A stretch of 64,000 nucleotides of DNA. Origin: Gemmatimonadetes bacterium 13_1_40CM_69_22 (GTDB taxonomy: Bacteria > Gemmatimonadota > Gemmatimonadetes > Gemmatimonadales > GWC2-71-9). The notes beneath the pieces are model-generated. The model was not told the DNA's origin. It saw nothing but the letters and a program-made list of their open reading frames with translations, and searched no databases. Positions 1 to 64,000 of this stretch are shown here, piece after piece. Location of the stretch: the NCBI GenBank assembly GCA_001917665.1, contig MNEL01000045.1:38964-102963 (forward strand), given 5' to 3'. A program made the position numbers and the translations under genes. How positions within the stretch are numbered: position 1 is the first letter of the stretch; the number at the start of each line of letters is the position of its first letter.

Positions 1-141
1 GGCGACCACCACACGACGCCCCGTGGTCGGGTCGTCCCGCCGCTCGTATTGCCCCGTGGGGAGCACCCAGCTCGCCGCGGCGGCGAGGGCGAGGCCGGCC
101 ACGAGCAACACCAGCGGGTGGGGGAACTTGAAGCCGTTCAC
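1..141 (-). CDS. YfcC/DcuC-type carrier, N-terminal fragment
   Basis: Only the first 47 codons lie in the window; the gene runs off the left edge. The start is GTG at 141, because an in-frame TGA sits two codons upstream. The visible protein begins with a short basic stretch containing KFPHPLVLL, one hydrophobic segment rich in Leu and Ala, then WVLPTGQYERR and a GRRVVV stretch. This is the usual opening of the YfcC family of predicted basic amino acid/C4-dicarboxylate carriers (family knowledge, not searched). The start overlaps the stop of the upstream permease gene as GTGA, so the two were probably co-translated. Only the first transmembrane segment can be seen, so the family call is moderately sure and the substrate unknown. 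Confidence 0.6.
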   Translation of the reverse strand, partial: MNGFKFPHPLVLLVAGLALAAAASWVLPTGQYERRDDPTTGRRVVVA

Positions 142-1393
142 CGGTCAGCCCGCCGAGCGTGGATCCGACGCCAGGAGTGGTAAGCAGGCAGACCGAGTGC
201 CACGATGCCGAGCCCGAGCAACGAGCGTTGCGGGCGCGCCCAGATCGTGTTGACCACGATCGCGACGGCGGAGGCCACGAAGAGCAGCGGCGTCCAGGGG
301 TAGCCGGGAACGCGAAACGGGCGGGGCGCGGCGGGCCGGCGTCGTCGCAGCACGAAGACGCTGGCCCCGGCGAGCGTATAGAACACCCATGCTGCGAAGA
401 TCACGTACGTGAAGAGCTGCTCGAAGCTGCCCGTCGCCGCGAGCACGATGGCCCACGCCGAGCTCACCAGCACCGAGAAAGCCGGGGTGCCGAAGCGCGG
501 ATGAACCTCCGCGAGCTTGCGGAAGAACACGCCGTCCGAGGCCATGGCGTAGTAGACGCGCGAGTTGGTGAGGGTGAGCCCGTTCGCCGCGCTGAACATG
601 GAGACGAGCACCGCCGCGGCGATCAGCCGGCCGGCGCCCGGTCCCAGCGCGGCACGCACCGCCTCCGCCGCCACGCGATCCGTCCGCGCGGCGGCGGCAG
701 GTCCGAGCGCGGCGACGTAGGCGACGTTCGCGAGCAGATAGATCGCGATCAGCGCCGCGGTACCGATCACGATACCGGGCGGGAAGCTGCGCTGTGGCTC
801 GAGCGTCTCGCCCGCCGACGCGGCGACGTTCGCCCACCCCTCGTAGGCCCACAGCACGCCGATCATCGCGACGCCGACGCCGGAGAGGAGCGAACCCCCG
901 AGCGGGGCGGCGAACGTCGCGGCCCGCACCCCCGCCAGGCCGCTGCCCGAGCCGAGCAACAGGACGCTCATTCCCAGACCACGGCGATCATCAGGGCGGC
1001 GACGAGCTTCGCCGCTGTCGGACCGAGCGCGACGAATTGCCGGAGGTATTCCGCGAACGCCACCGCCAGCGTCGCCACCGATCCGGTGGAGATCACGAAG
1101 AACAGCGTCCAGCCGAGCAGGAAGGCGGGGAGGGGGCCGAAGGCGTCGCGCACGTAGACGTAGGCTCCCCCGGCTTCGGGGAGCATGCCGCCCAGCTCGC
1201 CGTAGGTGAGCGCGCCGAGCAGCGAGAGGACGCCCCCCAGGACCCACACGAGCAGCGCGTAGCCCACGTCGCCGCCCGTCTGCCGCAGCACCGCCCCGGG
1301 CACGACGAAGATCCCGGAGCCGATGACGGTCCCGACGACGATGAAGATCAGGTCCCGCAAGCGCAGCGTGCGGGTGAGCGAGGCTCCCGGCAC
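138..1393 (-). pseudogene. APC-family amino acid permease, frame broken with an internal loss
   Basis: Two open frames together make an amino acid/polyamine/organocation permease. The first, 1393 to 968, starts with GTG behind a GGAGG box and encodes transmembrane segments 1 to about 4, including VGTVIGSGIFVVPG, the APC substrate-site glycine motif. It stops with TGA at 970-968. The second opens with ATG at 971 (ATGA overlap) and encodes the remaining segments, including WAYEGWANV and the usual C-terminal half, to 138. By comparison with the family, about 30 residues around segment 5 (an Asn-x-x-Gly loop and the following Gln) are missing at the junction, so this is a deletion plus frame change rather than a simple split. 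It is probably non-functional in this assembly, but a sequencing or assembly error is possible. The C-terminal frame overlaps the YfcC-type start. Confidence 0.75.
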
Positions 1394-1505
1394 CGCGGCC
1401 TCCTGGCCGAACGGCGAAGCTAACCTGTCGCGAAGCAACCGTCACGCCGCGGCGGGTGTCGAACGGGGAAGCCCAGCGCCCGTCTCCCCGTCATCGGAGG
1501 ATCAC

Positions 1506-2315
1506 ATGAGTCGCCGCCCGTACCTCGTCCCCGCCTTCCTGGCGATCGCCGCCAGACTCGTCGCTCAAAGCGCCGCCGACGCTCGCTGGCTCGCCGAGTG
1601 CCGCGACCGGGACGACGGTTGGCGCGTCAGGCACTGTGAAGTCCGGGTGTCGTCGGTGCGGGCCACGGGTGGCACCATCGCGATCGATCCCGGGACGAAC
1701 GGGGGCGTTGCGGTGCGGGGGTGGGATCTGGATAGCATCGAGGTGCACGCCCGGATCCAAACGCAGGCCCCGAGCGAGGAGGCCGCCACCGAGCTGGCGC
1801 ATCGCATCCTGATCGCGACGTCCGCGACGACGATCGGCGTCGACGGCCCCGCGGGCCGCCACGATGCGTCGTGGGGGGTGAGCTTCGTGGTGTTCGCGCC
1901 CCGCCGCTCCGACCTGAAGCTCGACACCTACAACGGCCCGATCGCGGTGAGCGACCTCTCGGGGCGGCTGACCGTCACCGCCTACAATGGGCCGGTCGCC
2001 CTGCGCGCCGTCGGCGGGGACGTCCGCGCCCGCACGACCAACGGCCCCCTCGACATCGAGCTTACGGGAGCGCGCTGGGAAGGTGTGGGGCTCGACGCCG
2101 AGACCACCAACGGTCCCGTCGAGATCGCGATTCCGGACGGCTACTCGGCGCAGCTCGAGTTCGGGACCGTGAACGGCCCGATGACGCTCGAGTTCCCGCT
2201 CACGGTCACCATCCAGGGCCGCGTCGGGCGGCGCATCACGACCGTGCTCGGCAAGGGCGGGCCGCCGATCCGGGCCGTCACGACGAACGGACCGGTGACG
2301 ATTCGGAGGAGATGA
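1506..2315 (+). CDS. Secreted beta-helical, DUF4097-like protein
   Basis: A 269-residue protein. The start ATG at 1506 has a GGAGG box five bases upstream and gives a signal peptide ending near AARLVAQS; upstream codons in the same frame run into the opposing permease and are discarded. The body holds a repeated pattern in which short beta strands end in T(Y/T)NGP: YNGPIAV, YNGPVAL, TNGPLDI, TNGPVEI, VNGPMTL and TNGPVTI. This spacing is typical of DUF4097-type right-handed beta-helix proteins (family knowledge). It is probably periplasmic or on the outer surface; no enzymatic motif is visible. It stands alone between a minus-strand permease and a minus-strand DUF1761 gene. The function is unknown. 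Confidence 0.75.
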   Translation: MSRRPYLVPAFLAIAARLVAQSAADARWLAECRDRDDGWRVRHCEVRVSSVRATGGTIAIDPGTNGGVAVRGWDLDSIEVHARIQTQAPSEEAATELAHRILIATSATTIGVDGPAGRHDASWGVSFVVFAPRRSDLKLDTYNGPIAVSDLSGRLTVTAYNGPVALRAVGGDVRARTTNGPLDIELTGARWEGVGLDAETTNGPVEIAIPDGYSAQLEFGTVNGPMTLEFPLTVTIQGRVGRRITTVLGKGGPPIRAVTTNGPVTIRRR

Positions 2316-2337
2316 CGTCTCGGTGATGGCTGGTGCG

Positions 2338-2757
2338 TCACTTCCACACCGCCACCACTACGCCCATGAGCAGCAGATAGGCGAGCTGGTAGCCGGCGTC
2401 GATCACCCAGACCGCGATCGGATTATCGGAGAACATGTTGGCCGTGAGACCGATCGTGGCGGCAAAGCCGAGCCACAGGATGAAGCCGAGCCACAGCCCC
2501 TGCGCGAAGCTCGTCGCCTGGGTGTACGACGCGAGCAGCGCCAGCACGTAGGCCATCACCAGGTAGCACAGCCCCGATACCGCGTAGGCGCGGGTGACGC
2601 CCCGCTTTTTCATCTCCTCGAGCTTCTCCGGCGTGTAGCCGTGGGCCTGGATCCACGCCTTGGCGAACAGCACGGGGGAGTACCACACGGCGCCGAGGAT
2701 AAGGGTCGCGACCGCGGCGACGATCACGGCGAGGATGTTGACGTTGGCGGTAGGCAT
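2338..2757 (-). CDS. DUF1761 family membrane protein
   Basis: A 139-residue protein with four hydrophobic segments: near residues 7-27, 60-80, 87-105 and 117-137. The first contains ILGAVWYSPVLF, followed by a Trp-Ile-x-x-His-Gly loop; this opening and the length match DUF1761 (family knowledge). The start is ATG at 2757 with AAGGGAG six bases upstream. The gene is monocistronic as far as can be seen. It faces the beta-helical protein gene, and only 22 bases separate their 3' ends. The molecular role of the family is not known. Confidence 0.8.
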   Translation of the reverse strand: MPTANVNILAVIVAAVATLILGAVWYSPVLFAKAWIQAHGYTPEKLEEMKKRGVTRAYAVSGLCYLVMAYVLALLASYTQATSFAQGLWLGFILWLGFAATIGLTANMFSDNPIAVWVIDAGYQLAYLLLMGVVVAVWK

Positions 2758-2819
2758 GAGCGCTCCCTTGGAGGACGCTGCGGGTCACGCCAAAGGTACT
2801 TAGGGAAGAGGTCCGCGGC

Positions 2820-4136
2820 TTACCAGTGCCCGTGCATCCGTAGGGTGTCGCCCAGGTAGGCGTACTGGATGTGGCTCATGTATTCGCGCGCGACGGCCCG
2901 GATCTCCTCCGGCCGGACGCCGCGCAGGCGCTTCACGAAGTCGTCTCCCAGGCGGTAGTTGCCCAGGTACAACTCCGCGCGGGCGAGGAATTCGGCCTGA
3001 TCGGCGGCGCTCGAGTTGTCGGCGAGGTAGTCGAATGTGAAGCCGTCCACAAAGCGGCTCAGGGCGAAGTAGTCGAGGTCGCTCTGCGCGAGAATCTCGA
3101 TCGCGTGGAGCATGAGCGGCAGCACCTGTTGCGGCTGCGGCGTGCTCGCGTAAGCCCCCCCCACCGGGATCGCCTGGTCGATGAACGGCGCGAACGCGGC
3201 GTACGAAAGGCTCCGCTCGGCGCGCACCGTGCGGTGCAGCTGGGATGACAGCAACGCCGTGGCCACGCGGAACGCCCAGTAGCTGCGGCTCGTGGGCGGG
3301 GGCCCCGTGAAGTACGCGAGAATGTAGTTGGTCGGGATGGCGCGATGCTCCACGAGCCAATGGGTCTTCAGCTCGGGGGCGGGCGGGGGCAACGTCCAGC
3401 GATACGCGCCCCGTGGCAGCTGTCCCAGCGTCGTGGCGACGAGAGACTCCACCTGGGCTCGCTCGGCGCTTCCCGCGATCACTAGCAGCATGCGCGACGT
3501 GACGAGCTGATCCCGCGCGTATGCCTGCAGGTCGCCCGGGGTCAGGGCGGCGAGGGACGCCTCGGTACCCTCGGGGTCGAGCCCGTAGGGATGGTCCTGG
3601 AACAACGCCGCCGTCGCGAGGATGTGGATCCGCTCGTCGGGGTTACTGTAACGCGTGTGTGCCCGGGTCAGCAGCTTGCCGCGCGCCTGCGCCACCGCCG
3701 GCGCGGCGAGAGAGGGGTGCACCACGCGGTCGGCGAAGACGCGCCAGGCGGCGTCGAGATCCCGAGCCAAGCCGGTGAAGCCGAAGACCGTCCAGTCCAC
3801 GCCTGGCTCCAGGAACACGACGCAGCCTGTGCGGGCCATGGCGCGACGGGCCGCTGCGTCGGGGAACTGGGCGGTCCCGTACTCGGAGGACTTGAGGAGC
3901 AGCGCTTCGATCCCCGCCGTGCGCGCGGTGACCTGGCGGGTTCCGCCCAGCAGGTACAGCCGCACGGCCACGACGGCGCTCGCGCGGTTGATCCGCTGGA
4001 TCACCCGCAGCCCGGACACCTCGTAGGCGATTGTGAGCGTGTCGGGGTCCGCGCTGCGCCGCGCCGGGCCGCCGGGACCGGTCCCGAGCAGCGGGATGGC
4101 GGCGGCGCAGAGGATCGGCGCCCAGCGCGCGCTCAC
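2820..4136 (-). CDS. M16-family peptidase homologue, probably inactive subunit
   Basis: 438 residues starting at GTG 4136, which overlaps the stop of the upstream M16 gene as GTGA; longer readings of this frame upstream lie inside that gene. A signal peptide (APILCAAAIPLLG) is followed by two M16-like halves. The place where M16 proteases carry HxxEH reads GIEALLLKSSEYG, so the zinc ligands are absent, while the fold-defining AHTRYSNPDERI and later segments remain. In the family such partners form the non-catalytic beta subunit of a two-subunit clam-shell protease (known for mitochondrial MPP and bacterial pairs). With the preceding HLYEH-bearing gene it probably makes a periplasmic heterodimer that degrades peptides. 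Confidence 0.85.
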   Translation of the reverse strand: MSARWAPILCAAAIPLLGTGPGGPARRSADPDTLTIAYEVSGLRVIQRINRASAVVAVRLYLLGGTRQVTARTAGIEALLLKSSEYGTAQFPDAAARRAMARTGCVVFLEPGVDWTVFGFTGLARDLDAAWRVFADRVVHPSLAAPAVAQARGKLLTRAHTRYSNPDERIHILATAALFQDHPYGLDPEGTEASLAALTPGDLQAYARDQLVTSRMLLVIAGSAERAQVESLVATTLGQLPRGAYRWTLPPPAPELKTHWLVEHRAIPTNYILAYFTGPPPTSRSYWAFRVATALLSSQLHRTVRAERSLSYAAFAPFIDQAIPVGGAYASTPQPQQVLPLMLHAIEILAQSDLDYFALSRFVDGFTFDYLADNSSAADQAEFLARAELYLGNYRLGDDFVKRLRGVRPEEIRAVAREYMSHIQYAYLGDTLRMHGHW

Positions 4137-5509
4137 GGCGTGGTTTTCCTGGCGCCGGCCCGCAGCCAGGCGGCAAGCGCGTCGACGACCGTGGGCGCGC
4201 CCAGCACACCGATCACTCGGGGGCGGCCCGCGACGTACGCGCGCGCGAACTGTCGCAAGCTGTCCAAGGTTTGAGCGTTCATCCGATCGTCGTAGGTCAG
4301 GTAATAATCCATCCCAGCGCTGCTCCACCACAGCGCGAGCTGGGGCGCGACCATCGCGGTCTGCTCGACGGTCAGCGCGGTTGTCACCTCCCGCCGCTTC
4401 TTGGCGATGGCGAGATCCTCGTCGGTGACGCTGTCGAGCATGTCGAGGTTGTCGAGCTCATCCAGCAGCTTGAGCAAGGCTTCCTGGGCGTGGGCGGGTG
4501 TCGTCTTGGCGCGGAGCTCGATCGGCCCGGTGTGGTCGAGCGTCAGGTAATGCCCGGTCACCGACTGAAACGGCCCGGCGTCCACCAGCCGGCGCTGGAA
4601 CGGTGAGCCGGGGTCGTTGAACACCTCGAACAGGGCGTCCGCGGCGTATGTCGCCGCGGGGTCCGTCCGCACGCTCGGGCCCTGGAGCGCGACCACGATC
4701 GTGACATCGAGCACGTCTTTGCCGAGCAGGATGGCCGCGCTCCCAGCGCGCGGCGACACCGGCGGGATCGGCCGGTCTGCGAACGGATCCGCGCCCCGCT
4801 TCCAGTCGCCGAAGTGGTGCCGGGCGGCTGCGAGGACGCGGTCCGGTGTCACGTCCCCCGTGACGATGAGCGCGGCATTGTTCGGCACATAAAAGCGAGC
4901 GTACGTCTGCTTCAGCTGCTCCGGAGTGATCCCCTGCAGCGACACGCTGTCCCCTCCCACATCTTTACGGGGCCACGACTCGCCCCACAACGCCCGGTCC
5001 ACCTGGCGGGCAAGCAGGCCCTCCGGATCCGATTCGTCGCGTTGCAGCTCGTCGAGGACAACGGGCCGCTCGTCCTTCAAGTCGCCGTTGGAGAAGTGCG
5101 CGTCCTCGAGCAAGCGTCCCAGCAGCTTGATGCCGCTGTCCACGTGCTTCGAGGGAACGACCACGAAGTAGGTGACTACCTCATGGTTCGTCGTCCCGTT
5201 GTAACGCCCGTTGAGTTTCGAGACTTCGTACCCGAAAGCCGATGGGTCGCGACGGAACGAATGGAACAACAGGTGCTCGTACAGGTGGGCCAGTCCGGCT
5301 TCGGCGGAGTCCTGCGTGAATGCCCCGTTGCGTACCGCGACGAGGACCGTGGCCAGCGGTACGGCCGGGTTTTCGGCGACGACCACTTCCAACCCGTTGT
5401 CGAGCTTCGTGCGGCTGATGAGCCCGGACCGCTGGGCGGTGGCACCGGCGACGGGCAGGAGGGATAGCGCCGCCGTCACCGTCGCGACGAGCAGCGTGCG
5501 GAACGACAT
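4133..5509 (-). CDS. M16 zinc metallopeptidase, catalytic subunit
   Basis: 458 residues. The ATG at 5509 was chosen because it gives a clean signal peptide (MSFRTLLVAT up to AGATAQ); an in-frame ATG also lies at 5536 and the frame stays open further upstream, with no good ribosome site at any of them. The inverted zinc motif H75-L-Y-E78-H79 sits in AGLAHLYEHLLFHSF, and an acidic region near residue 150 (ERPVVLDELQRDES) supplies the third ligand. The C-terminal M16 half follows. It probably acts in the periplasm on small peptides. The next gene is its zinc-less partner, coupled by a 4-base overlap. Confidence 0.9.
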   Translation of the reverse strand: MSFRTLLVATVTAALSLLPVAGATAQRSGLISRTKLDNGLEVVVAENPAVPLATVLVAVRNGAFTQDSAEAGLAHLYEHLLFHSFRRDPSAFGYEVSKLNGRYNGTTNHEVVTYFVVVPSKHVDSGIKLLGRLLEDAHFSNGDLKDERPVVLDELQRDESDPEGLLARQVDRALWGESWPRKDVGGDSVSLQGITPEQLKQTYARFYVPNNAALIVTGDVTPDRVLAAARHHFGDWKRGADPFADRPIPPVSPRAGSAAILLGKDVLDVTIVVALQGPSVRTDPAATYAADALFEVFNDPGSPFQRRLVDAGPFQSVTGHYLTLDHTGPIELRAKTTPAHAQEALLKLLDELDNLDMLDSVTDEDLAIAKKRREVTTALTVEQTAMVAPQLALWWSSAGMDYYLTYDDRMNAQTLDSLRQFARAYVAGRPRVIGVLGAPTVVDALAAWLRAGARKTTP

Positions 5510-5741
5510 GGAAAACGTGCGTCCCAGGCAATGCATACGGACGGGCCGAGCCGGGACAGGTTGTTGCTGCGACGCCGCACGAACTACGCCAGCCACACGC
5601 TCGGGGCGGTGGGCGGCGCTTACCAGGATGCACCCCGCCGCTGTGTTGCGTCGTCGCCACGGGCGGGTCGGCCGGTGTGGCGGCGCCGCACGGCTTAGGG
5701 CGTTTTTGCGGCATCGAGGGGTGGAAATGCGACACGGCGTC

Positions 5742-7580
5742 TCACCCGAACACCTCCAGCGCCACCTCCACCCGCCCGAACGGCGCGCTCACCTGCACTC
5801 CTTGCACGCTCCGCTTCACCTGCTGGAACATCTCGCGCGCGATCTGCACTCCCTCGGCGAGCGCCGCTTCCTTTCCCTTCTCCTGCGCCTGGCGCATCCG
5901 GGCCAGCACCGACTCCGGCACGGAGACCCCAGGCACCTCGTTCGCGAGGAACTCGGCGTTGCGTAGTGAGATCAACGGCCAGATGCCGGCCACGATCGGG
6001 ATCTTGAACTGGCCCACTCGTGCGAGGAATGCCTCGAGCTGCGCCGGATCGAACACCGGCTGCGTCACGGCAAACTCCGCCCCCGCGTCCACCTTCCAGG
6101 CAAAGCGCGACAGCTCGCGGTCCAGGTCCACGGCGCCCGGGTTCACGCCGACGCCAATCGCCCACCGCGTGGGCGCACCGATTGGGTTGTTGCCGGGGTC
6201 GAGCCCGTGGTTCAGCCGGAACACGAGATTCGTGAGCCCGATCGAGTCGATGTCGAACACCGCCGTGGCCTCAGGGTAGGGACCCATCTTCGGCGGGTCC
6301 CCCGTGATGATGAGGATGTTGCGCAGCCCCGCGGCGTGGGCGCCGAGAATGTCGGAGAGCATGCCGAGCAGGTTGCGGTCCCGGCAACAGTAGTGGATCA
6401 CCGTCTCGATCCCCACCTCGCGCTCGATCAGGATGGCGGACGGGAGCACGCCCATGCGGCTCTGGGCGCGCGGGCCGTCCGGCACGTTCACTGCGTCCAC
6501 CCCGGCCGCCTTGAGCGCGCGGCATTGCTCGAGCATCGGGGTCGCGTCCACCCCCTTAGGCGGGACGATCTCGACCGAGGTCACGAGCTCGCCGCGCGCG
6601 ATCTTGGCGCCCCAGCGGGAGCGCTGCGCCAGCGGCACCGCCTCGGCCCCGGCGGGCGCGCGGATCTCCGCCCGGGACACCACCACCGGCGGGTGCCGCG
6701 GCACGACGCTCGCCACATAATCGCGGATCTTCTTGATGTGCTCCGGCGTGGTACCGCAGCAGCCGCCGACGAGGCGGGCGCCGGCTTCGATCATCCGCCG
6801 CGCGTAGCTCGCCATGTACTCGGGGGAGGCGAGATAGATCTTGCGGTCGCCCACGTCGCGTGGCAGCCCTGCGTTGGGCACGCCAGAGATCGGACGGTCG
6901 GTGACCTTCACCATCTTCTCGACCGCCTCGAGCACCCCCGCCGGCCCCACCGAGCAGTTCACGCCGATCACGTCGGCGCCCCACTCGGTGAGCTGCTTCG
7001 CGAACGTCTCGGGCCCCGTGCCGTAGTGGGTGAGACCGTCGTCGCCGATCGTCATCTGCGCGATCACGGGGAGGTCGGAGCGGCTGCGCACGGCGCGCAG
7101 CGCCGCGTGAATCTCGTCTGTGTCGGAGAACGTTTCGAGGATGAATCCGTCCACGCCGCCCGCGAGCAGGCCGTCCACCTGACGCCCGAAGTGTGCGCAC
7201 GCCTCTTCGCGTGACAGCGCTCCGAACGGCTCGATGCGCACGCCCAGCGGCCCGATCGCCCCTACGACGCTGGCGTGCCCCGCCGCGGCTGCGCGTGCCA
7301 ACTCGGTCGCCGCCTGGTTGATCTTCTCGGTATCGTCGGCCAAGCCGTAGCTGCGCAGCTTCACGGGGTTCGCCCCGAACGTGTTGGTCTCGAGGATCTC
7401 GGCGCCAGCGCGCACGTAAGCCTCGTGGACCTCCTGGACGAGCTTCGGCTGCTTGAGACTCAGCTCGTCGTAGCAGACGTTGAGAAAGAAGCCCTTGGCG
7501 TAGAGCATGGTGCCCATCGCCCCGTCCAGAACGTGGACGCGGCCGTCATCGAGCAGCTTTCGCAGCGTCACCTCACTCAC
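5742..7580 (-). CDS. Bifunctional homocysteine S-methyltransferase / methylenetetrahydrofolate reductase
   Basis: About 612 residues. The N-terminal half (residues 10-290) is a homocysteine methyltransferase barrel: LDGAMGTML, ETNTFGAN, GVNCSVGP and the zinc pair in GGCCGTTPEHI. The C-terminal half (from about residue 320) is a MetF-like barrel: VEIVPPKGVD, YCCRDRN, ITGDPPKMGPYP, VTQPVFD. The fusion is like YitJ of Firmicutes and could pass a methyl group from CH2-THF toward methionine. Start uncertain: GTG 7580 is used, but GTG 7571 (spaced nine bases from the G-rich box) and TTG 7604 are possible. The G-rich box is itself made of GGGGAAG heptamers, discussed as a repeat. The gene appears monocistronic. 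Confidence 0.9.
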   Translation of the reverse strand: MSEVTLRKLLDDGRVHVLDGAMGTMLYAKGFFLNVCYDELSLKQPKLVQEVHEAYVRAGAEILETNTFGANPVKLRSYGLADDTEKINQAATELARAAAAGHASVVGAIGPLGVRIEPFGALSREEACAHFGRQVDGLLAGGVDGFILETFSDTDEIHAALRAVRSRSDLPVIAQMTIGDDGLTHYGTGPETFAKQLTEWGADVIGVNCSVGPAGVLEAVEKMVKVTDRPISGVPNAGLPRDVGDRKIYLASPEYMASYARRMIEAGARLVGGCCGTTPEHIKKIRDYVASVVPRHPPVVVSRAEIRAPAGAEAVPLAQRSRWGAKIARGELVTSVEIVPPKGVDATPMLEQCRALKAAGVDAVNVPDGPRAQSRMGVLPSAILIEREVGIETVIHYCCRDRNLLGMLSDILGAHAAGLRNILIITGDPPKMGPYPEATAVFDIDSIGLTNLVFRLNHGLDPGNNPIGAPTRWAIGVGVNPGAVDLDRELSRFAWKVDAGAEFAVTQPVFDPAQLEAFLARVGQFKIPIVAGIWPLISLRNAEFLANEVPGVSVPESVLARMRQAQEKGKEAALAEGVQIAREMFQQVKRSVQGVQVSAPFGRVEVALEVFG

Positions 7581-7595
7581 CCTTCCCCCTTCCCC
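7575..7595 (-). repeat. Heptamer run at the start of the MetH/MetF gene
   Basis: Read on the minus strand this is GGGGAAG, GGGGAAG, GGTGAGT: three consecutive 7-base units ending in the start region of the methionine/folate fusion gene. Its purine-rich units may act as the Shine-Dalgarno sequence. The same units in the same order of types occur at the end of cydA (9949-9976). There is one arm only; no facing copy is visible nearby. Confidence 0.6.
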
Positions 7596-7772
7596 GGAAT
7601 GCAAAGCCCGTCGCAGCGCGAAAGCCGCAACGGGCAGGCCTTTTAGCGGATTGTTTTACGTGGCCGCAATACGCCGCAAATCACCACGGAATCGGTTGTG
7701 ACTCGGAATCTAGAGCAACGCGGCCGAGCCGCAACCCGTATCTTTTCACACCCCGCATTGGAGACCGCCGCC

Positions 7773-8600
7773 GTGACGCTCGCCGCGCTGCATCCTCAAA
7801 TCGTACACTTCGTGATCGCCTTGCTCTTCATGGGCGTACTGCTGCGCTGCGTCTCCCTGACGGGCAAGGCCGCGTTCACGGGGCCCGCGGCGGCGGTCCT
7901 GCTCTTGGTCGGGACCGTCGCCGCCGTGCTGGCGGTGCAGTCGGGGACGGCGGCGCACGGGCCGGTCGAGCGCGTGCCCGGCGCGCGTGCCGCGGTAATG
8001 GAGCACGAAGAGTGGGGAGAGCGCACTCGCAACATCTTCCTGGTCGTGGCGGCGCTGGAGATCGCGGCGCTCGCCCCCGCGGTGAGCCGCTGGCGCAGGT
8101 GGGTGCTGGCGGCGTCGGCCCTCGTGGGGCTCGGGGGCGCCGTCTCGCTGTACGAAGCAGCGGACCGGGGCGGCGATCTGGTGTACGCATACGCCGGCGG
8201 TGTGGGGATCCGATCGGGTGATCCCGCCGACGTCGACCGGCTACTCGTGGCGGGGCTCTATCACGAGGCGATGCTGGAGCGTAAACAGGGCAAGCCCAGT
8301 GAGGCGGCGCAGCTGATCGGGCAGCTGGCGCAGCGGTATCCGGACGACACGTCGGTGCGGTTGCTCGCAGTCGAGTCGCTCATCGTCGACAGGCAGGACG
8401 GGAAGGCCGCGCTCGCGGCGCTGAAATGGTTCGCGCCCGGGTCGGACAGCCGCTTTCTGCGGTTCCGTGGGGGGCTGCTGCGCGCCGACGCCTTCGCCGT
8501 GGCGGGGATGCCGGACTCGGCGAGGATCGTGCTGCAGGCGATGTCCGGAGAGTTCGCGGGCAATCGGGCGATTCAGGATCGGCTGGGGAAGCTGAAGTAG
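7773..8600 (+). CDS. DUF2231-like membrane protein with C-terminal TPR-like region
   Basis: About 275 residues from GTG 7773 (GGAG ten bases upstream). It opens with LHPQIVHFVIALLFMGVLL, the conserved opening of DUF2231-type membrane proteins, followed by four hydrophobic helices up to about residue 130. The rest (residues 155-275) is helical with Ala/Leu-rich pairs such as LYHEAMLERKQGKPSEAAQLI, resembling TPR repeats. The protein would sit in the inner membrane with a soluble helical tail. It is 15 bases upstream of cydA on the same strand and is likely co-transcribed with cydAB, so a role with respiratory-chain membranes is possible but not shown. A longer frame starts upstream at 7698 without ribosome-site support. 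Confidence 0.65.
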   Translation: MTLAALHPQIVHFVIALLFMGVLLRCVSLTGKAAFTGPAAAVLLLVGTVAAVLAVQSGTAAHGPVERVPGARAAVMEHEEWGERTRNIFLVVAALEIAALAPAVSRWRRWVLAASALVGLGGAVSLYEAADRGGDLVYAYAGGVGIRSGDPADVDRLLVAGLYHEAMLERKQGKPSEAAQLIGQLAQRYPDDTSVRLLAVESLIVDRQDGKAALAALKWFAPGSDSRFLRFRGGLLRADAFAVAGMPDSARIVLQAMSGEFAGNRAIQDRLGKLK

Positions 8601-8615
8601 CTATTTTGGGGAGGC

Positions 8616-9974
8616 ATGTCCGACCTCCTCGCCGCCCGCTCGCAGATGGGCGTCTCGCTGGCGTTCCATATCATTTTCGCCGTGGTGGGCATCGCCATGC
8701 CCGTGATGATGGTCGTCGCGGAGCGCCGCTGGCAGGTGACGGGCCACGCGATCTACTTGGACTTGGCGAAGCGCTGGGCCAAGGGCACCGCGATCCTGTT
8801 CGCGGTGGGCGCCGTGTCCGGCACGGTGCTGTCGTTCGAGCTCGGGCTGTTGTGGCCCGAGTTCATGCGGTTCGCGGGCCCCATCATCGGGATGCCGTTC
8901 TCGCTCGAGGGGTTCGCGTTCTTCACCGAAGCGATCTTCCTCGGCATCTACCTGTACGGCTGGGATCGGATTCCACAGCGGGCGCATCTCGCCGCCGGCG
9001 GCATCGTGGCGCTGAGCGGCGCCGCCTCCGGCGTGTTCGTCGTCATCGCGAACGCCTGGATGAACGCGCCGGCCGGGTTCGAGCTGGCGCAAGGCCAGCC
9101 GGTACACATCGATCCCATCGCGGCGATGGCGAACCCGGCCGCGCTGCCGCAGGCGGTCCACATGACGCTCGCCGCCTACGCGGCCACCGGCTTCGCGGTG
9201 GCGGGGATCCACGCGCTCCTGCTGCTCAAGGACCCCGCCAACGCGTTCCACCGCCGCGCGCTGGCGATCGCGCTGATCGTCGGTGCGCCCGCCGCCGTGC
9301 TGCAGCCCATTTCCGGCGACGTGAGCGCCCGGCACCTGGCGCGCCACCAGCCGGTCAAGCTCGCCGCGGCGGAAGCCCTGTTCGAGACGCGGGCGGGCGC
9401 GCCGCTCACGCTCGGCGGCTGGCCGGACGTGGATCGGCGCGAGACGAGCTTCGCGATCCAGGTGCCCTACGCTCTCTCGCTCCTCGCCTTCCACGACCCC
9501 GGGGCCGTGGTGAAGGGGCTCGACGCGGCGCCGCGCGACGAGTGGCCCAACGTCCCGGCCGTGCACTTCGCGTTTCAGCTCATGGTCGCGCTCGGCACGT
9601 ACCTGGCGCTGGTCGGGCTGTGGGCCGGGTGGCGCGCCTGGCGGGGCGCGGATCTGGCCCACGACCGGTGGCTGCTGCGCGCGATCGCCCTCGCGACGCC
9701 GATGGGGTTCATCGCGGTCGAGGCCGGCTGGATGGTGACGGAGCTGGGCCGGCAGCCGTGGGTGATCTACGGAGTGCTCAAGACGGCCGACGCCGTCACG
9801 CCGATGCCGGGCTTGATCGTACCGTTCCTCACGTTCACGCTGCTCTACTGCTTTCTGGGCGTGACCGTGGGGTGGCTGTTGTACCGGCAGATCCTTCGCA
9901 GTCCGGAAATCCCGGAGTGGCGTGGGTTTTATATGCCGGTGGACGGCCGGGGAAGGGTGAAGGGGGAAGGGTGA
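8616..9974 (+). CDS. cydA: Cytochrome bd-type quinol oxidase, subunit I
   Basis: 452 residues, integral membrane. It oxidises quinol and reduces O2 to water without proton pumping. Visible marks: H18 in LAFHIIFAVVG (haem ligand), the conserved FFTEAIFLGIYLYGWDR, His in AVHMTLAAYAATGFAVAG, and GRQPWVIYG followed by LKTADAVTP. The periplasmic Q-loop is short, as in cyanide-insensitive (CIO-like) bd oxidases. The start ATG has GGGGAGG almost adjacent. cydB follows after four bases. The last residues (GRVKGEG) and the stop are encoded by a heptamer run, so the natural C-terminus may once have been shorter or different. Confidence 0.95.
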   Translation: MSDLLAARSQMGVSLAFHIIFAVVGIAMPVMMVVAERRWQVTGHAIYLDLAKRWAKGTAILFAVGAVSGTVLSFELGLLWPEFMRFAGPIIGMPFSLEGFAFFTEAIFLGIYLYGWDRIPQRAHLAAGGIVALSGAASGVFVVIANAWMNAPAGFELAQGQPVHIDPIAAMANPAALPQAVHMTLAAYAATGFAVAGIHALLLLKDPANAFHRRALAIALIVGAPAAVLQPISGDVSARHLARHQPVKLAAAEALFETRAGAPLTLGGWPDVDRRETSFAIQVPYALSLLAFHDPGAVVKGLDAAPRDEWPNVPAVHFAFQLMVALGTYLALVGLWAGWRAWRGADLAHDRWLLRAIALATPMGFIAVEAGWMVTELGRQPWVIYGVLKTADAVTPMPGLIVPFLTFTLLYCFLGVTVGWLLYRQILRSPEIPEWRGFYMPVDGRGRVKGEG

Positions 9975-9976
9975 CT
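9949..9976 (+). repeat. Heptamer run forming the end of cydA
   Basis: Four phased units: GGGGAAG, GGTGAAG, GGGGAAG, GGTGACT. The run encodes the last residues of CydA, supplies its TGA stop, and reaches to three bases before the GTG of cydB, so it may also serve as the cydB ribosome-binding region. It shares units with the run at 7575-7595. No inverted arm is seen next to it. Confidence 0.65.
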
Positions 9977-9978
9977 AG

Positions 9979-11007
9979 GTGACGCTCGCCGACGTCCTCG
10001 CCGGCGTGATCTTCGTCTCCTTGAACGCCTACGCGCTGCTCGGCGGAGCCGACTTTGGGGGCGGGGTGTGGGGTCTGCTGGCCCGCGGCCCGCGGAAACA
10101 GCCCCAGCGCGACCTGATCGCGCACGCGATCGGCCCGGTGTGGGAGGCGAACCACGTGTGGCTGATCCTCGCGGTGGTGCTGCTCTTCACCTGCTTCCCG
10201 CCGGCGTTCGCCCGGCTCGGCATCTTACTGCACATCCCCCTGTCGCTCGTGCTGATCGGGATCGTGCTGCGAGGGTCGGCCTTCACGTTCTGGCGCTACG
10301 GCGGGGAGACGGATGCGGAGCAGCGTCACTGGGGAGTCACCTTCGCGGTCGCCAGCCTGATCACGCCGGTGCTCCTGGGCGTCACGGTGGGAGCTGTTGC
10401 GTCGGGTTCGGTGTCCGGGGCTCGGGCCCCGGACACCGTGTTCTTCGCCGTTTACGTGGCGCCGTGGCTGACGCCGTTCGCGCTGAGCGTCGGGGTGTTT
10501 GCGCTCGTCGCCTTCGCGTTCCTGGCGGCGGTCTACCTGACGCTCGAAGCGGCGGAGCCGGAGCTGCGGGAAGACTTCCGCCGTCGCGCGCTCGGCGCGG
10601 GCGTGGCGTTGTTCGGCGCCGCGCTGTTGGTGCTCGTGCTGTCCGGCAGCGCAGCGCCGCGCGTGCGGGCGGGATTGATTTTCGCGCCGTGGGCCGTGCC
10701 GCTGCATCTGCTCACCGGCGCCGCCGCTGTCGCCGCGCTCGCTGCGCTATGGCGCAGGCGCTACCGTGTGGCCCGCGTCGCCGCCGCCGCCCAGGTGTCG
10801 CTCATCCTGTGGGGCTGGGGAATCAGCCAGTATCCCTATCTGCTTCCGCCCGACCTCACCGTCGTCGCCGCCGCGGCGCCGGACGTCACCTTGCGGCTCG
10901 TGCTCGGCGGGCTGGCGCTCGGCGCAGCCGTGCTGTTCCCGTCGCTGTACTACCTGTTTCGGATTTTCAAAGGACGCTCTCAGCCGTCAGCCATCGGCCG
11001 TCAGTGA
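9979..11007 (+). CDS. cydB: Cytochrome bd-type quinol oxidase, subunit II
   Basis: 342 residues beginning at GTG 9979. About eight hydrophobic helices; the N-terminus reads ALLGGADFGGGVWGLLARGPRK, and GPVWEANHVWLIL is the conserved CydB signature. It pairs with CydA in the inner-membrane oxidase. The final eleven residues (KGRSQPSAIGRQ region) are encoded by a run of TCAGCCG-type heptamers continuing past the stop, so the tail is repeat-derived. No cydX, cydC or cydD lies in the window. Confidence 0.95.
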   Translation: MTLADVLAGVIFVSLNAYALLGGADFGGGVWGLLARGPRKQPQRDLIAHAIGPVWEANHVWLILAVVLLFTCFPPAFARLGILLHIPLSLVLIGIVLRGSAFTFWRYGGETDAEQRHWGVTFAVASLITPVLLGVTVGAVASGSVSGARAPDTVFFAVYVAPWLTPFALSVGVFALVAFAFLAAVYLTLEAAEPELREDFRRRALGAGVALFGAALLVLVLSGSAAPRVRAGLIFAPWAVPLHLLTGAAAVAALAALWRRRYRVARVAAAAQVSLILWGWGISQYPYLLPPDLTVVAAAAPDVTLRLVLGGLALGAAVLFPSLYYLFRIFKGRSQPSAIGRQ

Positions 11008-11033
11008 CGTCAGTAGCAAACGGCCGACGGCGC
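10980..11033 (+). repeat. Heptamer element with inverted arm across the cydB stop
   Basis: Units TCAGCCG, TCAGCCA, TCGGCCG, TCAGTGA, CGTCAGT are followed by a short spacer and the facing arm CGGCCGACGG (11021-11030), whose complement CCGTCGGCCG matches the left unit CCATCGGCCG with one mismatch. The element gives the CydB C-terminal residues and its TGA, then a hairpin that could terminate transcription. Confidence 0.6.
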
Positions 11034-11036
11034 ACT

Positions 11037-11189
11037 TCAGGCGTCGAACACCCGTTGCGCCGCCCACCACGCCGCCAACGCGCCGACGATGAATCCCAAC
11101 AGCTGCCCCCAGACCCCGAGCACGTGCCCCGCCAGGGCCCCGACGATCGTCCCCACGACGAAGCTGACGAGCGCCTTCAGGAGTTTCAT
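11037..11189 (-). CDS. 50-residue hydrophobic protein, third gene of the yggT/DUF167 group
   Basis: A short reading frame of 50 residues starting ATG 11189. That ATG overlaps the stop of the DUF167 gene as ATGA, the same coupling used throughout the window, which is the main argument that it is real. It opens MKLLKALVSFVVGTIVGALAG, giving one amphipathic/hydrophobic helix with GxxxG spacing, then a second, GQLLGFIVGALAAWW, and ends in AAQRVFDA. It is probably a small inner-membrane protein of two helices. No family is recognised. Confidence 0.65.
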   Translation of the reverse strand: MKLLKALVSFVVGTIVGALAGHVLGVWGQLLGFIVGALAAWWAAQRVFDA

Positions 11190-11452
11190 GCGCGCCCTCC
11201 CTCTCCCCCCTCCAATAACGTGCGGATCGCCGCATCGGTCTCGAGGCCCGCGATCTCGACGGTCTTGCGGCGACCGCCCGCGCCCGAGACGATCGCTACC
11301 GCACCGCGGGGCACGCCGAGCCGTTCCGCGAGAAAGCGCGCCAGCTCCGCGTTGGCCGCGCCGTCGACGGGCGCGGCGGCGATCCTGACCCTGATGGCAT
11401 CGCCGTGGCGGCCCGCGACCTCGGTGCGACGCGCCCGCGGCGCGACGTGCAC
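11186..11452 (-). CDS. DUF167 (YggU) family protein
   Basis: 88 residues from GTG 11452. The signature is complete: APRARRTEV, RVRIAAAPVDGAANAEL, FLAERLGVPRGAVAIVSGAGGRRKTVEI. DUF167 proteins are small, soluble, of unknown function, and often lie beside yggT, as here (family knowledge). The start is uncertain: a few more residues would be gained if a CTG at 11473, overlapping the yggT stop, were used. The 3' end is G-rich with heptamer-like spacing and overlaps the next ATG. Confidence 0.85.
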   Translation of the reverse strand: MHVAPRARRTEVAGRHGDAIRVRIAAAPVDGAANAELARFLAERLGVPRGAVAIVSGAGGRRKTVEIAGLETDAAIRTLLEGGEGGRA

Positions 11453-11469
11453 GACGATGCGAGCCGGGC

Positions 11470-12045
11470 TCAGAAGAACAGCACGCTCAGGAGCAGCTGC
11501 TTCAGCAGCCACAGCACCAGGCAGGCCACGAGCGGGCTCCAATCGAGCGCCCCCATCGGGGGGAGCACGCGCCGGATCGGCTCCACCAGCCAGTCGGTCA
11601 AGGCGTAGGCCGGCCGCATCCAGCGGGAGTAGCGGAACACACCGAACCAGGCGCCGATGACCCGTATAAGAAGCGCGGCGAAGACGACGCTGTAGAGCGC
11701 CATGATCAGGAACGCGAGCATCGCCCGCGGGCCTCCCGTGGCCGCCGCGGCCAACCCCTGGAACGTCCGCACCACCCAGTCCATGAGCGACAGCAAGACG
11801 AGGCCGGCGACCGCCACGACCACGACGAGCCACCAGCCGGCGTTCACCGGGTTGCCGCCCAGCCGCACGAGGCGGGCTTCCACGGGGCGGATCAGCGGGT
11901 CGCTCATGGCGCGCAGCGTCCGGCCCAGCGTCCCGAACGGCGACACTCGCCGAGCCCGCACCAGCCACGAGGCGAAGGCGACGACCACGCTCAGGACGAA
12001 GACGGCGAAGACGGCGTAGCGGGCCAGCGTGTGGAGGTCGGGCAT
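11470..12045 (-). CDS. YggT family integral membrane protein
   Basis: 191 residues, ATG 12045. There are four hydrophobic regions (residues 10-28, 70-90, 105-128, 170-190). The C-terminal module RVIGAWFGVFRYSRWMRPAYALTDWLVEPIRRVLPPMGALDWSPLVACLVLWLL is the YggT/CCB3 pattern, here preceded by a second related half, giving a duplicated form about twice the usual length. YggT proteins are linked to cofactor handling or cell-shape genes in other bacteria, but their function is not settled. It leads a three-gene minus-strand group with DUF167 and the 50-residue protein. Confidence 0.85.
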   Translation of the reverse strand: MPDLHTLARYAVFAVFVLSVVVAFASWLVRARRVSPFGTLGRTLRAMSDPLIRPVEARLVRLGGNPVNAGWWLVVVVAVAGLVLLSLMDWVVRTFQGLAAAATGGPRAMLAFLIMALYSVVFAALLIRVIGAWFGVFRYSRWMRPAYALTDWLVEPIRRVLPPMGALDWSPLVACLVLWLLKQLLLSVLFF

Positions 12046-12067
12046 GGCTTAAGTCTAGCGCGCCCTC

Positions 12068-13006
12068 TCAGGGCGCGAACACTTCCACGACATCGGTTTG
12101 TGCGAACCCGGCCCTCGGGCCCCCGCCGATCACGTAGATCTTGCCGCTCAGCGCAGCCGAGCCGAGGCCGTGGCGCGCGGTCGGGAGGGCCGGCGCGCTG
12201 GTCCACCGGTCCGTCGCGGGGTCGTACACTTCGTGGTTTGCGAAGACGGCTGATCTCGTCTCGCCGCCGACGGTGTGAATTTTTCCGTCCAGCACCGCCG
12301 ACGCGAGCCCGCCGCGGCGGCTCGGCATGGGCGCCTTCCTAGTCCAGCGGTCGGTCGCCGGGTCGTACGCCTCGACGACATCGTAATTCTGGTCGGGGTT
12401 GAACGGCCGCCCGGCGATCGCGTAGACGACGCCGCCGACCGCCGCCGCAGTGAGGTGATCGCGCGGCGTGGGGATGGGCGCGGCGTTCTTCCAGCGATCG
12501 GTCGCGGGATCGTAGATCGCGGTCGAGTCGACGAGCTTGCGGCCGGGGCCCCATCCGCCCACCACCACGAGCTTGCCGTTCGCCACTCCCACGCCGGAGG
12601 CACCGCGCGGCACGGGGAGGGGCGCGCGGGACTCCCAGCGGCTCTGATCCTCGCGGTACATCCACACCGTGTTCTCGGGGACGAAGGTCGCTTCGGCGAG
12701 CCCGCCGACGGCGTACAGCGTGTCGCCCGCGACGGCGAGCGGCATGTGATGCCGCGGGGCCGGGAGGTCGGCGATGCGCTCCCATTGGTTCGCCGCCGGG
12801 TCGAACCGGAACGCTCTGGCGATCGGCTTGCCGGAGCGATCCAGTCCGCCGGCGATGTAGATCTTGCCCCGCAGCACGGCGGCGCTCATTTCCTGGATCG
12901 GCTCGGGGAGCGGCGCGGCTGTGGACCAGCGGCCGTCGGCGGAGAGGACCGCGGTCGAGGCGACAAGGGCGAGCGCGACGCGCACCGCTGCCGGAGGTCC
13001 GCTCAC
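12068..13006 (-). CDS. Secreted kelch-repeat beta-propeller protein
   Basis: 312 residues from GTG 13006, overlapping the upstream lipoprotein stop as GTGA. A signal peptide (VRVALALVASTAVLSA) is followed by six kelch blades. Each has a Gly-Gly pair (YIAGGL, YAVGGL, VVVGGW, YAIAGR, HTVGGE, YVIGGG) and a YDPATDRW-type strand about 20 residues later. The propeller fills the whole mature protein, so it probably binds a ligand or partner in the periplasm or outside; no catalytic residues stand out. Coupling to the lipoprotein suggests that they act together. Confidence 0.85.
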   Translation of the reverse strand: MSGPPAAVRVALALVASTAVLSADGRWSTAAPLPEPIQEMSAAVLRGKIYIAGGLDRSGKPIARAFRFDPAANQWERIADLPAPRHHMPLAVAGDTLYAVGGLAEATFVPENTVWMYREDQSRWESRAPLPVPRGASGVGVANGKLVVVGGWGPGRKLVDSTAIYDPATDRWKNAAPIPTPRDHLTAAAVGGVVYAIAGRPFNPDQNYDVVEAYDPATDRWTRKAPMPSRRGGLASAVLDGKIHTVGGETRSAVFANHEVYDPATDRWTSAPALPTARHGLGSAALSGKIYVIGGGPRAGFAQTDVVEVFAP

Positions 13007-13380
13007 GAGCCGCCGCTACGCGTCGCTGAGCCGTCGAAGCGGATCACCAGCACCGGCTCGCGTCGCCGGGCGATGTCCTCGAACACGATGAGGTACTGCT
13101 CGCCCGTTCTCCGGTGCACGGCGTGCACCTTCACGAAGGCTCGTCCTCCGAGCTTGGTGTCCACCCAGGTGTTGTTCGAGCCGCTGACGTTCGGGTAGAG
13201 CGCGGCGTCAAAGTCCACGGCTCGGATCTCCAGGGAATCCGGAATGCGCAGCGCGAAGGTCTGCACCGGATCGGCCGGTGTGAGTCTCGCCGGGAGGGTA
13301 TTGATGGTTCTGTTACAGCCGGTGATGACCACGGCTCCAAGCGCGACAGGGAAACAAACCTTCCACGGAAGCATCGGCAT
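13003..13380 (-). CDS. Small lipoprotein, unknown function
   Basis: 125 residues from ATG 13380, which has AGGAGG five bases upstream; the longer frame beginning at 13440 is rejected on that ground. The signal ends in a lipobox, VITGC, so the cysteine should be lipidated. The mature part has beta-type patches (TFALRIPDSLEIRAVDF, FVKVHAVHRRTGEQYLIVFEDI) and no known motif. It is the first gene of a two-gene unit with the kelch protein and lies opposite the ORF6N gene. Confidence 0.7.
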   Translation of the reverse strand: MPMLPWKVCFPVALGAVVITGCNRTINTLPARLTPADPVQTFALRIPDSLEIRAVDFDAALYPNVSGSNNTWVDTKLGGRAFVKVHAVHRRTGEQYLIVFEDIARRREPVLVIRFDGSATRSGGS

Positions 13381-13450
13381 ACGGCCTCCTTTGCCGGGGG
13401 CGCTCGGCTCGTTGACCCACGGTTGACTGCTCCGCGGCAAGCTAACCCAG

Positions 13451-13996
13451 ATGACCCATCTGGCAAAGACGAATCAGGTGGTGCTTGTGCAGCGGGTCGA
13501 GCGCCGGGTTCTGCTGATTCGGGGTGAGAAGCTAATGCTCGATAGCGATCTGGCAGCGCTTTATAGGGTCTCGACCGGCGCGCTCAATCAGGCGGTCCGG
13601 CGCAACCCCGAACGGTTTCCGTCGGACTTCATGTTCCAGCTCACGGAGCAGGAGCTGGGGAGCTGGAGATCCCAAACTGCGACATCGAGTTTGATATCAC
13701 AATCTGTGATGTCAAAGAGGCGCCGGGGTGGTCGTCGGCACCTGCCGTTCGCGTTTACCGAGCAGGGCGTCGCGATGCTGTCAGGCGTGCTCCGCAGCCG
13801 GCGCGCAATTCAGGTGAACATCGCGATCATGCGTGCATTCGTGCGGCTCCGCCAGCTGCTCGCGACGCACAAGGACCTTGCCCGTAAGCTTGAAGACCTT
13901 GAGCGACGCTACGACACAAGATTCAAAGTGGTGTTCGTGGCGATCCGCGAGCTCATCGCGCGGACCGAGCCGGCGAAGCGCCGCATCGGCTTCTAG
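13451..13996 (+). CDS. ORF6N-domain DNA-binding protein
   Basis: 181 residues from ATG 13451. The N-terminal half is an ORF6N domain: VLLIRGEKLMLDSDLAALYRVSTGALNQAVRRN, then RFPSDFMFQLTEQE and LPFAFTEQGVAMLSGVLRS, the usual marks of this KilA-N/ANT-like family found in phages and mobile islands. The C-terminal part is a basic coiled-coil-like helix (RLRQLLATHKDLARKLEDLERRY). Base composition is visibly lower in GC than its neighbours, and no phage genes flank it, so it looks like an isolated acquired gene. The family binds DNA; the target is unknown. Its TAG and that of the opposing enzyme gene overlap within one CTAG. Confidence 0.9.
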   Translation: MTHLAKTNQVVLVQRVERRVLLIRGEKLMLDSDLAALYRVSTGALNQAVRRNPERFPSDFMFQLTEQELGSWRSQTATSSLISQSVMSKRRRGGRRHLPFAFTEQGVAMLSGVLRSRRAIQVNIAIMRAFVRLRQLLATHKDLARKLEDLERRYDTRFKVVFVAIRELIARTEPAKRRIGF

Positions 13997-16900
13997 ATCG
14001 CGAAGGCCGCCGCCACGATCCGCGCCTGTTCCGCCTGGTGCGCCGCGGGATACCCCTCCGCCGGGCTGGAGCGTTCCGGGCGCCCGATATCGCGCACCGT
14101 AATGCCCGGGCCCGCCAGCTCGCGCAGCTGCGGCAGCATGAACTTCTGCGGCCCCATGTTGCGCGGCTCCTCCTGCACCCAGACGATCTCGCTGATCTTG
14201 GGGTAGCGCTTGACGAGCGCCGCGAGCTCGAGCGCGGGGAGGGGATAGAGCAGCTCCACCCGGCCGATCGCGACGTGGGACGCCTCGGTCCGGCGCGGCG
14301 AGAGCACGAGGTCGTAGTACACTTTGCCGCTGCACAGCACGAGCCGCGTCGCGCCACGGCGCGCGGCGCCTTCGGGGTCGTCCAGCACGGGCCGGAATCC
14401 GCCGGCCGTGAGGTCGTCGATCCGCGACGTCGCCTGGGGCAACCGCAGCAGGCTCTTCGGTGTGAAGAGGACGAGCGGTCGCAGCTCCGCGTGCCGCGCC
14501 TGGCGTCGCAGCAGATGGAAGTACTGCGCGGGCGTGGTGCAGTTCGCGATCCGGAGGTTGCCGTCCGCGCCGAGCGCCAAGAACCGCTCGATCCGCGCGC
14601 TCGAGTGCTCGGGGCCCTGGCCCTCGTAGCCGTGCGGCAGCAGCAGGGTCAGGCGTGACGTCTGTCCCCACTTCGCCAGGCCGGCGATGAGGAACTGATC
14701 GATGATCACCTCGCCGCCGTTGGTGAAGTCGCCGTACTGCGCCTCCCACAGCACCAGCGCGTCGGGTGCCGCGGCGGCGTAGCCGTATTCGAAGCCGAGG
14801 CACGCGAACTCGGAGAGCGGACTGTTGTGCAGCTCGAACGGCGCCCGCGCCGCCGGCAGGTTCTGGATCGGCGCATAGCGCTGGCCGTTCACCGTGTCGT
14901 GCAGCACGAGATGGCGCTGGCTGAACGTGCCCCGCTCGGTGTCCTGTCCGGTGAGCCGGATCGCGGTCCCCTCGACCAGGAGCGAGGCGAACGCGAGTGT
15001 CTCGGCGTGCGCCCACTCGATCGCGCCCTCCGTCAGGGCACCGCGGCGGCGCTCGAGCTGCTTCTTGAGCTTGGGATTGAGGCTGAACCCCGCAGGCACG
15101 ACCAGCAGCTGCTCGTTCAGCCCCGACAGCACCGGGGAAGCGACGGTCGTGTCCGGCTCCGCCACCGCTTGCTGCGCACCGGAAATCCGCTGCGGCTCCT
15201 CCCCCGCGCCGGCCTCGGAAAGGTGTGCCTTCAACGATTGCTGGATCTCGCTCAGCCGCTGGTAGAACCGCTCCGCCTCGGTGTCGGCCTGCGCGACGTC
15301 GAGCACGCGCTCGCCCGCGAGCTGCTCGGCATAACGGTGCCGCACGGTCGGCGTTTGCTTGATCCGCTCGTACATGAGCGGCTGGGTGTAGGCCGGCTCG
15401 TCCCCCTCGTTGTGCCCGTGCCGGCGGTAGCCCACGACGTCGATGACGACGTCGGCGTGGAACTTGTCGCGGTACATCATGGCGAGCCGCACGGCCGCGA
15501 GGCACGCCTCGGGGTCGTCGGCGTTCACGTGGATGATCGGCGCGTCGAAGCCCTTGGCGAGATCGCTCGAGTAGTCGGTCGAGCGCCCTTCCTTCGGGTC
15601 GGTGGTGAAGCCCACCTGGTTGTTGGCGATCAGGTGGATGGTGCCACCGGTCGTGTAGCCCCTGAGGCGCGCCAGGTTGAACGTCTCGGCCACGACGCCC
15701 TGCGCCGCGAACGACGCGTCGCCGTGGATCAGCACCGGCAGCGCGACGGTCCCGTCGTGGATGGGGTCCCTGCCGCGGCGGTTCGTCTGGTTGGCGCGCG
15801 CGCGGCCTTCCACCACGGGGTTCACCGCCTCGAGGTGACTCGGGTTGGGCGAGAGCGTGACGTTCACGGGCTTGCCCGACGCCGTCTGGTAGACGCCATC
15901 CGCGCCGTGGTGGTACTTCACGTCGCCCGTGCCCCCCTCGGGCGTGAGCGTCCCCTCCACGTGGCGCCCGCCCTCGAACTCGGCGAAGATCGTCTCGTAC
16001 GGCAGCCCGACGATGTGCGCCAGCACGTTGAGGCGCCCGCGGTGCGCCATCCCGAGCACTACCCGGCGGGCGCCGCTCGCGCCGGCCAGCTCGATCGTCT
16101 GGTCGAGCATCGGTACGAGAGCGTCGAGCCCCTCGATCGAGAAGCGCTTCTGGCCGAGGTACGCCTTGTGGAGGAAGCGCTCCAGCCCCTCCACCGCCGT
16201 CAGGCGTGACAGCAGCTTCTGCTTCTGCTCGGCCGAAAGCGGCGTGCGGTGCTGGCCGGACTCGACCACCTGGCGCAGCCACAGGCGCTCCACGTGGCTG
16301 CCGATGTGCTCGACCTCGTAGGCGATCGTGCCGCAGTACGTCTTCTGAAGCTCGGGGTACGCCTCGGCGAGCGTCCTGCCGGCGACGTAGATCCGCAGCA
16401 CGTCGGCCGGAATGCGCGCCATGATCTCCGCGGTGAGGCCGAGCGGACCGGGATCGAGCGCGGGATCGCCCGGCGGCTCCGAGCCCAGGGGGTCGAGCCG
16501 CGCCGCCATGTGGCCGAAGTTCCGGAACGCTTTCACCAAAGCCATCGCCGCGGCGACGTGCTTGAGGTCGGGGCTCGGGGCTGAGGGTTCGAGACTCGGG
16601 AGCGCCCGCGCCGTGGCCGTTCCGAGCCCCGAGCCCCTGGTCCCGAGTGCCGCTATCCCCAGAGTCTCCGCCACCTGCTCGTAGAACCGTTCCTCTCCCT
16701 GCAGCAGTGAATCCACCTCGCGCAGGAACAGCCCCGACTCCGCTCCCTGGATCACGCGGTGGTCGTAGGTGCTCGTGAGCGTCATGACCTTGGCTGGGCC
16801 GATTTGGCGGATGGCGCCCGTGGCGATGATCGAGCCTTGGCCCTTCATGAGACGCGGCACCGAAGCGACGGTGCCGATCGTGCCGGGGTTGGTGAGCGTG

Positions 16901-17595
16901 ATCGTGGCGCCCGCGAAGTCGTCAGGGAGCAGCTTGTTGGTGCGCGCCTTGTCGACCAGCGTCTCGTAGGTCGCGTGGAACGCGGCGAAGTCCATCCGCT
17001 CAGCGTGCTTGATCACCGGGACGACGAGGGCGCGACTCCCGTCCTTCTTCTCGACGTCCACTGCGAGCCCCAAGTTCACGCCCCGCGGGTCGAGGCGGTG
17101 CGGCTTCCCCGCGACCTCCTGGAACGCGTGCGTCATGACGGGGAGCTGCTTCGCCGCCTGCACGATCGCGAACCCGATCAGATGCGTGAACGAGATCTTC
17201 TTGCCGCTCGCGGCGAGCCCGGCGTTCAGCTCCTTGCGGCGCGCGTCGAGCGTGTCGACCACAGCCTCGCGGAACGACGTCGCAGTAGGCACGGACAGCG
17301 AGTCCGTCATGTTCTGGACGAGACGCGCCGCAGGACCGGTGATGGGGGTGAGGCCGGCGTTCGGGGTTCGGGGTTCGGGACTCGGGGCTTGCGCCTGCGT
17401 CCCGAGGCCCGAGTCCCGGGGCCCGAGCCCCGCGACCTCCTCGCGGCTCGTCGGGATCACCGGCAGCTCGGCGAGCTTCCCGTTGTCGAAGAGGTTGCGC
17501 CATTCTTCGCCCACCGAGGCGGGGTCGCGCAGGTACTGCTCATACATCACCTGCACGAAGGCGGCGTTGTGGGTGCCGAAGACGAACTGGCTCAC
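13993..17595 (-). CDS. kgd: Multifunctional 2-oxoglutarate decarboxylase/dehydrogenase with acyltransferase domain
   Basis: 1200 residues starting GTG 17595. Residues 1-40 are the E1o N-terminal helix that docks to E3. Residues 82-310 form a 2-oxoacid dehydrogenase acyltransferase domain without a lipoyl domain, with catalytic H279 in YDHRVIQGAESG. Residues 345-1200 form the thiamine-diphosphate E1 part (GMAHRGRLNVL, GDASFAAQGVVAETF, ANNQVGFTT, PHGYEGQGPEHSSAR, NMGPQKFM). The layout equals mycobacterial KGD/SucA, a TCA-cycle enzyme making succinyl-CoA or succinate semialdehyde. Oddly, the two linkers (residues 55-81 and 316-342) are encoded by inverted heptamer elements and have similar sequence (GLG...PSPEP). 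No E2/E3 genes are adjacent. Confidence 0.93.
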   Translation of the reverse strand: MSQFVFGTHNAAFVQVMYEQYLRDPASVGEEWRNLFDNGKLAELPVIPTSREEVAGLGPRDSGLGTQAQAPSPEPRTPNAGLTPITGPAARLVQNMTDSLSVPTATSFREAVVDTLDARRKELNAGLAASGKKISFTHLIGFAIVQAAKQLPVMTHAFQEVAGKPHRLDPRGVNLGLAVDVEKKDGSRALVVPVIKHAERMDFAAFHATYETLVDKARTNKLLPDDFAGATITLTNPGTIGTVASVPRLMKGQGSIIATGAIRQIGPAKVMTLTSTYDHRVIQGAESGLFLREVDSLLQGEERFYEQVAETLGIAALGTRGSGLGTATARALPSLEPSAPSPDLKHVAAAMALVKAFRNFGHMAARLDPLGSEPPGDPALDPGPLGLTAEIMARIPADVLRIYVAGRTLAEAYPELQKTYCGTIAYEVEHIGSHVERLWLRQVVESGQHRTPLSAEQKQKLLSRLTAVEGLERFLHKAYLGQKRFSIEGLDALVPMLDQTIELAGASGARRVVLGMAHRGRLNVLAHIVGLPYETIFAEFEGGRHVEGTLTPEGGTGDVKYHHGADGVYQTASGKPVNVTLSPNPSHLEAVNPVVEGRARANQTNRRGRDPIHDGTVALPVLIHGDASFAAQGVVAETFNLARLRGYTTGGTIHLIANNQVGFTTDPKEGRSTDYSSDLAKGFDAPIIHVNADDPEACLAAVRLAMMYRDKFHADVVIDVVGYRRHGHNEGDEPAYTQPLMYERIKQTPTVRHRYAEQLAGERVLDVAQADTEAERFYQRLSEIQQSLKAHLSEAGAGEEPQRISGAQQAVAEPDTTVASPVLSGLNEQLLVVPAGFSLNPKLKKQLERRRGALTEGAIEWAHAETLAFASLLVEGTAIRLTGQDTERGTFSQRHLVLHDTVNGQRYAPIQNLPAARAPFELHNSPLSEFACLGFEYGYAAAAPDALVLWEAQYGDFTNGGEVIIDQFLIAGLAKWGQTSRLTLLLPHGYEGQGPEHSSARIERFLALGADGNLRIANCTTPAQYFHLLRRQARHAELRPLVLFTPKSLLRLPQATSRIDDLTAGGFRPVLDDPEGAARRGATRLVLCSGKVYYDLVLSPRRTEASHVAIGRVELLYPLPALELAALVKRYPKISEIVWVQEEPRNMGPQKFMLPQLRELAGPGITVRDIGRPERSSPAEGYPAAHQAEQARIVAAAFAI
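16566..16647 (+). repeat. Inverted heptamer element inside kgd (second linker)
   Basis: Left arm units are GGTCGGG, GCTCGGG, GCTGAGG, GTTCGAG, ACTCGGG (16566-16600). Right arm units are TTCCGAG, CCCCGAG, CCCCTGG, TCCCGAG (16620-16647), whose complements are of the same type. The element is translated on the minus strand as part of residues 316-342, between the acyltransferase and E1 domains. The G-runs lie on the template strand and could form a quadruplex. Confidence 0.75.
17359..17432 (+). repeat. Inverted heptamer element inside kgd (first linker)
   Basis: Left arm: GTTCGGG three times, then ACTCGGG and GCTTGCG (17359-17393). Right arm: CGTCCCG, AGGCCCG, AGTCCCG, GGGCCCG, AGCCCCG (17398-17432), the facing orientation. 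It encodes most of residues 55-81 of the 2-oxoglutarate enzyme, between the N-terminal helix and the acyltransferase domain. Its unit type matches the second linker and the run at 55937. Confidence 0.8.
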
Positions 17596-17611
17596 GAAAA
17601 CAAATCTAACT

Positions 17612-17639
17612 AGACGTCAGACGTCAGACATCGGACGTC
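17612..17639 (+). repeat. Heptamer run between kgd and the serine hydrolase gene
   Basis: Four phased units: AGACGTC, AGACGTC, AGACATC, GGACGTC. The run occupies nearly all of the divergent promoter region between the two genes. A TATATT (17642-17647) directly follows it and could be a -10 box for the hydrolase gene. The same unit type makes up the element at 25532-25587. Confidence 0.7.
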
Positions 17640-17656
17640 AGTATATTCTGCGAGCC

Positions 17657-18547
17657 ATGTTGAGACGCAGCTTCCTGTTGCTGGTCTTGCTCCCGTGCAG
17701 CGCAGCTGCAGCCCAGACTCCGAGCCCGCTCCGCGAGCGGCTGGCGGCGCGGATCGCCCGGGCGCCCGCGTCGGGCGTCGGCGTCTACTACAAGCGCCTC
17801 ACGCGCCCGGACTCGCTGCTGCTGGGCGCCAACCTCCGATTCCACGCCGCGAGCACGATGAAGGTCCCGGTGATGATCCAGATCTTCCGGGACGCGGACG
17901 AGGGGCTACTGCGACTCGACGACTCGCTCGCCGTGCGCGCCGCGTTCCCGTCGCTCGTGGACGGCTCGCCGTTCGACGTGGACAAGGCGGACGACTCGGA
18001 CTCGACCTTGTATCAGCGGGTGGGCGGCACGGCGTCGATCCGCGAGCTGCTCGACCTGATGATCACGCGGTCGTCGAACCTCGCCACCAACCTCCTGATC
18101 GACCGCGTCGGCGCGCCGCGGGCACAGGCGTCTGCGCGCCTGCTCGGAGCGTGGTCGATTCAAGTGTTGCGTGGTGTGGAAGACGGGAAGGCCTACCGTG
18201 CGGGGCTCAACAACACGACCACCGCGCGCGACCTGGGCGCGCTGCTCGCCGCGATCGCTCAGAACCGGGCGGCGAGCCCGTCGTCGTGCGAGGAGATGCT
18301 CAGGATCCTGGGGCGCCAGGAGTTCAACGAGGGGATTCCGGTGGGCGTACCGCCAGGAACCCGCGTCGCGCACAAGACCGGTTGGATCGGCGGAGTGGTC
18401 TACCACGACGCGGCGCTCGTGTACCCGCCGAGCGGGAGTTACGTGCTGGTGGTCCTGACGGGCGGCATCAAGGAGGACAGCGTGGCACACAATCTCGTGG
18501 CGGACCTGTCGCGGATGGTGTACGCGGCGGTCGCGGCGGCGCCATAG
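17657..18547 (+). CDS. Class A beta-lactamase-fold serine hydrolase
   Basis: 296 residues, ATG 17657, exported (signal FLLLVLLPCSAAAAQ). The penicillin-recognising fold is clear: S66-T-M-K69 (SxxK), S139-S-N141 in place of SDN, and HKTGW (KTG). I cannot find the omega-loop Glu-x-x-x-Asn (E166) that class A enzymes need for deacylation; the matching region reads GLNNTTTARDL. The protein may therefore be a peptidase/esterase or a poor beta-lactamase rather than a resistance enzyme. It is divergent from kgd, and its 3' end overlaps the decayed RCC1 gene in opposite orientation. Confidence 0.85.
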   Translation: MLRRSFLLLVLLPCSAAAAQTPSPLRERLAARIARAPASGVGVYYKRLTRPDSLLLGANLRFHAASTMKVPVMIQIFRDADEGLLRLDDSLAVRAAFPSLVDGSPFDVDKADDSDSTLYQRVGGTASIRELLDLMITRSSNLATNLLIDRVGAPRAQASARLLGAWSIQVLRGVEDGKAYRAGLNNTTTARDLGALLAAIAQNRAASPSSCEEMLRILGRQEFNEGIPVGVPPGTRVAHKTGWIGGVVYHDAALVYPPSGSYVLVVLTGGIKEDSVAHNLVADLSRMVYAAVAAAP

Positions 18548-20147
18548 CCCCGGTGTAGGGCTGACCGAGCACTCGGACGGGCGCCGGACGGTCCGTTGTG
18601 GTCCCGTCGCCGAGCTGGCCGTTCGAGTTTTGTCCCCAGCAGTACGCGATGCCGGCGGTGGCGAGCCCACAGCTGTGCGTGTCGCCTGCGGCCACCGACG
18701 CGAACCGGAGTTCGCCCGACACGGCGAGCGGCTCCCCAACAGTACGCGCGGCCGTCGGTCGTGACCCCGCAGGTGAAATCCGAGCCGGCGCTGATGGTGC
18801 TGAAGGCCAGCCCGCCCGCGACAGGCACGGGCGTCGAGGAGGGACGCGTCGAGCCGTCGCCCAGCTCGCCCGAGCGATTGTCGCCCCAGCAGTACGCGGC
18901 GCCCCCGGCTGTCACGCCGCAGCTGTGGCGGGCGCCCGATTTGAGCTCGCTAAACGGGCGCGCGCCCTGCACGAGGAGGGGACGCGCGCTCAGCAAGGAC
19001 CCGCCGCTACCGAGCTGACCGGTCTGGTTGTTCCCCCAACAATAGGCCGTGCCCTGAGCCGCGAGGGCGCAAGTGAAGCCGTCCCCGACTGTGATCGCGG
19101 CGAACGACACGTCGCCGGCCACGCGGATCGGCGTCAGGCCGAGCTTAACGGTTTCCGTTCCGAGCTGTCCCGTGCCGTTGTCGCCCCAGCAATACGCGGC
19201 GCCTTCGTCGGTGAGCGCGCAGGCGTGGCTGAACCCGGCGGAGAGCGTCCGGAACGACAATCCGCCCGCGACCGCGACGGGTGTCGGGCTCCCTGCGACC
19301 GACCCGTTGCCGAGCCGCCCGCGCGCTCCGCTCCCCCAGCAATAGGCGGCCCCACCCGCGACCAGCCCGCACGTGAACCGGCCGCCGCCGCTGACGGTAA
19401 CGAAGCGATGGTCTCCCCTGGTCCGCACGGCCGTGGCGTCGTCGCCGGCCGCGCCGTTGCCGAGCTGCCCGTAAGCGTCGCTCCCCCAGCAGAACGTGGC
19501 GCCGCCTGGGGTCACGCCGCAGGTATGGGTGGAGAGCCCTGGGGCGAGCTCGCTGAGCTCCAGGATTGCCACGGCGATCGTGGCCGATCCAGTCTGCCCC
19601 TCGCTGGTGGCCGTGAGCACACCGCTGCCGGGCGCGTGCCCCGTCACCACGCCCGCGGGCGTAACGCTGACCGTCCCTGGGTCCGAGCTGGACCAGGCGA
19701 CGACCCGCGCGGCCAACGCGACCCCGCGCCAGTCGCGGGGCGTGGCCGACAGCTGCACTGCTCCCCCGACGACGATAGTCTGGTCGCCCTGGTCCACCGT
19801 CACGGATGCCACGGGGGCGAAAACGGTGAGTCGTGCGGCGCCGCTGCTCTGCTCGGCGGTGGCCGTGATGATCGCGGGGCCGTGGCCCACGCCGGTGACC
19901 AGGCCCGTGGACGACACGGTCGCCACGAAGGGGTCGGAGCTGGTCCAGTGGACGCCGCGCCCGGTGAGGGAACGACCGGCCGAGTCGAGCAGCGTTGCCT
20001 GCAGCTGGAGCATGGAGCGCGCGAGGACGGTCGCGGTGTCCGGCGTGACGACGACCGAAGCCACCGGTGCGACGGGCGCGTCCGCTTCGCGGCACCCTGC
20101 CAGGAGCAGGGCGGCTGTCAGCCCGGACCTGGTTATGCCACGCGCCG
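18468..20147 (-). pseudogene. RCC1-repeat / Ig-like lipoprotein, decayed
   Basis: The reading frame from about 20140 encodes a lipoprotein signal (LTAALLLAGC), two Ig-like (BIG2) domains with VASVVVTPDTATV and VASVTVDQGDQTIVV, and seven RCC1 blades, each with C(G/A)(V/L)T...YCWG and QLGNG. Defects: (1) no ATG, GTG or TTG in frame near the signal sequence. (2) At about 18735 the frame breaks; AYCWG is followed directly by the last third of the next blade in another frame (EPLAVSGELRF), so about 16 codons plus a frame unit are lost. (3) After the final blade the frame runs into the opposing hydrolase gene without a natural end. Such repeats recombine easily; collapse in the assembly is also possible. 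Confidence 0.7.
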
Positions 20148-21446
20148 CTACGACACCCGTCGGGTCTTTCTCCGCATGAAATCCATCAGGATGAACTGCC
20201 CCAGCGTCATCGTGTTCGTGAAGTAGGCTTTGCCGCGACAGATCGCCGAGACCTTCTTCACAAACTCGACCAGGCTCCGGTCCCGCGCCAGCATGAACGT
20301 GTTGATCAGGATGCCGCTGCGCCGGCACAGCGCGACCTCGCGGTAGGTGGCCTGGAGGATCTGGGGGTCGAGCCCCATCGAGTTGACGTAGATCTTGCCG
20401 TCGGGGAGTGTGAGCGCCGATGGCTTGCCGTCGGTGATCATGATGATCTGCCGCATGTCCTTGCGCTGGGACATGAGCATGCGGCGCGACAGCTTGAGCC
20501 CTTCCGCGGTGTTGGTGTGATACGGTCCCACCTGCGCCCGCGCCAGCTGCGCGAGCGGAATCTCCTCGGCCGTGTCGTGGAACAGCACCACCCGCAAGGT
20601 GTCGCCCGGGAACTGCGTGCGGATCAGGTGCGTGAGCGCGAGCGCCACCTTCTTGGCCGGCGTGAAGCGATCTTCTCCGTACAGAATCATCGAGTGCGAG
20701 CAGTCGAGCATCAGCACCGTCGCCGACGACGACCGGTACTCCGCCTGGTGCACCATCAGGTCGTCATACTCGAGGTTGATGGGCACGCCGAGGCCTTCGC
20801 GCTGCAGGGCGTTCGTGAGCGTGGCATTGACGTCGAGGTTGAGCGTGTCGCCGTACTCGTACGGCTTGCTGACGGCCTCGGCCTCGATCCCGGTGGCGAG
20901 GTGCTCGGTGTCGTGGGCGCCGAAGCTCGACTTGCCGATGCTCCCCAGCAGGTGTTTCAAGGTCCGGTAGCCGAGAAAATCGATGCCCTTCTCGGTGAGG
21001 TTGAACTGCACTTGCTGAGCGGCTTCCTTGGCCATCCCGCCGGGGCCGAACAGCGGCTGCTGCCCCGACGGCATCTTTGGTGCCTCACTGACGTTCAGGT
21101 AGCCTTCCTCCATCAGTTTTTGGACGATCTTGTCGAGCAGCTCCGACAGCTGGCGCTGCAGGTCGGCGTCGCGCTCGGCGTCCCCGCTGGACTCGCCGCG
21201 CAGCAGCTTGAGCATTTCGGGGGTGAGCTGCCCCGACTCCATCAGCGCCTGGAGGATCGCCTGGCGCAAGGCGTCGAGCGAGCGGTCGGAGTCGTCCTCC
21301 CCGAACTCGCCCCAGAACGGGTGGGAGTACGCGCCTCCGGCGAAGCCCGATTGGAGCAGAAAGTCGGCGAGCTGATCGAGCAGGCCCTGGAGGTTGATCG
21401 TGTCGGCCAGCTCGGGGAGGTAGCGGCTGTACGTCGTGTATTTCAT
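20148..21446 (-). CDS. VWA-domain protein, likely partner of the AAA ATPase
   Basis: 432 residues from ATG 21446 (GGGAG seven bases upstream). The N-terminal 230 residues are helical ([24 protein letters not shown] at the start). The von Willebrand A domain follows, with an intact MIDAS: D-C-S-H-S near residue 247, Thr and Asp later in TNTAEGL and MITDGKPSA. This VWA protein is typically encoded with a MoxR/Mg-chelatase-like ATPase (family knowledge); the ATPase is at 25590-27062, four genes away. It is cytoplasmic: no signal peptide. Its 3' end borders the RCC1 pseudogene on the same strand. Confidence 0.85.
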
Positions 21447-21490
21447 CGGCTCCCTACCACAAATATCGGGCGACGGCGAGCTTTCCCGCA

Positions 21491-22714
21491 ATGGACGAAC
21501 CCGCGCGCGGGTTTCGCTTTGGGGCGCTCTCCCACCGCAACTTCCGGCTGTTCTTTCTCGGACAGGGCGTTTCTCTCATCGGCACCTGGATGCAGAACGT
21601 CGCCCAGGGGTGGCTGGTCCTCGAGCTGACGAACTCGCCCTTCTACGTCGGCCTCGTCTCGGCGCTCGGCTCGCTCGGCGTGCTGCTGCTCACGCTGTAC
21701 GCCGGCGTGATCGTCGACCGCACCAACAAGCACCGGCTGGTGATCCTCACACAGTCGCTGTCCATGCTCCCGGCATTCGCGCTCGCCTGGCTCGTGTGGA
21801 CCCGGGCGGTGGCCGTGTGGCAGGTGGCCGCTCTCGCCGCGTTCCTGGGCGTCGTCAACGCGTTCGATATCCCGGCCCGGCAGGCGTTCATCGTCGACCT
21901 GGTCGGCAAGGAAGACTTGATGAACGCGATCGCGCTCAACTCTTCGGCGTTCAACGCGGCGCGCGTGGTCGGCCCCGCGGTGGCGGGCGTGGTCATCGGT
22001 GCGCTGGGCGTGAGCGTGTGCTTCTTCCTGAACGGGGTGAGCTACCTGGCGGTGATCGCGGGGCTCCTGGCGATGCGTCTCCCGCCGTACGTCGCGGACT
22101 CCCGGAGGGGGTCCGCCTGGGCGGGACTCTCCGAGGCGGTCGCCTTCATCCGCAGCGACCGGCGCATCTGGACGGTCGTCGTCCTGATGGCGGTGTTCAG
22201 CCTCTTCGGGTTCCCCTACCTGGTGATGATGCCGGTGTTCGCCCGCGACGTGCTACATCGGGGCGTCACGGGTTACGGCGTCATGATGACGGCGGTCGGC
22301 ATCGGGGCGCTGATCGGCGCGCTCGCCGTCGCGTCGCTCGACCGCCGTATCCGGAAGGGCCCCACCTTGATCGCGGCCGGCGCCGCGTTCGGGCTGCTGC
22401 TCGTGGCGTTCGCTCTCTCGAAGCTCTATCTCCTGTCCGTGGGGCTGCTGGCGCTCACCGGCGGCACGATGATCGTGAACAACGCGCTCGCCAACACGAC
22501 GATCCAGGAGATCGTGCCCGACCAGCTGCGCGGACGGGTCATGGGGTTCTATGCGTTCGTGTTCGTGGGCCTCGCGCCCCTCGGCTCCTTCCAAATAGGT
22601 GCGCTCGCTGAGCGGATCGGCACGCCGGCCGCCGTCGCGTTGGGAGGCGCGGCGACGGCGCTGGCGGTGGCGCTGGCGGCGTGGCGGGTGCCGGAGCTAC
22701 GGCGGACCGCGTAG
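21491..22714 (+). CDS. MFS transporter, EntS-like exporter
   Basis: 407 residues, ATG 21491, twelve hydrophobic segments. Family marks: LSHRNFRLFFLGQGVSLIGTWMQNVAQGWLV at the N-terminus, the loop motif DRTNKHR after segment 2, and QLRGRVMGFYAF before segment 10. These place it with the MFS_3/enterobactin exporter-like group of major facilitator proteins, which pump small molecules out using the proton gradient. The substrate cannot be told. It is divergent from the VWA gene (44-base gap) and convergent with the protease gene. Confidence 0.9.
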   Translation: MDEPARGFRFGALSHRNFRLFFLGQGVSLIGTWMQNVAQGWLVLELTNSPFYVGLVSALGSLGVLLLTLYAGVIVDRTNKHRLVILTQSLSMLPAFALAWLVWTRAVAVWQVAALAAFLGVVNAFDIPARQAFIVDLVGKEDLMNAIALNSSAFNAARVVGPAVAGVVIGALGVSVCFFLNGVSYLAVIAGLLAMRLPPYVADSRRGSAWAGLSEAVAFIRSDRRIWTVVVLMAVFSLFGFPYLVMMPVFARDVLHRGVTGYGVMMTAVGIGALIGALAVASLDRRIRKGPTLIAAGAAFGLLLVAFALSKLYLLSVGLLALTGGTMIVNNALANTTIQEIVPDQLRGRVMGFYAFVFVGLAPLGSFQIGALAERIGTPAAVALGGAATALAVALAAWRVPELRRTA

Positions 22715-22719
22715 CGCTG

Positions 22720-23940
22720 CTACAGCAAACGCCGCAGCTGGAGCGTCACGCGGATCGTGTCGGCGTCGCGCCTCAGGACGAGGCGGCGCAGCGCGCCTTT
22801 GACGCGCAGCGCCCGGCGCACGTCGCTCAGGCCGGCATCGGCCACCGCATGCCCGTCCATGAGCAGCAGCTCGTCGCCGACCCGGATTCCGGCGCGCTCG
22901 GCCGGGCTGTGCGGGACGACGTACTCGACCGCGATGTGCCGGAGCTCCGGTCCCTGGGCCGTCAGCCGCAACCCGCTCATGTCGTAGTCGCACCGCGCCG
23001 CGGCTCGCGGCTCGATGATGACACGGCGGCGCGCATAGTCCACGATCAGGCGCGAGTCCTCGAACACCGGGTTTCCGATGACACCGTCCAGGTCCGTACG
23101 GGCCAGGAATCCCGTACGCTCGCCGCCCAGCCCTGTGGTGGGGGAGGCGACGCGCAAGCCGGCGAGCCGCAGCTCCTTCAGGCGCACCAGGGTCCCACGC
23201 AGCTGCCCGGCCAGCCCGGTACCGATCGGCGCCTCGATGGCCGGCGACACGGCCCCCGCCAGACCGTGGCGTTCCACGAACGGGACGGTGAGGATCAGGC
23301 ACAGACCGGACGCCCCCGTGTCGAGCAGCAACCGGGCCGGGATCGGAGGGCGGCCCGGGACCGTGATGGACCCGTGGAGCAGCGGCCGGTCGTCGCCAGC
23401 GGCGAAGGGCACGACGGTGCCGGAGCCCGCGTAGTGGTAGCGCGCCGGGTCGTACAGCCGCACGCGCTGCTCGCGGTAGTCGATCTCCACCGTGAAGCGT
23501 CGCAGCACGTCGTGGCCCACGAACCCCCGCTCGGGCCGCCCGCTCGCTTCGCTGACGCCGCGTAAGGCGTACAGCGCCACCTGATAGTTCGGCAGCGCGA
23601 GACCCGCGAGGTGCATCGTGTCGACGACCGCGGCCGACGCCGTTTCGGCCACTTGGGGGGCGGGAGCCCCTGGAGCCGCCACCGGGAGGGCCCCGGTGGT
23701 CCACGCCCACTCGCGATCGAGACCGGTGTGGGAGGTGCCGGTGTCGAGAATGAGCCACGCGGAATCGCGGTTGACCACGCCGTGTACGTACAGCAATCCC
23801 CCGTACGGCTCGAATGACATGACCGCGACGGGTGGAGCGCTCTCGGTCGCAAGGGACGGGGCGGGTGCCGGCCCGCGCGCACAGCCCGAAACCAGCGCGC
23901 AGGCCGCCGGCACCGCGCACGCCGTCCCCAGCGCGCTCAC
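22720..23940 (-). CDS. Retropepsin-like aspartyl protease with PDZ domain, lipoprotein
   Basis: 406 residues from GTG 23940, overlapping the upstream kinase stop as GTGA. Lipobox LVSGC at C20. There are two aspartyl-protease lobes in one chain: LILDTGTSHTG (D66) and LLLDTGASGLC (near residue 205), separated by a GHDVLRRFTVEIDYREQRVRLYDP strand set. A PDZ domain (HSPAERAGIRVGDELLLMDGHAV) occupies the C-terminus. The chain is thus a pepsin-like duplicated retropepsin tethered to a membrane and facing the periplasm. The much longer open frame covering 22720-27021 is a shadow of other genes and was not used. Confidence 0.85.
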   Translation of the reverse strand: MSALGTACAVPAACALVSGCARGPAPAPSLATESAPPVAVMSFEPYGGLLYVHGVVNRDSAWLILDTGTSHTGLDREWAWTTGALPVAAPGAPAPQVAETASAAVVDTMHLAGLALPNYQVALYALRGVSEASGRPERGFVGHDVLRRFTVEIDYREQRVRLYDPARYHYAGSGTVVPFAAGDDRPLLHGSITVPGRPPIPARLLLDTGASGLCLILTVPFVERHGLAGAVSPAIEAPIGTGLAGQLRGTLVRLKELRLAGLRVASPTTGLGGERTGFLARTDLDGVIGNPVFEDSRLIVDYARRRVIIEPRAAARCDYDMSGLRLTAQGPELRHIAVEYVVPHSPAERAGIRVGDELLLMDGHAVADAGLSDVRRALRVKGALRRLVLRRDADTIRVTLQLRRLL

Positions 23941-24572
23941 GTCCACCGCCGCCGCCGCGCCTCCGCCACGATCACCGCCGCCGCGCCGTCCAGCCCCAGC
24001 CGCTCGGTGTTCACCACCAGGTCGTAGTTCACGAAGTCGTGGCGGTGGCGCCCGTAGTACGTCTTCACGTACTGGTCGCGCTGGCGGTCGGTCTCGTCCA
24101 CGACCTGCTCGGCGCTCGCGGGGTCCACGCCGAGTCGCTCGACGGCGAGTTTCATGCGCCACGGCTTCGGGGCGACGACGTAGACGTGCAGGGCATCCGG
24201 CCGCTGGGCCAGCACCGCTTGCGCGCCGCGGCCCACCAGCACGATCCGGCCGTGCGCCGCGGCTTCGGCGATCACCCGCTCCGTCATCTTCACGATCGTC
24301 GCCTCGTCCTGTTCGACGCGCGGTGCGGTGGCCGACGCGATGAACATCTCCGGCGACGCCACGGCGAGCGTGCGGGCCAGCCGCTCGAGCAGCCCCGGCG
24401 CCCGCTCCTCGCGCTGCGCCACCTCCTCGACCGGCAGGCCGGCGCGCTGCGCCACCTGGTCCACGAACTCGTTGTCGATCACCGTCCAGTCCAGCCCGAC
24501 GGCGACGAGGCGCGCGACATCGGATCCGCCCGAGGCGTACTGCCGGGTGATGGTGATGACCGGCGGGGCCAT
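23937..24572 (-). CDS. Cytidylate kinase-like family protein
   Basis: 211 residues, ATG 24572. It starts PPVITITRQYASGGSDVARLVA: the position of a P-loop, but with the GSGG(S/G)EVA-like loop of the cytidylate-kinase-like family instead of GxxxxGK(S/T). Further marks are VLVGRGAQAVL and DETDRQRDQYVKTYYGR. This family is found widely and may phosphorylate a nucleotide or act in regulation; the substrate is unproven. It sits between the SPFH gene (3-base gap) and the aspartyl protease gene (4-base overlap). Confidence 0.85.
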   Translation of the reverse strand: MAPPVITITRQYASGGSDVARLVAVGLDWTVIDNEFVDQVAQRAGLPVEEVAQREERAPGLLERLARTLAVASPEMFIASATAPRVEQDEATIVKMTERVIAEAAAHGRIVLVGRGAQAVLAQRPDALHVYVVAPKPWRMKLAVERLGVDPASAEQVVDETDRQRDQYVKTYYGRHRHDFVNYDLVVNTERLGLDGAAAVIVAEARRRRWT

Positions 24573-24575
24573 GGC

Positions 24576-25493
24576 TCAGGGCTTCAGGTTCTTGCGCAGG
24601 TCGCCGATGTTGAGCAGCGGCAACCCGCCCTCGGTCGGGACGAAGATGATCAGATTGCTCGAGCTCTTCATGTCGTGCAGCACCTCGATCCACTGCTTGG
24701 TGAGCGCCTCGGGGGAGAGGGTCTGGTTCAAGAGCCGCTGCTGCTCGGTCTGGAGCCGGGCCACTTCCACCCGGTGCCGCTCCGTCTCGATCTGCTGCTC
24801 CTGCGCGATCTTGTTGTTGATGGCCTGCACCACCTGGGGCGGCGGTTGCAGGTCGCGGAGGAAGAACGCCGTGACCGTGGCGATGCGGAAGTTCCCACCG
24901 CCGGCGCGGGGTCGCGTCACCAGCGCGGAGTCCACCAGCGCTTCCATGGTGTTCGCAATTTGGGTGCGCTTGGAGATGTCGTTGATCGAATACTGCACCA
25001 TGCCGTCGCGCACCCCCTTGCGGATGGCGTTGAGCACGGCGCCGCGGATCTGGTCTTCTTTCCCGATCTCGGTGAAGATCTTCGGTGCCTGCATCGGATC
25101 GATCTGCCAGCGGATCGACACCTCGACGTGCATCCCCATCTGCTCGCTCGAGAGCGCCTCGATTGCCTCGATCTGCTCGCCGCGCGTGGGCCACTGCTCC
25201 TCGCGGGTGGAGTAGCGCTCGATCGAGGACCAGGGGGGAACGAACCGGATCCCGGCGAGCAGGGGCCCGGGGTCGGTGTAGCCGAAGGCGTGCCGCACGC
25301 CGACCTCGCCGGGGTCGATCACGACCATGAGCGACCCGATCCCGACGGCCAGGGCGACCGCCGCCAGGCCGTAGCCGGCGAGCCGCAGCAGGTTGACGAC
25401 GGGCCCGGGACGCTGAGACCGGAGCGTCGCGGCGGCGAGCACCAGGGTGAACGCGATGGCAAGGAGCACAGCGGCGGAAACGAGCTTGCCCAT
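24576..25493 (-). CDS. SPFH/prohibitin family membrane protein
   Basis: 305 residues, ATG 25493. Two hydrophobic segments at the N-terminus (residues 5-22 and 36-55), then the SPFH/Band 7 domain (VIDPGEVGVRHAFGYTDPG, SIRWQIDP, RDGMVQYSINDI), then a charged coiled coil (AINNKIAQEQQIETERHRVEVARLQTEQQRL). Such proteins form large membrane rings or microdomains that gather proteases (prohibitin/HflK, family knowledge). Its neighbours, an AAA ATPase on one side and a membrane protease on the other, suit that role. Confidence 0.9.
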   Translation of the reverse strand: MGKLVSAAVLLAIAFTLVLAAATLRSQRPGPVVNLLRLAGYGLAAVALAVGIGSLMVVIDPGEVGVRHAFGYTDPGPLLAGIRFVPPWSSIERYSTREEQWPTRGEQIEAIEALSSEQMGMHVEVSIRWQIDPMQAPKIFTEIGKEDQIRGAVLNAIRKGVRDGMVQYSINDISKRTQIANTMEALVDSALVTRPRAGGGNFRIATVTAFFLRDLQPPPQVVQAINNKIAQEQQIETERHRVEVARLQTEQQRLLNQTLSPEALTKQWIEVLHDMKSSSNLIIFVPTEGGLPLLNIGDLRKNLKP

Positions 25494-25531
25494 GGGGGCT
25501 CCGAGGGGGAGAGACGGAGAGAAGATACTGC

Positions 25532-25587
25532 GTCAGACGCCAGACGTGCGACGTCAGCGCTGATGTCTGACGTCTGATGTCGGACGT
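25532..25587 (-). repeat. Inverted heptamer element after the AAA ATPase gene
   Basis: Left units are GTCAGAC, GCCAGAC, GTGCGAC, GTCAGCG; right units are CTGATGT, CTGACGT, CTGATGT, CGGACGT. The halves face each other around a central GCGC with no loop left over. It begins two bases after the ATPase stop and lies between two genes of the operon. The unit (GACGTC-type) is the same as in the run at 17612-17639. Confidence 0.75.
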
Positions 25588-25589
25588 CT

Positions 25590-27062
25590 TCAAGAGAACA
25601 GGTTTGGCCCGCCTCCTGTCTTCCCGTACCCCGGCCCCTTGGGCTCGGCGCGCGCCCGCACGTAGCCCAGCTCTTCGGAGCGGGAGATCCGCTTCTCGGC
25701 GACCAGGCCTTCCAGCACCAGCTCGCACGCCGCGACCATCGTCGCGGGGTCTTTCTTCGCCGCGAGCCCCACCTGGTCCACGAGGTCGAGCAGTCCCGGG
25801 ACTACGCTGAAGCCTTTGAGGCAGGTCTCCGAGCGCTCGTCCATGGAGATCTTGAGGGCGCCGCCCTCGTCGAACCAGTGCACGGCATCGTCCACGTTGG
25901 CGCCCCCGACCCGCGCCTCGAACGTCTTGCCGGCGGCGCGCCGGATCAGGTCCTTGGCGATCACCTCGGGGCCTTGCAGCTCGCCTTCGTACTCCAGCTC
26001 GAGCTTGCCGGTGATCGCGGGCAGCGCCGCGTAGATGTCGGAGATCCGCGGCACGACGGTCTTTTCCTTCGTGAGGATGGTGCGTCGCTCGGCGTTGGAC
26101 ACCACGTTCTCGAGCACGCTGATCGGCAGGCGCTGGGACACGCCGCTGCGCCGGTCCACGCGCTTGTCCTCGCGCGCCTCGAACGCGATGCGTTCGATCA
26201 GCTCGGCGATGAAGTCGGGGAGCCGGAGCGGCCGGCCGTTTCGCTCGAGCCACGACTCCTGGCGTGTGATCGCCGCGCCCAGCTCGACGGTGTAGGGGTA
26301 GTGCGTGAGGATCTCCGAGCCGATCCGGTCCTTGAGCGGCGTGATGATCTTGCCGCGGGCCGTGTAGTCCTCGGGGTTGGCGGTGAAGACGAGCGCGACA
26401 TCGAGGTTCAGGCGCACCGGGTAGCCTTTCACCTGAACGTCGCCCTCCTGCATGACGTTGAAGAGCCCCACCTGGATCTTGCCGGCCAAGTCGGGGAGCT
26501 CGTTGATCGCGAAGATCCCCCGATTGGCGCGCGGCAGCAGCCCGAAATGCATCGTCAGCTCGTCGGAGAGGAGATGTCCTCCCCGCGCCGCCTTGATGGG
26601 GTCCACGTCGCCGATGATATCGGCGATCGTGACATCGGGGGTAGCGAGCTTCTCGACGAAGCGCGCGTCGCGCGGCAGCCACGCGACCGGCGCCCGCTCG
26701 GCTCGTTCGGTCACGAGCTCGCGGCCGTACTTCGAGATCGGCGCGAACGGGTTGTCGTTCACCTCGCTGCCGGCCAGGATCGGCACCTCTTCGTCGAGCA
26801 GCGTCACCAGCTGGCGCAGGATGCGGCTCTTCGCCTGGCCGCGCAGCCCGAGCAGGATGAAGTTGTGGCGCGAGAGGATGGCGTTCACGAGCTGCGGGAT
26901 TACGGTGTCCTCGTAGCCCACGATCCCGGGAAACAAGGGGGAGCCGTTCTCGAGCAGGCAGATCAGGTTCTCCCGCATCTCGTCCTTCACCGTGCGATGG
27001 ATGCGGGCGTCGCTCGCCCACTCGGTGTGTTTCAGATCGCCCAGCGTGGTCGGCTTGTTCAT
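25590..27062 (-). CDS. MoxR/Mg-chelatase-like AAA+ ATPase
   Basis: 490 residues, ATG 27062. Walker A is G72-LRGQAKS-79; the Walker B position reads GIFAINELPDL, with Asn-Glu in place of Asp-Glu, which is usual in this ATPase subfamily. A sensor region (VFTANPEDY) and an arginine-containing region (RIGSEILTHYP) follow. The helical C-terminal domain covers residues 300-490. It is expected to work with a MIDAS-containing VWA protein to load or remodel targets, and the likely partner is at 20148-21446. It is first in a four-gene operon with the SPFH protein, kinase-like protein and PDZ protease. Confidence 0.88.
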   Translation of the reverse strand: MNKPTTLGDLKHTEWASDARIHRTVKDEMRENLICLLENGSPLFPGIVGYEDTVIPQLVNAILSRHNFILLGLRGQAKSRILRQLVTLLDEEVPILAGSEVNDNPFAPISKYGRELVTERAERAPVAWLPRDARFVEKLATPDVTIADIIGDVDPIKAARGGHLLSDELTMHFGLLPRANRGIFAINELPDLAGKIQVGLFNVMQEGDVQVKGYPVRLNLDVALVFTANPEDYTARGKIITPLKDRIGSEILTHYPYTVELGAAITRQESWLERNGRPLRLPDFIAELIERIAFEAREDKRVDRRSGVSQRLPISVLENVVSNAERRTILTKEKTVVPRISDIYAALPAITGKLELEYEGELQGPEVIAKDLIRRAAGKTFEARVGGANVDDAVHWFDEGGALKISMDERSETCLKGFSVVPGLLDLVDQVGLAAKKDPATMVAACELVLEGLVAEKRISRSEELGYVRARAEPKGPGYGKTGGGPNLFS

Positions 27063-27072
27063 GGCTCCATAG

Positions 27073-30000
27073 TTAACCGGCCGCCGCCCGCGGTGTAAAG
27101 AGTCGCGCGGCGGCGACCCCGCGGGCGGGGAGCTCGAGCGTCACGCGGTGGTCCGGCCCGACGGCGATCGCCGCGCCGTTCATCTCGACCAGATTGATGT
27201 GACGCGCCTCGCGGAATTCGAACGCCGCGGGCCCGACCGCCACGCTCCGGGCTGAGCCCGCTACGTCGAGCAGCTTGACGACCGCCCCCTCACCGTCGTC
27301 CGCCGGCTTCACGCCCAGCACGAGGACGCCCGCGTCCGCGATGGACAGCGCGGCGTCCTTGGCGACGAGCGGCCCGGCACTCGGATTCGCGAAGGGCGCG
27401 CTCACGTACAGCGGGTCGCACGCCGCCCAGCCGCGCCGCACCGGCTCGGCGGCATCCCCGGGGGGCGACGGCGCGAGCAGGGAGATCCGGAAGCGGCACG
27501 CATACTCGCCGCCCTGCCGCGCCGCGTAGTTCGTGTGCCAGTAGTTGTTCATCGCGTACGCGAGCAACGTGCCGTCCGGGGCGATCTTGCGGCGCCACTG
27601 GCCGCGGACGACGTCATTCAGCGCGAACAGGGGCGTGTCCGGGCCGCTCCACAGCACGCCGTCCGTGCCCTCGTGCAGCCACACCCAGTGCGCGTGGCAG
27701 TACCAGTCGCGGCAACTGCCCGGCTGCTGGTCCTGCTCGACGGTCATCCGTCCGAGCGGGACCTCGACCTCCACGGTGGGCTTGGTGAACGCGAACGGGA
27801 AGGCGACGTACAGCGCTTCCTTGTCGAGCGTGGCGGTTTTCGTACAGCGGTTCTCGATATCGATCCACGGCAGCTCGTCGTATAGCGTCACGACGGACGT
27901 GATCGCGGCGAATCCGTCCAGCTTGCGCTCGATGACGAGCCGCACCCCGATGCCCGGCAGGCGCTCGCGCCGGGCGGAGTCGAGCCGGGCCGTCGCGACG
28001 CTCAGCTGGGGCGCCGCGGCCAGAGGCTCGCGCGCGGCGTCGGTCCACAGCGCGCTCTTGGCGCCGCCCGTGACGTACACCAGCTCGTTCAACCCCGACC
28101 AGGCGCCGGGTTTCACCCGGTCGCGGCCGTCGCCGCCCGTGAGCGAGTGGATCGCGCCCGTCCCGGGATCGAGCACGACGTGGAAGCTCCCCGCCTGCGC
28201 CTCGAGTGCCGTGCCGCCGTCCTGCGGCGGGTTCGGGGCACCGGCGCGCTCCGCGAGCGCCAGGTAGCCGAGTGCGGGGACGTCCCGCGCCAGGACGAGC
28301 GCAGCGCCGTCCGGCAAATCGACGGCGGGCCACTCGCGCCCCTCGTACGCCAGCCGCCGGCCGGCGCCGCCCGGCAGCCGCACCACGTCGGTCCGCGGCC
28401 AGCTGGACGCGTTGAAGACCAGGCGGCCGGCGCCGGCCGGCGTGGCGCGCCCGATGCGGAGCAGCGCGCCCGCTACCTGCTCCTCCAACGCGGCCGTGGC
28501 GCCGTCCAGGAAGCGGCGCTTGTACTCCCACTGCGCGACCGTCTGCCGCCCCTCCGGCTCCGCCACGCTCCCCGCTGCCCCCCAGGTGTGCTCTCCGAAC
28601 AGCAGCAGATCGCGCCAGATCTGCCGGCGCTCGTCGGCGCGGCGGCGGATGCGCCCGGCGCCCTCCGCGTCCGGCGCTTCGGTCCGCCCGTCCCACAGCG
28701 CGAGCAGCTCGAGGGCGCGCGCCGCGAGCTGCGCCGCCCGATAGCGCGCCAGCTCCGCCGCGGTCGAGGCGGCGCCGTCCTCCCAATAGAGGCCCGTATC
28801 GCCGCGCCGCACCGGTAGCTTCGACCCGAACCGCCGTTCCACGTCGCGAAAGAAGTCTTCCGCGCGGCCCGCGACGATGCGCGGGAAGGCGTACCGCCGC
28901 CGGAACTCCTCGAAGTTCTCCACCAGCCGCTCGTCCATGACAGCGTTGTCCCACTGCGCGCCGTACAGCAGGGCGACATCGTAGGGGTATCCCGGCGAGA
29001 CGAGCACGGGGTTCGTGAGCAGCCAGTCGGACAAGCGCCGCGCCATCGCCTCGGCGCCGACGTCGAACCCGAAGCGCAGGGCGTCGCCGTAGTGGTAGGC
29101 GCGCCAGTGCAGCACCCGGCTGCCGTCGGGCCCCTCCCACCAGTAGAGCTGCGGGTAGGTCGTCCACTCCCCGGTGAGCCCGAAGCGCGTCGCTTCCGCT
29201 TCGGGGAGCAGCGGCACCGCCCGCTCCGGGTTCGGGCCGCTCGCCAGGTAGCGCACGCCGCTGGCCGCCAGCACCGTGGGGAATGTGAGGGGCTGCCCGG
29301 GCACGTCGGTGATTTGCGCGCTCAGGTAGCCGAGCCCGCGCTCGCGGGCGAACAGGCCGGCGGGCCAGACGAGGCGCGCGAACGTCTCGTGGTCGAGGAT
29401 CCCCGTCAGGACATTCGCGAACAGCGCGCCGAACCCTACCTTGCCGTCGCGGATCGCCTGGACCAGCGCCTCGCCCGCCGCCGGCGAGCGGTTCTCGACA
29501 TAGGAGAGCACCTGCAGGGCGCACTCCGCGCTCCAACGGTAGTCGGGATGCGCGGGGAGCCGGGCGAGCGCCGCGTCGAGGTTCTTGCGGTGGATCTCGA
29601 GACAGCGCTCCTGCAGGTCCGTGTAGCCGACGTCGGTATGATTGCTCGCGAGCCAGTACAGCGTCCAGCGCCGGGGCGGCACGAGCCGCAACTTGCGCCG
29701 GGCCACGCGCTGCTTGCCCACTTCGAGGTCGACTTGAAACTCCGACGGCTCGGAGAGCGGCACCCACACCTCGCCGGCGAATGCCGTCCCCGTCCCGGCG
29801 CCGCCAGCGAGGGGGAGGATGCCCGCAGTTCCCACCAGCGCGCCGCGGCGGTCGGTCACGCGGGCACGCGCGGCAGGCGCCTCGAGGCCGGTGACGGTGA
29901 TGCGCACGAGATTGCGACGCCCGTCGGGCTGCTGGTACAAGGGCGTCGGCGTCGCGTCGATCGTGACCGGGGGAGCGGGGAGCGGGGAGAGGTACCTGCC

Positions 30001-30081
30001 GACGAGCGGCAGGCTGCCCAGCCAGGCGACGAAGCTGCGGCGGTCGTAGCTGGGCTCAGTGTCAGGCACTTGCGGGAGCAC
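27073..30081 (-). CDS. GH38-type alpha-mannosidase, exported
   Basis: About 1002 residues. The start is placed at GTG 30081 (GTG 30069 also possible), because it leads straight to a twin-arginine-like signal (YDRRSFVAWLGSLPLVG). The catalytic domain (from residue 165) has YWLASNHTDVGYTDLQ with the zinc-binding His-x-Asp, and QITDVPGQPLTFP, where the Asp may be the nucleophile. The helical middle and C-terminal beta domains (PTVEVEVPLGRMTV, ARQGGEYACRFRISL) follow as in GH38. It would trim alpha-mannosides in the periplasm or outside. A TATACT lies just upstream of the start, suggesting a very short leader. It stands alone. Confidence 0.82.
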   Translation of the reverse strand: MLPQVPDTEPSYDRRSFVAWLGSLPLVGRYLSPLPAPPVTIDATPTPLYQQPDGRRNLVRITVTGLEAPAARARVTDRRGALVGTAGILPLAGGAGTGTAFAGEVWVPLSEPSEFQVDLEVGKQRVARRKLRLVPPRRWTLYWLASNHTDVGYTDLQERCLEIHRKNLDAALARLPAHPDYRWSAECALQVLSYVENRSPAAGEALVQAIRDGKVGFGALFANVLTGILDHETFARLVWPAGLFARERGLGYLSAQITDVPGQPLTFPTVLAASGVRYLASGPNPERAVPLLPEAEATRFGLTGEWTTYPQLYWWEGPDGSRVLHWRAYHYGDALRFGFDVGAEAMARRLSDWLLTNPVLVSPGYPYDVALLYGAQWDNAVMDERLVENFEEFRRRYAFPRIVAGRAEDFFRDVERRFGSKLPVRRGDTGLYWEDGAASTAAELARYRAAQLAARALELLALWDGRTEAPDAEGAGRIRRRADERRQIWRDLLLFGEHTWGAAGSVAEPEGRQTVAQWEYKRRFLDGATAALEEQVAGALLRIGRATPAGAGRLVFNASSWPRTDVVRLPGGAGRRLAYEGREWPAVDLPDGAALVLARDVPALGYLALAERAGAPNPPQDGGTALEAQAGSFHVVLDPGTGAIHSLTGGDGRDRVKPGAWSGLNELVYVTGGAKSALWTDAAREPLAAAPQLSVATARLDSARRERLPGIGVRLVIERKLDGFAAITSVVTLYDELPWIDIENRCTKTATLDKEALYVAFPFAFTKPTVEVEVPLGRMTVEQDQQPGSCRDWYCHAHWVWLHEGTDGVLWSGPDTPLFALNDVVRGQWRRKIAPDGTLLAYAMNNYWHTNYAARQGGEYACRFRISLLAPSPPGDAAEPVRRGWAACDPLYVSAPFANPSAGPLVAKDAALSIADAGVLVLGVKPADDGEGAVVKLLDVAGSARSVAVGPAAFEFREARHINLVEMNGAAIAVGPDHRVTLELPARGVAAARLFTPRAAAG
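29970..29990 (+). repeat. Short heptamer run inside the GH38 gene
   Basis: Three phased units GGGGAGC, GGGGAGC, GGGGAGA. Read on the coding strand this gives the Pro-rich stretch LSPLPAPP between the signal segment and the mature enzyme. There is only one arm and the region could be ordinary Pro-rich linker coding, so assignment to the repeat family is weak. Confidence 0.4.
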
Positions 30082-30113
30082 GCGTAGTATACCCCCACTC
30101 GCTGTGAACGCCC

Positions 30114-30141
30114 TTGACTCCGGGGGTCCCAACGCTAGGTT
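30114..30141 (+). promoter_or_regulatory. Sigma-70-type promoter of the Met-rich lipoprotein gene
   Basis: TTGACT (30114-30119), a 16-base spacer, then TAGGTT (30136-30141), 50 bases before the ATG and followed by AGGAGTAAGC as ribosome site. The -10 box is weak but the -35 box is near consensus. Confidence 0.45.
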
Positions 30142-30190
30142 CCCCCGCCGAAGGCCCCCCTCAACCGCTACTCTCTTCTCAGGAGTAAGC

Positions 30191-30424
30191 ATGAAGCGTC
30201 TCGCACTCGCCCTCGCCGTCGTCGCGATGGGCGCCTGTAAGAAGGCGGACCAGCAGCCCGCTCAGCAGACCCAGATGACGCAGGACACATCGCACGCGAT
30301 GATGATGAGCGACACGGCGAAGCACATGATGGCCGACACCGGCAAGATGATGATGGCCGATACGTCGAAGAAGATGGCGCCGGCGGCCCCCGCGGCGAAG
30401 CCCGCGCCGAAGAAGAAGCCGTAA
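30191..30424 (+). CDS. Methionine/histidine-rich small lipoprotein
   Basis: 77 residues from ATG 30191, AGGAG six bases upstream. The signal ends VVAMGAC, a lipobox, so the mature part starts at Cys16 and is anchored. The mature protein is a low-complexity repeat: HAMMMSDTAKHMMADTGK then MMMADTSKKM, three copies of a (M/H)MMxDT(A/G/S)K unit, ending in an Ala-Pro-Lys tail. Methionine clusters of this kind can bind copper(I) or silver, but that is inference; the tail may interact with the cell wall. It has its own promoter and is convergent with the SDR gene. Confidence 0.75.
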   Translation: MKRLALALAVVAMGACKKADQQPAQQTQMTQDTSHAMMMSDTAKHMMADTGKMMMADTSKKMAPAAPAAKPAPKKKP

Positions 30425-30457
30425 GCGGCACGCCCCACGCAGTGACGATGCCCGGGA

Positions 30458-31441
30458 CTAGCGCCCGGGCTTTTCGTTCTTCACGAACCAGCGCACCGTC
30501 CGACCCACGGCCTCCTGGGCCGTAAACGGCGGCCGCCAGCCGAGTTCGCTGCGCGCCCGGTCGTCGCCGTACGGGTTCTCCCCGATGATGAAGGAGGCGG
30601 CGGCCCGCGCGAGCGTGCGCGACGTCAGCACGCCCATCACGACCCGCGCCAGGCCTACGGGGATCGGGATCGCTCGGGGCCGGGAGCCAAGCGCTGCAGC
30701 GAAGGCGGCGAAGAACTCGCGCTGCGTGAGCGGCGGCGGCGCATCGCTCGTCACGTGGTACGCGCGGAAGTCGGAGACCGGCGCCTCGAGCGCCGCGACG
30801 ACCGCCGCGGCGACATTCCCGGCGTACACGCACGAGAGCCGGTTGGTGCCGGGGCCGATGCGCGGCACGACGCCGCAGCGCACGACGCGGATGAGCCGCG
30901 GCGTGAAGAGGCGGTCGCGCTCGCCGTAGACGACATTGGGGCGCAGCGCCACCGCGCTGAGCCCGCCGCCGGCCGCGTCCCGCACCACCGCTTCGGCCAG
31001 GCGCTTGCTTCGGGCATAGAAGTCCGACTGCGCGATCGGCAGGAAGGGAGAGTCCTCGCCACGGCGCTCCGGATCGACGCCGTATGCGCCCGAGCCGCCG
31101 TACACGGCGACCGAGGAGATGTGGACGAGCCGCGCGCCGGCCGCGCCGGCGGCCTGGGCGGCGAGCCGCGTGCCCTCGACGTTCACCGCGACGTAGCGCT
31201 CCCAGTTGCAGCGCCGCTGCACCAGCGCAGCCGCGTGCACGATGCCGCGCACGCCGTGCGCAGCGGCGCGCCACGCGGCGGGGTCGGTCACGTCCCCGGG
31301 GACCGGGTCGGCGCCGAGCCGCTCGACCGCCGCGCGACTCGCCGGGCGCACCAGGGCGCGTACCGCCGCGCCGCGGGAGCGGAGCGCCTCGATCACGTGG
31401 CTGCCGACGAGGCCGCTCCCGCCCGTGACCAGCACGGTCAT
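30458..31441 (-). CDS. NAD-dependent epimerase/dehydratase (extended SDR)
   Basis: 327 residues, ATG 31441, overlapping the ygfZ stop as ATGA. Extended short-chain dehydrogenase: VTGGSGLVGSHV binds NAD(P), VHAAALV and ISSVAVYG precede the Tyr-x-x-x-Lys pair in FYARSK, and ALRPNVVYGERD follows. The C-terminus resembles 3-beta-HSD/isomerase-type epimerases acting on sugar nucleotides, sterols or flavonoids; the substrate cannot be assigned. It is the last gene of the seven-gene glycolate oxidase operon. Confidence 0.85.
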   Translation of the reverse strand: MTVLVTGGSGLVGSHVIEALRSRGAAVRALVRPASRAAVERLGADPVPGDVTDPAAWRAAAHGVRGIVHAAALVQRRCNWERYVAVNVEGTRLAAQAAGAAGARLVHISSVAVYGGSGAYGVDPERRGEDSPFLPIAQSDFYARSKRLAEAVVRDAAGGGLSAVALRPNVVYGERDRLFTPRLIRVVRCGVVPRIGPGTNRLSCVYAGNVAAAVVAALEAPVSDFRAYHVTSDAPPPLTQREFFAAFAAALGSRPRAIPIPVGLARVVMGVLTSRTLARAAASFIIGENPYGDDRARSELGWRPPFTAQEAVGRTVRWFVKNEKPGR

Positions 31442-32502
31442 GCGGGGCCGACGAACGGAACGGCGAACGGGAGGTCGACGACCCGGGCGTCGCGGCCCGC
31501 GGCGCGAACCATCACCCCCGGCCCCACCTCGCGGCGGATCAGGGCGAGCCCGATCCAGCGGCCCCCGCCCGCGACGCCGCTCTCGGGCACCCAGGCGACG
31601 CTCGTCACGCGACCGACGTCGCGATCGAGGTGCGTCACGCTACTCCACCCGTCCGCGGGGGCGGCGGGCGGCTCGGCGTCGAACAAGAGGCCGCGCAGGT
31701 AGCGGTTGGTGTGGCCGCGGAAGTGGAGGCGCGAGACGGTTTCCTGGCCGGTGTAGCACCCCTTGGTGTAGGACACGCCGCCCAGCTCGTCGTAGCGGAC
31801 TTCCTGCGGGATCGTCTTGTCGTCGACTTCGGCGCCGAGGCGCGGCCACCCGGCCAGAATGCGCGCGAGCTCCAGCGTCGCGTCGTCGCCCGGAACGGCC
31901 CCGGCTGCGGCGAGCCGGGCGGCGACCACCTCGGTCTCGGCTATCGGCACGGCGAGCTGCAGCGTGAACGGCGCCCCTTCCGTCGCGCGCGCGATCTCGC
32001 TGGTGCCGCCCGGCGCGGGCAGGACGCGGCCCGGGCCGGGCGGGACGGGCAGGCCGGCGGCTTCGGCCACCGCCAGCGCGTTGGGGCCGGCCAGCCGGTA
32101 CACCGCCAGCTCGGCCGTGCGGTCCGCGAGGCGCGCTAGGCGCGGCGGCACCGAGCGCGTGAAGATCGCGAGCGCGCGCTCCCGTCCTTCCGCTGGGACC
32201 GTGAAGCTCACGGTGGATCCGAGTCTCGTAGTCCAGGCATCGACGACGATCATGCCCTTGGGCGTGAGCAGCGCGCCGTACACGAACGCCCCGTCTCCCG
32301 GTTTCTCGACGTCGTTGGTGAGCAGTCCCTGGGCGGCACTGACGGCCCCGGGGCCGGTGAGGGCGACGAGCGCGGCCTCGACGCGCGCCAGGACGGCGCC
32401 GGTACGCAGGGCGGCGAGCCGCACCGGCGAGACCGTGCCGGGAGCGAGACGGGCGACGGTGGCAGGCGCCGAGGTCGGGAGCGGTGGAGGAGCGTCGGTC
32501 AT
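31438..32502 (-). CDS. ygfZ: YgfZ-like tetrahydrofolate-dependent Fe-S assembly protein
   Basis: 354 residues from ATG 32502 (ATGA overlap with the HAD gene). Glycine-cleavage T-protein fold: GLLTNDVEK, YGALLTPKGMIVVDAW near the N-terminus and the family signature K-G-C249-Y-T-G-Q-E in YTKGCYTGQETVSR. YgfZ/IBA57 proteins help build or repair certain [4Fe-4S] enzymes using folate (known in E. coli). Its presence beside the Fe-S protein GlcF makes a service role for glycolate oxidase plausible. Cytoplasmic. Confidence 0.9.
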   Translation of the reverse strand: MTDAPPPLPTSAPATVARLAPGTVSPVRLAALRTGAVLARVEAALVALTGPGAVSAAQGLLTNDVEKPGDGAFVYGALLTPKGMIVVDAWTTRLGSTVSFTVPAEGRERALAIFTRSVPPRLARLADRTAELAVYRLAGPNALAVAEAAGLPVPPGPGRVLPAPGGTSEIARATEGAPFTLQLAVPIAETEVVAARLAAAGAVPGDDATLELARILAGWPRLGAEVDDKTIPQEVRYDELGGVSYTKGCYTGQETVSRLHFRGHTNRYLRGLLFDAEPPAAPADGWSSVTHLDRDVGRVTSVAWVPESGVAGGGRWIGLALIRREVGPGVMVRAAGRDARVVDLPFAVPFVGPA

Positions 32503-33179
32503 CGTGCGGCGAGCGCGAGCAGTTCGGCAGGGTCGTGCCCTGCGAATGAAGACCACACCAAGTCGGCGCCGGCCCCCGCGAGCGCGGCAGGCGGATGACT
32601 GGTGGTGAGCATGGTGCAGCGCATCCGCGCGGCGCGAGCGGCCCGGAGCCCCGGCAGCGAGTCCTCGATCACGACGCAGTGGCCGACCGGCAGGGGCCGG
32701 CGACGGTCGAGCGCGCCGTGTGCGGCGAGGTACCCCGCCGGGTCAGGCTTGCCGCGCTCCACGTCTTCGGCGGCGACGAGCACGTCGAAATGGCCTCGCA
32801 ACCCCGCGCGGTCGAGCACGAGGTCGACTTCCCGCCGCAGCGCGCCCGACACCACGCCGAGTCGAAAGCGCTCTGCCGCGCATGACACGAACGCGGCTGC
32901 GCCCGGCACGAGCGCGAGCGATCGGTCGATAAGTTGCTGGTACACCCGGGATTTCTCGGCGAGCAGGCGCTCGAGACGCATCGCCGGCAGCGGTTTGCCC
33001 GCGCGCACGAAGGCTTCCATCAGGGAGCTGCGATCGTCGAAACCGAGGAAGTCGGCGTAGTACTGCTCGCGCGTGAGCGAGAGTCCTGCCTCGGCGAGCA
33101 CGGCGCTCAGCGCTTCCCGATGCTGCTCCTCGTCGTCCGCGATCACCCCGTTGAAGTCGAACAGCAACGCTTCGATCAT
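32499..33179 (-). CDS. HAD-superfamily hydrolase, beta-phosphoglucomutase/PGP-like
   Basis: 226 residues, ATG 33179. HAD motifs: LLFD8-F-N10-G-V at the N-terminus, VVSGAL (motif II), RGKPDPAGY (motif III Lys) and VIEDSLPGLRAARAA (motif IV). The second aspartate of DxD, the usual acid/base, is Asn here; this DFNG form is common in one subfamily. In the glycolate operon a 2-phosphoglycolate phosphatase would make chemical sense, since it would supply glycolate, but DFNG weakens that idea. Six bases separate it from glcF, and it overlaps ygfZ by four. Confidence 0.85.
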   Translation of the reverse strand: MIEALLFDFNGVIADDEEQHREALSAVLAEAGLSLTREQYYADFLGFDDRSSLMEAFVRAGKPLPAMRLERLLAEKSRVYQQLIDRSLALVPGAAAFVSCAAERFRLGVVSGALRREVDLVLDRAGLRGHFDVLVAAEDVERGKPDPAGYLAAHGALDRRRPLPVGHCVVIEDSLPGLRAARAARMRCTMLTTSHPPAALAGAGADLVWSSFAGHDPAELLALAAR

Positions 33180-33185
33180 GCTCCC

Positions 33186-34439
33186 TCAAGCATAATAGCC
33201 CGCCGCGCGGTACGATTCGTCGAGCAGCTCCACGGGATGACGCGCGGCGGCGCGGAGCCCGCTGGCGGCGAGCCCCGCCCCGAGCTGCATCAGGCACCCG
33301 GGGTTGCCGGTCGCGACCACCTGCGGCGACGCGGTGCGGAGCGACGCGAGCTTGGGCGCGAGCACTGCGCGCGACATCGCCGGCTCGAGCAGGGTGAACA
33401 GTCCGGCGCTGCCGCAGCACTGGGCGGCGTCGGGGAGGGACACGACGCGCAGCACCGGGATCGCCGCGAGCACGCGGTACGGCTCGTCGGCGATCCGCTG
33501 GGCGTGCAGCAAGTGGCACGGCGGATCGTAGGCCACCTGGACGTCGACAGGAGCGCCGGGCCGGGGACCCCGCGCGGCGAGCAGCTCGGTGACGTCGCGC
33601 ACCCGCGCCGCGAACCTCGCTTCGTCCACCAGATGACCGTACTCCTTCAGCATCGCCCCGCACCCCGCGCTGTTGACGACGACCGGCTCGTCGCCGTCGC
33701 CGTCGCCGAACGCCGCGACGTTCGCCCGCGCGAGCCGGCGTGCCTCCTCGCGCAGCCCGGCGTGGGCGTGCAGCGCACCGCAGCAGACTTGCCCGGGGAC
33801 CTCGCGCACCGCGTAGCCGTTCACCTCGAGCGTCCGCATGGTGGCGTCGTGGACGTGGGAGAAGAGGCCATCCATGACGCAGCCGCGGAACAGCAGGACG
33901 GTAGTCAGTGCGGAGTGCGGAGTGCGGCGTGCGGAGTCGGCGGTTACCCGTGGACTCCGCACTCCCCACTCCGCATTCCGCACTGGACGTGTCGCCGCCA
34001 GCATTCCCATAGCGAACCGCAGCCTTCCCCATCCCGCCACCGCGCCGGGAAGCCCCGTCGCCCGCAGCATGCGCGCGAGCCTGTAGGCGATGCGCGACGG
34101 GCCCGGCGTCGTCAGCGCCCACAGCGCCGCGCGCGCCAGCGGAGCCGGGCGGCGCTTGGTGGCGAGCAGCGCGCGGGCTGCTTCGATGCCGCGTCCGTAG
34201 CCGACGCCCGAGGGGCAGACCGGCTCGCAGCCGCGGCAGCCGAGGCAGCGATCGAGGTGGACGACGACGGCGGGGTCGTCGGGGGCGAGCTCGCCGGACT
34301 CGAGCGCGCGCATCAGCTCGATGCGTCCGCGCGGGCTATCGGCTTCGTCGCCGGTGGCGAGAAAAGTGGGGCATGCCTGGAGGCAGAAGCCACAGTGGAC
34401 GCAGGCGTCGAGCGCCTCGAACCCGCCGCGGTCAGACAT
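33186..34439 (-). CDS. glcF: Glycolate oxidase, iron-sulfur subunit
   Basis: 417 residues, ATG 34439. Two [4Fe-4S] motifs: C13VHC16GFC19LQAC23 and C65LGC68RGC71EPVC75. Two CCG domains follow (VCCGALHAHAG and CCGSAGLFTLL), with the last conserved Cys in GNPGCLMQLGAG. GlcF carries electrons from the flavin subunits to the membrane quinone pool. Unusual: about 26 residues (153-178) between AATRPV and TVLLFRGC are encoded by a 78-base inverted heptamer element, exactly in frame. The start lies nine bases from the glcE stop. Confidence 0.92.
   Translation of the reverse strand: MSDRGGFEALDACVHCGFCLQACPTFLATGDEADSPRGRIELMRALESGELAPDDPAVVVHLDRCLGCRGCEPVCPSGVGYGRGIEAARALLATKRRPAPLARAALWALTTPGPSRIAYRLARMLRATGLPGAVAGWGRLRFAMGMLAATRPVRNAEWGVRSPRVTADSARRTPHSALTTVLLFRGCVMDGLFSHVHDATMRTLEVNGYAVREVPGQVCCGALHAHAGLREEARRLARANVAAFGDGDGDEPVVVNSAGCGAMLKEYGHLVDEARFAARVRDVTELLAARGPRPGAPVDVQVAYDPPCHLLHAQRIADEPYRVLAAIPVLRVVSLPDAAQCCGSAGLFTLLEPAMSRAVLAPKLASLRTASPQVVATGNPGCLMQLGAGLAASGLRAAARHPVELLDESYRAAGYYA
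33907..33984 (-). repeat. Inverted heptamer element inside glcF
   Basis: Left arm 33907-33938: AGTGCGG three times, CGTGCGG, AGTC. Loop of 14 bases. Right arm 33953-33984: GACT, CCGCACT, CCCCACT, CCGCATT, CCGCACT. The arms are complementary at 29 of 32 positions by my count. The whole is 78 bases, a multiple of three, so glcF stays in frame with 26 extra codons. It is the clearest example of the hairpin family in the window. Confidence 0.9.
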
Positions 34440-34448
34440 GCATCGGCT

Positions 34449-35660
34449 TCACTCGGAGCCTTCGACGGCCACCACGAATGCTTCGCCGGGGTCGAAGGTG
34501 CGTCGCAGGCCCGCGATGAGCGGGCCCACGCCTTCGCGGTAGGCGCCGAAGTGGCCCACCGCGCTCCGGATCGACCAGGGGGCGCGCTCCAGGGTGAGCG
34601 GCACCTCGAGCCCCGCGAGCGTGCGGCGCAGGCGGCGCAGCCGGTCCACCGTGGTGTCCCCCGCCCAGCGGATCGCGCCGACGCCGGGGCTCGCCGACAC
34701 CCACTCGTCGCCCACCTGATGCTGCAGCAGGTCGAGCAGCTCGTCGCTCGAGTCCGGCAGGCCGCCGGTCCGGAACGCGACGGGGCGGGTCGCGAAGCTC
34801 TCCGCCGCCCGCATCCAGAATCCGTGCGCCTCGTCGGCACGCAGCGCCGTGAACCGGCCGCCGCTCGCTCCACGCAGCCCCGCCTCTTCGGCGGCGACGA
34901 GCGCCGCCGACCCCGCCAGCCGCACCGCCAGACCCCAGCCCTCGCGCCGCGCCAGCGCCGGCGACATCAGCTCGAGCGCGGCCGGCTGGAGCCCCGCGGC
35001 GATGATGTCTTCAGCGACCTGTGTCAGATCTTCCCGTGTGCCCTCGAGGACGAACGTCTGGTCGGCGCGGGGCAGGGCGCGGAGCCGCAGGTGCACCAGC
35101 ACGATCACGCCGAACGCGCCGAATCCGCCCGCTTCCAGCTTGGTGAGGTCGTACCCGGCGACGTTCTTGACGACACGCCCGCCGCTCTGTACCAGGCGGC
35201 CGTCACCGGTGACGAACGTGACGCCGAGGACGTGGTCGCGCACCGCGCCGAAGCCCTGGCGCAGCGGCCCCGCGGTCGCCGTGGCCACGACGGAGCCGAG
35301 CGTGCGCCCGGCGAGGCCGGGAGGATCGAGCGCGAGCCAGGTGCCGCGGTCGGCGAGCTGCTGGCGCAACAGGTCGCAGCCGATCCCCGCCTCGGCGGTG
35401 GCGGAGAGGTCCTGCGGCTCGATCGCGGGGACGCGGTCTAGTCGCCGGGTGGTGAGCGCGAGGTCGGCGGGAGCGTCGGCGGGCAGCCACGTCCCGGCGC
35501 CCTCGAGCCGGACGCGCCATCCCTCCTGGCGCGCCGTGCCGAGCAGCAGCGCGACTGCATCGGGGGAGGCGGGTGCCACCCGCGGCACCGCGTCGGGGCC
35601 GCCGGCGAGCTCCACGGCGTCTGCGCCGAGCAAGGCGCGGACTCGTTCGACCAGGGTCAT
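34449..35660 (-). CDS. glcE: Glycolate oxidase, FAD-binding subunit GlcE
   Basis: 403 residues, ATG 35660 overlapping the glcD stop as ATGA. It is a shortened FAD-linked oxidase: WRVRLEGAGTWLP, DLSATAEAGIGCDLL, GLAGRTLGSVVAT and GDGRLVQSGGRVVKNVAGYDLTKL form the FAD domain. The C-terminal part lacks the full GlcD cap and ends FDPGEAFVV. It is known to be required with GlcD and GlcF for glycolate:acceptor oxidoreductase activity. The order glcD-glcE-glcF matches E. coli. Confidence 0.9.
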   Translation of the reverse strand: MTLVERVRALLGADAVELAGGPDAVPRVAPASPDAVALLLGTARQEGWRVRLEGAGTWLPADAPADLALTTRRLDRVPAIEPQDLSATAEAGIGCDLLRQQLADRGTWLALDPPGLAGRTLGSVVATATAGPLRQGFGAVRDHVLGVTFVTGDGRLVQSGGRVVKNVAGYDLTKLEAGGFGAFGVIVLVHLRLRALPRADQTFVLEGTREDLTQVAEDIIAAGLQPAALELMSPALARREGWGLAVRLAGSAALVAAEEAGLRGASGGRFTALRADEAHGFWMRAAESFATRPVAFRTGGLPDSSDELLDLLQHQVGDEWVSASPGVGAIRWAGDTTVDRLRRLRRTLAGLEVPLTLERAPWSIRSAVGHFGAYREGVGPLIAGLRRTFDPGEAFVVAVEGSE

Positions 35661-37156
35661 GGGGCCAACGCGGAAGTCGGAATGGGGAACGTGGAACTGG
35701 AGGGGGCGATCGGGTTCCGCGTCCCGCGTTCCGCGTTCCGCGTTCCAATTCCCGACCACTCCCGGCACGCATGCACCGGGACCACCTTCCCAGGGTTCAC
35801 CCGCTCCTCCGGGTCCCACACGCGCCGCACGGCACGCATCGCCGTGAGCGATTCCGCATCGAAGATCAACGGCATATAGCGCAGCTTGTCGAGCCCCACG
35901 CCGTGCTCGCCGGTGATCGTGCCTCCCACGGCGATGCACGCCTCCATGATCTCGGTACTCGCGGCGTCCACCCTGGCCTTGAGCCCCGGCACGCGGCCGT
36001 CGAACGAGATGTTGGGGTGCAGGTTGCCGTCGCCGGCGTGGAACACGTTGCTCACCGTGAGCTGATACGTCGCCGCGATGCGTGCGATTGTCTCGAGCAC
36101 ATCGGGGAGGGTCGAGCGGGGGACGACGGCATCCTGCACGACGAGGTCGCGGGAGAGACGGCCCATCGCGCCGAACGCCTTCTTGCGGCCCTGCCACAAG
36201 CGCTCGCGCTCGCGCGCGTCGGCGGCGGTGCGGGTCGAGCGGGCGCCGTGCTCCCGCAGCACGCTCTGGATGGTCTCGGCGTCGGCCGTGACCGCGGCCT
36301 CGGAGCCGCCGTCGAGCTCGACGAGCAGCACCGCGGCGGCGTCGCGCGGATACCCCGCCGCGTACACGGAGTCCTCGACCGCGCGGACGCACGACTGGTC
36401 CATCATCTCGAGCGCGGCGGGAACGATGCCGCTGGCGATGACGGCCGAGACGGCTTCGCCGGCGGTCCGGAGCGACGTGAAGTCCGCGAGCAGCGTGCGC
36501 ACCGCGCGCGGCAGCGGGAGCAGCCGCACGGCGATGCGGGTCGCGATCCCGAAGTTCCCCTCGGAGCCGACGAACAGCCCGACCAGGTCCGGCCCCCACG
36601 GCTCGCCGCCCGGGCTGCCGAGCTCCACGACGCGGCCGTCGCCCAGCACCACTTCGAGCGCGAGCACGTGCTGCGCGGTGACACCGTATTTGAGGCAATG
36701 TGGGCCGCCCGCGTTCTCGGCCACGTTGCCGCCCAGGGTGCACGCCGTCTGGCTCGAGGGGTCGGGGGCGTAGTACAGGCCGTGCGGCGCCGCGGCGACC
36801 GAGAGGCGCGCGTTCACCACACCAGGCTCCACCAGCGCGATCCGGTTCTTGGGATCGACGCCGAGAATGCGGTTCAACCGGGTGAGGACCAGCAGTACGG
36901 CGGACCCGTCCGCGAGGGCCCCGCCGGACAGCCCGGTCCCGGCGCCCCGCGGCACGACGGGGACGCCATGGGCGGCCAGCAGCCGCACCACCGCGATGAC
37001 CTCCTCTCGGCTGCCGGGCAGCACCACGACCGCCGGCACGCGGCGGTGGGTCGGCAGGCCATCCCGCGCGTAGGTGACGCGCTCGGCGGGCGCGGTGCGC
37101 ACGTGCCGCGCGCCCACGATGCCCGCCAGCGCCTCGACCAGCCCCGCGGTGATCAT
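35657..37156 (-). CDS. glcD: Glycolate oxidase, FAD-linked catalytic subunit GlcD
   Basis: 499 residues, ATG 37156 overlapping the LON-domain gene stop as ATGA. FAD-binding marks: VPRGAGTGLSGGAL, PDPSSQTACTLGGNVAENAGG, FVGSEGNFGI; the C-terminal cap has SNVFHAGDGNLHPNISFD and GEHGVGLDKLRYM. It oxidises glycolate (or D-lactate-like 2-hydroxy acids) to glyoxylate. The usual C-terminus of the family is near NPGKVVP; here about 35 residues follow, most encoded by an inverted run of GGAACGC-type heptamers, giving RNAERGTRN. The tail is probably disordered. Confidence 0.92.
   Translation of the reverse strand: MITAGLVEALAGIVGARHVRTAPAERVTYARDGLPTHRRVPAVVVLPGSREEVIAVVRLLAAHGVPVVPRGAGTGLSGGALADGSAVLLVLTRLNRILGVDPKNRIALVEPGVVNARLSVAAAPHGLYYAPDPSSQTACTLGGNVAENAGGPHCLKYGVTAQHVLALEVVLGDGRVVELGSPGGEPWGPDLVGLFVGSEGNFGIATRIAVRLLPLPRAVRTLLADFTSLRTAGEAVSAVIASGIVPAALEMMDQSCVRAVEDSVYAAGYPRDAAAVLLVELDGGSEAAVTADAETIQSVLREHGARSTRTAADARERERLWQGRKKAFGAMGRLSRDLVVQDAVVPRSTLPDVLETIARIAATYQLTVSNVFHAGDGNLHPNISFDGRVPGLKARVDAASTEIMEACIAVGGTITGEHGVGLDKLRYMPLIFDAESLTAMRAVRRVWDPEERVNPGKVVPVHACREWSGIGTRNAERGTRNPIAPSSSTFPIPTSALAP
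35669..35756 (-). repeat. Inverted heptamer element forming the glcD 3' end
   Basis: Left units CGCGGAA, GTCGGAA, TGGGGAA, CGTGGAA, CTGGAGG (35669-35703). Right units TTCCGCG, TCCCGCG, TTCCGCG, TTCCGCG, TTCCAAT, TCCCGAC (35715-35756), facing them. Translated on the minus strand it makes the last 30 or so residues of GlcD; the stop and the glcE start follow directly. Confidence 0.8.
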
Positions 37157-37839
37157 GTGGCCTGCTCGATTTGGGGGTGCGGTCCGCCGCGCCCGTTGCC
37201 CTTGGCGCGCTGACGCACCGCCGCCCGGCGCTCCGCGTCGGCTACGAGCGGCCCCACCAGGGTGGCGAGCTGCCGCAGCCGCGCGGTGGTGCTGCGGAGC
37301 GCCAGCAGCCCGCGCTTCGCCTCCGGCGCGAGCTCCAGCGCCGCTGCCACTTGGAACGACAGCAGCTGCGGGTCGGCCGGGAGCTCGATCGCCTCGTCCT
37401 CACGCCCGGTGAGGATAGCGAGCGCTTGCGTCAGACGCGTGAAACCCTCGCGCACGTCCGCCGCGAGCGTCACGGTCTCGCTCGGGTCGACGGGCTCGTC
37501 GTCGAACTCGTCCACCCGCGCCAGCCGGTAGGGACGATCCGAGCTGACCCAGTCGATCAGGACGAATCGTCGCTCCCCGACGGTCAGCACGTTGGAGCGG
37601 CCGTCGGGTAACCCTTGCGTGTTCCGGATCACCGCCACGCATCCCACGTCGCCAGGACGCGGCAGCGGCTCGACGCCGGCGTCGCGCTCGGCCGGGACGT
37701 ACGCGATTCCGAACCGCCGGTCGGCGGCGAGGCAGTCGGCCAGCAGTTGGCGATAGCGCGGCTCGAACACATGCAGCGGCTGCGGGGCCCCGGGGAACAG
37801 GACGATCGGGAGAGGAAAAATTGGGAGCTCGCGAGCCAT
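37153..37839 (-). CDS. LON peptidase substrate-binding (N-terminal) domain protein
   Basis: 228 residues, ATG 37839. The whole protein is a free-standing Lon N-terminal domain: ELPIFPLPIVLFPGAPQPLHVFEPRYRQL opens it, GDVGCVAVIRN and GERRFVLIDW follow, with a helical C-terminus. There is no ATPase or protease part. Such stand-alone proteins (YcaB-like) may bind protein substrates. First gene of the operon containing glcDEF; its 5' region is the octamer hairpin element 37850-38097, so that element may affect expression of the whole operon. Confidence 0.88.
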   Translation of the reverse strand: MARELPIFPLPIVLFPGAPQPLHVFEPRYRQLLADCLAADRRFGIAYVPAERDAGVEPLPRPGDVGCVAVIRNTQGLPDGRSNVLTVGERRFVLIDWVSSDRPYRLARVDEFDDEPVDPSETVTLAADVREGFTRLTQALAILTGREDEAIELPADPQLLSFQVAAALELAPEAKRGLLALRSTTARLRQLATLVGPLVADAERRAAVRQRAKGNGRGGPHPQIEQAT

Positions 37840-37849
37840 GACTCATAGT

Positions 37850-38097
37850 ATAGACGGGTAGACGGGTAGACGGCGAGCGGTGGGGAGAAATAGACGGGTA
37901 GACGGGTAGACGGGTAGATGGGTAGATGGGTAGAGGGGTAGACGGCGAGTGGTGGCTAGACAAGACGAAGTGGCTAGGAAGGCCTTTCCTAGCCACTGCA
38001 CGCTAGCTACCGCTATCCGTCTAACCGTCTAACCGTCTATCCGTCTATCCGTCTATCCGTCTATCCGTCTATCCGTCTATCCGTCTATCCGTCTATT
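37850..38097. repeat. Large inverted octamer element between the sigma factor and LON-domain genes
   Basis: Left arm (about 37850-37946): ten TAGACGGG-type octamers (variants TAGATGGG, TAGAGGGG) in two groups, with the 16-base interruption keeping the 8-base phase. Centre: a perfect hairpin with 12-base arms AGTGGCTAGGAA / TTCCTAGCCACT (37969-37980 and 37986-37997). Right arm (38017-38096): ten units CCGTCTAA/CCGTCTAT, the complement of the left arm. No open frame of interest lies inside. It ends three bases before the sigma factor stop. Possible roles: terminator for the sigma gene or a barrier between transcription units. Confidence 0.9.
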
Positions 38098-38098
38098 C

Positions 38099-38992
38099 TC
38101 ATGCTGCTCTCCAGAATCCTTTGAGCGCCCGGCCGTCGGGTGATTCCCGGAGCTTTTCGAACGCCCGTTCCCTGATCTGCCTGATTCGCTCGCGCGTCAC
38201 GCCCATCAGCGCGCCGATCTTCTCCAGCGTCATCGCCTCGCTGCCTTCCTCGAGGCCGTAATACAGGTAGAGGATCTTGCGCTCGCGCGGCGTCAGATAC
38301 TTCTGGAAGATGCGATCGATGAACTCGCGCATCAGCCTGCCGTCGGTCTTCTCCTCGATCTCGCCGCCTTCCTGGCCGGCGAACCGCTCGCCCAGCGTGG
38401 CCGCGTCCTTGTCAGTGCGATCCACCGGGGCGTCGAGCGACAGCTCCGCCGCGGTCATGCGACGCGCGGTGCGGACGTTTTCAACGGTGTCTTCGAGGGC
38501 GAGGGCGATTTCGTCGTCGGTGGGCTCGCGACCGAGCTCTTGCGAGAGATACGTCTCGGTGCGGCTCATGCGAATCAGCTGCGAATTCTGATTCAGCGGG
38601 ATGCGCACGCTGCGGGTCTGCTCGGCCAGCGCCTTGAGAACCGCCTGGCGCACCCACCACACCGCGTACGAGATGAACTTCACGCCCTGATCCGGATCGA
38701 ATTTCTTCACGGCCTTGAGCAGGCCCTCGTTGCCGATCGCCACGAGCTCGGACAAGTCGAGGCCGTGGCCTTGATACTTCTTGACGTAGGAGATGACGAA
38801 GCGGAGGTTGGCAGTCACGAGCCGCTCGGCGGCTCTTTCATCGCCCCGCTGGACGCGTCGTGCGAGCCGGCGCTCTTCGGCGGGGTCCTTGATCAGCGGC
38901 AGCTTTTGGATGTCCTGCAGATACTGGTCGAAGGCTCCCGACGGATTGGCTCGAAAGAATGCCTTCGCCTTACCTCCGCTCGACCGCGCCAT
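38099..38992 (-). CDS. Sigma-70 family RNA polymerase sigma factor, primary-like
   Basis: 297 residues from ATG 38992 (GGAG eight bases upstream). Regions 1.2 to 4.2 are present: FDQYLQDIQKLPLI (1.2), NLRFVISYVKKYQGHGLDLSELVAIGNEGLLKAVKKFDPDQGVKFISYAVWWVRQAVLKAL (2), EQTRSVRIPLNQN, the EL GREPTDDEIA part (3) and TPRERKILYLYYGLEEG...TLEKIGALMGVTRERIRQIRERAFEKLR (4.2). Region 1.1 is missing, as in primary sigma factors of Bacteroidota and related phyla, so this may be the housekeeping sigma. It has a good promoter (39055-39083). Confidence 0.92.
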   Translation of the reverse strand: MARSSGGKAKAFFRANPSGAFDQYLQDIQKLPLIKDPAEERRLARRVQRGDERAAERLVTANLRFVISYVKKYQGHGLDLSELVAIGNEGLLKAVKKFDPDQGVKFISYAVWWVRQAVLKALAEQTRSVRIPLNQNSQLIRMSRTETYLSQELGREPTDDEIALALEDTVENVRTARRMTAAELSLDAPVDRTDKDAATLGERFAGQEGGEIEEKTDGRLMREFIDRIFQKYLTPRERKILYLYYGLEEGSEAMTLEKIGALMGVTRERIRQIRERAFEKLRESPDGRALKGFWRAA

Positions 38993-39343
38993 GGCTAGGG
39001 CTCCGACGGTGGACGATGGATGGTGTCGCGGGCAGCGCACTGTGAACCGCCGCCAATATAGGAATCACGCCCACTTGGTGCAAATCTCGGCAGTTTTCAA
39101 CATCACAAATTGTTAGCACGCCGCACCAGTGCAGGATTTGTCCACTATCAACATGACCTGTGGAGAAGGTGATGTTGACCGGTTGTTGAAGCCGCACGCA
39201 CGAAACATAGCCGCAATGTGGAGAGGTGGGAACCGTGTGGGAAGTTGTTGACGGATATGTGATTAGTTCAGCAGTGTGACGCTCGGCCTTGTTGCCGGAT
39301 GCGACGGGCGCCTATCGTAGCGGGTCCTTTTCCGGGAGCCCTT
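38993..39343. other. Gene-free AT-richer control region
   Basis: About 350 bases without a supported gene, visibly richer in A/T than the flanks. It carries the minus-strand sigma promoter and three plus-strand sites close to the DnaA-box complement TGTGGATAA: TGTGGAGAA (39159), TGTGGAGAG (39217) and TGTGGGAAG (39236). Each differs from the consensus by one to three bases. I see no dnaA, dnaN or typical origin neighbours, so an origin is not claimed. Confidence 0.4.
39055..39083 (-). promoter_or_regulatory. Sigma-70-type promoter of the sigma factor gene
   Basis: On the minus strand: TTGCAC (39083-39078), 17-base spacer, TATATT (39060-39055). Expected start of transcription is near 39048, giving a leader of about 55 bases before ATG 38992. 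This is the best -35/-10 pair I see for a minus-strand gene in the window. Confidence 0.65.
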
Positions 39344-39517
39344 GTGAGCAGCATCATCATCGGACTCGTCTTCATCGTCGGCGGCCTGTCGGGCCAGCTG
39401 GCGCTGATCGGCACCAACAGCGGCGTGGCGCTCGCGGTCGTGGGCCTGCTACTCATCGGCCGCGGCATCTGGCGCATCCGCAAGCAGCGCGCGGCGCGGA
39501 CGCCCGTAGCGATGTAA
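39344..39517 (+). CDS. 57-residue two-helix membrane protein
   Basis: GTG 39344 with GGGAG six bases upstream; a longer frame upstream is not supported. The protein is VSSIIIGLVFIVGGLSGQLALIGTNSGVALAVVGLLLIGRGIWRI then a basic tail (RKQRAARTPVAM). Two hydrophobic segments joined by a short loop suggest an inner-membrane hairpin protein with its basic tail in the cytoplasm. No family recognised. It is convergent with aroB; the palindrome between them may end both transcripts. Confidence 0.6.
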   Translation: MSSIIIGLVFIVGGLSGQLALIGTNSGVALAVVGLLLIGRGIWRIRKQRAARTPVAM

Positions 39518-39544
39518 CCGCGCCGTGTTTGCCGAATTCGGATC

Positions 39545-39572
39545 GTAGGGGCGCAGCATGCTGCGCCCCTAC
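39545..39572. terminator. Perfect 28-base palindrome between convergent genes
   Basis: Each half is GTAGGGGCGCAGCA (and its complement), with no loop, so it is identical on both strands. It includes the aroB TAG stop and lies 28 bases after the 57-residue protein gene, a position that suits a shared terminator. A near-identical copy lies at 58779-58804. I recall similar GTAGGGGCG...CGCCCCTAC palindromes from other environmental genomes, unverified. Confidence 0.75.
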
Positions 39573-40705
39573 TGCGTTCCGGCGTCCTGGGCCGCGGCTC
39601 CTCGGCGCCCTCCCAGCACCTCCCTCACGACCGCCTCCGGCGCCGCCGCCGTCCATCCCGTCTTCCCGTCGTGGTGCATCGCGCCGATCGCGCGCGGCAA
39701 CGCGAACCGCACGGTGCCGGCTCGCGCCTTCTTGTCGAGCTGCATCGCGGCGATCAGCTCGTCCACGGCGGCGGGCTCCGGCAGCTCGAGCGGCAGGCCG
39801 TACCGCTCGAGCACGCTGCGGATCCGGTCCGCGGTCCCTCGCTCGGCGATCTCCAGGGCTTCCGCGAGCCGGGCCTCGCACGCCATTCCGATCGCGATCG
39901 CTTCCCCGTGCGGCACCGCGAACTGCGCGGTGGCTTCGATCGCATGGCCGACGGTATGGCCGAAGTTGAGCGTCGCGCGCCGCCCCGCTTCCCGTTCGTC
40001 GGCGGCCACCACTGCCGCCTTGATCTCGACCGAGCGGGACACGACGCGCTCCAGCGCGGCGGCATCCTTGGCCAGCACCGCCCGGCACTCGCGCTCGAGA
40101 AACCCGAAATACTCCGCGTCCGCGATGACGCCGTGCTTCACCGCCTCCGCCACTCCCGCGGCGACCTGGACGGCGGGCAGCGTCGTCAGGACGTCGAGAT
40201 CGGCGATCACGAGGCGCGGCTGGTGGAACGCGCCCAGCAGGTTCTTCCCCGCCGGCACGTCGACCCCGGTCTTGCCGCCGATCGCCGAGTCGATCATGGC
40301 GAGCAGCGAGGTCGGAACCTGGACATAGGGGACGCCGCGCAGGTAGGTGGCGGCGACGAACCCGGCGACGTCGCCGACCACACCGCCGCCGAGCGCGATC
40401 ACGGCGCAGTCCCGCCCGAGCTGGCGAGCCAGCATCCGATCGGAGAGGGAGGCCCACGTTTCGCGGGTCTTGTTCCATTCGCCGGCGGGAAACTCGAGCA
40501 GCTCGGCGGTCAACGAGCCGTCGTGCAAGCGGGCCACGACCTGCTCCCCGTACAGCTTCCCGATATGGGAATCCGTGATCACCGCGTACCGGGCGGCGGG
40601 GCAGGCGGCTCGCACTAGCTCGGGCAGCTCGGCCAGGAGCCCGCGGCCGATTTGGATATCGTACGACGCGTCGCGGTGCTCCGAGATCGGGACCCGGAGC
40701 TTCAC
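39569..40705 (-). CDS. aroB: 3-dehydroquinate synthase
   Basis: 378 residues from GTG 40705 (GTGA overlap with the adenosyltransferase stop); a GTG one codon earlier is possible. It converts DAHP to 3-dehydroquinate in the shikimate pathway, using NAD and zinc. Motifs: GGGVVGDVAGFVAATYLRG (NAD loop), PTSLLAMIDSAIGGKTGVD, KNLLGAFHQP, the zinc ligands E in AGVAEAVKHG, H in NFGHTVGHAIE and H in PHGEAIAIGM. Length and motifs are complete. The last residues (GGRRGAAAQDAGTQ) are low-complexity and end within the palindrome. Confidence 0.95.
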   Translation of the reverse strand: MKLRVPISEHRDASYDIQIGRGLLAELPELVRAACPAARYAVITDSHIGKLYGEQVVARLHDGSLTAELLEFPAGEWNKTRETWASLSDRMLARQLGRDCAVIALGGGVVGDVAGFVAATYLRGVPYVQVPTSLLAMIDSAIGGKTGVDVPAGKNLLGAFHQPRLVIADLDVLTTLPAVQVAAGVAEAVKHGVIADAEYFGFLERECRAVLAKDAAALERVVSRSVEIKAAVVAADEREAGRRATLNFGHTVGHAIEATAQFAVPHGEAIAIGMACEARLAEALEIAERGTADRIRSVLERYGLPLELPEPAAVDELIAAMQLDKKARAGTVRFALPRAIGAMHHDGKTGWTAAAPEAVVREVLGGRRGAAAQDAGTQ

Positions 40706-41253
40706 CACTGCACGTCTGGCGCGCCGGCCGCGTGGTTGGCGACGCGCGCCAGCACGAACAGCAGGTCGGACAACCGATTGAGATACGGAACCACCGACGA
40801 CGGGCCGCCGGGGTTGTGCTCCGTGTACAGTCGCACGACGGTGCGCTCGGCGCGGCGGCACACGGTGCGCGCCAGGTGCAGCGCGGCCGCCTTCGGCACC
40901 CCGCCGGGCAGGATGAACTGCTGCAACGCCGGCAGCTGTGGCTCGTAGCGGTCGATCGCGGCCTCGAGGGCCGCGATTTGCTCCGGACCGACGGGTGGCC
41001 CCCGCAGCGCCTTCGCGAGCTTTCCCGGATCTGGCGTCGCGAGCTCCGCGCCGATCGTGAACAGGTCCCGTTGCACGGTCTCCAGCAGGTCGCGGCAGAA
41101 GCTCTGCGGTTCCTGGGCGAGCGCGAAGCCGATGGCGGCGTTGAGCTCGTCCACTTGGCCGTACGCGTCCACGCGGAGGTGGGCCTTGGGCACACGCCCG
41201 CCGCCGAACAGACCCGTGTCGCCCCGGTCGCCGGTTCTGGTGTAGATCTTCAC
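40702..41253 (-). CDS. Cob(I)alamin adenosyltransferase, PduO type
   Basis: 183 residues from GTG 41253. N-terminal ATP-binding signature YTRTGDRGDTGLFGGGRVPKAH, then AYGQVDELNAAIGF and the C-terminal CRRAERTVVRL and YLNRLSDLLFVLAR helix with the conserved Arg-x-Ser-Asp. It transfers the adenosyl group of ATP to cob(I)alamin, making coenzyme B12 in the cytoplasm. No other cobalamin gene is here, so this is probably for salvage. It is divergent from the ferredoxin reductase gene; its leader is a short heptamer run. Confidence 0.93.
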   Translation of the reverse strand: MKIYTRTGDRGDTGLFGGGRVPKAHLRVDAYGQVDELNAAIGFALAQEPQSFCRDLLETVQRDLFTIGAELATPDPGKLAKALRGPPVGPEQIAALEAAIDRYEPQLPALQQFILPGGVPKAAALHLARTVCRRAERTVVRLYTEHNPGGPSSVVPYLNRLSDLLFVLARVANHAAGAPDVQW

Positions 41254-41261
41254 CCGCGCTG

Positions 41262-41282
41262 TTCTCCCCTCTCCCCGCTCCC
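41262..41282 (-). repeat. Short heptamer run upstream of the adenosyltransferase gene
   Basis: On the minus strand: GGGAGCG, GGGAGAG, GGGAGAA, ending nine bases before the GTG start. It may work as the ribosome-binding region. Three units only, one arm only; same unit type as 29970-29990. Confidence 0.5.
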
Positions 41283-41307
41283 GAGATGTTTCATTAGCAT
41301 TCGCGCC

Positions 41308-42333
41308 ATGCCGCAAGACGTCAAAGATATCACGATAATCGGCGCCGGCCCGACGGGACTGTTCGGTGCCTTCTACGCGGGGATGCGCGGGGCCTCCTGT
41401 CGCCTCATCGACAACCTCGATCAAGTCGGCGGCCAGCTCACCGCGCTCTACCCGGAGAAGTACATCTTCGACGTCGCCGGCTTCCCCAAGATCCTCGCCA
41501 AGGAGCTCGTGAAGGGAATGGCCGAGCAGGCGCTGCAGTGGAAGGCGCCGGTCCACCTCGGTCAGAAGGTCATCGGGTTGCAGCGCGCTTCCGAGAACGG
41601 CAAGCCGCTCTTCACCGTGATGACCGAAGGGGACGAGTACCCGTCGCGCAGCGTGCTCATCGCCGGCGGCATCGGCGCCTTCACCCCTCGCAAGCTGCCG
41701 CTCAAGGACGTGGACCGCTGGTACGGCCGGGGGCTGCACGACCGTATCCTCGACCCCAGCGTGTTCGCGGGGAAGCGGGTGCTGCTCGTGGGCGGTGGCG
41801 ATTCGGCGTTCGACTGGGCGGTGAACCTGCAGGGCGTAGCGCACCGGATCCTGATGATCCACCGCCGCGACGGCTTCCGCGCCCATGCGGCGACGGTGAA
41901 GCAGGTGCAGGAGCTCTCCGCCGCCGGGAAGATGGAGCTGCGCACGTTCTGGGAGCTGAAGGAGATCCACGGCGACGACCGGATCGAGGGCGTGACCATC
42001 GTCAACAACAAGACCAAGGAGCACGAGCGCGTCCCGGTCGACTGCGTCGTGCCGCAACTGGGCTTCATCTCCGCCCTCGGCGCCATCGCCGAGTGGGGGC
42101 TCGAGATCGAGCAGGGCGAGATCAAGGTCTCGCAAACGATGGCCACGAACATCCCCGGCATCTTCGCGGCCGGGGACATCATCACCTACCCGGGGAAGCT
42201 CAAGCTCATCGCCACCGGCGCGTCCGAGGCTGCGATCGCCGTGAACCACGCCGTGCACTTCATCAATCCGGCGGCCAAAATCGAGCCGGGGCATTCGTCC
42301 AATATGGCCATCTTTGGCCAATCTGAAGACTGA
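41308..42333 (+). CDS. Ferredoxin--NADP+ reductase, type 2
   Basis: 341 residues from ATG 41308. Thioredoxin-reductase-like flavoprotein without the CxxC redox pair: FAD loop IIGAGPTGLFGAFYAGMRGA, conserved DNLDQVGGQLTALYPEKYIFDVAGFP, NADPH loop LLVGGGDSAFDWA and final FAD motif GIFAAGDIITYPGKLKLIATGASEAAIAVNHA. It matches the YumC/FNR2 group, moving electrons between NADPH and ferredoxin. A longer frame upstream reads through opposite-strand genes and was rejected. A hairpin lies right after the stop. Confidence 0.92.
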   Translation: MPQDVKDITIIGAGPTGLFGAFYAGMRGASCRLIDNLDQVGGQLTALYPEKYIFDVAGFPKILAKELVKGMAEQALQWKAPVHLGQKVIGLQRASENGKPLFTVMTEGDEYPSRSVLIAGGIGAFTPRKLPLKDVDRWYGRGLHDRILDPSVFAGKRVLLVGGGDSAFDWAVNLQGVAHRILMIHRRDGFRAHAATVKQVQELSAAGKMELRTFWELKEIHGDDRIEGVTIVNNKTKEHERVPVDCVVPQLGFISALGAIAEWGLEIEQGEIKVSQTMATNIPGIFAAGDIITYPGKLKLIATGASEAAIAVNHAVHFINPAAKIEPGHSSNMAIFGQSED

Positions 42334-42335
42334 AA

Positions 42336-42408
42336 GGCGTCACGCGAAGGCGTCACGCGAAGACGTCTCCGCGTGACGCCCTTCTCTTGACGCTTCCGCG
42401 TGACGCAC
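42336..42408 (+). terminator. Nested inverted repeat after the ferredoxin reductase gene
   Basis: Two direct copies of the 13-mer GGCGTCACGCGAA (42336-42361) face CGCGTGACGCC (42370-42380) and TTCCGCGTGACGC (42394-42406). The inner pair GGCGTCACGCG / CGCGTGACGCC (42349-42359 and 42370-42380) is a perfect 11-base stem with a 10-base loop. It lies three bases after the stop, so a terminator is likely. No strong T-run follows. Same build as the heptamer elements, with a longer unit. Confidence 0.65.
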
Positions 42409-42428
42409 CTACTCGACGCATTCTTGTC

Positions 42429-43934
42429 TTACCGCGACGTCTTTCCGATTTCAACGACGACCGAATCGATCTGCGCGAGCATTTGTTGATAGGGAACAGC
42501 GTGCGTGTTCGCCTGGATACTGAAGGTGATCGTCCGCCCGTTGGGCCGCTCGATGAAGCCGGAGAGGCTGTTGACCCGGTCGATGCTGCCCGTCTTCGCG
42601 ATCACCCGTCCCTCGAGAGCGGTGCCGCCGAAGCGCTTCAACAGGGAGCCCGGCTGTCCCGAATGCGGTAGCCCGGCGAGGAAGGGCGCGCGCTTGGGGT
42701 GGCGGTGCATGTAGGCGAGCAGCTGGGCGAATGCGTGCGGCGTCACCAGGTTCCCCGCCGCGAGCCCCGAGCCGTCTTCCAACGCGAACGCCGTCGAGTC
42801 GATGCGCACGGAGTCGATGAGGAAGCGGCGCTCCACCTCGAGCCCGGCGCGCCAGGACCCTTCCCCCTTGAGCTCACGACCCAGGATCTTGAGCAGCATC
42901 TCCGCGAACCAGTTCTGGCTCGAGTTCAGAATCGGGAAGATGATGTCCGGGAGCGGGCGGCCGTGGTACTCCACGAGCGGCGCGCAGCAGCCACGTACGC
43001 TGCGGTAGGTGAGAGAGTCGGTCGTGCTGGCTGTGCCGCCTTCGACCGCGACGCCTTTCTTCATCAGGGAGGTTGCGAGCGCCCGCGCGGCGTAGCGGTT
43101 GGGGTCGGGGAGCGCGAAACTCTCGATCCACGGCTTGCGGCCGAGCGCCACGGTCCCCTCGGCCCAGATGTCCCAGCTGCCCGGCGTGCGGAAGAAATTG
43201 TCGCCGATGGTCGAGCTCGACTCGGCGGGCACGGTGCGGGCGCGGTTCTCGAAGGTGAAGAGGGCGAGCTCGGGCGACCAGGTGATCGCCGGCGGCTGGT
43301 CCACAGCGGCGCCGGGCGCGATGTGGAAGTCCACGCTGTTGTCGTGGAAGCCCAGCCCCGAGACGGGGGCGGCGTACCACCAGTTCAAGTCCCACGCGTT
43401 CCAGCCGGGGTGGACCAGCACGGCATCGAAGTAGGAGCCGTCACCCACGAGCTTCCCCGTGACGCGCCTCAATCCACGCGCGCGGATCGAGTCCGCGACC
43501 GCGTCGACGGCGGTGAACGCCGAGTCGCAGGCGCCCGGCGCCAGGCTGTCCACGGCGAAGCAGCGCTCCGACCAGGTCGGGTCGCCGCGCCCGTAGAGCA
43601 CGAGATCGCCGTGCAGCACCCCGTTGTCCACCCGACCGTTCGCGTACACGCTCGTCGTCACGCGATAGTCAGCCGGCAGCAGCACCGTCGCTGTCGCCGT
43701 CACGAGCAGCTTGGTGTTACTCGCCGGGACGTAGAAGCGGTCGGCGTTGCGCGCGAACAGCACTTTGCCGTCGTCCACGACATACACGCCCCAGTTCGCG
43801 CGGTCGAAGGGAGGCTGGTCGAGCAGTGTCGCGAGCCGCCGCTCGAGCGAGCCCTTGAGGGGCGCCGTGCGCGGCTTCGACTGGGCCGTCAGCGTGGAGC
43901 TAATCGTAAGCGATGCGAGGATCAGCTTTCGCAT
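42429..43934 (-). CDS. dacB: D-alanyl-D-alanine carboxypeptidase/endopeptidase, PBP4 type
   Basis: 501 residues, ATG 43934. Signal peptide MRKLILASLTISSTLTAQ. Peptidase S13 motifs: S72-N-T-K75 in VPASNTKLL, S-x-N in NSSQNWFAEMLLK, and KTG in AKTGSIDRV, with the large insert domain between residues 100 and 300. It cuts cross-links or terminal D-Ala in peptidoglycan, in the periplasm. The start lies 35 bases inside the DppB gene, so translation is probably coupled. It is the last gene of the unit. Confidence 0.92.
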   Translation of the reverse strand: MRKLILASLTISSTLTAQSKPRTAPLKGSLERRLATLLDQPPFDRANWGVYVVDDGKVLFARNADRFYVPASNTKLLVTATATVLLPADYRVTTSVYANGRVDNGVLHGDLVLYGRGDPTWSERCFAVDSLAPGACDSAFTAVDAVADSIRARGLRRVTGKLVGDGSYFDAVLVHPGWNAWDLNWWYAAPVSGLGFHDNSVDFHIAPGAAVDQPPAITWSPELALFTFENRARTVPAESSSTIGDNFFRTPGSWDIWAEGTVALGRKPWIESFALPDPNRYAARALATSLMKKGVAVEGGTASTTDSLTYRSVRGCCAPLVEYHGRPLPDIIFPILNSSQNWFAEMLLKILGRELKGEGSWRAGLEVERRFLIDSVRIDSTAFALEDGSGLAAGNLVTPHAFAQLLAYMHRHPKRAPFLAGLPHSGQPGSLLKRFGGTALEGRVIAKTGSIDRVNSLSGFIERPNGRTITFSIQANTHAVPYQQMLAQIDSVVVEIGKTSR

Positions 43935-44820
43935 AGAGGAGATCGGTGACGAGGTTGACGACGACGAAGACGACCGACATGAACAGGATGCTCCCCTGGA
44001 TCGCGGGGAGATCTCGTTTGTCGATCGCGGTGAGCACATAGCGCCCCAGCCCGGGCCACCCGAAGATCGTCTCGGTGAGGATGCTGCCGGTGAGATAGTT
44101 GCCCGTGTCGAGCCCGAGCACGGTGATCACCGGCACCAAGGCGTTGCGGAAGCCGTGGCGCAGCACGACGGCGCGCTCCGCCAATCCCTTCGCGCGGGCA
44201 GTGCGCACAAAATCGCTCGACAGGACGTCGAGCATGGCCGCGCGCGTCATGCGGGCGAGGAACGCGATCGAGCGCATGCCGAGCGTGAGCGCGGGCAGGA
44301 GGAGGTACGCCAGCCCGCCCGACCCGGAGGGCGGCAGCCACTGGAGCGCCACCGCGAAAACGAGGATCAACAGCAGCCCCACCCAGTAGACCGGAAACGA
44401 GACGCCGAGGTAGGACAGCAGCATCGCGATCCGGTCGACCGCCCCGCCCGGGCGGACGGCCGCCAGCACACCCAGCGTGATCCCGGAGACGGCGGCGAGC
44501 GCCATGGCGGCGAGCGCCAGCTCGGCGGTCTTGGGAAAGCGCTCCCGCAGGTCCTGGACGATCGGCCGCTGGGTGATGTAGGACCGTCCCAGGTCGCCGC
44601 GCACGACGCCCCACACGTAATGGGCGAACTGGGCGGGGAGCGGGTCGTCGAGACGCAGCTCCGCGCGCAGCCGGGCGATCGTGGCCGAGTCGGCACGCTC
44701 GCCCACCATCGCCGTGACCGGGTCGCCCGGGGCCACGTTGAGGAGCAGGAACGCGACGACGAGCACGCCGAGCAGGGTGGGCAGCGTCAGCAGGAGGCGG
44801 CGTGTGAGCAGCGGGATCAT
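43900..44820 (-). CDS. Peptide ABC transporter permease, DppB-like
   Basis: 306 residues, ATG 44820 overlapping the binding-protein stop as ATGA. Six hydrophobic helices; N-terminal LLLTLPTLLGVLVVAFLLLNVAPGDP and the EAA-type loop FVRTARAKGLAERAVVLRHGFRNALVPVITVLG are typical for DppB. It would form one half of a peptide or nickel import channel. No DppC, DppD or DppF gene lies in the window, so the second permease and ATPases must be elsewhere or missing. Confidence 0.9.
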   Translation of the reverse strand: MIPLLTRRLLLTLPTLLGVLVVAFLLLNVAPGDPVTAMVGERADSATIARLRAELRLDDPLPAQFAHYVWGVVRGDLGRSYITQRPIVQDLRERFPKTAELALAAMALAAVSGITLGVLAAVRPGGAVDRIAMLLSYLGVSFPVYWVGLLLILVFAVALQWLPPSGSGGLAYLLLPALTLGMRSIAFLARMTRAAMLDVLSSDFVRTARAKGLAERAVVLRHGFRNALVPVITVLGLDTGNYLTGSILTETIFGWPGLGRYVLTAIDKRDLPAIQGSILFMSVVFVVVNLVTDLLYAKADPRIAYD

Positions 44821-46424
44821 GGCGCGCGCCGCGCTCCCGTCCAGTGCTGGCCGTTGAAGATCACCGGCACGTCCCACCCCGTCACGTCCGGGCGCTTCGC
44901 CCAGAGGTCCGTGGGGAACCAGAGGTAGAGCCACGGCGCGGCCCGGTAGACCCGCTCGTCGATCTGCCGATACAGGGCGGTGCGCGCCGCGTCGTCGGTG
45001 GTGCGGCGGGCGCGCAGGATCAGCGAGTCGGACACGGGATCCGAGTAGAACGCATAGTTGCCCCCGGGGCCGAAGCTGCCGGAAAAGAAGAGCGGATACA
45101 GGAAATTGTCGGCGTCGGGGTAGTCGGCCCACCAGTCGAGCACTACCATGTCGGTCTCGCCTTTGCGGGCCGCCTCGCGCTGGCTCGAGGCGTCGCGCTC
45201 GACCAGCTCGACCCGGATGCCGACCGGCTCGAGCTGGGCCTGCACCGCCTGCGCCACCCGCGCCAGCTCGACGTTGCTCGTATTGCGCCACAGCTGGAGG
45301 GCGATTCCGGCGCCCCCCCTTTCCCCGTGGCCGGCGGCGGCGAGCAGCCGCTTCGCCTCCGCGGGGTCGTAGTGGTAGCCCGCGCGCGCCGTGTCGTGCT
45401 CCCCCTCCCCTCCGGGAAGGCCGGGCGGGATCGCCCCCCGAGCGAGAATGCCGCGCCCGCCGTAAACGGTGGCGAGAATCTCGGGCGCGTTCACGGCGTA
45501 GTTGATCGCTTGCCGCACCCGCACGTCCTGGAGCGGTCCCCGCCGGTTGTTGAGCGCCACGTACACCACCCGCAGGGCGGGCTTCTCGAGCAACAGGTCC
45601 GGGTGTTGCCGCCGCCACTGCGCCGTCTCGCCGAACGGCACTTCCATCACGCTGAGCCGCCCGGCCTCGAACTCTGCCGCTCGCGTGAGCGGCTCCGGGA
45701 TGATCCGCACCGTCAGCGTGTCGGCGGCCGGCGCTCCGCCCCAATAGTCCGGGTTCTTGGCGAACACTAGGTAGTCGTCGTGCTGCCAGGCCACGAAGCG
45801 CCAGGGGCCGGTGCCGACCGGATGTTGACCGAGGTCCGCCTGCGGGGAGAGGGGCGCCGGTACGATCGCGGCCACGGGCATCGCGAGGAACTTGGGAAAG
45901 ATCGCGAGCGGCTCAGGCAGGTCGAAGGCGACGGCCGAATCTCCCAGCAGCTGGATGCCCGTTACGTCGCTCACCCGGCCGGCGGCGTATGCTTCCGCAC
46001 CGGCGATCGGGTAGAGCGGCCAGGCGCGCCCGCCGCGCGTGCCGGGCGCGAGTACGCGCAGGAAGCTCTGCCGCACCGCGGCGGGTGTGAGCCGCGTGCC
46101 GTCATGGAACTTGACGCCCGCTCGCAGGTGGAACACGTACCGGAGCCCGCTCGGGCTCCGGCGGGCTACGGTCCAGCGATCGGCCAGCGCGGGGAGCAGC
46201 CGGCCATCCGGGTCGAATTGCGTCAGCCCGTCGTAGGCGAGTGCTACCATCTCGCCGGTCGGGACATCAGTGGACAGCGCCGGGTCGAGCGAGCGCGGGT
46301 CGTACGTCTCGTAGTACGTGAGCAGCGATCCGTGCGAGCGAGGCGCTCCTCCCCGGTCCCGGCCGCCGCTGCAGGCGAGGGTCGTGGCAAGGCAAGCGAG
46401 GGTGGTCACTCGGAGCGCGCGCAT
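44817..46424 (-). CDS. Peptide-binding lipoprotein, SBP family 5
   Basis: 535 residues, ATG 46424. Lipobox TLACSGG. Family 5 features: SLDPALSTDVPTGEMVALAYDGL, LADRW, FHLRAGVKFHDGTRLTPAAV, GTGPWRFVAW, VYVALNNRRGPLQDVRVRQAINYAV and the C-terminal YPDADNFLYPLF. It binds oligopeptides (or similar) in the periplasm for the DppB-type channel directly downstream. It shares its upstream region with the divergent TamA-like gene. Confidence 0.9.
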   Translation of the reverse strand: MRALRVTTLACLATTLACSGGRDRGGAPRSHGSLLTYYETYDPRSLDPALSTDVPTGEMVALAYDGLTQFDPDGRLLPALADRWTVARRSPSGLRYVFHLRAGVKFHDGTRLTPAAVRQSFLRVLAPGTRGGRAWPLYPIAGAEAYAAGRVSDVTGIQLLGDSAVAFDLPEPLAIFPKFLAMPVAAIVPAPLSPQADLGQHPVGTGPWRFVAWQHDDYLVFAKNPDYWGGAPAADTLTVRIIPEPLTRAAEFEAGRLSVMEVPFGETAQWRRQHPDLLLEKPALRVVYVALNNRRGPLQDVRVRQAINYAVNAPEILATVYGGRGILARGAIPPGLPGGEGEHDTARAGYHYDPAEAKRLLAAAGHGERGGAGIALQLWRNTSNVELARVAQAVQAQLEPVGIRVELVERDASSQREAARKGETDMVVLDWWADYPDADNFLYPLFFSGSFGPGGNYAFYSDPVSDSLILRARRTTDDAARTALYRQIDERVYRAAPWLYLWFPTDLWAKRPDVTGWDVPVIFNGQHWTGARRAP

Positions 46425-46444
46425 GCCGTCAGGTGTCGAAAAGG

Positions 46445-46473
46445 TTGACAGTGTGGCGGGAGGTAGCCAACAT
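46445..46473 (+). promoter_or_regulatory. Possible promoter of the TamA/TamB genes
   Basis: TTGACA (46445-46450, consensus -35), a 17-base spacer and a weak -10, CAACAT (46468-46473). It would put the transcript start near 46480, just before TTG 46498. The -10 box is poor, so this is tentative. Confidence 0.35.
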
Positions 46474-46497
46474 AGGGGAGCAGCACGACCCCGTCAA

Positions 46498-48609
46498 TTG
46501 CGTGCACTCCTTCCTTTTCTGCTCGTCGCTGTGTCCGCGGCGGCTCCCCTCGCGGCGCAGCAAGAGCGGGTGGTGCGCGGCCTTTCCTTCGAGGGCAACC
46601 ACGCCATCGACGACTACACGTTGAAAACGGCGATCGCCACCTCGAGCTCCAGCGTGTTCGCGAGCCTGTGGCTGCTGCGCTGGATGGGGCTCGGTGAGAA
46701 GCGCTATTTCAATGAGCTGGAGTTCCGCCGCGACGTGGTGCGGCTGCTGCTGCTCTACCGGCAGAGCGGCTACATGAACGCGGTGGTGGACACCGTGGTG
46801 CGCCGCGAAGGGGGGGACGTCCACGTCCTGTTCCGGATCTACGAGGGGGAGCCGGTCCGCCTCACCAAGCTCGCGCTGGTCGGGCTCGATTCGATCCTCG
46901 ACGTCGCGGCGCTGAAGCGGACGCTCCCGCTCCAGGAGGGGGAGCCGTTCAACCGCATGCTGTTCCAGGCATCGGCGGACACGATCGCGGACCGGCTGCG
47001 GAACCTCGGATATCCGTACGCGCAGATCTTGCGGAGCTACGACGTGGACGCGGCGGCGCTCAAGGCCGAGGCGACCCTCGAAGCGCTGCCCGGGCCGCGT
47101 GCGCGGATCGGGAGCGTGGTGATCACCGGCACCGAGAAGGTCGACACTGGGACGGTGCGGAAGATGCTCTCGGTGCACCCCAACGACGTCTTCCGGCAGG
47201 ATCGGCTGTACCAGAGCCAGCGCGATCTCTACGGCATGGGGGTCTTCCGCTCCGTGAACGTCGGGCTCGCAGACACGGCGCCGCGCCCCGGCGACTCCAT
47301 CGTGACTGTGCTCGTGCGAGTGGCTGAAGGGCCGCGGCATCGCGTGCGGATCGGGGCCGGGTACGGCAGCTTGGACTGCTTCCGCGTGCAGAGCGGCTGG
47401 ACGGCCTATGACTTCCTCGGTGGCGCCCGCTCGCTCGACCTGACGGGCCGGGTATCCAAGCTCGGGGTCGGCTCACCCACTGACGCCGGGTTGCGGGGGA
47501 ACGTGTGCCATTTCCTGCACGACGACGTGACGTCCGATACCATCAACTACAGCATCGGGCTGACGCTGCGCCAGCCGGCGTTCTTATCCCCGCGCCACAC
47601 GGCGAGCCTGGGCCTGTTCGCCGAACGGCGCTCCGAGTTCAAGGCGTACACCCGGCAGGCGGTCGGCGTGAACGTCGGCATCACCCTGAACGCGCGGCGC
47701 AACGTGCCGGTGACGCTGGGCTACGGGTTCTCGGTGGGGCGTACGACCGCGGACGCCGCCGTGTACTGTAGCTTGTTCCGGGTGTGCGACGCCACGGACC
47801 GCGATTTGCTCGCGCGCTCCCGCCGCTTCGGAGCGGTCACGATCTCGGGCGTCCGCGATCAGGTGAACTCGGTACTCGACCCGTCGGCGGGGAGCCTCGT
47901 CACTGCGTCGCTGATGCACGCGTCGCGGCTGGTCGGCTCGGACACGCTGTACGAGTTCAACCGGGGCCAGTTCGAGGTGTCGTACTACTATCCGCTGGGT
48001 CGCCGCGGCGTGTTGGCGTGGCGCGCGCTCGCGGGGACGATCGTGCCGGCGCGGCGCATCGCCCTCGCGGGCCAGAGCGTCCATTTCATCCCGCCCGACC
48101 AGCGCTTCTACGGCGGCGGGCCGAATTCGGTTCGAGGCTACGCGCGCAATGAGCTGGGGCCGAGGGTGTACGTGACCGACAGCTTGGAGGTGCAGGGCAG
48201 CGACACCATCTACCGGCCGGACGTGAGCGTGCGCGCGGCACCGATCGGGGGGAACTCGATCGTGGTCATGAACGCCGAGCTGCGGTTCGCCACGCCGCTG
48301 TTTCCGGACCGGATGCGGGTCGCCCTGTTCGTGGATGCGGGCCAGGTGTGGGAGCGGGGCGGGGATCCGGGCACGGTGACCGGCGTGCGCGTGACACCCG
48401 GTGTCGGGTTGCGGCTCGCGACACCGCTCGGGCCGGTGCGCCTCGACGCCGCCTACGACGGCTATCCCGCCGAGCCCGGGCCGCTCTACTTCCAGGACAA
48501 TACGACCAACAACCTGACGCTCATCCCCAACGTGACGTACCAGCCCGGGCTGCCGTCCGGGTTCTGGAGGCGGGTGGTCGTCCAGTTCGCGGTGGGGCAG
48601 GCGTTCTGA
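46498..48609 (+). CDS. Omp85 outer-membrane protein with POTRA domains, TamA-like
   Basis: About 703 residues. The start is chosen as TTG 46498, which leads directly into a signal peptide (RALLPFLLVAVSAAAPLAAQ); ATG 46423 would add 25 residues before it. POTRA-like repeats follow: ERVVRGLSFEGNHAIDDYTLK, VRLTKLALVGLDSILDVAALK and ARIGSVVITGTEKVDTGTVRK. The 16-strand barrel begins near residue 310 and holds the loop-6 motif FYGGGPNSVRGYARN. It ends in a Phe-terminated strand (VVVQFAVGQAF). Its stop overlaps the TamB start as TGATG, so the two form a TamA-TamB-like module that inserts outer-membrane proteins or moves lipids. Confidence 0.85.
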   Translation: MRALLPFLLVAVSAAAPLAAQQERVVRGLSFEGNHAIDDYTLKTAIATSSSSVFASLWLLRWMGLGEKRYFNELEFRRDVVRLLLLYRQSGYMNAVVDTVVRREGGDVHVLFRIYEGEPVRLTKLALVGLDSILDVAALKRTLPLQEGEPFNRMLFQASADTIADRLRNLGYPYAQILRSYDVDAAALKAEATLEALPGPRARIGSVVITGTEKVDTGTVRKMLSVHPNDVFRQDRLYQSQRDLYGMGVFRSVNVGLADTAPRPGDSIVTVLVRVAEGPRHRVRIGAGYGSLDCFRVQSGWTAYDFLGGARSLDLTGRVSKLGVGSPTDAGLRGNVCHFLHDDVTSDTINYSIGLTLRQPAFLSPRHTASLGLFAERRSEFKAYTRQAVGVNVGITLNARRNVPVTLGYGFSVGRTTADAAVYCSLFRVCDATDRDLLARSRRFGAVTISGVRDQVNSVLDPSAGSLVTASLMHASRLVGSDTLYEFNRGQFEVSYYYPLGRRGVLAWRALAGTIVPARRIALAGQSVHFIPPDQRFYGGGPNSVRGYARNELGPRVYVTDSLEVQGSDTIYRPDVSVRAAPIGGNSIVVMNAELRFATPLFPDRMRVALFVDAGQVWERGGDPGTVTGVRVTPGVGLRLATPLGPVRLDAAYDGYPAEPGPLYFQDNTTNNLTLIPNVTYQPGLPSGFWRRVVVQFAVGQAF

Positions 48610-51600
48610 TGGTCCGCCGCTCGCTCGGAGTCGCGCTGTGGATGATCGTCGGGCTGCTCGCCTGCTTCCTCGGCGCGCTGTCGGCGCTCGTCGGCACGGG
48701 CGCCGGGCGGGGGCTGCTGGCGCGCGTGACCGAGAGCGCCTTGACGCACGTGTTCACGGGGTCGATCGAAGTGGGCGACGTGCGCGGGTCGCTCCTCACC
48801 GGCGTGACGCTCACCGGGGTCCGGTTGCTCGACGCCGACACGACGCTCGTCGCGTGGCTGCCGCGAGCCGACCTGACATACAACCCATTCGACTTCGCCG
48901 CCGGCCGCGTGGTGCTGTTCGAGTTCGCCCTGCGGCAGCCCGTGATCAACATCGTGCAGCACCGCAACGGGCGGCTCAACATCGAGGAGCTGCTCCGGCT
49001 GGGCGGCCCCGACACCGGGTCGGGCCCCCACGGGCCTGCGACGCTGATCCTGTTCCGGAACGTGCGGATCGAGGACGGGACGGTGACGCTGCGGCTCCAG
49101 GCGGCCCGCACCGAGCCGGGCGATACGGCGCTGGAGATCCAGGGGGGCGGCCCGAACGGCCGGCAGCGGATCCGGCGCTTCCAGCACCTCGACGCCCGGC
49201 TGGCGGCGCTGCAGGTGTCGTCGCCCACGCAGCGGGGGATCGGAATCGACGTCACTCGGCTCGCGGTCGAGAGCAGCGATCCGGCGCTGCGGCTGGTGGA
49301 CGTCGCCGGCCGGCTGCGGGTGATCGGGGACTCACTCGAGGTCGACCTGTCGCGGGTCCGCTTCCCCCGGTCTCAGCTGCGGACGGCGCGGGGCCGGGTC
49401 TCCTGGCCGCGCGACACGCTGTTGTTCGACCTCTCCCTGCGCGCCGACTCGGCGACGCTGAGCGACTTTCACTTCATCGACAAGCGGTTCGCGCCCGGCG
49501 CCGTGCTGGCGGGGGGGGTGCGACTCAGGTCGCACGGCGGGCGGGTGCTCGAGGTCGGGCTCAATCCCCTGCGGCTCAGCCAGGGCGGCGGCACGGTGAC
49601 CGGCCACCTCACAGCGCTGTCCGCCGCCGACTCGGGGCTCGTGGCGCTGCGCGATGCCGAGCTGGACGCGCAGGACTTCGACCTCGAGTTCGCCCGACCC
49701 TTCCTTGATACGCTGCCGTTCGCGGGGTGGCTGACCGGCCACACGACCGCCACCGGCCCGGTCTCGGGCCTGACGCTCGACATCGACTGGACCTTCCGCG
49801 ACTCGCTCGTGCCGGGCCGGCCCGAGACACGCATCCGTGGCCGGGGCGACGTAGCGCTGGGGGCAGGCGGCGGGGGGGGCCTCCGCTTCCAGCCGTTCAC
49901 CGAGACAGCGGTGGTGGACCTGGGCACCGTGGAGCGGCTCGTCCCCGCCGTCGCCCTGCACGGCGTCCTGAACGTCGACGGGACACTCAACGGGCCGTTG
50001 CGCGACGTGCAGTTCACCGGAACGCTGGAGCACCGCGACGGCGCGCGGCCGCCGACCAGGCTCACCGGGACGGTGCGGCTGGACGGCCGCAGCGACACGC
50101 TCGGGGTGTACGCGGACCTGAAGGCCGACTCGCTGTCGTTCGACGGTCTCAAGGGCACCTTCCCCGCGCTGCCGCTGCGCGGCGCGGTCGCGGGAACGGT
50201 GAAGGTCGCTGGGCCGCTCGCCGCGCTCGAGACCCACGCGGAGCTGCATTCTGCGGGCGGCGCCGTGCAGGGCGACGGCGTCTTGTTGCTCGGACGGGAG
50301 GCATCGCGCACCGGCGCCCGCGACTTCGCGCTGCGCGCGCGCGACCTGGATCTGGCGCGCTGGCTCGACCGGGCACCCGCGTCGCTCCTCACGTTCACCG
50401 TGGCAGGCAGCGTGGCTGCGGAGGCGGCGGCGCCTCCCGAGGGCGCGCTTCGCGCCCGGGTCGCACCCTCGCTGTTCGCCGGTACCCCGCTCGACTCGGG
50501 GGTCGCGGCCGTCCGGTTCGCCGACCGCCACCTCTACGTCGATTCGCTGCGCCTCGTGCAGCCCGGCTTGATCACCACGGGCTCGGGCGCGCTGGGCTGG
50601 GCGCGCGGCGACCGCGGCACGCTGGCGCTCGACTTCAACGCCGACAGCCTGAACTCGCTCGACTCGCTGCTGAGCTGGGTTACCGGGGGAGGAAGCGACG
50701 GGCCCGCGGATGGCGACCCTCGGGACCCCGGCGGCCGGCCCCTTACCGGCGCGGCGCGCCTGCTCGTGAGCCTCGAGGGCTCGCTCGACTCGCTCGGGCT
50801 CGAGGCCCGCGCCAGCGGCGAGCGGCTGCAGTGGCGCAGCTGGGCGGTGCCGCGGGGGCGCGTGCGGTTCGGCTATCGGCCCGGCCCGGTGCCGGTGTTC
50901 GAGCTCGAGGCGACGCTCGATTCCCTGGCGCACGGCGTCGTCGGTTTCGGCGCCGCCGCTGCGTCGGCGCGCGGCACGCGCGACTCGCTCACCTGGTTCG
51001 CGCGCTCCAGGGTCGGCGACGGCGCGGCCTTCCTCGCGGGCGGTCGGTTCGCGCAGCGCGGGGGGGGAGAGCGGTCGGGGGATGGGAGGGTCACGGCGGT
51101 GGGCATCGACTCTCTCGCGTTGCAGCTGCCGGGAGACGTGTGGGTGCTCGAGCGGCCGACCGAGCTCACCGTGACCGACTCGGCCGCTAGCGTGGGCGCC
51201 CTCGCGCTGCACAGCGTGTACGGCGCGGGGAAGCTCACGCTCGCGGGCGACCTGCCCACCCGCGGCCGCGCGGACGCTCATCTCCAGCTGGAGTCGTTCC
51301 CGCTCGCGGGCGTGTACGCGCTGCTGGAGCGCGACACGGCGGGCGTGGGCGGCGCGATCACTGCCACGGCGGCTCTCTCCGGCACGCGCGTGGACCCCGT
51401 GTCCACCGGCACGTTCTCTCTCACCAATGGGTCGCTCGGGGAGTTCCGCGCGCCCTTCGTGGACGGCGCGTTCGAGTACCGGGCGCGCCGGCTCGACGCC
51501 GGGCTCAACCTCTGGCGCTCGGGACAGCAGATCCTGACCGTGCAGGCGCACCTGCCGCTGGACCTCTCGCTCGTCCCGGTGGAGCGCCGCCAGCTCCCCG

Positions 51601-53042
51601 ACACGCTCTCGGTGCGGGCCACCGCCGACAGCGTGGATCTGTCCCTGCTCGAGGCGCTCACCCCCGCCCTGCGGCAGGTGGAGGGCGTGTTCTCGACCGA
51701 CCTCGGCATCGCTGGGACGTGGGACACGCCGCGGCTGCGCGGGACGCTCGACATCGCGGGCGCCGCCACCATCCCTGCGTTGAACGTGCGCTACGAGGAC
51801 GTGGACGGTCGCCTCGCGCTGTCGGGGGACTCGATTACGATCCAGACGCTGTCCGCCCGGAGCGACCGGGGGCACGCCGACGTGTCCGGCGCCGTGCGAC
51901 TGGCGCAGCTCACGCACCCGGTGCTCGACTTGCGGATCGTGGCCAACCAGTTCAAGGCACTCGACCTCAAGAACAACGTGACCATCACCCTGAGCGGCCA
52001 GCTGGCGCTCCGGGGGCCGGTCTTCGGGGCGTCGCTCACGGGGCGGGCCAACGTCACGTCGGGCGTGCTGTACTTCGCCGACCTGGTGCAGAAGCGCATC
52101 GTGAACCTGGACGAGCTGGCCGACACTTCGCTGGCGGCGATCATCCAGCGGCAGCGGCTGGGCCCTGAGTTTCAGAGCGTTTTCCTGGACAGCCTCCGCA
52201 TCGACGATCTGGAGCTCGAGATGGGCAGCGACGTGTGGCTGCGCTCGAACGAGGCGAACATCCAGCTCACCGGGAGCGCGCACCTGACCAAGCAGCGCAA
52301 TCTCTACCTGGTGAGCGGGACGCTGCAGGCGGCGCGCGGCACCTACCGGCTCAAGCTGGGCCCCGTCACACGGGAATTCGTGGTGACGCAGGGAACAGTG
52401 AGGTACTTCGGCACGCCGGACCAGGACGCCGCGCTCGACATCGAGGCGCGCCACGTCGTCCATCCCGTGCCCACGCCGGCTCAAAAGAACCCGGACGACA
52501 TCACCGTAGTCGCGCACATCACCGGGAGCCTGCTGGTGCCGCGCGTGACGCTCGAGGCCGAGAAGCGCGACCTCTCCCAGACCGAGATCATCTCCTACCT
52601 GCTGTTCGGGAAAAGCAGCCTCGACCTGGGCGGCGACCAGGGCGGTATCGCCAACCAGCGGGCTCTGCTGCAGAGCGCGCTCTCGGTGCTCTCGGGCGAG
52701 ATCGAGCAGACGATCGTATCGGGCGGCGTGCCGGTCGATTACGTCGAGATCCGTCCGGGCGGCGGCGGTCAGGGGGACCCGCTGTTGGGCTGGCAGTTCG
52801 CCGTGGGACGCCAGCTCGGGCCCAAGACGTTCCTGGTGCTGAACGCCGGGTTCTGCGAGGGACGGCAGGTAGGGGTACGCAACACGCTGGGCCTGTCCAT
52901 GCAGTTCCGGTTCAGCCCCGAGTGGCGCACCGAGGCCAGCTTCGAGCCGGTGCAGACGTGCGCCGACCCGGGCACCGAGTCGCAAGGGGGCACAGTCCCG
53001 CGCCAGGTCGGTCTGGACCTGTTTTGGGAGAAGCGGTACTAG
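48609..53042 (+). CDS. tamB: TamB/AsmA-like envelope protein (DUF490)
   Basis: 1477 residues, ATG 48609 (TGATG overlap). One N-terminal membrane helix (LWMIVGLLACFLGALSAL), then a long periplasmic body of repeated beta strands, as in the lipid-groove proteins TamB/YhdP. Leucine/Asp patterns such as LDLRIVANQFKALDLKNNVTITLSGQLAL recur. The C-terminal DUF490 part (residues 1150-1477) has TEIISYLLFGKSSLDLGGDQGG and ends in DLFWEKRY, like a barrel-docking strand. It spans the periplasm, next to its probable partner TamA. Confidence 0.88.
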   Translation: MVRRSLGVALWMIVGLLACFLGALSALVGTGAGRGLLARVTESALTHVFTGSIEVGDVRGSLLTGVTLTGVRLLDADTTLVAWLPRADLTYNPFDFAAGRVVLFEFALRQPVINIVQHRNGRLNIEELLRLGGPDTGSGPHGPATLILFRNVRIEDGTVTLRLQAARTEPGDTALEIQGGGPNGRQRIRRFQHLDARLAALQVSSPTQRGIGIDVTRLAVESSDPALRLVDVAGRLRVIGDSLEVDLSRVRFPRSQLRTARGRVSWPRDTLLFDLSLRADSATLSDFHFIDKRFAPGAVLAGGVRLRSHGGRVLEVGLNPLRLSQGGGTVTGHLTALSAADSGLVALRDAELDAQDFDLEFARPFLDTLPFAGWLTGHTTATGPVSGLTLDIDWTFRDSLVPGRPETRIRGRGDVALGAGGGGGLRFQPFTETAVVDLGTVERLVPAVALHGVLNVDGTLNGPLRDVQFTGTLEHRDGARPPTRLTGTVRLDGRSDTLGVYADLKADSLSFDGLKGTFPALPLRGAVAGTVKVAGPLAALETHAELHSAGGAVQGDGVLLLGREASRTGARDFALRARDLDLARWLDRAPASLLTFTVAGSVAAEAAAPPEGALRARVAPSLFAGTPLDSGVAAVRFADRHLYVDSLRLVQPGLITTGSGALGWARGDRGTLALDFNADSLNSLDSLLSWVTGGGSDGPADGDPRDPGGRPLTGAARLLVSLEGSLDSLGLEARASGERLQWRSWAVPRGRVRFGYRPGPVPVFELEATLDSLAHGVVGFGAAAASARGTRDSLTWFARSRVGDGAAFLAGGRFAQRGGGERSGDGRVTAVGIDSLALQLPGDVWVLERPTELTVTDSAASVGALALHSVYGAGKLTLAGDLPTRGRADAHLQLESFPLAGVYALLERDTAGVGGAITATAALSGTRVDPVSTGTFSLTNGSLGEFRAPFVDGAFEYRARRLDAGLNLWRSGQQILTVQAHLPLDLSLVPVERRQLPDTLSVRATADSVDLSLLEALTPALRQVEGVFSTDLGIAGTWDTPRLRGTLDIAGAATIPALNVRYEDVDGRLALSGDSITIQTLSARSDRGHADVSGAVRLAQLTHPVLDLRIVANQFKALDLKNNVTITLSGQLALRGPVFGASLTGRANVTSGVLYFADLVQKRIVNLDELADTSLAAIIQRQRLGPEFQSVFLDSLRIDDLELEMGSDVWLRSNEANIQLTGSAHLTKQRNLYLVSGTLQAARGTYRLKLGPVTREFVVTQGTVRYFGTPDQDAALDIEARHVVHPVPTPAQKNPDDITVVAHITGSLLVPRVTLEAEKRDLSQTEIISYLLFGKSSLDLGGDQGGIANQRALLQSALSVLSGEIEQTIVSGGVPVDYVEIRPGGGGQGDPLLGWQFAVGRQLGPKTFLVLNAGFCEGRQVGVRNTLGLSMQFRFSPEWRTEASFEPVQTCADPGTESQGGTVPRQVGLDLFWEKRY

Positions 53043-53044
53043 AC

Positions 53045-53947
53045 ATGACGCGCGCCCTCCTCATCACCAACCCCGCCGCGGCGCGCACCGACGCGCGCGC
53101 GGTCACGGCGATCCGCGACACCTTGCGGCGCGGCGGCTGGTCGGTGGATGTGCTCGCCACGGCCCAAGCGGGCGATGCCCGCCGCTTCGCGCAAGAGGGG
53201 CGGACCCAGGGGTTCGACGTGCTCGTCTGCTACGGTGGCGACGGCACCGCGATGCAGATCGCGGCGGGCGCGGTCGGGAGCGGTATTCCGCTCGGGCTCG
53301 TGCCGGGAGGGACAGGGAACCTGCTCGCCGGCAACCTGCGGCTGCCACGGAGTCCGGCGGCCGCGGCGCGGGCGATTCTCAAGGGCAAGCCGCTGCCGAT
53401 CGACCTGGGCACTGTCGACCGCGCGGATGGGACCCACTACTTCGCGGTGTGCTGCGGTACCGGCTTCGACGCCGCGCTGATGGCCGCGACGGGCTCGGAT
53501 GAGAAGCGACGCTGGAAGATGGCGGCCTACATCGGGCGCGCGTTCGCCGCGTTGCCGCGCGTGACCAGCCCGCTGCACCGGGTGACCGTGGACGGCGCGG
53601 CCCGCGAGCTCCCAGCCGCCATGGTGCTGGTCGCGAACTGCGGCGAGCTGGTCCCGCCGTTTCTGCGGCTGCGCGACGAGGTCGCACCGGACGACGGGTG
53701 GCTGGACGTGCTGGCGCTCCGGGCGGAGGGGACGATCGAGAGCCTTGCGGCGTTCTTCGAGCTGGTGCGCCGGCCGCGCAACGGGATGCGGCGGCTGTGG
53801 TTCGGCCGCGGCCGAGTGGTGCGGGTCGAGGTGCTCGACGGCCCGGCGCGGCCGATGCAGCTCGACGGCGAGCCCTGGGGCGACACGCCGTTCGAGGCGC
53901 GCGTCCTGCCGGGCGCCCTCTCGGTGATCGTGGACCGCCGTGGCTGA
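53045..53947 (+). CDS. Diacylglycerol/lipid kinase (YegS/DagK-like)
   Basis: 300 residues, ATG 53045. Catalytic domain motifs: LLITNPAAAR at the N-terminus, G64-G-D-G-T68 in CYGGDGTAM, and GLVPGGTGNLLAGNL. A beta-sandwich domain with GTGFDAALMAATG and QLDGEPWGDTPFEARV completes it. It phosphorylates a lipid such as diacylglycerol or sphingosine-type base with ATP at the inner membrane. It starts two bases after the tamB stop and overlaps the NtrC-type gene by eight bases. Confidence 0.9.
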   Translation: MTRALLITNPAAARTDARAVTAIRDTLRRGGWSVDVLATAQAGDARRFAQEGRTQGFDVLVCYGGDGTAMQIAAGAVGSGIPLGLVPGGTGNLLAGNLRLPRSPAAAARAILKGKPLPIDLGTVDRADGTHYFAVCCGTGFDAALMAATGSDEKRRWKMAAYIGRAFAALPRVTSPLHRVTVDGAARELPAAMVLVANCGELVPPFLRLRDEVAPDDGWLDVLALRAEGTIESLAAFFELVRRPRNGMRRLWFGRGRVVRVEVLDGPARPMQLDGEPWGDTPFEARVLPGALSVIVDRRG

Positions 53948-55286
53948 GACCCTGCTGCTGGTCGATGACGACGCCGACGTGGTGCGCGCCGTGGGCGACT
54001 ACTTCGAGCGCCTGGGCTACGAGGTGGCGCGCGAGGACACCGGGGAAGGCGGCGTAGCGACGTTCCAGCGGCTGCGGCCCGACGTTGTGATCCTCGATCT
54101 GCACCTCCCCGACGTCGGCGGCCTCGAGGTGCTCGAGCGGCTGCGCCCGCAGGGGGCGGCGGTCATTCTCCTCACGGGCCAGGGCGATATCGAGACCGCG
54201 GTACGCGCCATGCAGCTCGGCGCCGAGCACTTCCTCACGAAGCCGGTGGACATGACTCATCTGGCCGCGGCCACGGCCCGGGTGGCGGAGAAGGTGCGCC
54301 TGGGGCGCCAGAATGCCCTGCTGCGCGCGCGCGATCACGAGGGCGAAGGGCTCGACTCCTTGGGCGTCTCGCCGGTGATGCGCGAGCTGGCGCGCCAGAT
54401 CGAGTTGCTCGCGGCGAGTGATCGCTCGACCGTACTGCTCGCCGGGGAGAGCGGCACGGGGAAGGGATGGGCGGCGCGGGTGGTGCACCACCTGAGCCCG
54501 CGGGCGAGCGGCCCGTTCGTCGAGGTGAACTGCGGTGGGCTGTCTGCCACGTTCCTCGATTCCGAGCTGTTCGGACACGAGAAGGGCGCCTATACCGACG
54601 CGAAGGAGCGCAAGCAGGGGCTGTTCGAGCTGGCCGACGGCGGCACCATCTTTCTCGACGAGATCGGCGAGCTGGCGCCCGAACTGCAGCCCAAGCTGCT
54701 CAAGGTGCTCGACTCGAAGACGTTCCGGCGGTTGGGGGGGACGCGCGAGATGACGGTGAACGTGCGGCTCATCGCGGCGACCAACCGCGACCTGGTGGGC
54801 GACGTGCAAGCGGGACGGTTTCGCGAGGACCTGTACTACCGTCTGAGCGTGATGCCGTTGCGCCTCCTGCCGGTGCGCGAGCGCTCGCGCGAGGATCGGC
54901 TCGCCCTGCTCACCCGGATCTTGCAGGACCTCGGGCCGCAGATGCCCGGGTGTCCGAGTGCCTGCAGCGCGGAGGCGCTCGATCGCCTGCTGTCGGCGCC
55001 GTGGCCGGGCAACGTGCGCGAGATGCGGAACGTGCTCGAGCGCGGCATGATCCTGGCGCGCGGGGCGCCGCACATCGGGGTCGAGCACCTGCCGGCGGAC
55101 CTGCGCAAGGGCGGGGGCGGGGGCGACCGACGTCACACCGCGCTGACGCTTGCCGACGTGGAGCGCCAGCAAATCGAGCGCGCCCTAAAGTTTCACGGTG
55201 GCAACCGCACTCGTGCGGCGCAGGAGCTCGGCATTTCGCGGGCGACACTGATCAATAAGATTAAGGCGTACGCACTCGACCTCTGA
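53940..55286 (+). CDS. NtrC-family sigma-54-type response regulator
   Basis: 448 residues, GTG 53940. Receiver domain (residues 1-120): [10 protein letters not shown], phospho-acceptor in [13 protein letters not shown], Thr in ILLTGQG and Lys in FLTKPVD. AAA+ domain (145-380): GESGTGKG (Walker A), [26 protein letters not shown] (Walker B), [10 protein letters not shown]. The Fis-type HTH ends it ([25 protein letters not shown]). The sigma-54 contact loop reads GAYTDA, not GAFTGA; it may still act on sigma-54 or have lost that contact. No histidine kinase is adjacent. Confidence 0.9.
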
Positions 55287-55293
55287 GGCGCCT

Positions 55294-55482
55294 ATGGTAG
55301 ACAAGCCGAAGCTGAAGGAGCACGATGCGATGGTGTGCCGCTACTGCGGCAACGAAGAGCGCGCCTCGGAGGGCTACCCCTGCGCGGACTGCGGGACGTT
55401 CATCTGCCTGATTTGCTCATTCCGCGGGGTCACGCGCTGCAAGGTGTGTGAGGAGAAGGCGAAGGCAGCGAAACAGGCCTAA
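55294..55482 (+). CDS. Small zinc-ribbon protein
   Basis: 62 residues, ATG 55294, GAGG six bases upstream. Four CxxC knuckles: C15-R-Y-C18, C30-A-D-C33, C38-L-I-C41 and C49-K-V-C52, enough for two zinc sites. The C-terminus is a Lys/Ala-rich helix. Probably a cytoplasmic zinc protein that binds protein or nucleic acid. It follows the NtrC-type gene by seven bases and may be in the same transcript. Confidence 0.7.
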   Translation: MVDKPKLKEHDAMVCRYCGNEERASEGYPCADCGTFICLICSFRGVTRCKVCEEKAKAAKQA

Positions 55483-55930
55483 GCCCGTGCCCGTTCTGCG
55501 AGGAACGTTCCCCACCAGCGCGTTGGTCGGGAGCCCGCTTGGGCCAGTCGACGTCGGAGCGAGCCGGGCCGGTAGAACCGCACGTGAGTGGGATCCCAAC
55601 CGCACCACGTTTCCTCGCGCAGCCACTTCCTGTGATAGGTGCCCTCCAGCAAATAGTTGAGCGACAGGCTGTTCTGAGTACTGATGAACAGTCGGTCGCC
55701 GGGATCCTGACAGCGAGCAACTGCTTGGAGCACAGCGCCGTCGTCTGGCAGGTGTTCGATCACGTCCATCAAGATCACGAGATCGTACCGACGCCCGGCA
55801 ACGCTGGGCGTCAAGGACTCGGCACGGACGGTCTCCAGACGTTCGGAGACGCCACGCCGCCGTGCCAGCAGGCGCGCGATCCCGAGCGGAAGCTGCGCTA
55901 CGGATGTCGCTGTCCTGCCACAGCTGATCT
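55479..55930 (-). pseudogene. Class I SAM methyltransferase, 5'-truncated remnant
   Basis: The minus-strand frame encodes the middle and end of a UbiG-like methyltransferase: YDLVILMDVIEHLPDDGAVL (motif II-like), GDRLFISTQN, LLEGTYHRKW, THVRFYRPGSLRRRLAQAG. The N-terminal part with the SAM-binding Gly-rich loop is absent. Reading upstream, the frame continues through LARRRGVSERLETVRAES and then meets the heptamer array at 55937. No good start codon precedes it. The gene has probably lost its 5' end, possibly at or with the array. Its 3' end overlaps the zinc-ribbon gene by four bases. Confidence 0.7.
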
Positions 55931-55936
55931 TTCGCT

Positions 55937-55992
55937 GATCCCGAACCCCGAACCCCGAACCCCTAGCCCCTAACCCCTAACCTCTAACCCCG
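55937..55992 (-). repeat. Eight-unit GGGGTTA/GGGGTTC array
   Basis: Eight phased heptamers read on the minus strand as GGGGTT(A/C), with variants GAGGTTA, GGGGCTA and CGGGATC at the ends. The G-rich strand has many GGGG runs three bases apart and is a strong G-quadruplex candidate, like telomere repeats. It contains the TAG stop of the response regulator at 55984-55986 and borders the methyltransferase remnant. Confidence 0.85.
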
Positions 55993-56598
55993 CCGCTTCT
56001 CGACCTCCCGCGCCACATCCTCGGGCGAGGTGCCCAGCTCCTGCGCGAGCTTCTGGATCGCGTCGCTCGCTCCCGCCCACCCCTGCGCTGCCGCCAGGGC
56101 GCTGAGCGCGACCTCTTCGGCGACCGTGGTGCGTTCCTCGAGGTCGCGCGTGCGCACGGCGACCTCGCGCGCCAGCCACTGCTCGAGCTCACGGCGGTCG
56201 ATCTCGAGCTGCCGCAGCCGCAGGGCGCCTTGCAGCGACATCTCGAGCTCGTCCAAATCGACTGGCTTGATGAGGTAATCGTAGGCACCGAGCTTCATGC
56301 ACTCGATCGCCGTGCGGGGCTCGTCGATCGCGGTGAGCATGATGATCGCGAGATCGGAGTCCTGGGCGAGCGCCTTGGGGACGAGCTCCACGCCCGTCAT
56401 GTTCGGCATCCGGATGTCCGACAGCATCACCTCCGGCTGCTCCTTGGCCTGGCGATCGAGCGCCTCGACTCCGCTCGCGGCCTGCAGCACGCGGTAGCCC
56501 AGGCGCGTCAGGAACCGGTCCAGCGCCTGGCGGATCCCGTCCTCGTCGTCCACCACCAGGACGGTGGTCGGAGCGGCCTGCGCGTCGGTCTTGGTCAT
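55984..56598 (-). CDS. Response regulator with coiled-coil output
   Basis: 204 residues, ATG 56598. Receiver domain: VLVVDDEDGIRQAL, phospho-acceptor Asp in VMLSDIRMPNMTG, Thr in IIMLTAIDE and Lys in YLIKPVDLDELE. After residue 130 comes a long helical, heptad-like segment (LRLRQLEIDRRELEQWLAREVAVRTRDLEERT) and a short C-terminal helix; no DNA-binding domain. It may pass a signal by protein contact. The stop codon lies in the heptamer array. The longer frame to 57753 is a shadow over the P1 peptidase gene. Confidence 0.88.
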   Translation of the reverse strand: MTKTDAQAAPTTVLVVDDEDGIRQALDRFLTRLGYRVLQAASGVEALDRQAKEQPEVMLSDIRMPNMTGVELVPKALAQDSDLAIIMLTAIDEPRTAIECMKLGAYDYLIKPVDLDELEMSLQGALRLRQLEIDRRELEQWLAREVAVRTRDLEERTTVAEEVALSALAAAQGWAGASDAIQKLAQELGTSPEDVAREVEKRRG

Positions 56599-56655
56599 GG
56601 CGCTAACGTATGTGCCCTCCACAACCCGAGCAAGCCAAGCTATCTTCGCGCTCCG

Positions 56656-57663
56656 ATGAGCGAAGCCGTCCCGTCGAATCTCGCCGCCGTGCCGGGCATC
56701 ACCGTCGGGCACTGGACCGACCTCCGGACCGCGACCGGGTGCACCGTGGTGCTCGCGCCAGCGGGCGGAATGCGCGCCGCCTGCGCCGTGCGCGGTCGCG
56801 CCACCGGCACGCGCGAGATCGACGCCCTCGACCCCCGCCACCTCGTGGGACACATCGATGCCGTGCTGCTCACCGGCGGCTCGGCATACGGCCTGGGCGC
56901 CGCGGACGGGGTGATGCGCTGGCTGAAGGAGCGCGGCCGCGGGTTCCCCGTCGGGCCGGCGGGCGTGGTGCCGATCGTCCCGACGGCGGTCATCTTCGAC
57001 TTCGACTTGGCGCCGGGATCGAAGGCGGACCGCTGGCCGACCGCCGAGGACGCTTACCGCGCCTGCAGCACGGCCTCGACCGAGATCCCGGCAGGGTCGG
57101 TGGGCGCCGGCACCGGCGCCACGGTTGGCAAGGCGCTGGGCCCCGGCGGCGCGATGAAGGGCGGCGTCGGGACGTGGGCGACGCGCGCCGGCGACGTGGT
57201 GGTGGGCGCGCTGGTCGTGGTGAATGCCGTGGGGAACGTGCTGGACGGGAGCGGGCGGATCCTCGCCGGCGCCCGCGGGGCGGACGGCAAGCTCGTGGAC
57301 GCCCTCGGCTACCTGGCCCAGGGCGGGGCGCCGTTCGGAGCCCTGAGCCGGTCCACCGGAGGGGCGGCAGCCGGCCGCAACACGACGCTGGCGGTGGTGG
57401 CGACTAATGCGCAGCTCGACCGGGTCGCGCTGCAGAGCCTGGCGCATGCCGCGGGCGACGCGCTCGCCCGCCGCATCGTGCCCTACGGCACACCGTTCGA
57501 CGGTGACGTCGTTTTCGCGGTGAGCACGGCCGCGGTGGCAGCCGCGACACCGCTGCAGGTGGAAGCGCTGGCAGCGCTCGCAGTACCGGAGGCCGTGGAG
57601 CGGGCGGTGCGCCTTGCGCGCGGGATGCGCGACATCCCGGGACTCGCGGATGTGAGCGCGTGA
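56656..57663 (+). CDS. P1-family peptidase (DmpA/S58, N-terminal nucleophile)
   Basis: 335 residues, ATG 56656. Features: VPGITVGHWTD at the start, VLLTGGSAYGLGAADGVMRWL, GSVGAGTGATVGK and AGRNTTLAVVATN, where cleavage before T243 would release an N-terminal threonine nucleophile. This is the DmpA/BapA family of aminopeptidases (beta- or D-/L-amino-acid peptides) that self-cleave. No signal peptide, so cytoplasmic. It is divergent from the response regulator gene. Confidence 0.9.
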   Translation: MSEAVPSNLAAVPGITVGHWTDLRTATGCTVVLAPAGGMRAACAVRGRATGTREIDALDPRHLVGHIDAVLLTGGSAYGLGAADGVMRWLKERGRGFPVGPAGVVPIVPTAVIFDFDLAPGSKADRWPTAEDAYRACSTASTEIPAGSVGAGTGATVGKALGPGGAMKGGVGTWATRAGDVVVGALVVVNAVGNVLDGSGRILAGARGADGKLVDALGYLAQGGAPFGALSRSTGGAAAGRNTTLAVVATNAQLDRVALQSLAHAAGDALARRIVPYGTPFDGDVVFAVSTAAVAAATPLQVEALAALAVPEAVERAVRLARGMRDIPGLADVSA

Positions 57664-57751
57664 AGCACACCGCGCTTCAGCGTTGCGCCTCGCGGAGCCC
57701 ACGCTGCAGCGCGGGAATACTCGACGCGTACATTGCGGTATGGGTGGAGGC

Positions 57752-58765
57752 ATGACCGATCATCTCGAACGCGACGTCTCCGATGTCGCCCACAAGTGGG
57801 TCCCCGACACGCGGCTCGGGGTGTTCGACGTCGCGGTGCGGCCGGGCGCGCTCGCGGGCTGCACTACGAGCCGCGACGCGCTCGCCGCGCTGCGCCGGAT
57901 CGCCGCCGCCGCGGGGCTCGCCGCCGACGTTCGTTTGCTCCCCGACTCCTCGGTGGGCGACGAGCCCGCGGCGGCGGTGACGGCGGCCGTCGCGCCTCTG
58001 GTGCGCGAGCCACACGTGAGCGCCGACCGCGTGAGCGAGGCGCTGCACGGCGAGATCCTCGCCGTGCTCGAGCGGCGCGACGATGCGTGGCTGCGCGTAT
58101 GGGCTGCAGACGGCTACCACGCCTGGATCCACTCGGGCTACGTCGCCCTCGGCACCGCAGCGTGGGCCGATGACTGGGCCGGGCGCGCGACCCTGCGTTC
58201 GCTTGGCGCCGAGCTGCGATGCGAGGGCGCCCGCTTCCGGCTCGCGCTCGGCGCGCGCGCCGCGCCGCTCCCGAGCGGTCAGGTGGAGACGGCGGACGGG
58301 CGGTGGTGGGACATTGCGGCCGGCGCGGTGCGGCCGGAGGTGGAGCTACGGGTCGAGGCCCGGCTCGTCGCGGCGCCGGAGTGGGCGCTTCGCTGGTTCT
58401 CCGGCGCACCGTATCTGTGGGGCGGGCGCACCGCGTGGGGTGTCGACTGCTCGGGCCTGGTGCAGGCGACGTACGCGGCGCGCGGCGTGGGGTTGCCGCG
58501 GGACAGCGACATGCAGTCGACGGCGGGCCAGGAAGTCCCGCTCTCGACGACCGGCGGCGGATACGAGGCGGGCGACGTGCTGTGCTTCGCCGACGGCCAC
58601 CGCATCTCGCACGTCGCGCTGTGGTCCGGAGCCGGGCACGTCGTGCACTCGGCACTGTCGCGCGGGGGCGTCACGTCCGACGACCTGTTGGCCGATACAC
58701 CGACGGCGAAGCGGTTGCGGGATTTCCTGGTGGCGGTGCGGCGCGTAGAGGGCTCCAGACATTGA
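57752..58765 (+). CDS. NlpC/P60 cell-wall endopeptidase with SH3-like domains
   Basis: 337 residues from ATG 57752 (GGTGGAGG just upstream; ATG 57740 is an alternative). There are two SH3-like regions (residues 60-110, ALHGEILAVLERRDDAWLRVWAADGY, and 150-190). The C-terminal NlpC/P60 domain has C233 in GVDCSGLVQATYAARG, H287 in RISHVALWSGAGH and a following His. It resembles YkfC-type gamma-D-Glu-diamino-acid endopeptidases that recycle muropeptides. There is no evident signal peptide, so it acts in the cytoplasm or is exported by another route. Confidence 0.88.
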   Translation: MTDHLERDVSDVAHKWVPDTRLGVFDVAVRPGALAGCTTSRDALAALRRIAAAAGLAADVRLLPDSSVGDEPAAAVTAAVAPLVREPHVSADRVSEALHGEILAVLERRDDAWLRVWAADGYHAWIHSGYVALGTAAWADDWAGRATLRSLGAELRCEGARFRLALGARAAPLPSGQVETADGRWWDIAAGAVRPEVELRVEARLVAAPEWALRWFSGAPYLWGGRTAWGVDCSGLVQATYAARGVGLPRDSDMQSTAGQEVPLSTTGGGYEAGDVLCFADGHRISHVALWSGAGHVVHSALSRGGVTSDDLLADTPTAKRLRDFLVAVRRVEGSRH

Positions 58766-58778
58766 GCGTGGGCCTCGG

Positions 58779-58804
58779 AGAGGCGCAGCATGCTGCGCCC
58801 CTAC
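58779..58804. repeat. Second copy of the GGGCGCAGCATGCTGCGCCC palindrome
   Basis: The core 18 bases (58782-58799) are a perfect palindrome and the right flank CCTAC equals that of the copy at 39545-39572; the left flank differs by a few bases (GAGAGG instead of GTAGGG). It lies between the NlpC/P60 stop and the HAD start, where it could act as a terminator. Confidence 0.7.
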
Positions 58805-58850
58805 ATCGGCCGCCTGTCCGCCGGACCGTCGGACCGCCTATTTTGGTGTC

Positions 58851-59552
58851 ATGAAGCTCGTTCTCTTCGACATCGATGGCACGCTTCTCTGGACCGACGG
58901 CGCGGGGCGGCGGGCGATCCATCGCGCCCTGCTCGAAGAGACGGGGACGGCGGGCCCGATCGAGACCTACCGCTTCGACGGCAAGACTGATCCGCAGATC
59001 GTGCGCGAGCTGCTGGCGCTCGCCGGCCATCCGGGCGCCGCGGACGACGCGCGCATCGCGGCCGTGTGTCGCCGCTACGTCGAGCTGCTCTCGGCCGAGC
59101 TGGCGAAGCCCGCCCGGGCCACGCGCCTCATGATCGGGATCGCGGAGCTGCTCGCGGCCCTCGAGCCGCACGAGCGGGCGGGGCGCGCCTGCGTGGGCCT
59201 GTTGACCGGGAATCTCGCGCCCGGCGCCGCGCTCAAGCTCCAGTCGGCGGGGCTCGACCCCGCCCGCTTCCGAGTCGGAGCCTTCGGATCGGACTCGCAC
59301 CGCCGCGCCGATCTTCCCGCGGTAGCGGCCCAGCGCGCGGCGGCGCTCACCGGGCGGACGTTCGCCGGTGAGGACGTGGTCATCGTGGGCGACACGCCGG
59401 AGGACGTCGCCTGCGGCCGCCCAATCGGGGCGCGCGCACTGGCGGTGGCGACCGGCTTCTACGATGTCGCGGCCCTCCGTGCCGCCGGCGCCGCACGCGT
59501 GTTCGCGACGCTCGTGGACACGGACGCGGTGCTCGACGCCATTTTCGCCTGA
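58851..59552 (+). CDS. HAD-superfamily hydrolase, phosphoglycolate phosphatase-like
   Basis: 233 residues, ATG 58851. All HAD motifs: D7-I-D9-G-T in LVLFDIDGTLL, LLTGN (motif II), the conserved Arg-Ala-Asp (HRRADLPAVA) region and VIVGDTPEDVACG (motif IV). Length and cap arrangement resemble PGP/Gph-like phosphatases; the substrate is not known. Its stop overlaps the next gene as TGATG. The glcDEF operon in the window could use a phosphoglycolate phosphatase, but this gene lies 21 kb away. Confidence 0.87.
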   Translation: MKLVLFDIDGTLLWTDGAGRRAIHRALLEETGTAGPIETYRFDGKTDPQIVRELLALAGHPGAADDARIAAVCRRYVELLSAELAKPARATRLMIGIAELLAALEPHERAGRACVGLLTGNLAPGAALKLQSAGLDPARFRVGAFGSDSHRRADLPAVAAQRAAALTGRTFAGEDVVIVGDTPEDVACGRPIGARALAVATGFYDVAALRAAGAARVFATLVDTDAVLDAIFA

Positions 59553-60139
59553 TGGGCTCGAGCGATTCCGCTCCATTGGACGAACTCGAAGTCAAGGCGC
59601 GGGTCGAGGACCCCGACTCCGTGCGTCGCGCCCTGGAGCGCGCGGGCGCCCGGCTCGAGTTCCGCGGGGCCATGCTGGACCGGCGCTTCGATCGGGACGG
59701 TGAGCTCGCCGCCCGAGACGAGGTGCTGCGGCTGCGGATCTTTCAGGCGGCCGACGGCGCGGCCGCCTTCGGCATGTTGGGCTGGAAGGGGCCGCACTCG
59801 CGGCGCGGGGCGTACCGCCACCGCGCCGAAGCCGAAACCCGCGTCACCGACCCGCATGCCGCCGTCGCGATCCTCGAGCGCGCGGGGTTTGAGGTCACGC
59901 TGCGGATCGATCGCACGGTGGAAGTCTATCGATTGGGTGAAGCGGTGCTGCGGCTCGAGTGGTATCCCGCGATGGACGTGCTGATGGAGGTGGAAGGCGA
60001 ACCCGCTGCGATCGAGGGCGCAATTCCGGCGACGGGGTTGCCGCGGGAGGGCTTCCTCCCGGAGTCGCTGCCGGACTTCGTGCGGCGGTACGAGGCCCGG
60101 ACGGGGCGCAGCGCCCGCCTCACCGAGCGCCGCGCGTGA
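59552..60139 (+). CDS. CYTH-domain phosphohydrolase/adenylate cyclase-like protein
   Basis: 195 residues, ATG 59552. The CYTH signature E11-L-E13-V-K15 is at the start, followed by the tunnel residues in RFDRDGELAARDEVLRLRIFQ, AAFGMLGWKG, YRHRAEAETRV and LRLEWYPAMDVLMEVEGEP. CYTH enzymes act on triphosphates (thiamine triphosphatase, class IV adenylate cyclase) inside a beta tunnel with Mg2+; the precise activity is not deducible. It is coupled to the HAD gene and to the next gene (GTGA). Confidence 0.85.
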   Translation: MGSSDSAPLDELEVKARVEDPDSVRRALERAGARLEFRGAMLDRRFDRDGELAARDEVLRLRIFQAADGAAAFGMLGWKGPHSRRGAYRHRAEAETRVTDPHAAVAILERAGFEVTLRIDRTVEVYRLGEAVLRLEWYPAMDVLMEVEGEPAAIEGAIPATGLPREGFLPESLPDFVRRYEARTGRSARLTERRA

Positions 60140-60867
60140 GCACCGTCAAGATCCCGATGCCGCTGCGCGTGCCCGAGCTCGCCCCCTCGCTCGGGCGCGT
60201 GCTCGTGCCACGGCGCGTGACGGAGCCATGGGTACCGATCGACGACATCCGGGAAGCGCTCGCGACGCGAGTGCTCGAGCTCGGGGGGGAGGCGCGGGCG
60301 GCGGCGGAGCGCGAGGACCGCGAGCGGGTGCTGGAGACGGTGAGCCGCCGGGCGTGGCTCGCCGCGTGGGAGCAAGCGGTGCGGCGCGTGGCGGACCGAG
60401 TGACTCACGCGCTGGACGGCCGGATCGAGCGGGCCGCGCGTCGGGTGCGGATGCCCCGCCGCCGCTGGCGTCGCCGGCTGCTCTCCACATCCGAGAAGCG
60501 TGCGATCGCGGCGCGCCTCACGACGGGCGGGGAGCCCTTCGTCGCTGCACTCGACGCGCTCGACGCCGTCGTCGCCCGGGTGCGGGATGCGACCGTGCTG
60601 GACAAAGGAGCGCACGGCGAATGGCAGGAAGCGCTGCGCAGCGCCGCGCGCCGGCTCGAGGCGGCATGGCTCGCCCTCGAGGCGGTGGCAGCCGAGGAGG
60701 AGCAGCGCTGGAGCCCGGAACTCGAGACGCTCGAGCGCTGGCGGCCGTCGCTCTGGCCGGTGCTCCTCCTCTGGACGCCACTCGCCGCGGCGCTGGTGTG
60801 GCTGGGGCTCGTGCTCGGTGGCTACGTTCCCGCTCCGCTATGGTTGGCCACGCGGCTGGGGTTCTAG
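60136..60867 (+). CDS. Helical protein with C-terminal membrane segment, unknown
   Basis: 243 residues, GTG 60136, overlapping the CYTH stop as GTGA. Strongly charged, Arg/Glu/Ala-rich helices fill residues 30-190 (RARRVRMPRRRWRRRLLSTSEKRA). One hydrophobic helix near the end (LWPVLLLWTPLAAALVWLGLVLGG) suggests anchoring in the inner membrane. No family recognised; it may be a tail-anchored or bundle-forming protein. Same operon as CYTH and HAD genes. Confidence 0.65.
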   Translation: MSTVKIPMPLRVPELAPSLGRVLVPRRVTEPWVPIDDIREALATRVLELGGEARAAAEREDRERVLETVSRRAWLAAWEQAVRRVADRVTHALDGRIERAARRVRMPRRRWRRRLLSTSEKRAIAARLTTGGEPFVAALDALDAVVARVRDATVLDKGAHGEWQEALRSAARRLEAAWLALEAVAAEEEQRWSPELETLERWRPSLWPVLLLWTPLAAALVWLGLVLGGYVPAPLWLATRLGF

Positions 60868-60915
60868 GGGTTGCGAAGCGACGAGTGAGCTCCGCCGAAT
60901 GATGCGGCTCTGGCC

Positions 60916-61302
60916 GTGAGCGCGATCGGCGTGGGCGTGGATCTCGTGGAGGTCGCGCGGGTGAGCGCGATTCTGAAGGATAAGGGGACCCGCGTGCTCG
61001 AGCGGCTCCTCACGCCCGCCGAGCGGGCGTACTGCGAGAGCCGCCCCGATATCGCCACCCACGTCGCGGTGCGGCTTGCGGCGAAAGAGGCCGTCTACAA
61101 GGCGCTCCAGGGGAGCGCGGCGGCGCGCGGCATCGGGTGGCGGGAGATCGAAGTCACTCGGGCGCCCGATGGGCGGCCGGACGTGCGTCTCAGCGGTGGC
61201 GCGACCCAACGGGCCCAAGCGTTGGGCGTGACGCGGGTGCTGCTCTCGCTCTCCCACACGCACTTAGCGGCCATCGCGATCGCGGTGCTGGAGCGCGACT
61301 AG
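60916..61302 (+). CDS. acpS: Holo-[acyl-carrier-protein] synthase
   Basis: 128 residues, GTG 60916. The Mg2+/CoA site is complete: G-V-D9 in VGVDLVEVARV and K57-E58 in RLAAKEAVYKAL, followed by VLLSLSHTHLAAIAIA. AcpS moves 4'-phosphopantetheine from CoA to apo-ACP for fatty acid synthesis. Trimeric, cytoplasmic. It lies 48 bases after the membrane protein gene and ends just before the promoter of the iron permease gene. Confidence 0.95.
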   Translation: MSAIGVGVDLVEVARVSAILKDKGTRVLERLLTPAERAYCESRPDIATHVAVRLAAKEAVYKALQGSAAARGIGWREIEVTRAPDGRPDVRLSGGATQRAQALGVTRVLLSLSHTHLAAIAIAVLERD

Positions 61303-61312
61303 GTGCGCATCC

Positions 61313-61369
61313 TTGAATTCCCGACAGACGCACTCTAGTATTTGGGGCCCTCATTGAGAATCATTCCCA
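61313..61369 (+). promoter_or_regulatory. Promoter and Fur-like box of the iron permease gene
   Basis: TTGAAT (61313-61318), 17-base spacer, TAGTAT (61336-61341). Expected transcript start is near 61348. It is followed by TGAGAAT-C-ATTCCCA (61355-61369), matching the 7-1-7 Fur consensus TGATAATnATTATCA at 11 of 14 fixed positions. The box overlaps the start codon (TTG 61354), so binding would block both transcription and early elongation. Confidence 0.6.
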
Positions 61370-63453
61370 TCTTCCGTAAGCTGTTTGTCAGCTTGCTGTT
61401 GAGTGCGTGCGCCGTGACCCGAGCCGCAGGGCAGGCGGGCGACTCGCTCGCCGTGGCGCGTCGCATCGTCGCCGCCACGGCGCTGGCCGCCAAAGAATAC
61501 GCCGCCGGCGTGGTGCCCCGGGGGGGCCGCGTCACGGCCGCCGCCGAGGTGGACGAGGCGCGCCAGTTCCTCGAGCAGGCGCGCCTCGACGCTCCCGCGC
61601 TGCCCGCGCGCGTCCGCGCCGTCGCCGACACGGAACTCGCTCTCCTGCGCGCGATGGTGGAGCGTGCCGCGCCGCCCGATTCGGTCGCCGCCCGGGCGAA
61701 CGCGCTGGTGGCGCGCATCGCGGCCGCCGCGGGCGGCGCGCTCGACCCCTTCCCGACCCGACCGCCGTCGCTCGCCCGTGGGGCGGCCATCTACGGTGAG
61801 CAGTGCCTCCAATGTCACGGCCCCACCGGCCGCGGCGACGGCCCCAAGGCGAAGCAGCTCGAGGGGCCGGCGCCCGCGAGTCTCGCGGACCCGCAGCTGA
61901 TGCGCAACGCGTCGCCGGTCGACGTCTACCGCAAGGTCACGATCGGGGTCGCGGGCACCGCCATGCCGCAGTTCGAGGAGACGCTGTCGCCCGAGGACCG
62001 CTGGGCTGTGGCGACCTACATCGCGACGCTCCGCACGGCGCACGGCGACGAGCGCGAGGGAGAGGGCCTGTATGCCGTGTCCTGCGCCGCGTGCCATGGT
62101 GCCGTTGGCGGCGGGGACGGGCCGCTCGCCGCGTCGCTCTCGGTGCAACCGCCAGCGCTGCGCGACCTCGCGATCCAGGGGCGCTTCACCGACGACGACC
62201 TCGCGGACCTCATGCTGCGCGGTCGTCCTGGTACGCCGATGCCGGGGTTCGCACGGATGCTCGACCGGCAGAGCGCGGCGAAGCTCGTGGCCTTCCTGCG
62301 GGTGCTCCCGACGGCCGAGCGGCAACGGTACGTGGCGTCACCCGCAGCGGCGACCTTCTCGACGGTGCGGCGCCAGGTCGATTCCGCGGTGGCGCTCAGG
62401 TCGAGCCAGCTGGCGTTCGACGCCTACCTCACCTTCGAGCAGGTGGAGACGGAGGTACGCGCCCGGAATCCCGCCCTCGCCGGCGAGCTCGAGGACGCGT
62501 TCGCCGCCCTGCGCGCCCGTGCCGCCGCCCGGGCAGGGCCCGAGGAGCTGGATGCGATCCACGCGCGCCTGCTCTCCGGGCTCGAGCGCGCGGAGCGGCT
62601 GGTCGCGGACCGGGGCTCCGCCGCCAACCTGTTCATGGAGTCGTTCGTGCTGCTGCTGCGGGAGGGGTTCGAGGCGATCCTCATCGTCGCGGCCCTGATG
62701 ACGTTCCTCGCGAAGGCGGGAGCGGTGGAGCGGCGCCGTCACGTCGCGCAAGGTGCTTGGGCGGCCGTCGGGGCCAGCGCGGCCACGGCCGTGGTGATCG
62801 AGGTCCTCTTCCAGGTCACCCCCGGTCAACGGGAGGTGCTCGAGGGCGTCACCATGCTTCTCGCGACGGCGGTGCTGTTCTACGTGAGCTACTGGCTAGT
62901 CTCGAAGATCGAAGCGGCCAAGTGGAACGCGTTCGTGAAGAGCCGCATGGAGGGAGCGCTTTCGGCGGGCTCGGGGTGGGCGCTCGCGTCCGTGGCGTTT
63001 CTGGCGGTCTACCGTGAGGGCTTCGAGACCATCCTGTTCTACAAAGCGTTGCTCACGTCGGCTGGCTCGGGGGGAGGTGGGGGGGGTGGGGCGACCGCGG
63101 TGGTGGGCGGGCTGCTGCTCGGTTGCGCGGCGCTCGTGCTCGTCTACGTCGGCGTCAATCGCTTCGGGCTCAAGGTCCCCCTCAGGCCGTTCTTCGCGAT
63201 CACCAGCGCGATGCTCTACTATATGGCGTTCGTGTTCGCGGGGAAGGGAATCGCCGATTTGCAGGAGGCGGGGATCGTGAAGACGACGGTCCTCGAATGG
63301 GCTCCGCGGATTCCGGTCTTCGGGATCTATCCCACGCTGCAGTCGCTGTCGCTGCAGTTCCTGCTCATCGTGCTGCTGCTGGTCGCGATCGTGTGGCTGC
63401 AGCGACACCGGCTCGTGGGCGACGAGGAGCGCAGAAGGCCGTCGTTCCCCTGA
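61354..63453 (+). CDS. FTR1-type iron permease fused to two cytochrome c domains
   Basis: About 699 residues from TTG 61354, chosen because it follows the promoter and gives a clean signal (RIIPIFRKLFVSLLLSAC); C19 may be lipidated. Residues 45-145 are helical. Two c-type haem sites follow: C151-L-Q-C-H155 and C244-A-A-C-H248, each with a distal Met (AMPQF, PMPGF). The FTR1 domain (from residue 430) has seven hydrophobic helices and both REGFE motifs (436-440 and 554-558), which bind Fe(III) during transport. The haems may oxidise or reduce iron at the membrane before uptake. A long glycine run (GSGGGGGGG) lies in one loop. Confidence 0.9.
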   Translation: MRIIPIFRKLFVSLLLSACAVTRAAGQAGDSLAVARRIVAATALAAKEYAAGVVPRGGRVTAAAEVDEARQFLEQARLDAPALPARVRAVADTELALLRAMVERAAPPDSVAARANALVARIAAAAGGALDPFPTRPPSLARGAAIYGEQCLQCHGPTGRGDGPKAKQLEGPAPASLADPQLMRNASPVDVYRKVTIGVAGTAMPQFEETLSPEDRWAVATYIATLRTAHGDEREGEGLYAVSCAACHGAVGGGDGPLAASLSVQPPALRDLAIQGRFTDDDLADLMLRGRPGTPMPGFARMLDRQSAAKLVAFLRVLPTAERQRYVASPAAATFSTVRRQVDSAVALRSSQLAFDAYLTFEQVETEVRARNPALAGELEDAFAALRARAAARAGPEELDAIHARLLSGLERAERLVADRGSAANLFMESFVLLLREGFEAILIVAALMTFLAKAGAVERRRHVAQGAWAAVGASAATAVVIEVLFQVTPGQREVLEGVTMLLATAVLFYVSYWLVSKIEAAKWNAFVKSRMEGALSAGSGWALASVAFLAVYREGFETILFYKALLTSAGSGGGGGGGATAVVGGLLLGCAALVLVYVGVNRFGLKVPLRPFFAITSAMLYYMAFVFAGKGIADLQEAGIVKTTVLEWAPRIPVFGIYPTLQSLSLQFLLIVLLLVAIVWLQRHRLVGDEERRRPSFP

Positions 63454-63457
63454 CGGC

Positions 63458-64000
63458 TCATTGCACCACGCCCGCGTCGTATACCGCCTTCCCTCCCACC
63501 AGGGTCAGCACACTCTCGGTCTTCGGCAGCTCTCCCAACGGCACCGTGAAGATGTCCTGCGACAAGATGGCGAGATCGGCCAGCATCCCCGGCGCGAGGG
63601 TGCCCGTTTCGCGCTCGGCGAGCTCCGCGTAGGCCGAGCCGCGCGTGTAGGCGAGCACCGCTTGCTCGCGGCTGAGCGCCTCCGCAGGGTTCATAGGGTG
63701 CGTCACGGCGAACATGATGTTGAGGTAGGGATTCATGGGACCGTCGGATCCGAGCGCGATGGGGAGTCCGGCGGCGAGGAGCGAGCGCAGCGGCTGCGCC
63801 GCGCCCGCCACGTCGGGCGTGAAGCGTCGATGCATGAGCTCGGGGATGGAGAAGTGCGCGGGGTTCTGCACCACGACAACCCCGAGCCGGCGCGCGAGGG
63901 GGAGTAGCTCGGGGGCGAGGAAGTCGCCGTGCTCGATCCGCGGGCGCAGGGCGCGCCACGTCGATTCGGGTGCGGCGGCGGCCAGGGTGCGGAGCAGCAC
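63458..64000 (-). CDS. Amidohydrolase family protein, C-terminal part
   Basis: The gene runs off the right edge; 180 C-terminal residues are visible. Marks: RIEHGDFL (His, metal/active site), VVVQNPAHF, LPIALGSDGPMNPYLNIMFAVTHP (GSDxP, the conserved metal-binding Asp), AYTRGSAYAELAERETGTLAPGMLADLAILSQD and a final metal-domain strand, VLTLVGGKAVYD. This is the amidohydro_3/YtcJ-like group of zinc-dependent hydrolases. The substrate is unknown. It is convergent with the iron permease gene (gap of four bases). Confidence 0.85.
   Translation of the reverse strand: MLLRTLAAAAPESTWRALRPRIEHGDFLAPELLPLARRLGVVVVQNPAHFSIPELMHRRFTPDVAGAAQPLRSLLAAGLPIALGSDGPMNPYLNIMFAVTHPMNPAEALSREQAVLAYTRGSAYAELAERETGTLAPGMLADLAILSQDIFTVPLGELPKTESVLTLVGGKAVYDAGVVQ

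Follow-up and report, generated by a model that had tools for sequence, protein, structure and literature searches.

An in-frame hairpin with tandem-repeat arms in glcF

The window analysed here, a stretch of 64,000 nucleotides of contig MNEL01000045.1, belongs to the 2.36-Mb MAG of Gemmatimonadetes bacterium 13_1_40CM_69_22, whose closest named relatives are soil MAGs of Gemmatimonadota. It contains glcF, which encodes the iron-sulfur subunit of glycolate oxidase and is interrupted, in frame, by a hairpin whose two arms are tandem arrays of a short unit. This gene, its hairpin and the further hairpins of the window are listed in Table 1.

Table 1. Coordinates of glcF, its hairpin and the other tandem-arm hairpins of the window.
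Feature	Position in window	Strand	Description or evidence
Tandem-arm hairpin, unit CGGGGTT	17362..17432	-	Same class; in frame (codons 55-78) in the N-terminal linker of a gene (13993-17595, minus) that we take to be sucA, having recognised its sequence
Tandem-arm hairpin, GTCAGAC-like unit	25531..25586		Same class; intergenic; in relatives the corresponding site is filled in some and empty in others
glcF, glycolate oxidase iron-sulfur subunit, 417 aa	33186..34439	-	ORF; Pfam Fer4_8 + CCG; matched in 61/61 genomes
Hairpin element in glcF, 78 nt, in frame, residues 152-178	33907..33984	-	Arm pairing; fold z -10.3
Arm 1 of the glcF hairpin	33907..33938		~4.4 tandem copies of AGTGCGG
Loop of the glcF hairpin	33939..33952		14 nt
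Arm 2 of the glcF hairpin	33953..33984		~4.4 tandem copies of ACTCCGC; reverse-complementary to arm 1
Tandem-arm hairpin, unit AACGCGG	35667..35744	-	Same class; glcD-glcE junction; encodes the glcD C-terminal tail
8-mer arrays TAGACGGG / CTATCCGT	37890..38072		Same class; intergenic
Hairpin with 13-mer unit GCGTCACGCGAAG	42337..42406		Same architecture; intergenic

The arms of the glcF hairpin pair at 29 of 32 positions, and the element can be extended by 1 nt at each end (33906-33985), with 38-nt arms at 33906-33943 and 33948-33985. When compared with dinucleotide shuffles, the sequence has a fold z-score of -10.3 as DNA and -10.0 as RNA, and none of 200 shuffles folds as well. The element introduces neither a stop codon nor a change of frame into the ORF. 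Pfam places Fer4 before the hairpin-encoded residues (at 10-79) and CCG after them (from 181), and in an AlphaFold2 model of GlcF (mean pLDDT 87) residues 155-172 are the only segment of at least three residues with pLDDT below 50. The hairpin-encoded segment is thus predicted to form an arginine-containing, disordered interdomain loop. Both the hairpin itself and its position as an Arg-containing loop between the Fe-S and CCG domains had been proposed in a first-pass annotation of this DNA, and our analysis bears them out. Beyond what was proposed there, the arms prove to be tandem 7-mer arrays, and the architecture recurs at the other positions in Table 1 and throughout the genome.

The first-pass annotation also ascribed the tolerance of the element to its length being a multiple of three. 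This is needed, but it is not the whole story, since most units are coprime to 3 in length and most of those lying in genes are free of stop codons in every frame on both strands. With periods of 7, 8 and 10, all coprime to 3, a long array therefore reads through either in every frame or in none. In L151 (GGCGGTTA) and L156 (GGCGGATA), the two glcF arrays with TAG in their unit, the codon TGG stands exactly at the in-frame TAG position, a pattern in the sequence that fits selection filtering what settles in glcF.

Hairpins of changing unit families occupy the glcF linker in close relatives

We compared 90 distinct GlcF genes and searched 61 genomes. The 29 GlcF genes with at least 70% identity form a single clade (SH-aLRT 100), and 27 of them, including the one studied here, carry a hairpin in the linker; in 28 of the 29 clade members the linker outscores every other window of its own glcF. 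The units differ, also between sisters: this genome has AGTGCGG and the 91%-identical G004 the octamer GTCGGACG. AACGCGG is the unit of G001, G003 and G022, and GGTGGAGGTC-type decamers are present in G002 and G028. On a quick single-gene glcF tree of 50 rows, with unit-family labels assigned by hand, the label changes at least 20 times.

The median linker measures 103.5 nt without a hairpin and 129 nt with one (129 nt here), and 93 nt in L177, a clade member that lacks the hairpin. While the earlier figure of exactly 26 codons correctly gives the length of the element, its net excess over hairpin-less orthologues is only about 9-12 codons, and because of this difference the element is best described as filling a variable linker, not as 26 codons added to a fixed one. 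The hairpin has been lost or eroded in L177 and L163, and more distant orthologues are mostly without it. Among these, L046 and L174, from distant Gemmatimonadales, have an apparent palindrome in the glcF linker which we take to belong to the CHCEARSDEA class, and which would be an independent occupation by another class of hairpin. A further gene in the comparison, L166, lies on a contig binned as Actinobacteria (VAWH01000017) and is a Gemmatimonadota glcF at 83% identity, probably as the result of a binning error.

A dispersed class of hairpins at gene edges and in coding linkers

The glcF element has 105 BLAST matches in its own MAG. A detector of periodic arms, run on 900 kb of the genome, returned 46 hairpins, compared with 1 in 368 kb of shuffled sequence. 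They fall into several unit families, of which the ANNGCGG heptamers are the largest; the others include octamers (TAGACGGG, GGAACGATGGAACGTT and CACGACGCC), a decamer and a 13-mer. By our home-made gene calls, 36 of the 46 lie at gene edges or between genes, although 93% of the DNA is coding, and spacers of divergent genes hold just 3 of these 36. In a stricter set of 35 hairpins, 22 begin no more than 30 nt from a stop codon. The calls made at C45 67318 (window 28355), 10304, C2:26805 and C58:54826 probably represent other repeats or artefacts of GC-rich coding sequence. At 37851-38096 the long inverted octamer arrays TAGACGGG and CTATCCGT are accompanied by a second, inner stem, and relatives have mostly shorter, non-periodic hairpins at this site.

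The glcF hairpin has no second copy of near identity in the genome: its closest counterpart there shares 76% identity over 74 nt, so that a recent copy-paste event is not demonstrated. The AATGCGG array occurs in 12 of 200 genomes of the phylum, all of them within the taxonomic family of the host; 3 of 61 genomes carry the decamer pattern, and these include both sampled genomes with a decamer in glcF (G002 and G028); and GTCGGACG, of which G004 has multiple copies, is missing from G000. The occupants of a site thus tend to match the unit family that is amplified in their own genome.

Other sites behave in a similar manner. At the glcD-glcE junction, where the hairpin (35640-35770) lengthens the glcD frame by about 30 residues (GIGTRNAERGTRNPIAPSSSTFPIPTSALAP), the flanks of G001 and G003 are 91-92% identical, and yet their units differ and their loops are unrelated; G004 and G002 carry a REPIN-like CCCCGGG/GTCAG element at this junction. 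In a gene outside the window (C45:113546-114718), which from its sequence is presumably tgt, the site measures 117-126 nt when filled and 63-72 nt when empty, with both states found in one genus and with several types of octamer. The more distant genus of L253 (G006), whose relatives are otherwise mostly empty at tgt, shows an independent octamer hairpin there (ACCGACCT). The N-terminal linker of sucA has four heptamer types within the genus.

Turnover at the glcF linker looks like replacement

Across 406 species pairs, identity in the linker was only weakly tied to identity in the gene (Spearman 0.25, as compared with 0.40-0.87 in 21 control windows), and the linker fell more than 25 points below its flanks in 49 of the 406 pairs, as against 0-1 pairs in each of the 21 control windows. 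In the sister genes L029 and L030, for instance, the glcF flanks are 92-95% identical and the linker 46%. There are also pairs in which the hairpin is more alike than its flanks: L158-L160 (95% in the hairpin versus 58% at flank third positions), L030-L166 (92% versus 67%) and L144-L218 (90% versus 63%). In these pairs, which join non-sister or loosely sister species, the likeness extends to the loops, and the adjacent 100 nt on each side show no excess likeness in hairpin-sharing glcF pairs. Hairpins of the same type look younger than the genes that host them, and turnover at glcF, judged by these comparisons, looks like replacement rather than divergence. Drift of one ancestral hairpin is disfavoured by the replacement of loops and by the jumps in period.

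Alternative explanations

The first-pass annotation read the hairpin as an insertion that struck this strain once and by chance, and that its length of 78 nt made tolerable. The in-frame position and the disordered loop agree with this, and the 26 residues appear with non-repetitive codons, which that annotation had held to speak against an insertion, in no orthologue. Twenty-six further species of the clade, however, have hairpins of other units at this site, which rules out a lone insertion and leaves a one-off event in this strain extremely improbable. The near-universal presence of a hairpin in the clade could instead reflect a conserved functional structure, that is, selection for a translational pause between the domains or for an mRNA element, in which any fold would serve, and the tendency of the class to hug gene 3' ends is likewise what one would expect of RNA elements. 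Against this stand the loss or erosion of the hairpin in L177 and L163 and its rarity in more distant orthologues, the empty tgt site even in the genus members G001 and G003, and the fact that a pause needs no tandem arms, so that we consider such a function unlikely to be the explanation. Homologous recombination of glcF alleles between species, without any mobile element, would make the linkers of L030-L166, L144-L218 and L158-L160 more alike than their flanks. The likeness, though, does not carry over into the 100 nt on each side, which match no better than the remainder of the gene, so that recombination tracts would need to stop at the hairpin. The genome-wide dispersal of the class and the origin of new units would also be left unexplained, and such recombination too seems to us improbable.

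A different kind of history, in which an old hairpin stays in place while slippage between tandem units, together with template switching between its arms, again and again homogenises mutations and lets the unit drift as palindromy and periodicity endure, has evidence of its own. At many sites, intergenic ones often among them, units change and the period is kept (C45:114119 always has 8-mers; 114728 and 115862 always have 7-mers), which is counter-evidence to replacement, as in-place homogenisation could also give a constant period at a site. One-step variants (AACGCGG/AATGCGG/AGTGCGG/ATTGCGG) are common, and mosaics exist, such as AATGCGG-AGTGCGG in G034. On the other side, the period at glcF jumps between 7, 8 and 10, the loop can be wholly changed along with the unit where flanks are 91-92% identical, non-sister species have hairpins in common, loops included, and the unit is of the family that the genome itself has amplified. 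Taken together, these observations make such concerted evolution in place quite unlikely.

The reading that we consider probable is that these are dispersed, mobile-looking hairpins, one of which entered the glcF linker long ago, and that its descendants at this site were then repeatedly replaced by hairpins of other unit families. The class comprises small hairpins (~70-130 nt), each arm of which repeats a unit of 7, 8, 10 or 13 bases in tandem. Most copies lie directly behind stop codons, and a few have their place in linkers of core enzymes that permit them (glcF, tgt and sucA), where they would be translated as disordered loops. Entry into glcF most likely took place once, in the ancestor of the 29-species clade of this Gemmatimonadota family. 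The later occupants would have been drawn, it seems, from whichever other families had multiplied in a given lineage, and were sometimes common to several lineages, with selection preserving length modulo 3 and removing in-frame stops.

What the sequences show directly is that the hairpins are dispersed, that species share a site while its units turn over, that some sites are empty, that frame and freedom from stops are maintained, and that hairpins can be more alike than their flanks. We infer that copies move as elements and that occupants are physically replaced rather than gradually altered, by an exchange that would be driven by single-stranded DNA or by microhomology. Replacement could proceed by single-stranded transposition, by illegitimate exchange over a short stretch or with another hairpin serving as the template; short-patch double illegitimate recombination is a candidate mechanism for such an exchange. 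With many unit families sharing one architecture and replacing one another at fixed sites, one may also speculate, though we think it unlikely, that there is an activity that makes or swaps tandem-repeat hairpins, in place of independent transposon families, for example by templated repeat synthesis at a cruciform or by hairpin-for-hairpin exchange of single strands.

In glcF, a codon-precise site in a core enzyme is occupied in 27 species, and the whole occupant appears to have been exchanged between sister species with frame and fold kept. The site offers a test of how small bacterial hairpins spread, whether they move, displace one another or are rewritten where they stand, and it suggests a role for selfish DNA as a supplier of disordered linkers to enzymes.

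Comparison with known mobile hairpins

Among the 35 hairpins of the stricter set, GTAG is found at the foot of 2 (1.9 expected) and CGTC at the foot of 11 (8.2 expected), counts near expectation that give no ground for membership of the REPs; no conserved terminal tag was found in this set, and a target-site duplication of at least 6 nt accompanies 0 of 35, which speaks against membership of the MITEs. A transposase search covering the Y1 family identified three Y1_Tnp genes in this genome, all beside other repeats. No cognate RAYT flanked by tandem-arm hairpins was found among the three, and mobilisation by a RAYT was rejected, as none of these genes adjoins such hairpins.

The genome does have a Y1 transposase with REPs, and their CTGACCCCGGG repeats are separate from the tandem-arm hairpins. 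At L060 1285-2180 (C58 near 39067) a Y1 transposase has CTGACCCCGGGCGCAAGCCCGGGGT repeats on both sides and is likely a REP/RAYT system. A degenerate array of ~18-nt repeats (GGTGATGACGTCCGAGTCT) lies beside a second Y1 transposase at L059 1100-1500 (C29 near 67706), together with GGGACT-AAGTCCC hairpins.

In its features the glcF element comes close to Rickettsia palindromic elements (RPEs), to intragenic REPs and to the heptamer stems of Nostoc, with proven membership in none of these groups; because the defining tests for REPs and MITEs fail, we place it among the mobile hairpins of bacteria as a variant of its own. We found no literature on such elements in Gemmatimonadota. RPEs are inserted in frame in Rickettsia genes (PMC10969869), and like the present class they are dispersed palindromes that lie in frame in core genes of known function (here glcF, tgt and sucA), where the encoded peptide is tolerated. 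Compared by description, however, RPEs are ~150 bp long and form conserved sequence families with a conserved peptide (PMC10969869), whereas the hairpins described here have arms of tandem short units, and unrelated units occupy one site in different species.

REPs lie behind genes and occasionally inside them, where they encode 20-30 aa (PMC3733652). REPs, REPINs and intragenic REP dimers share with the present class a location after stop codons, between co-directional or convergent genes (PMC3733652, PMC3116915); by our home-made gene calls, the hairpins of this genome are mostly extragenic, downstream of ORFs and rarely between divergent genes. Unlike REPs and REPINs, they have no GTAG/CGTC end tag, their arms are tandem arrays and no RAYT lies alongside. 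With MITEs they have in common that they are small, non-autonomous, dispersed and built of inverted repeats, but target-site duplications are absent (0/35) and the Y1 search yielded no parent transposase.

Cyanobacterial STRR heptamers form stems made of heptanucleotide repeats. In the P6b stem of the Nostoc trnL intron, which is built of heptanucleotides, the unit class has been replaced repeatedly and independently of phylogeny (PMC4476775). The two systems have in common stem arms of tandem heptanucleotides and replacement of the unit class at one orthologous site. The Nostoc stem lies in a group I intron of a tRNA gene and has two unit classes (TDNGATT / NNTGAGT), motifs that would have to sit in a tRNA-Leu intron; here the units are AGTGCGG and others and the host is glcF, which sets the element apart from the trnL stems. 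The hairpins described here instead occupy protein-coding linkers and intergenic DNA in another phylum, with many units and several periods. In this way the replacement of heptamer stems known from Nostoc, itself unexplained, is extended beyond its phylum and into coding DNA.
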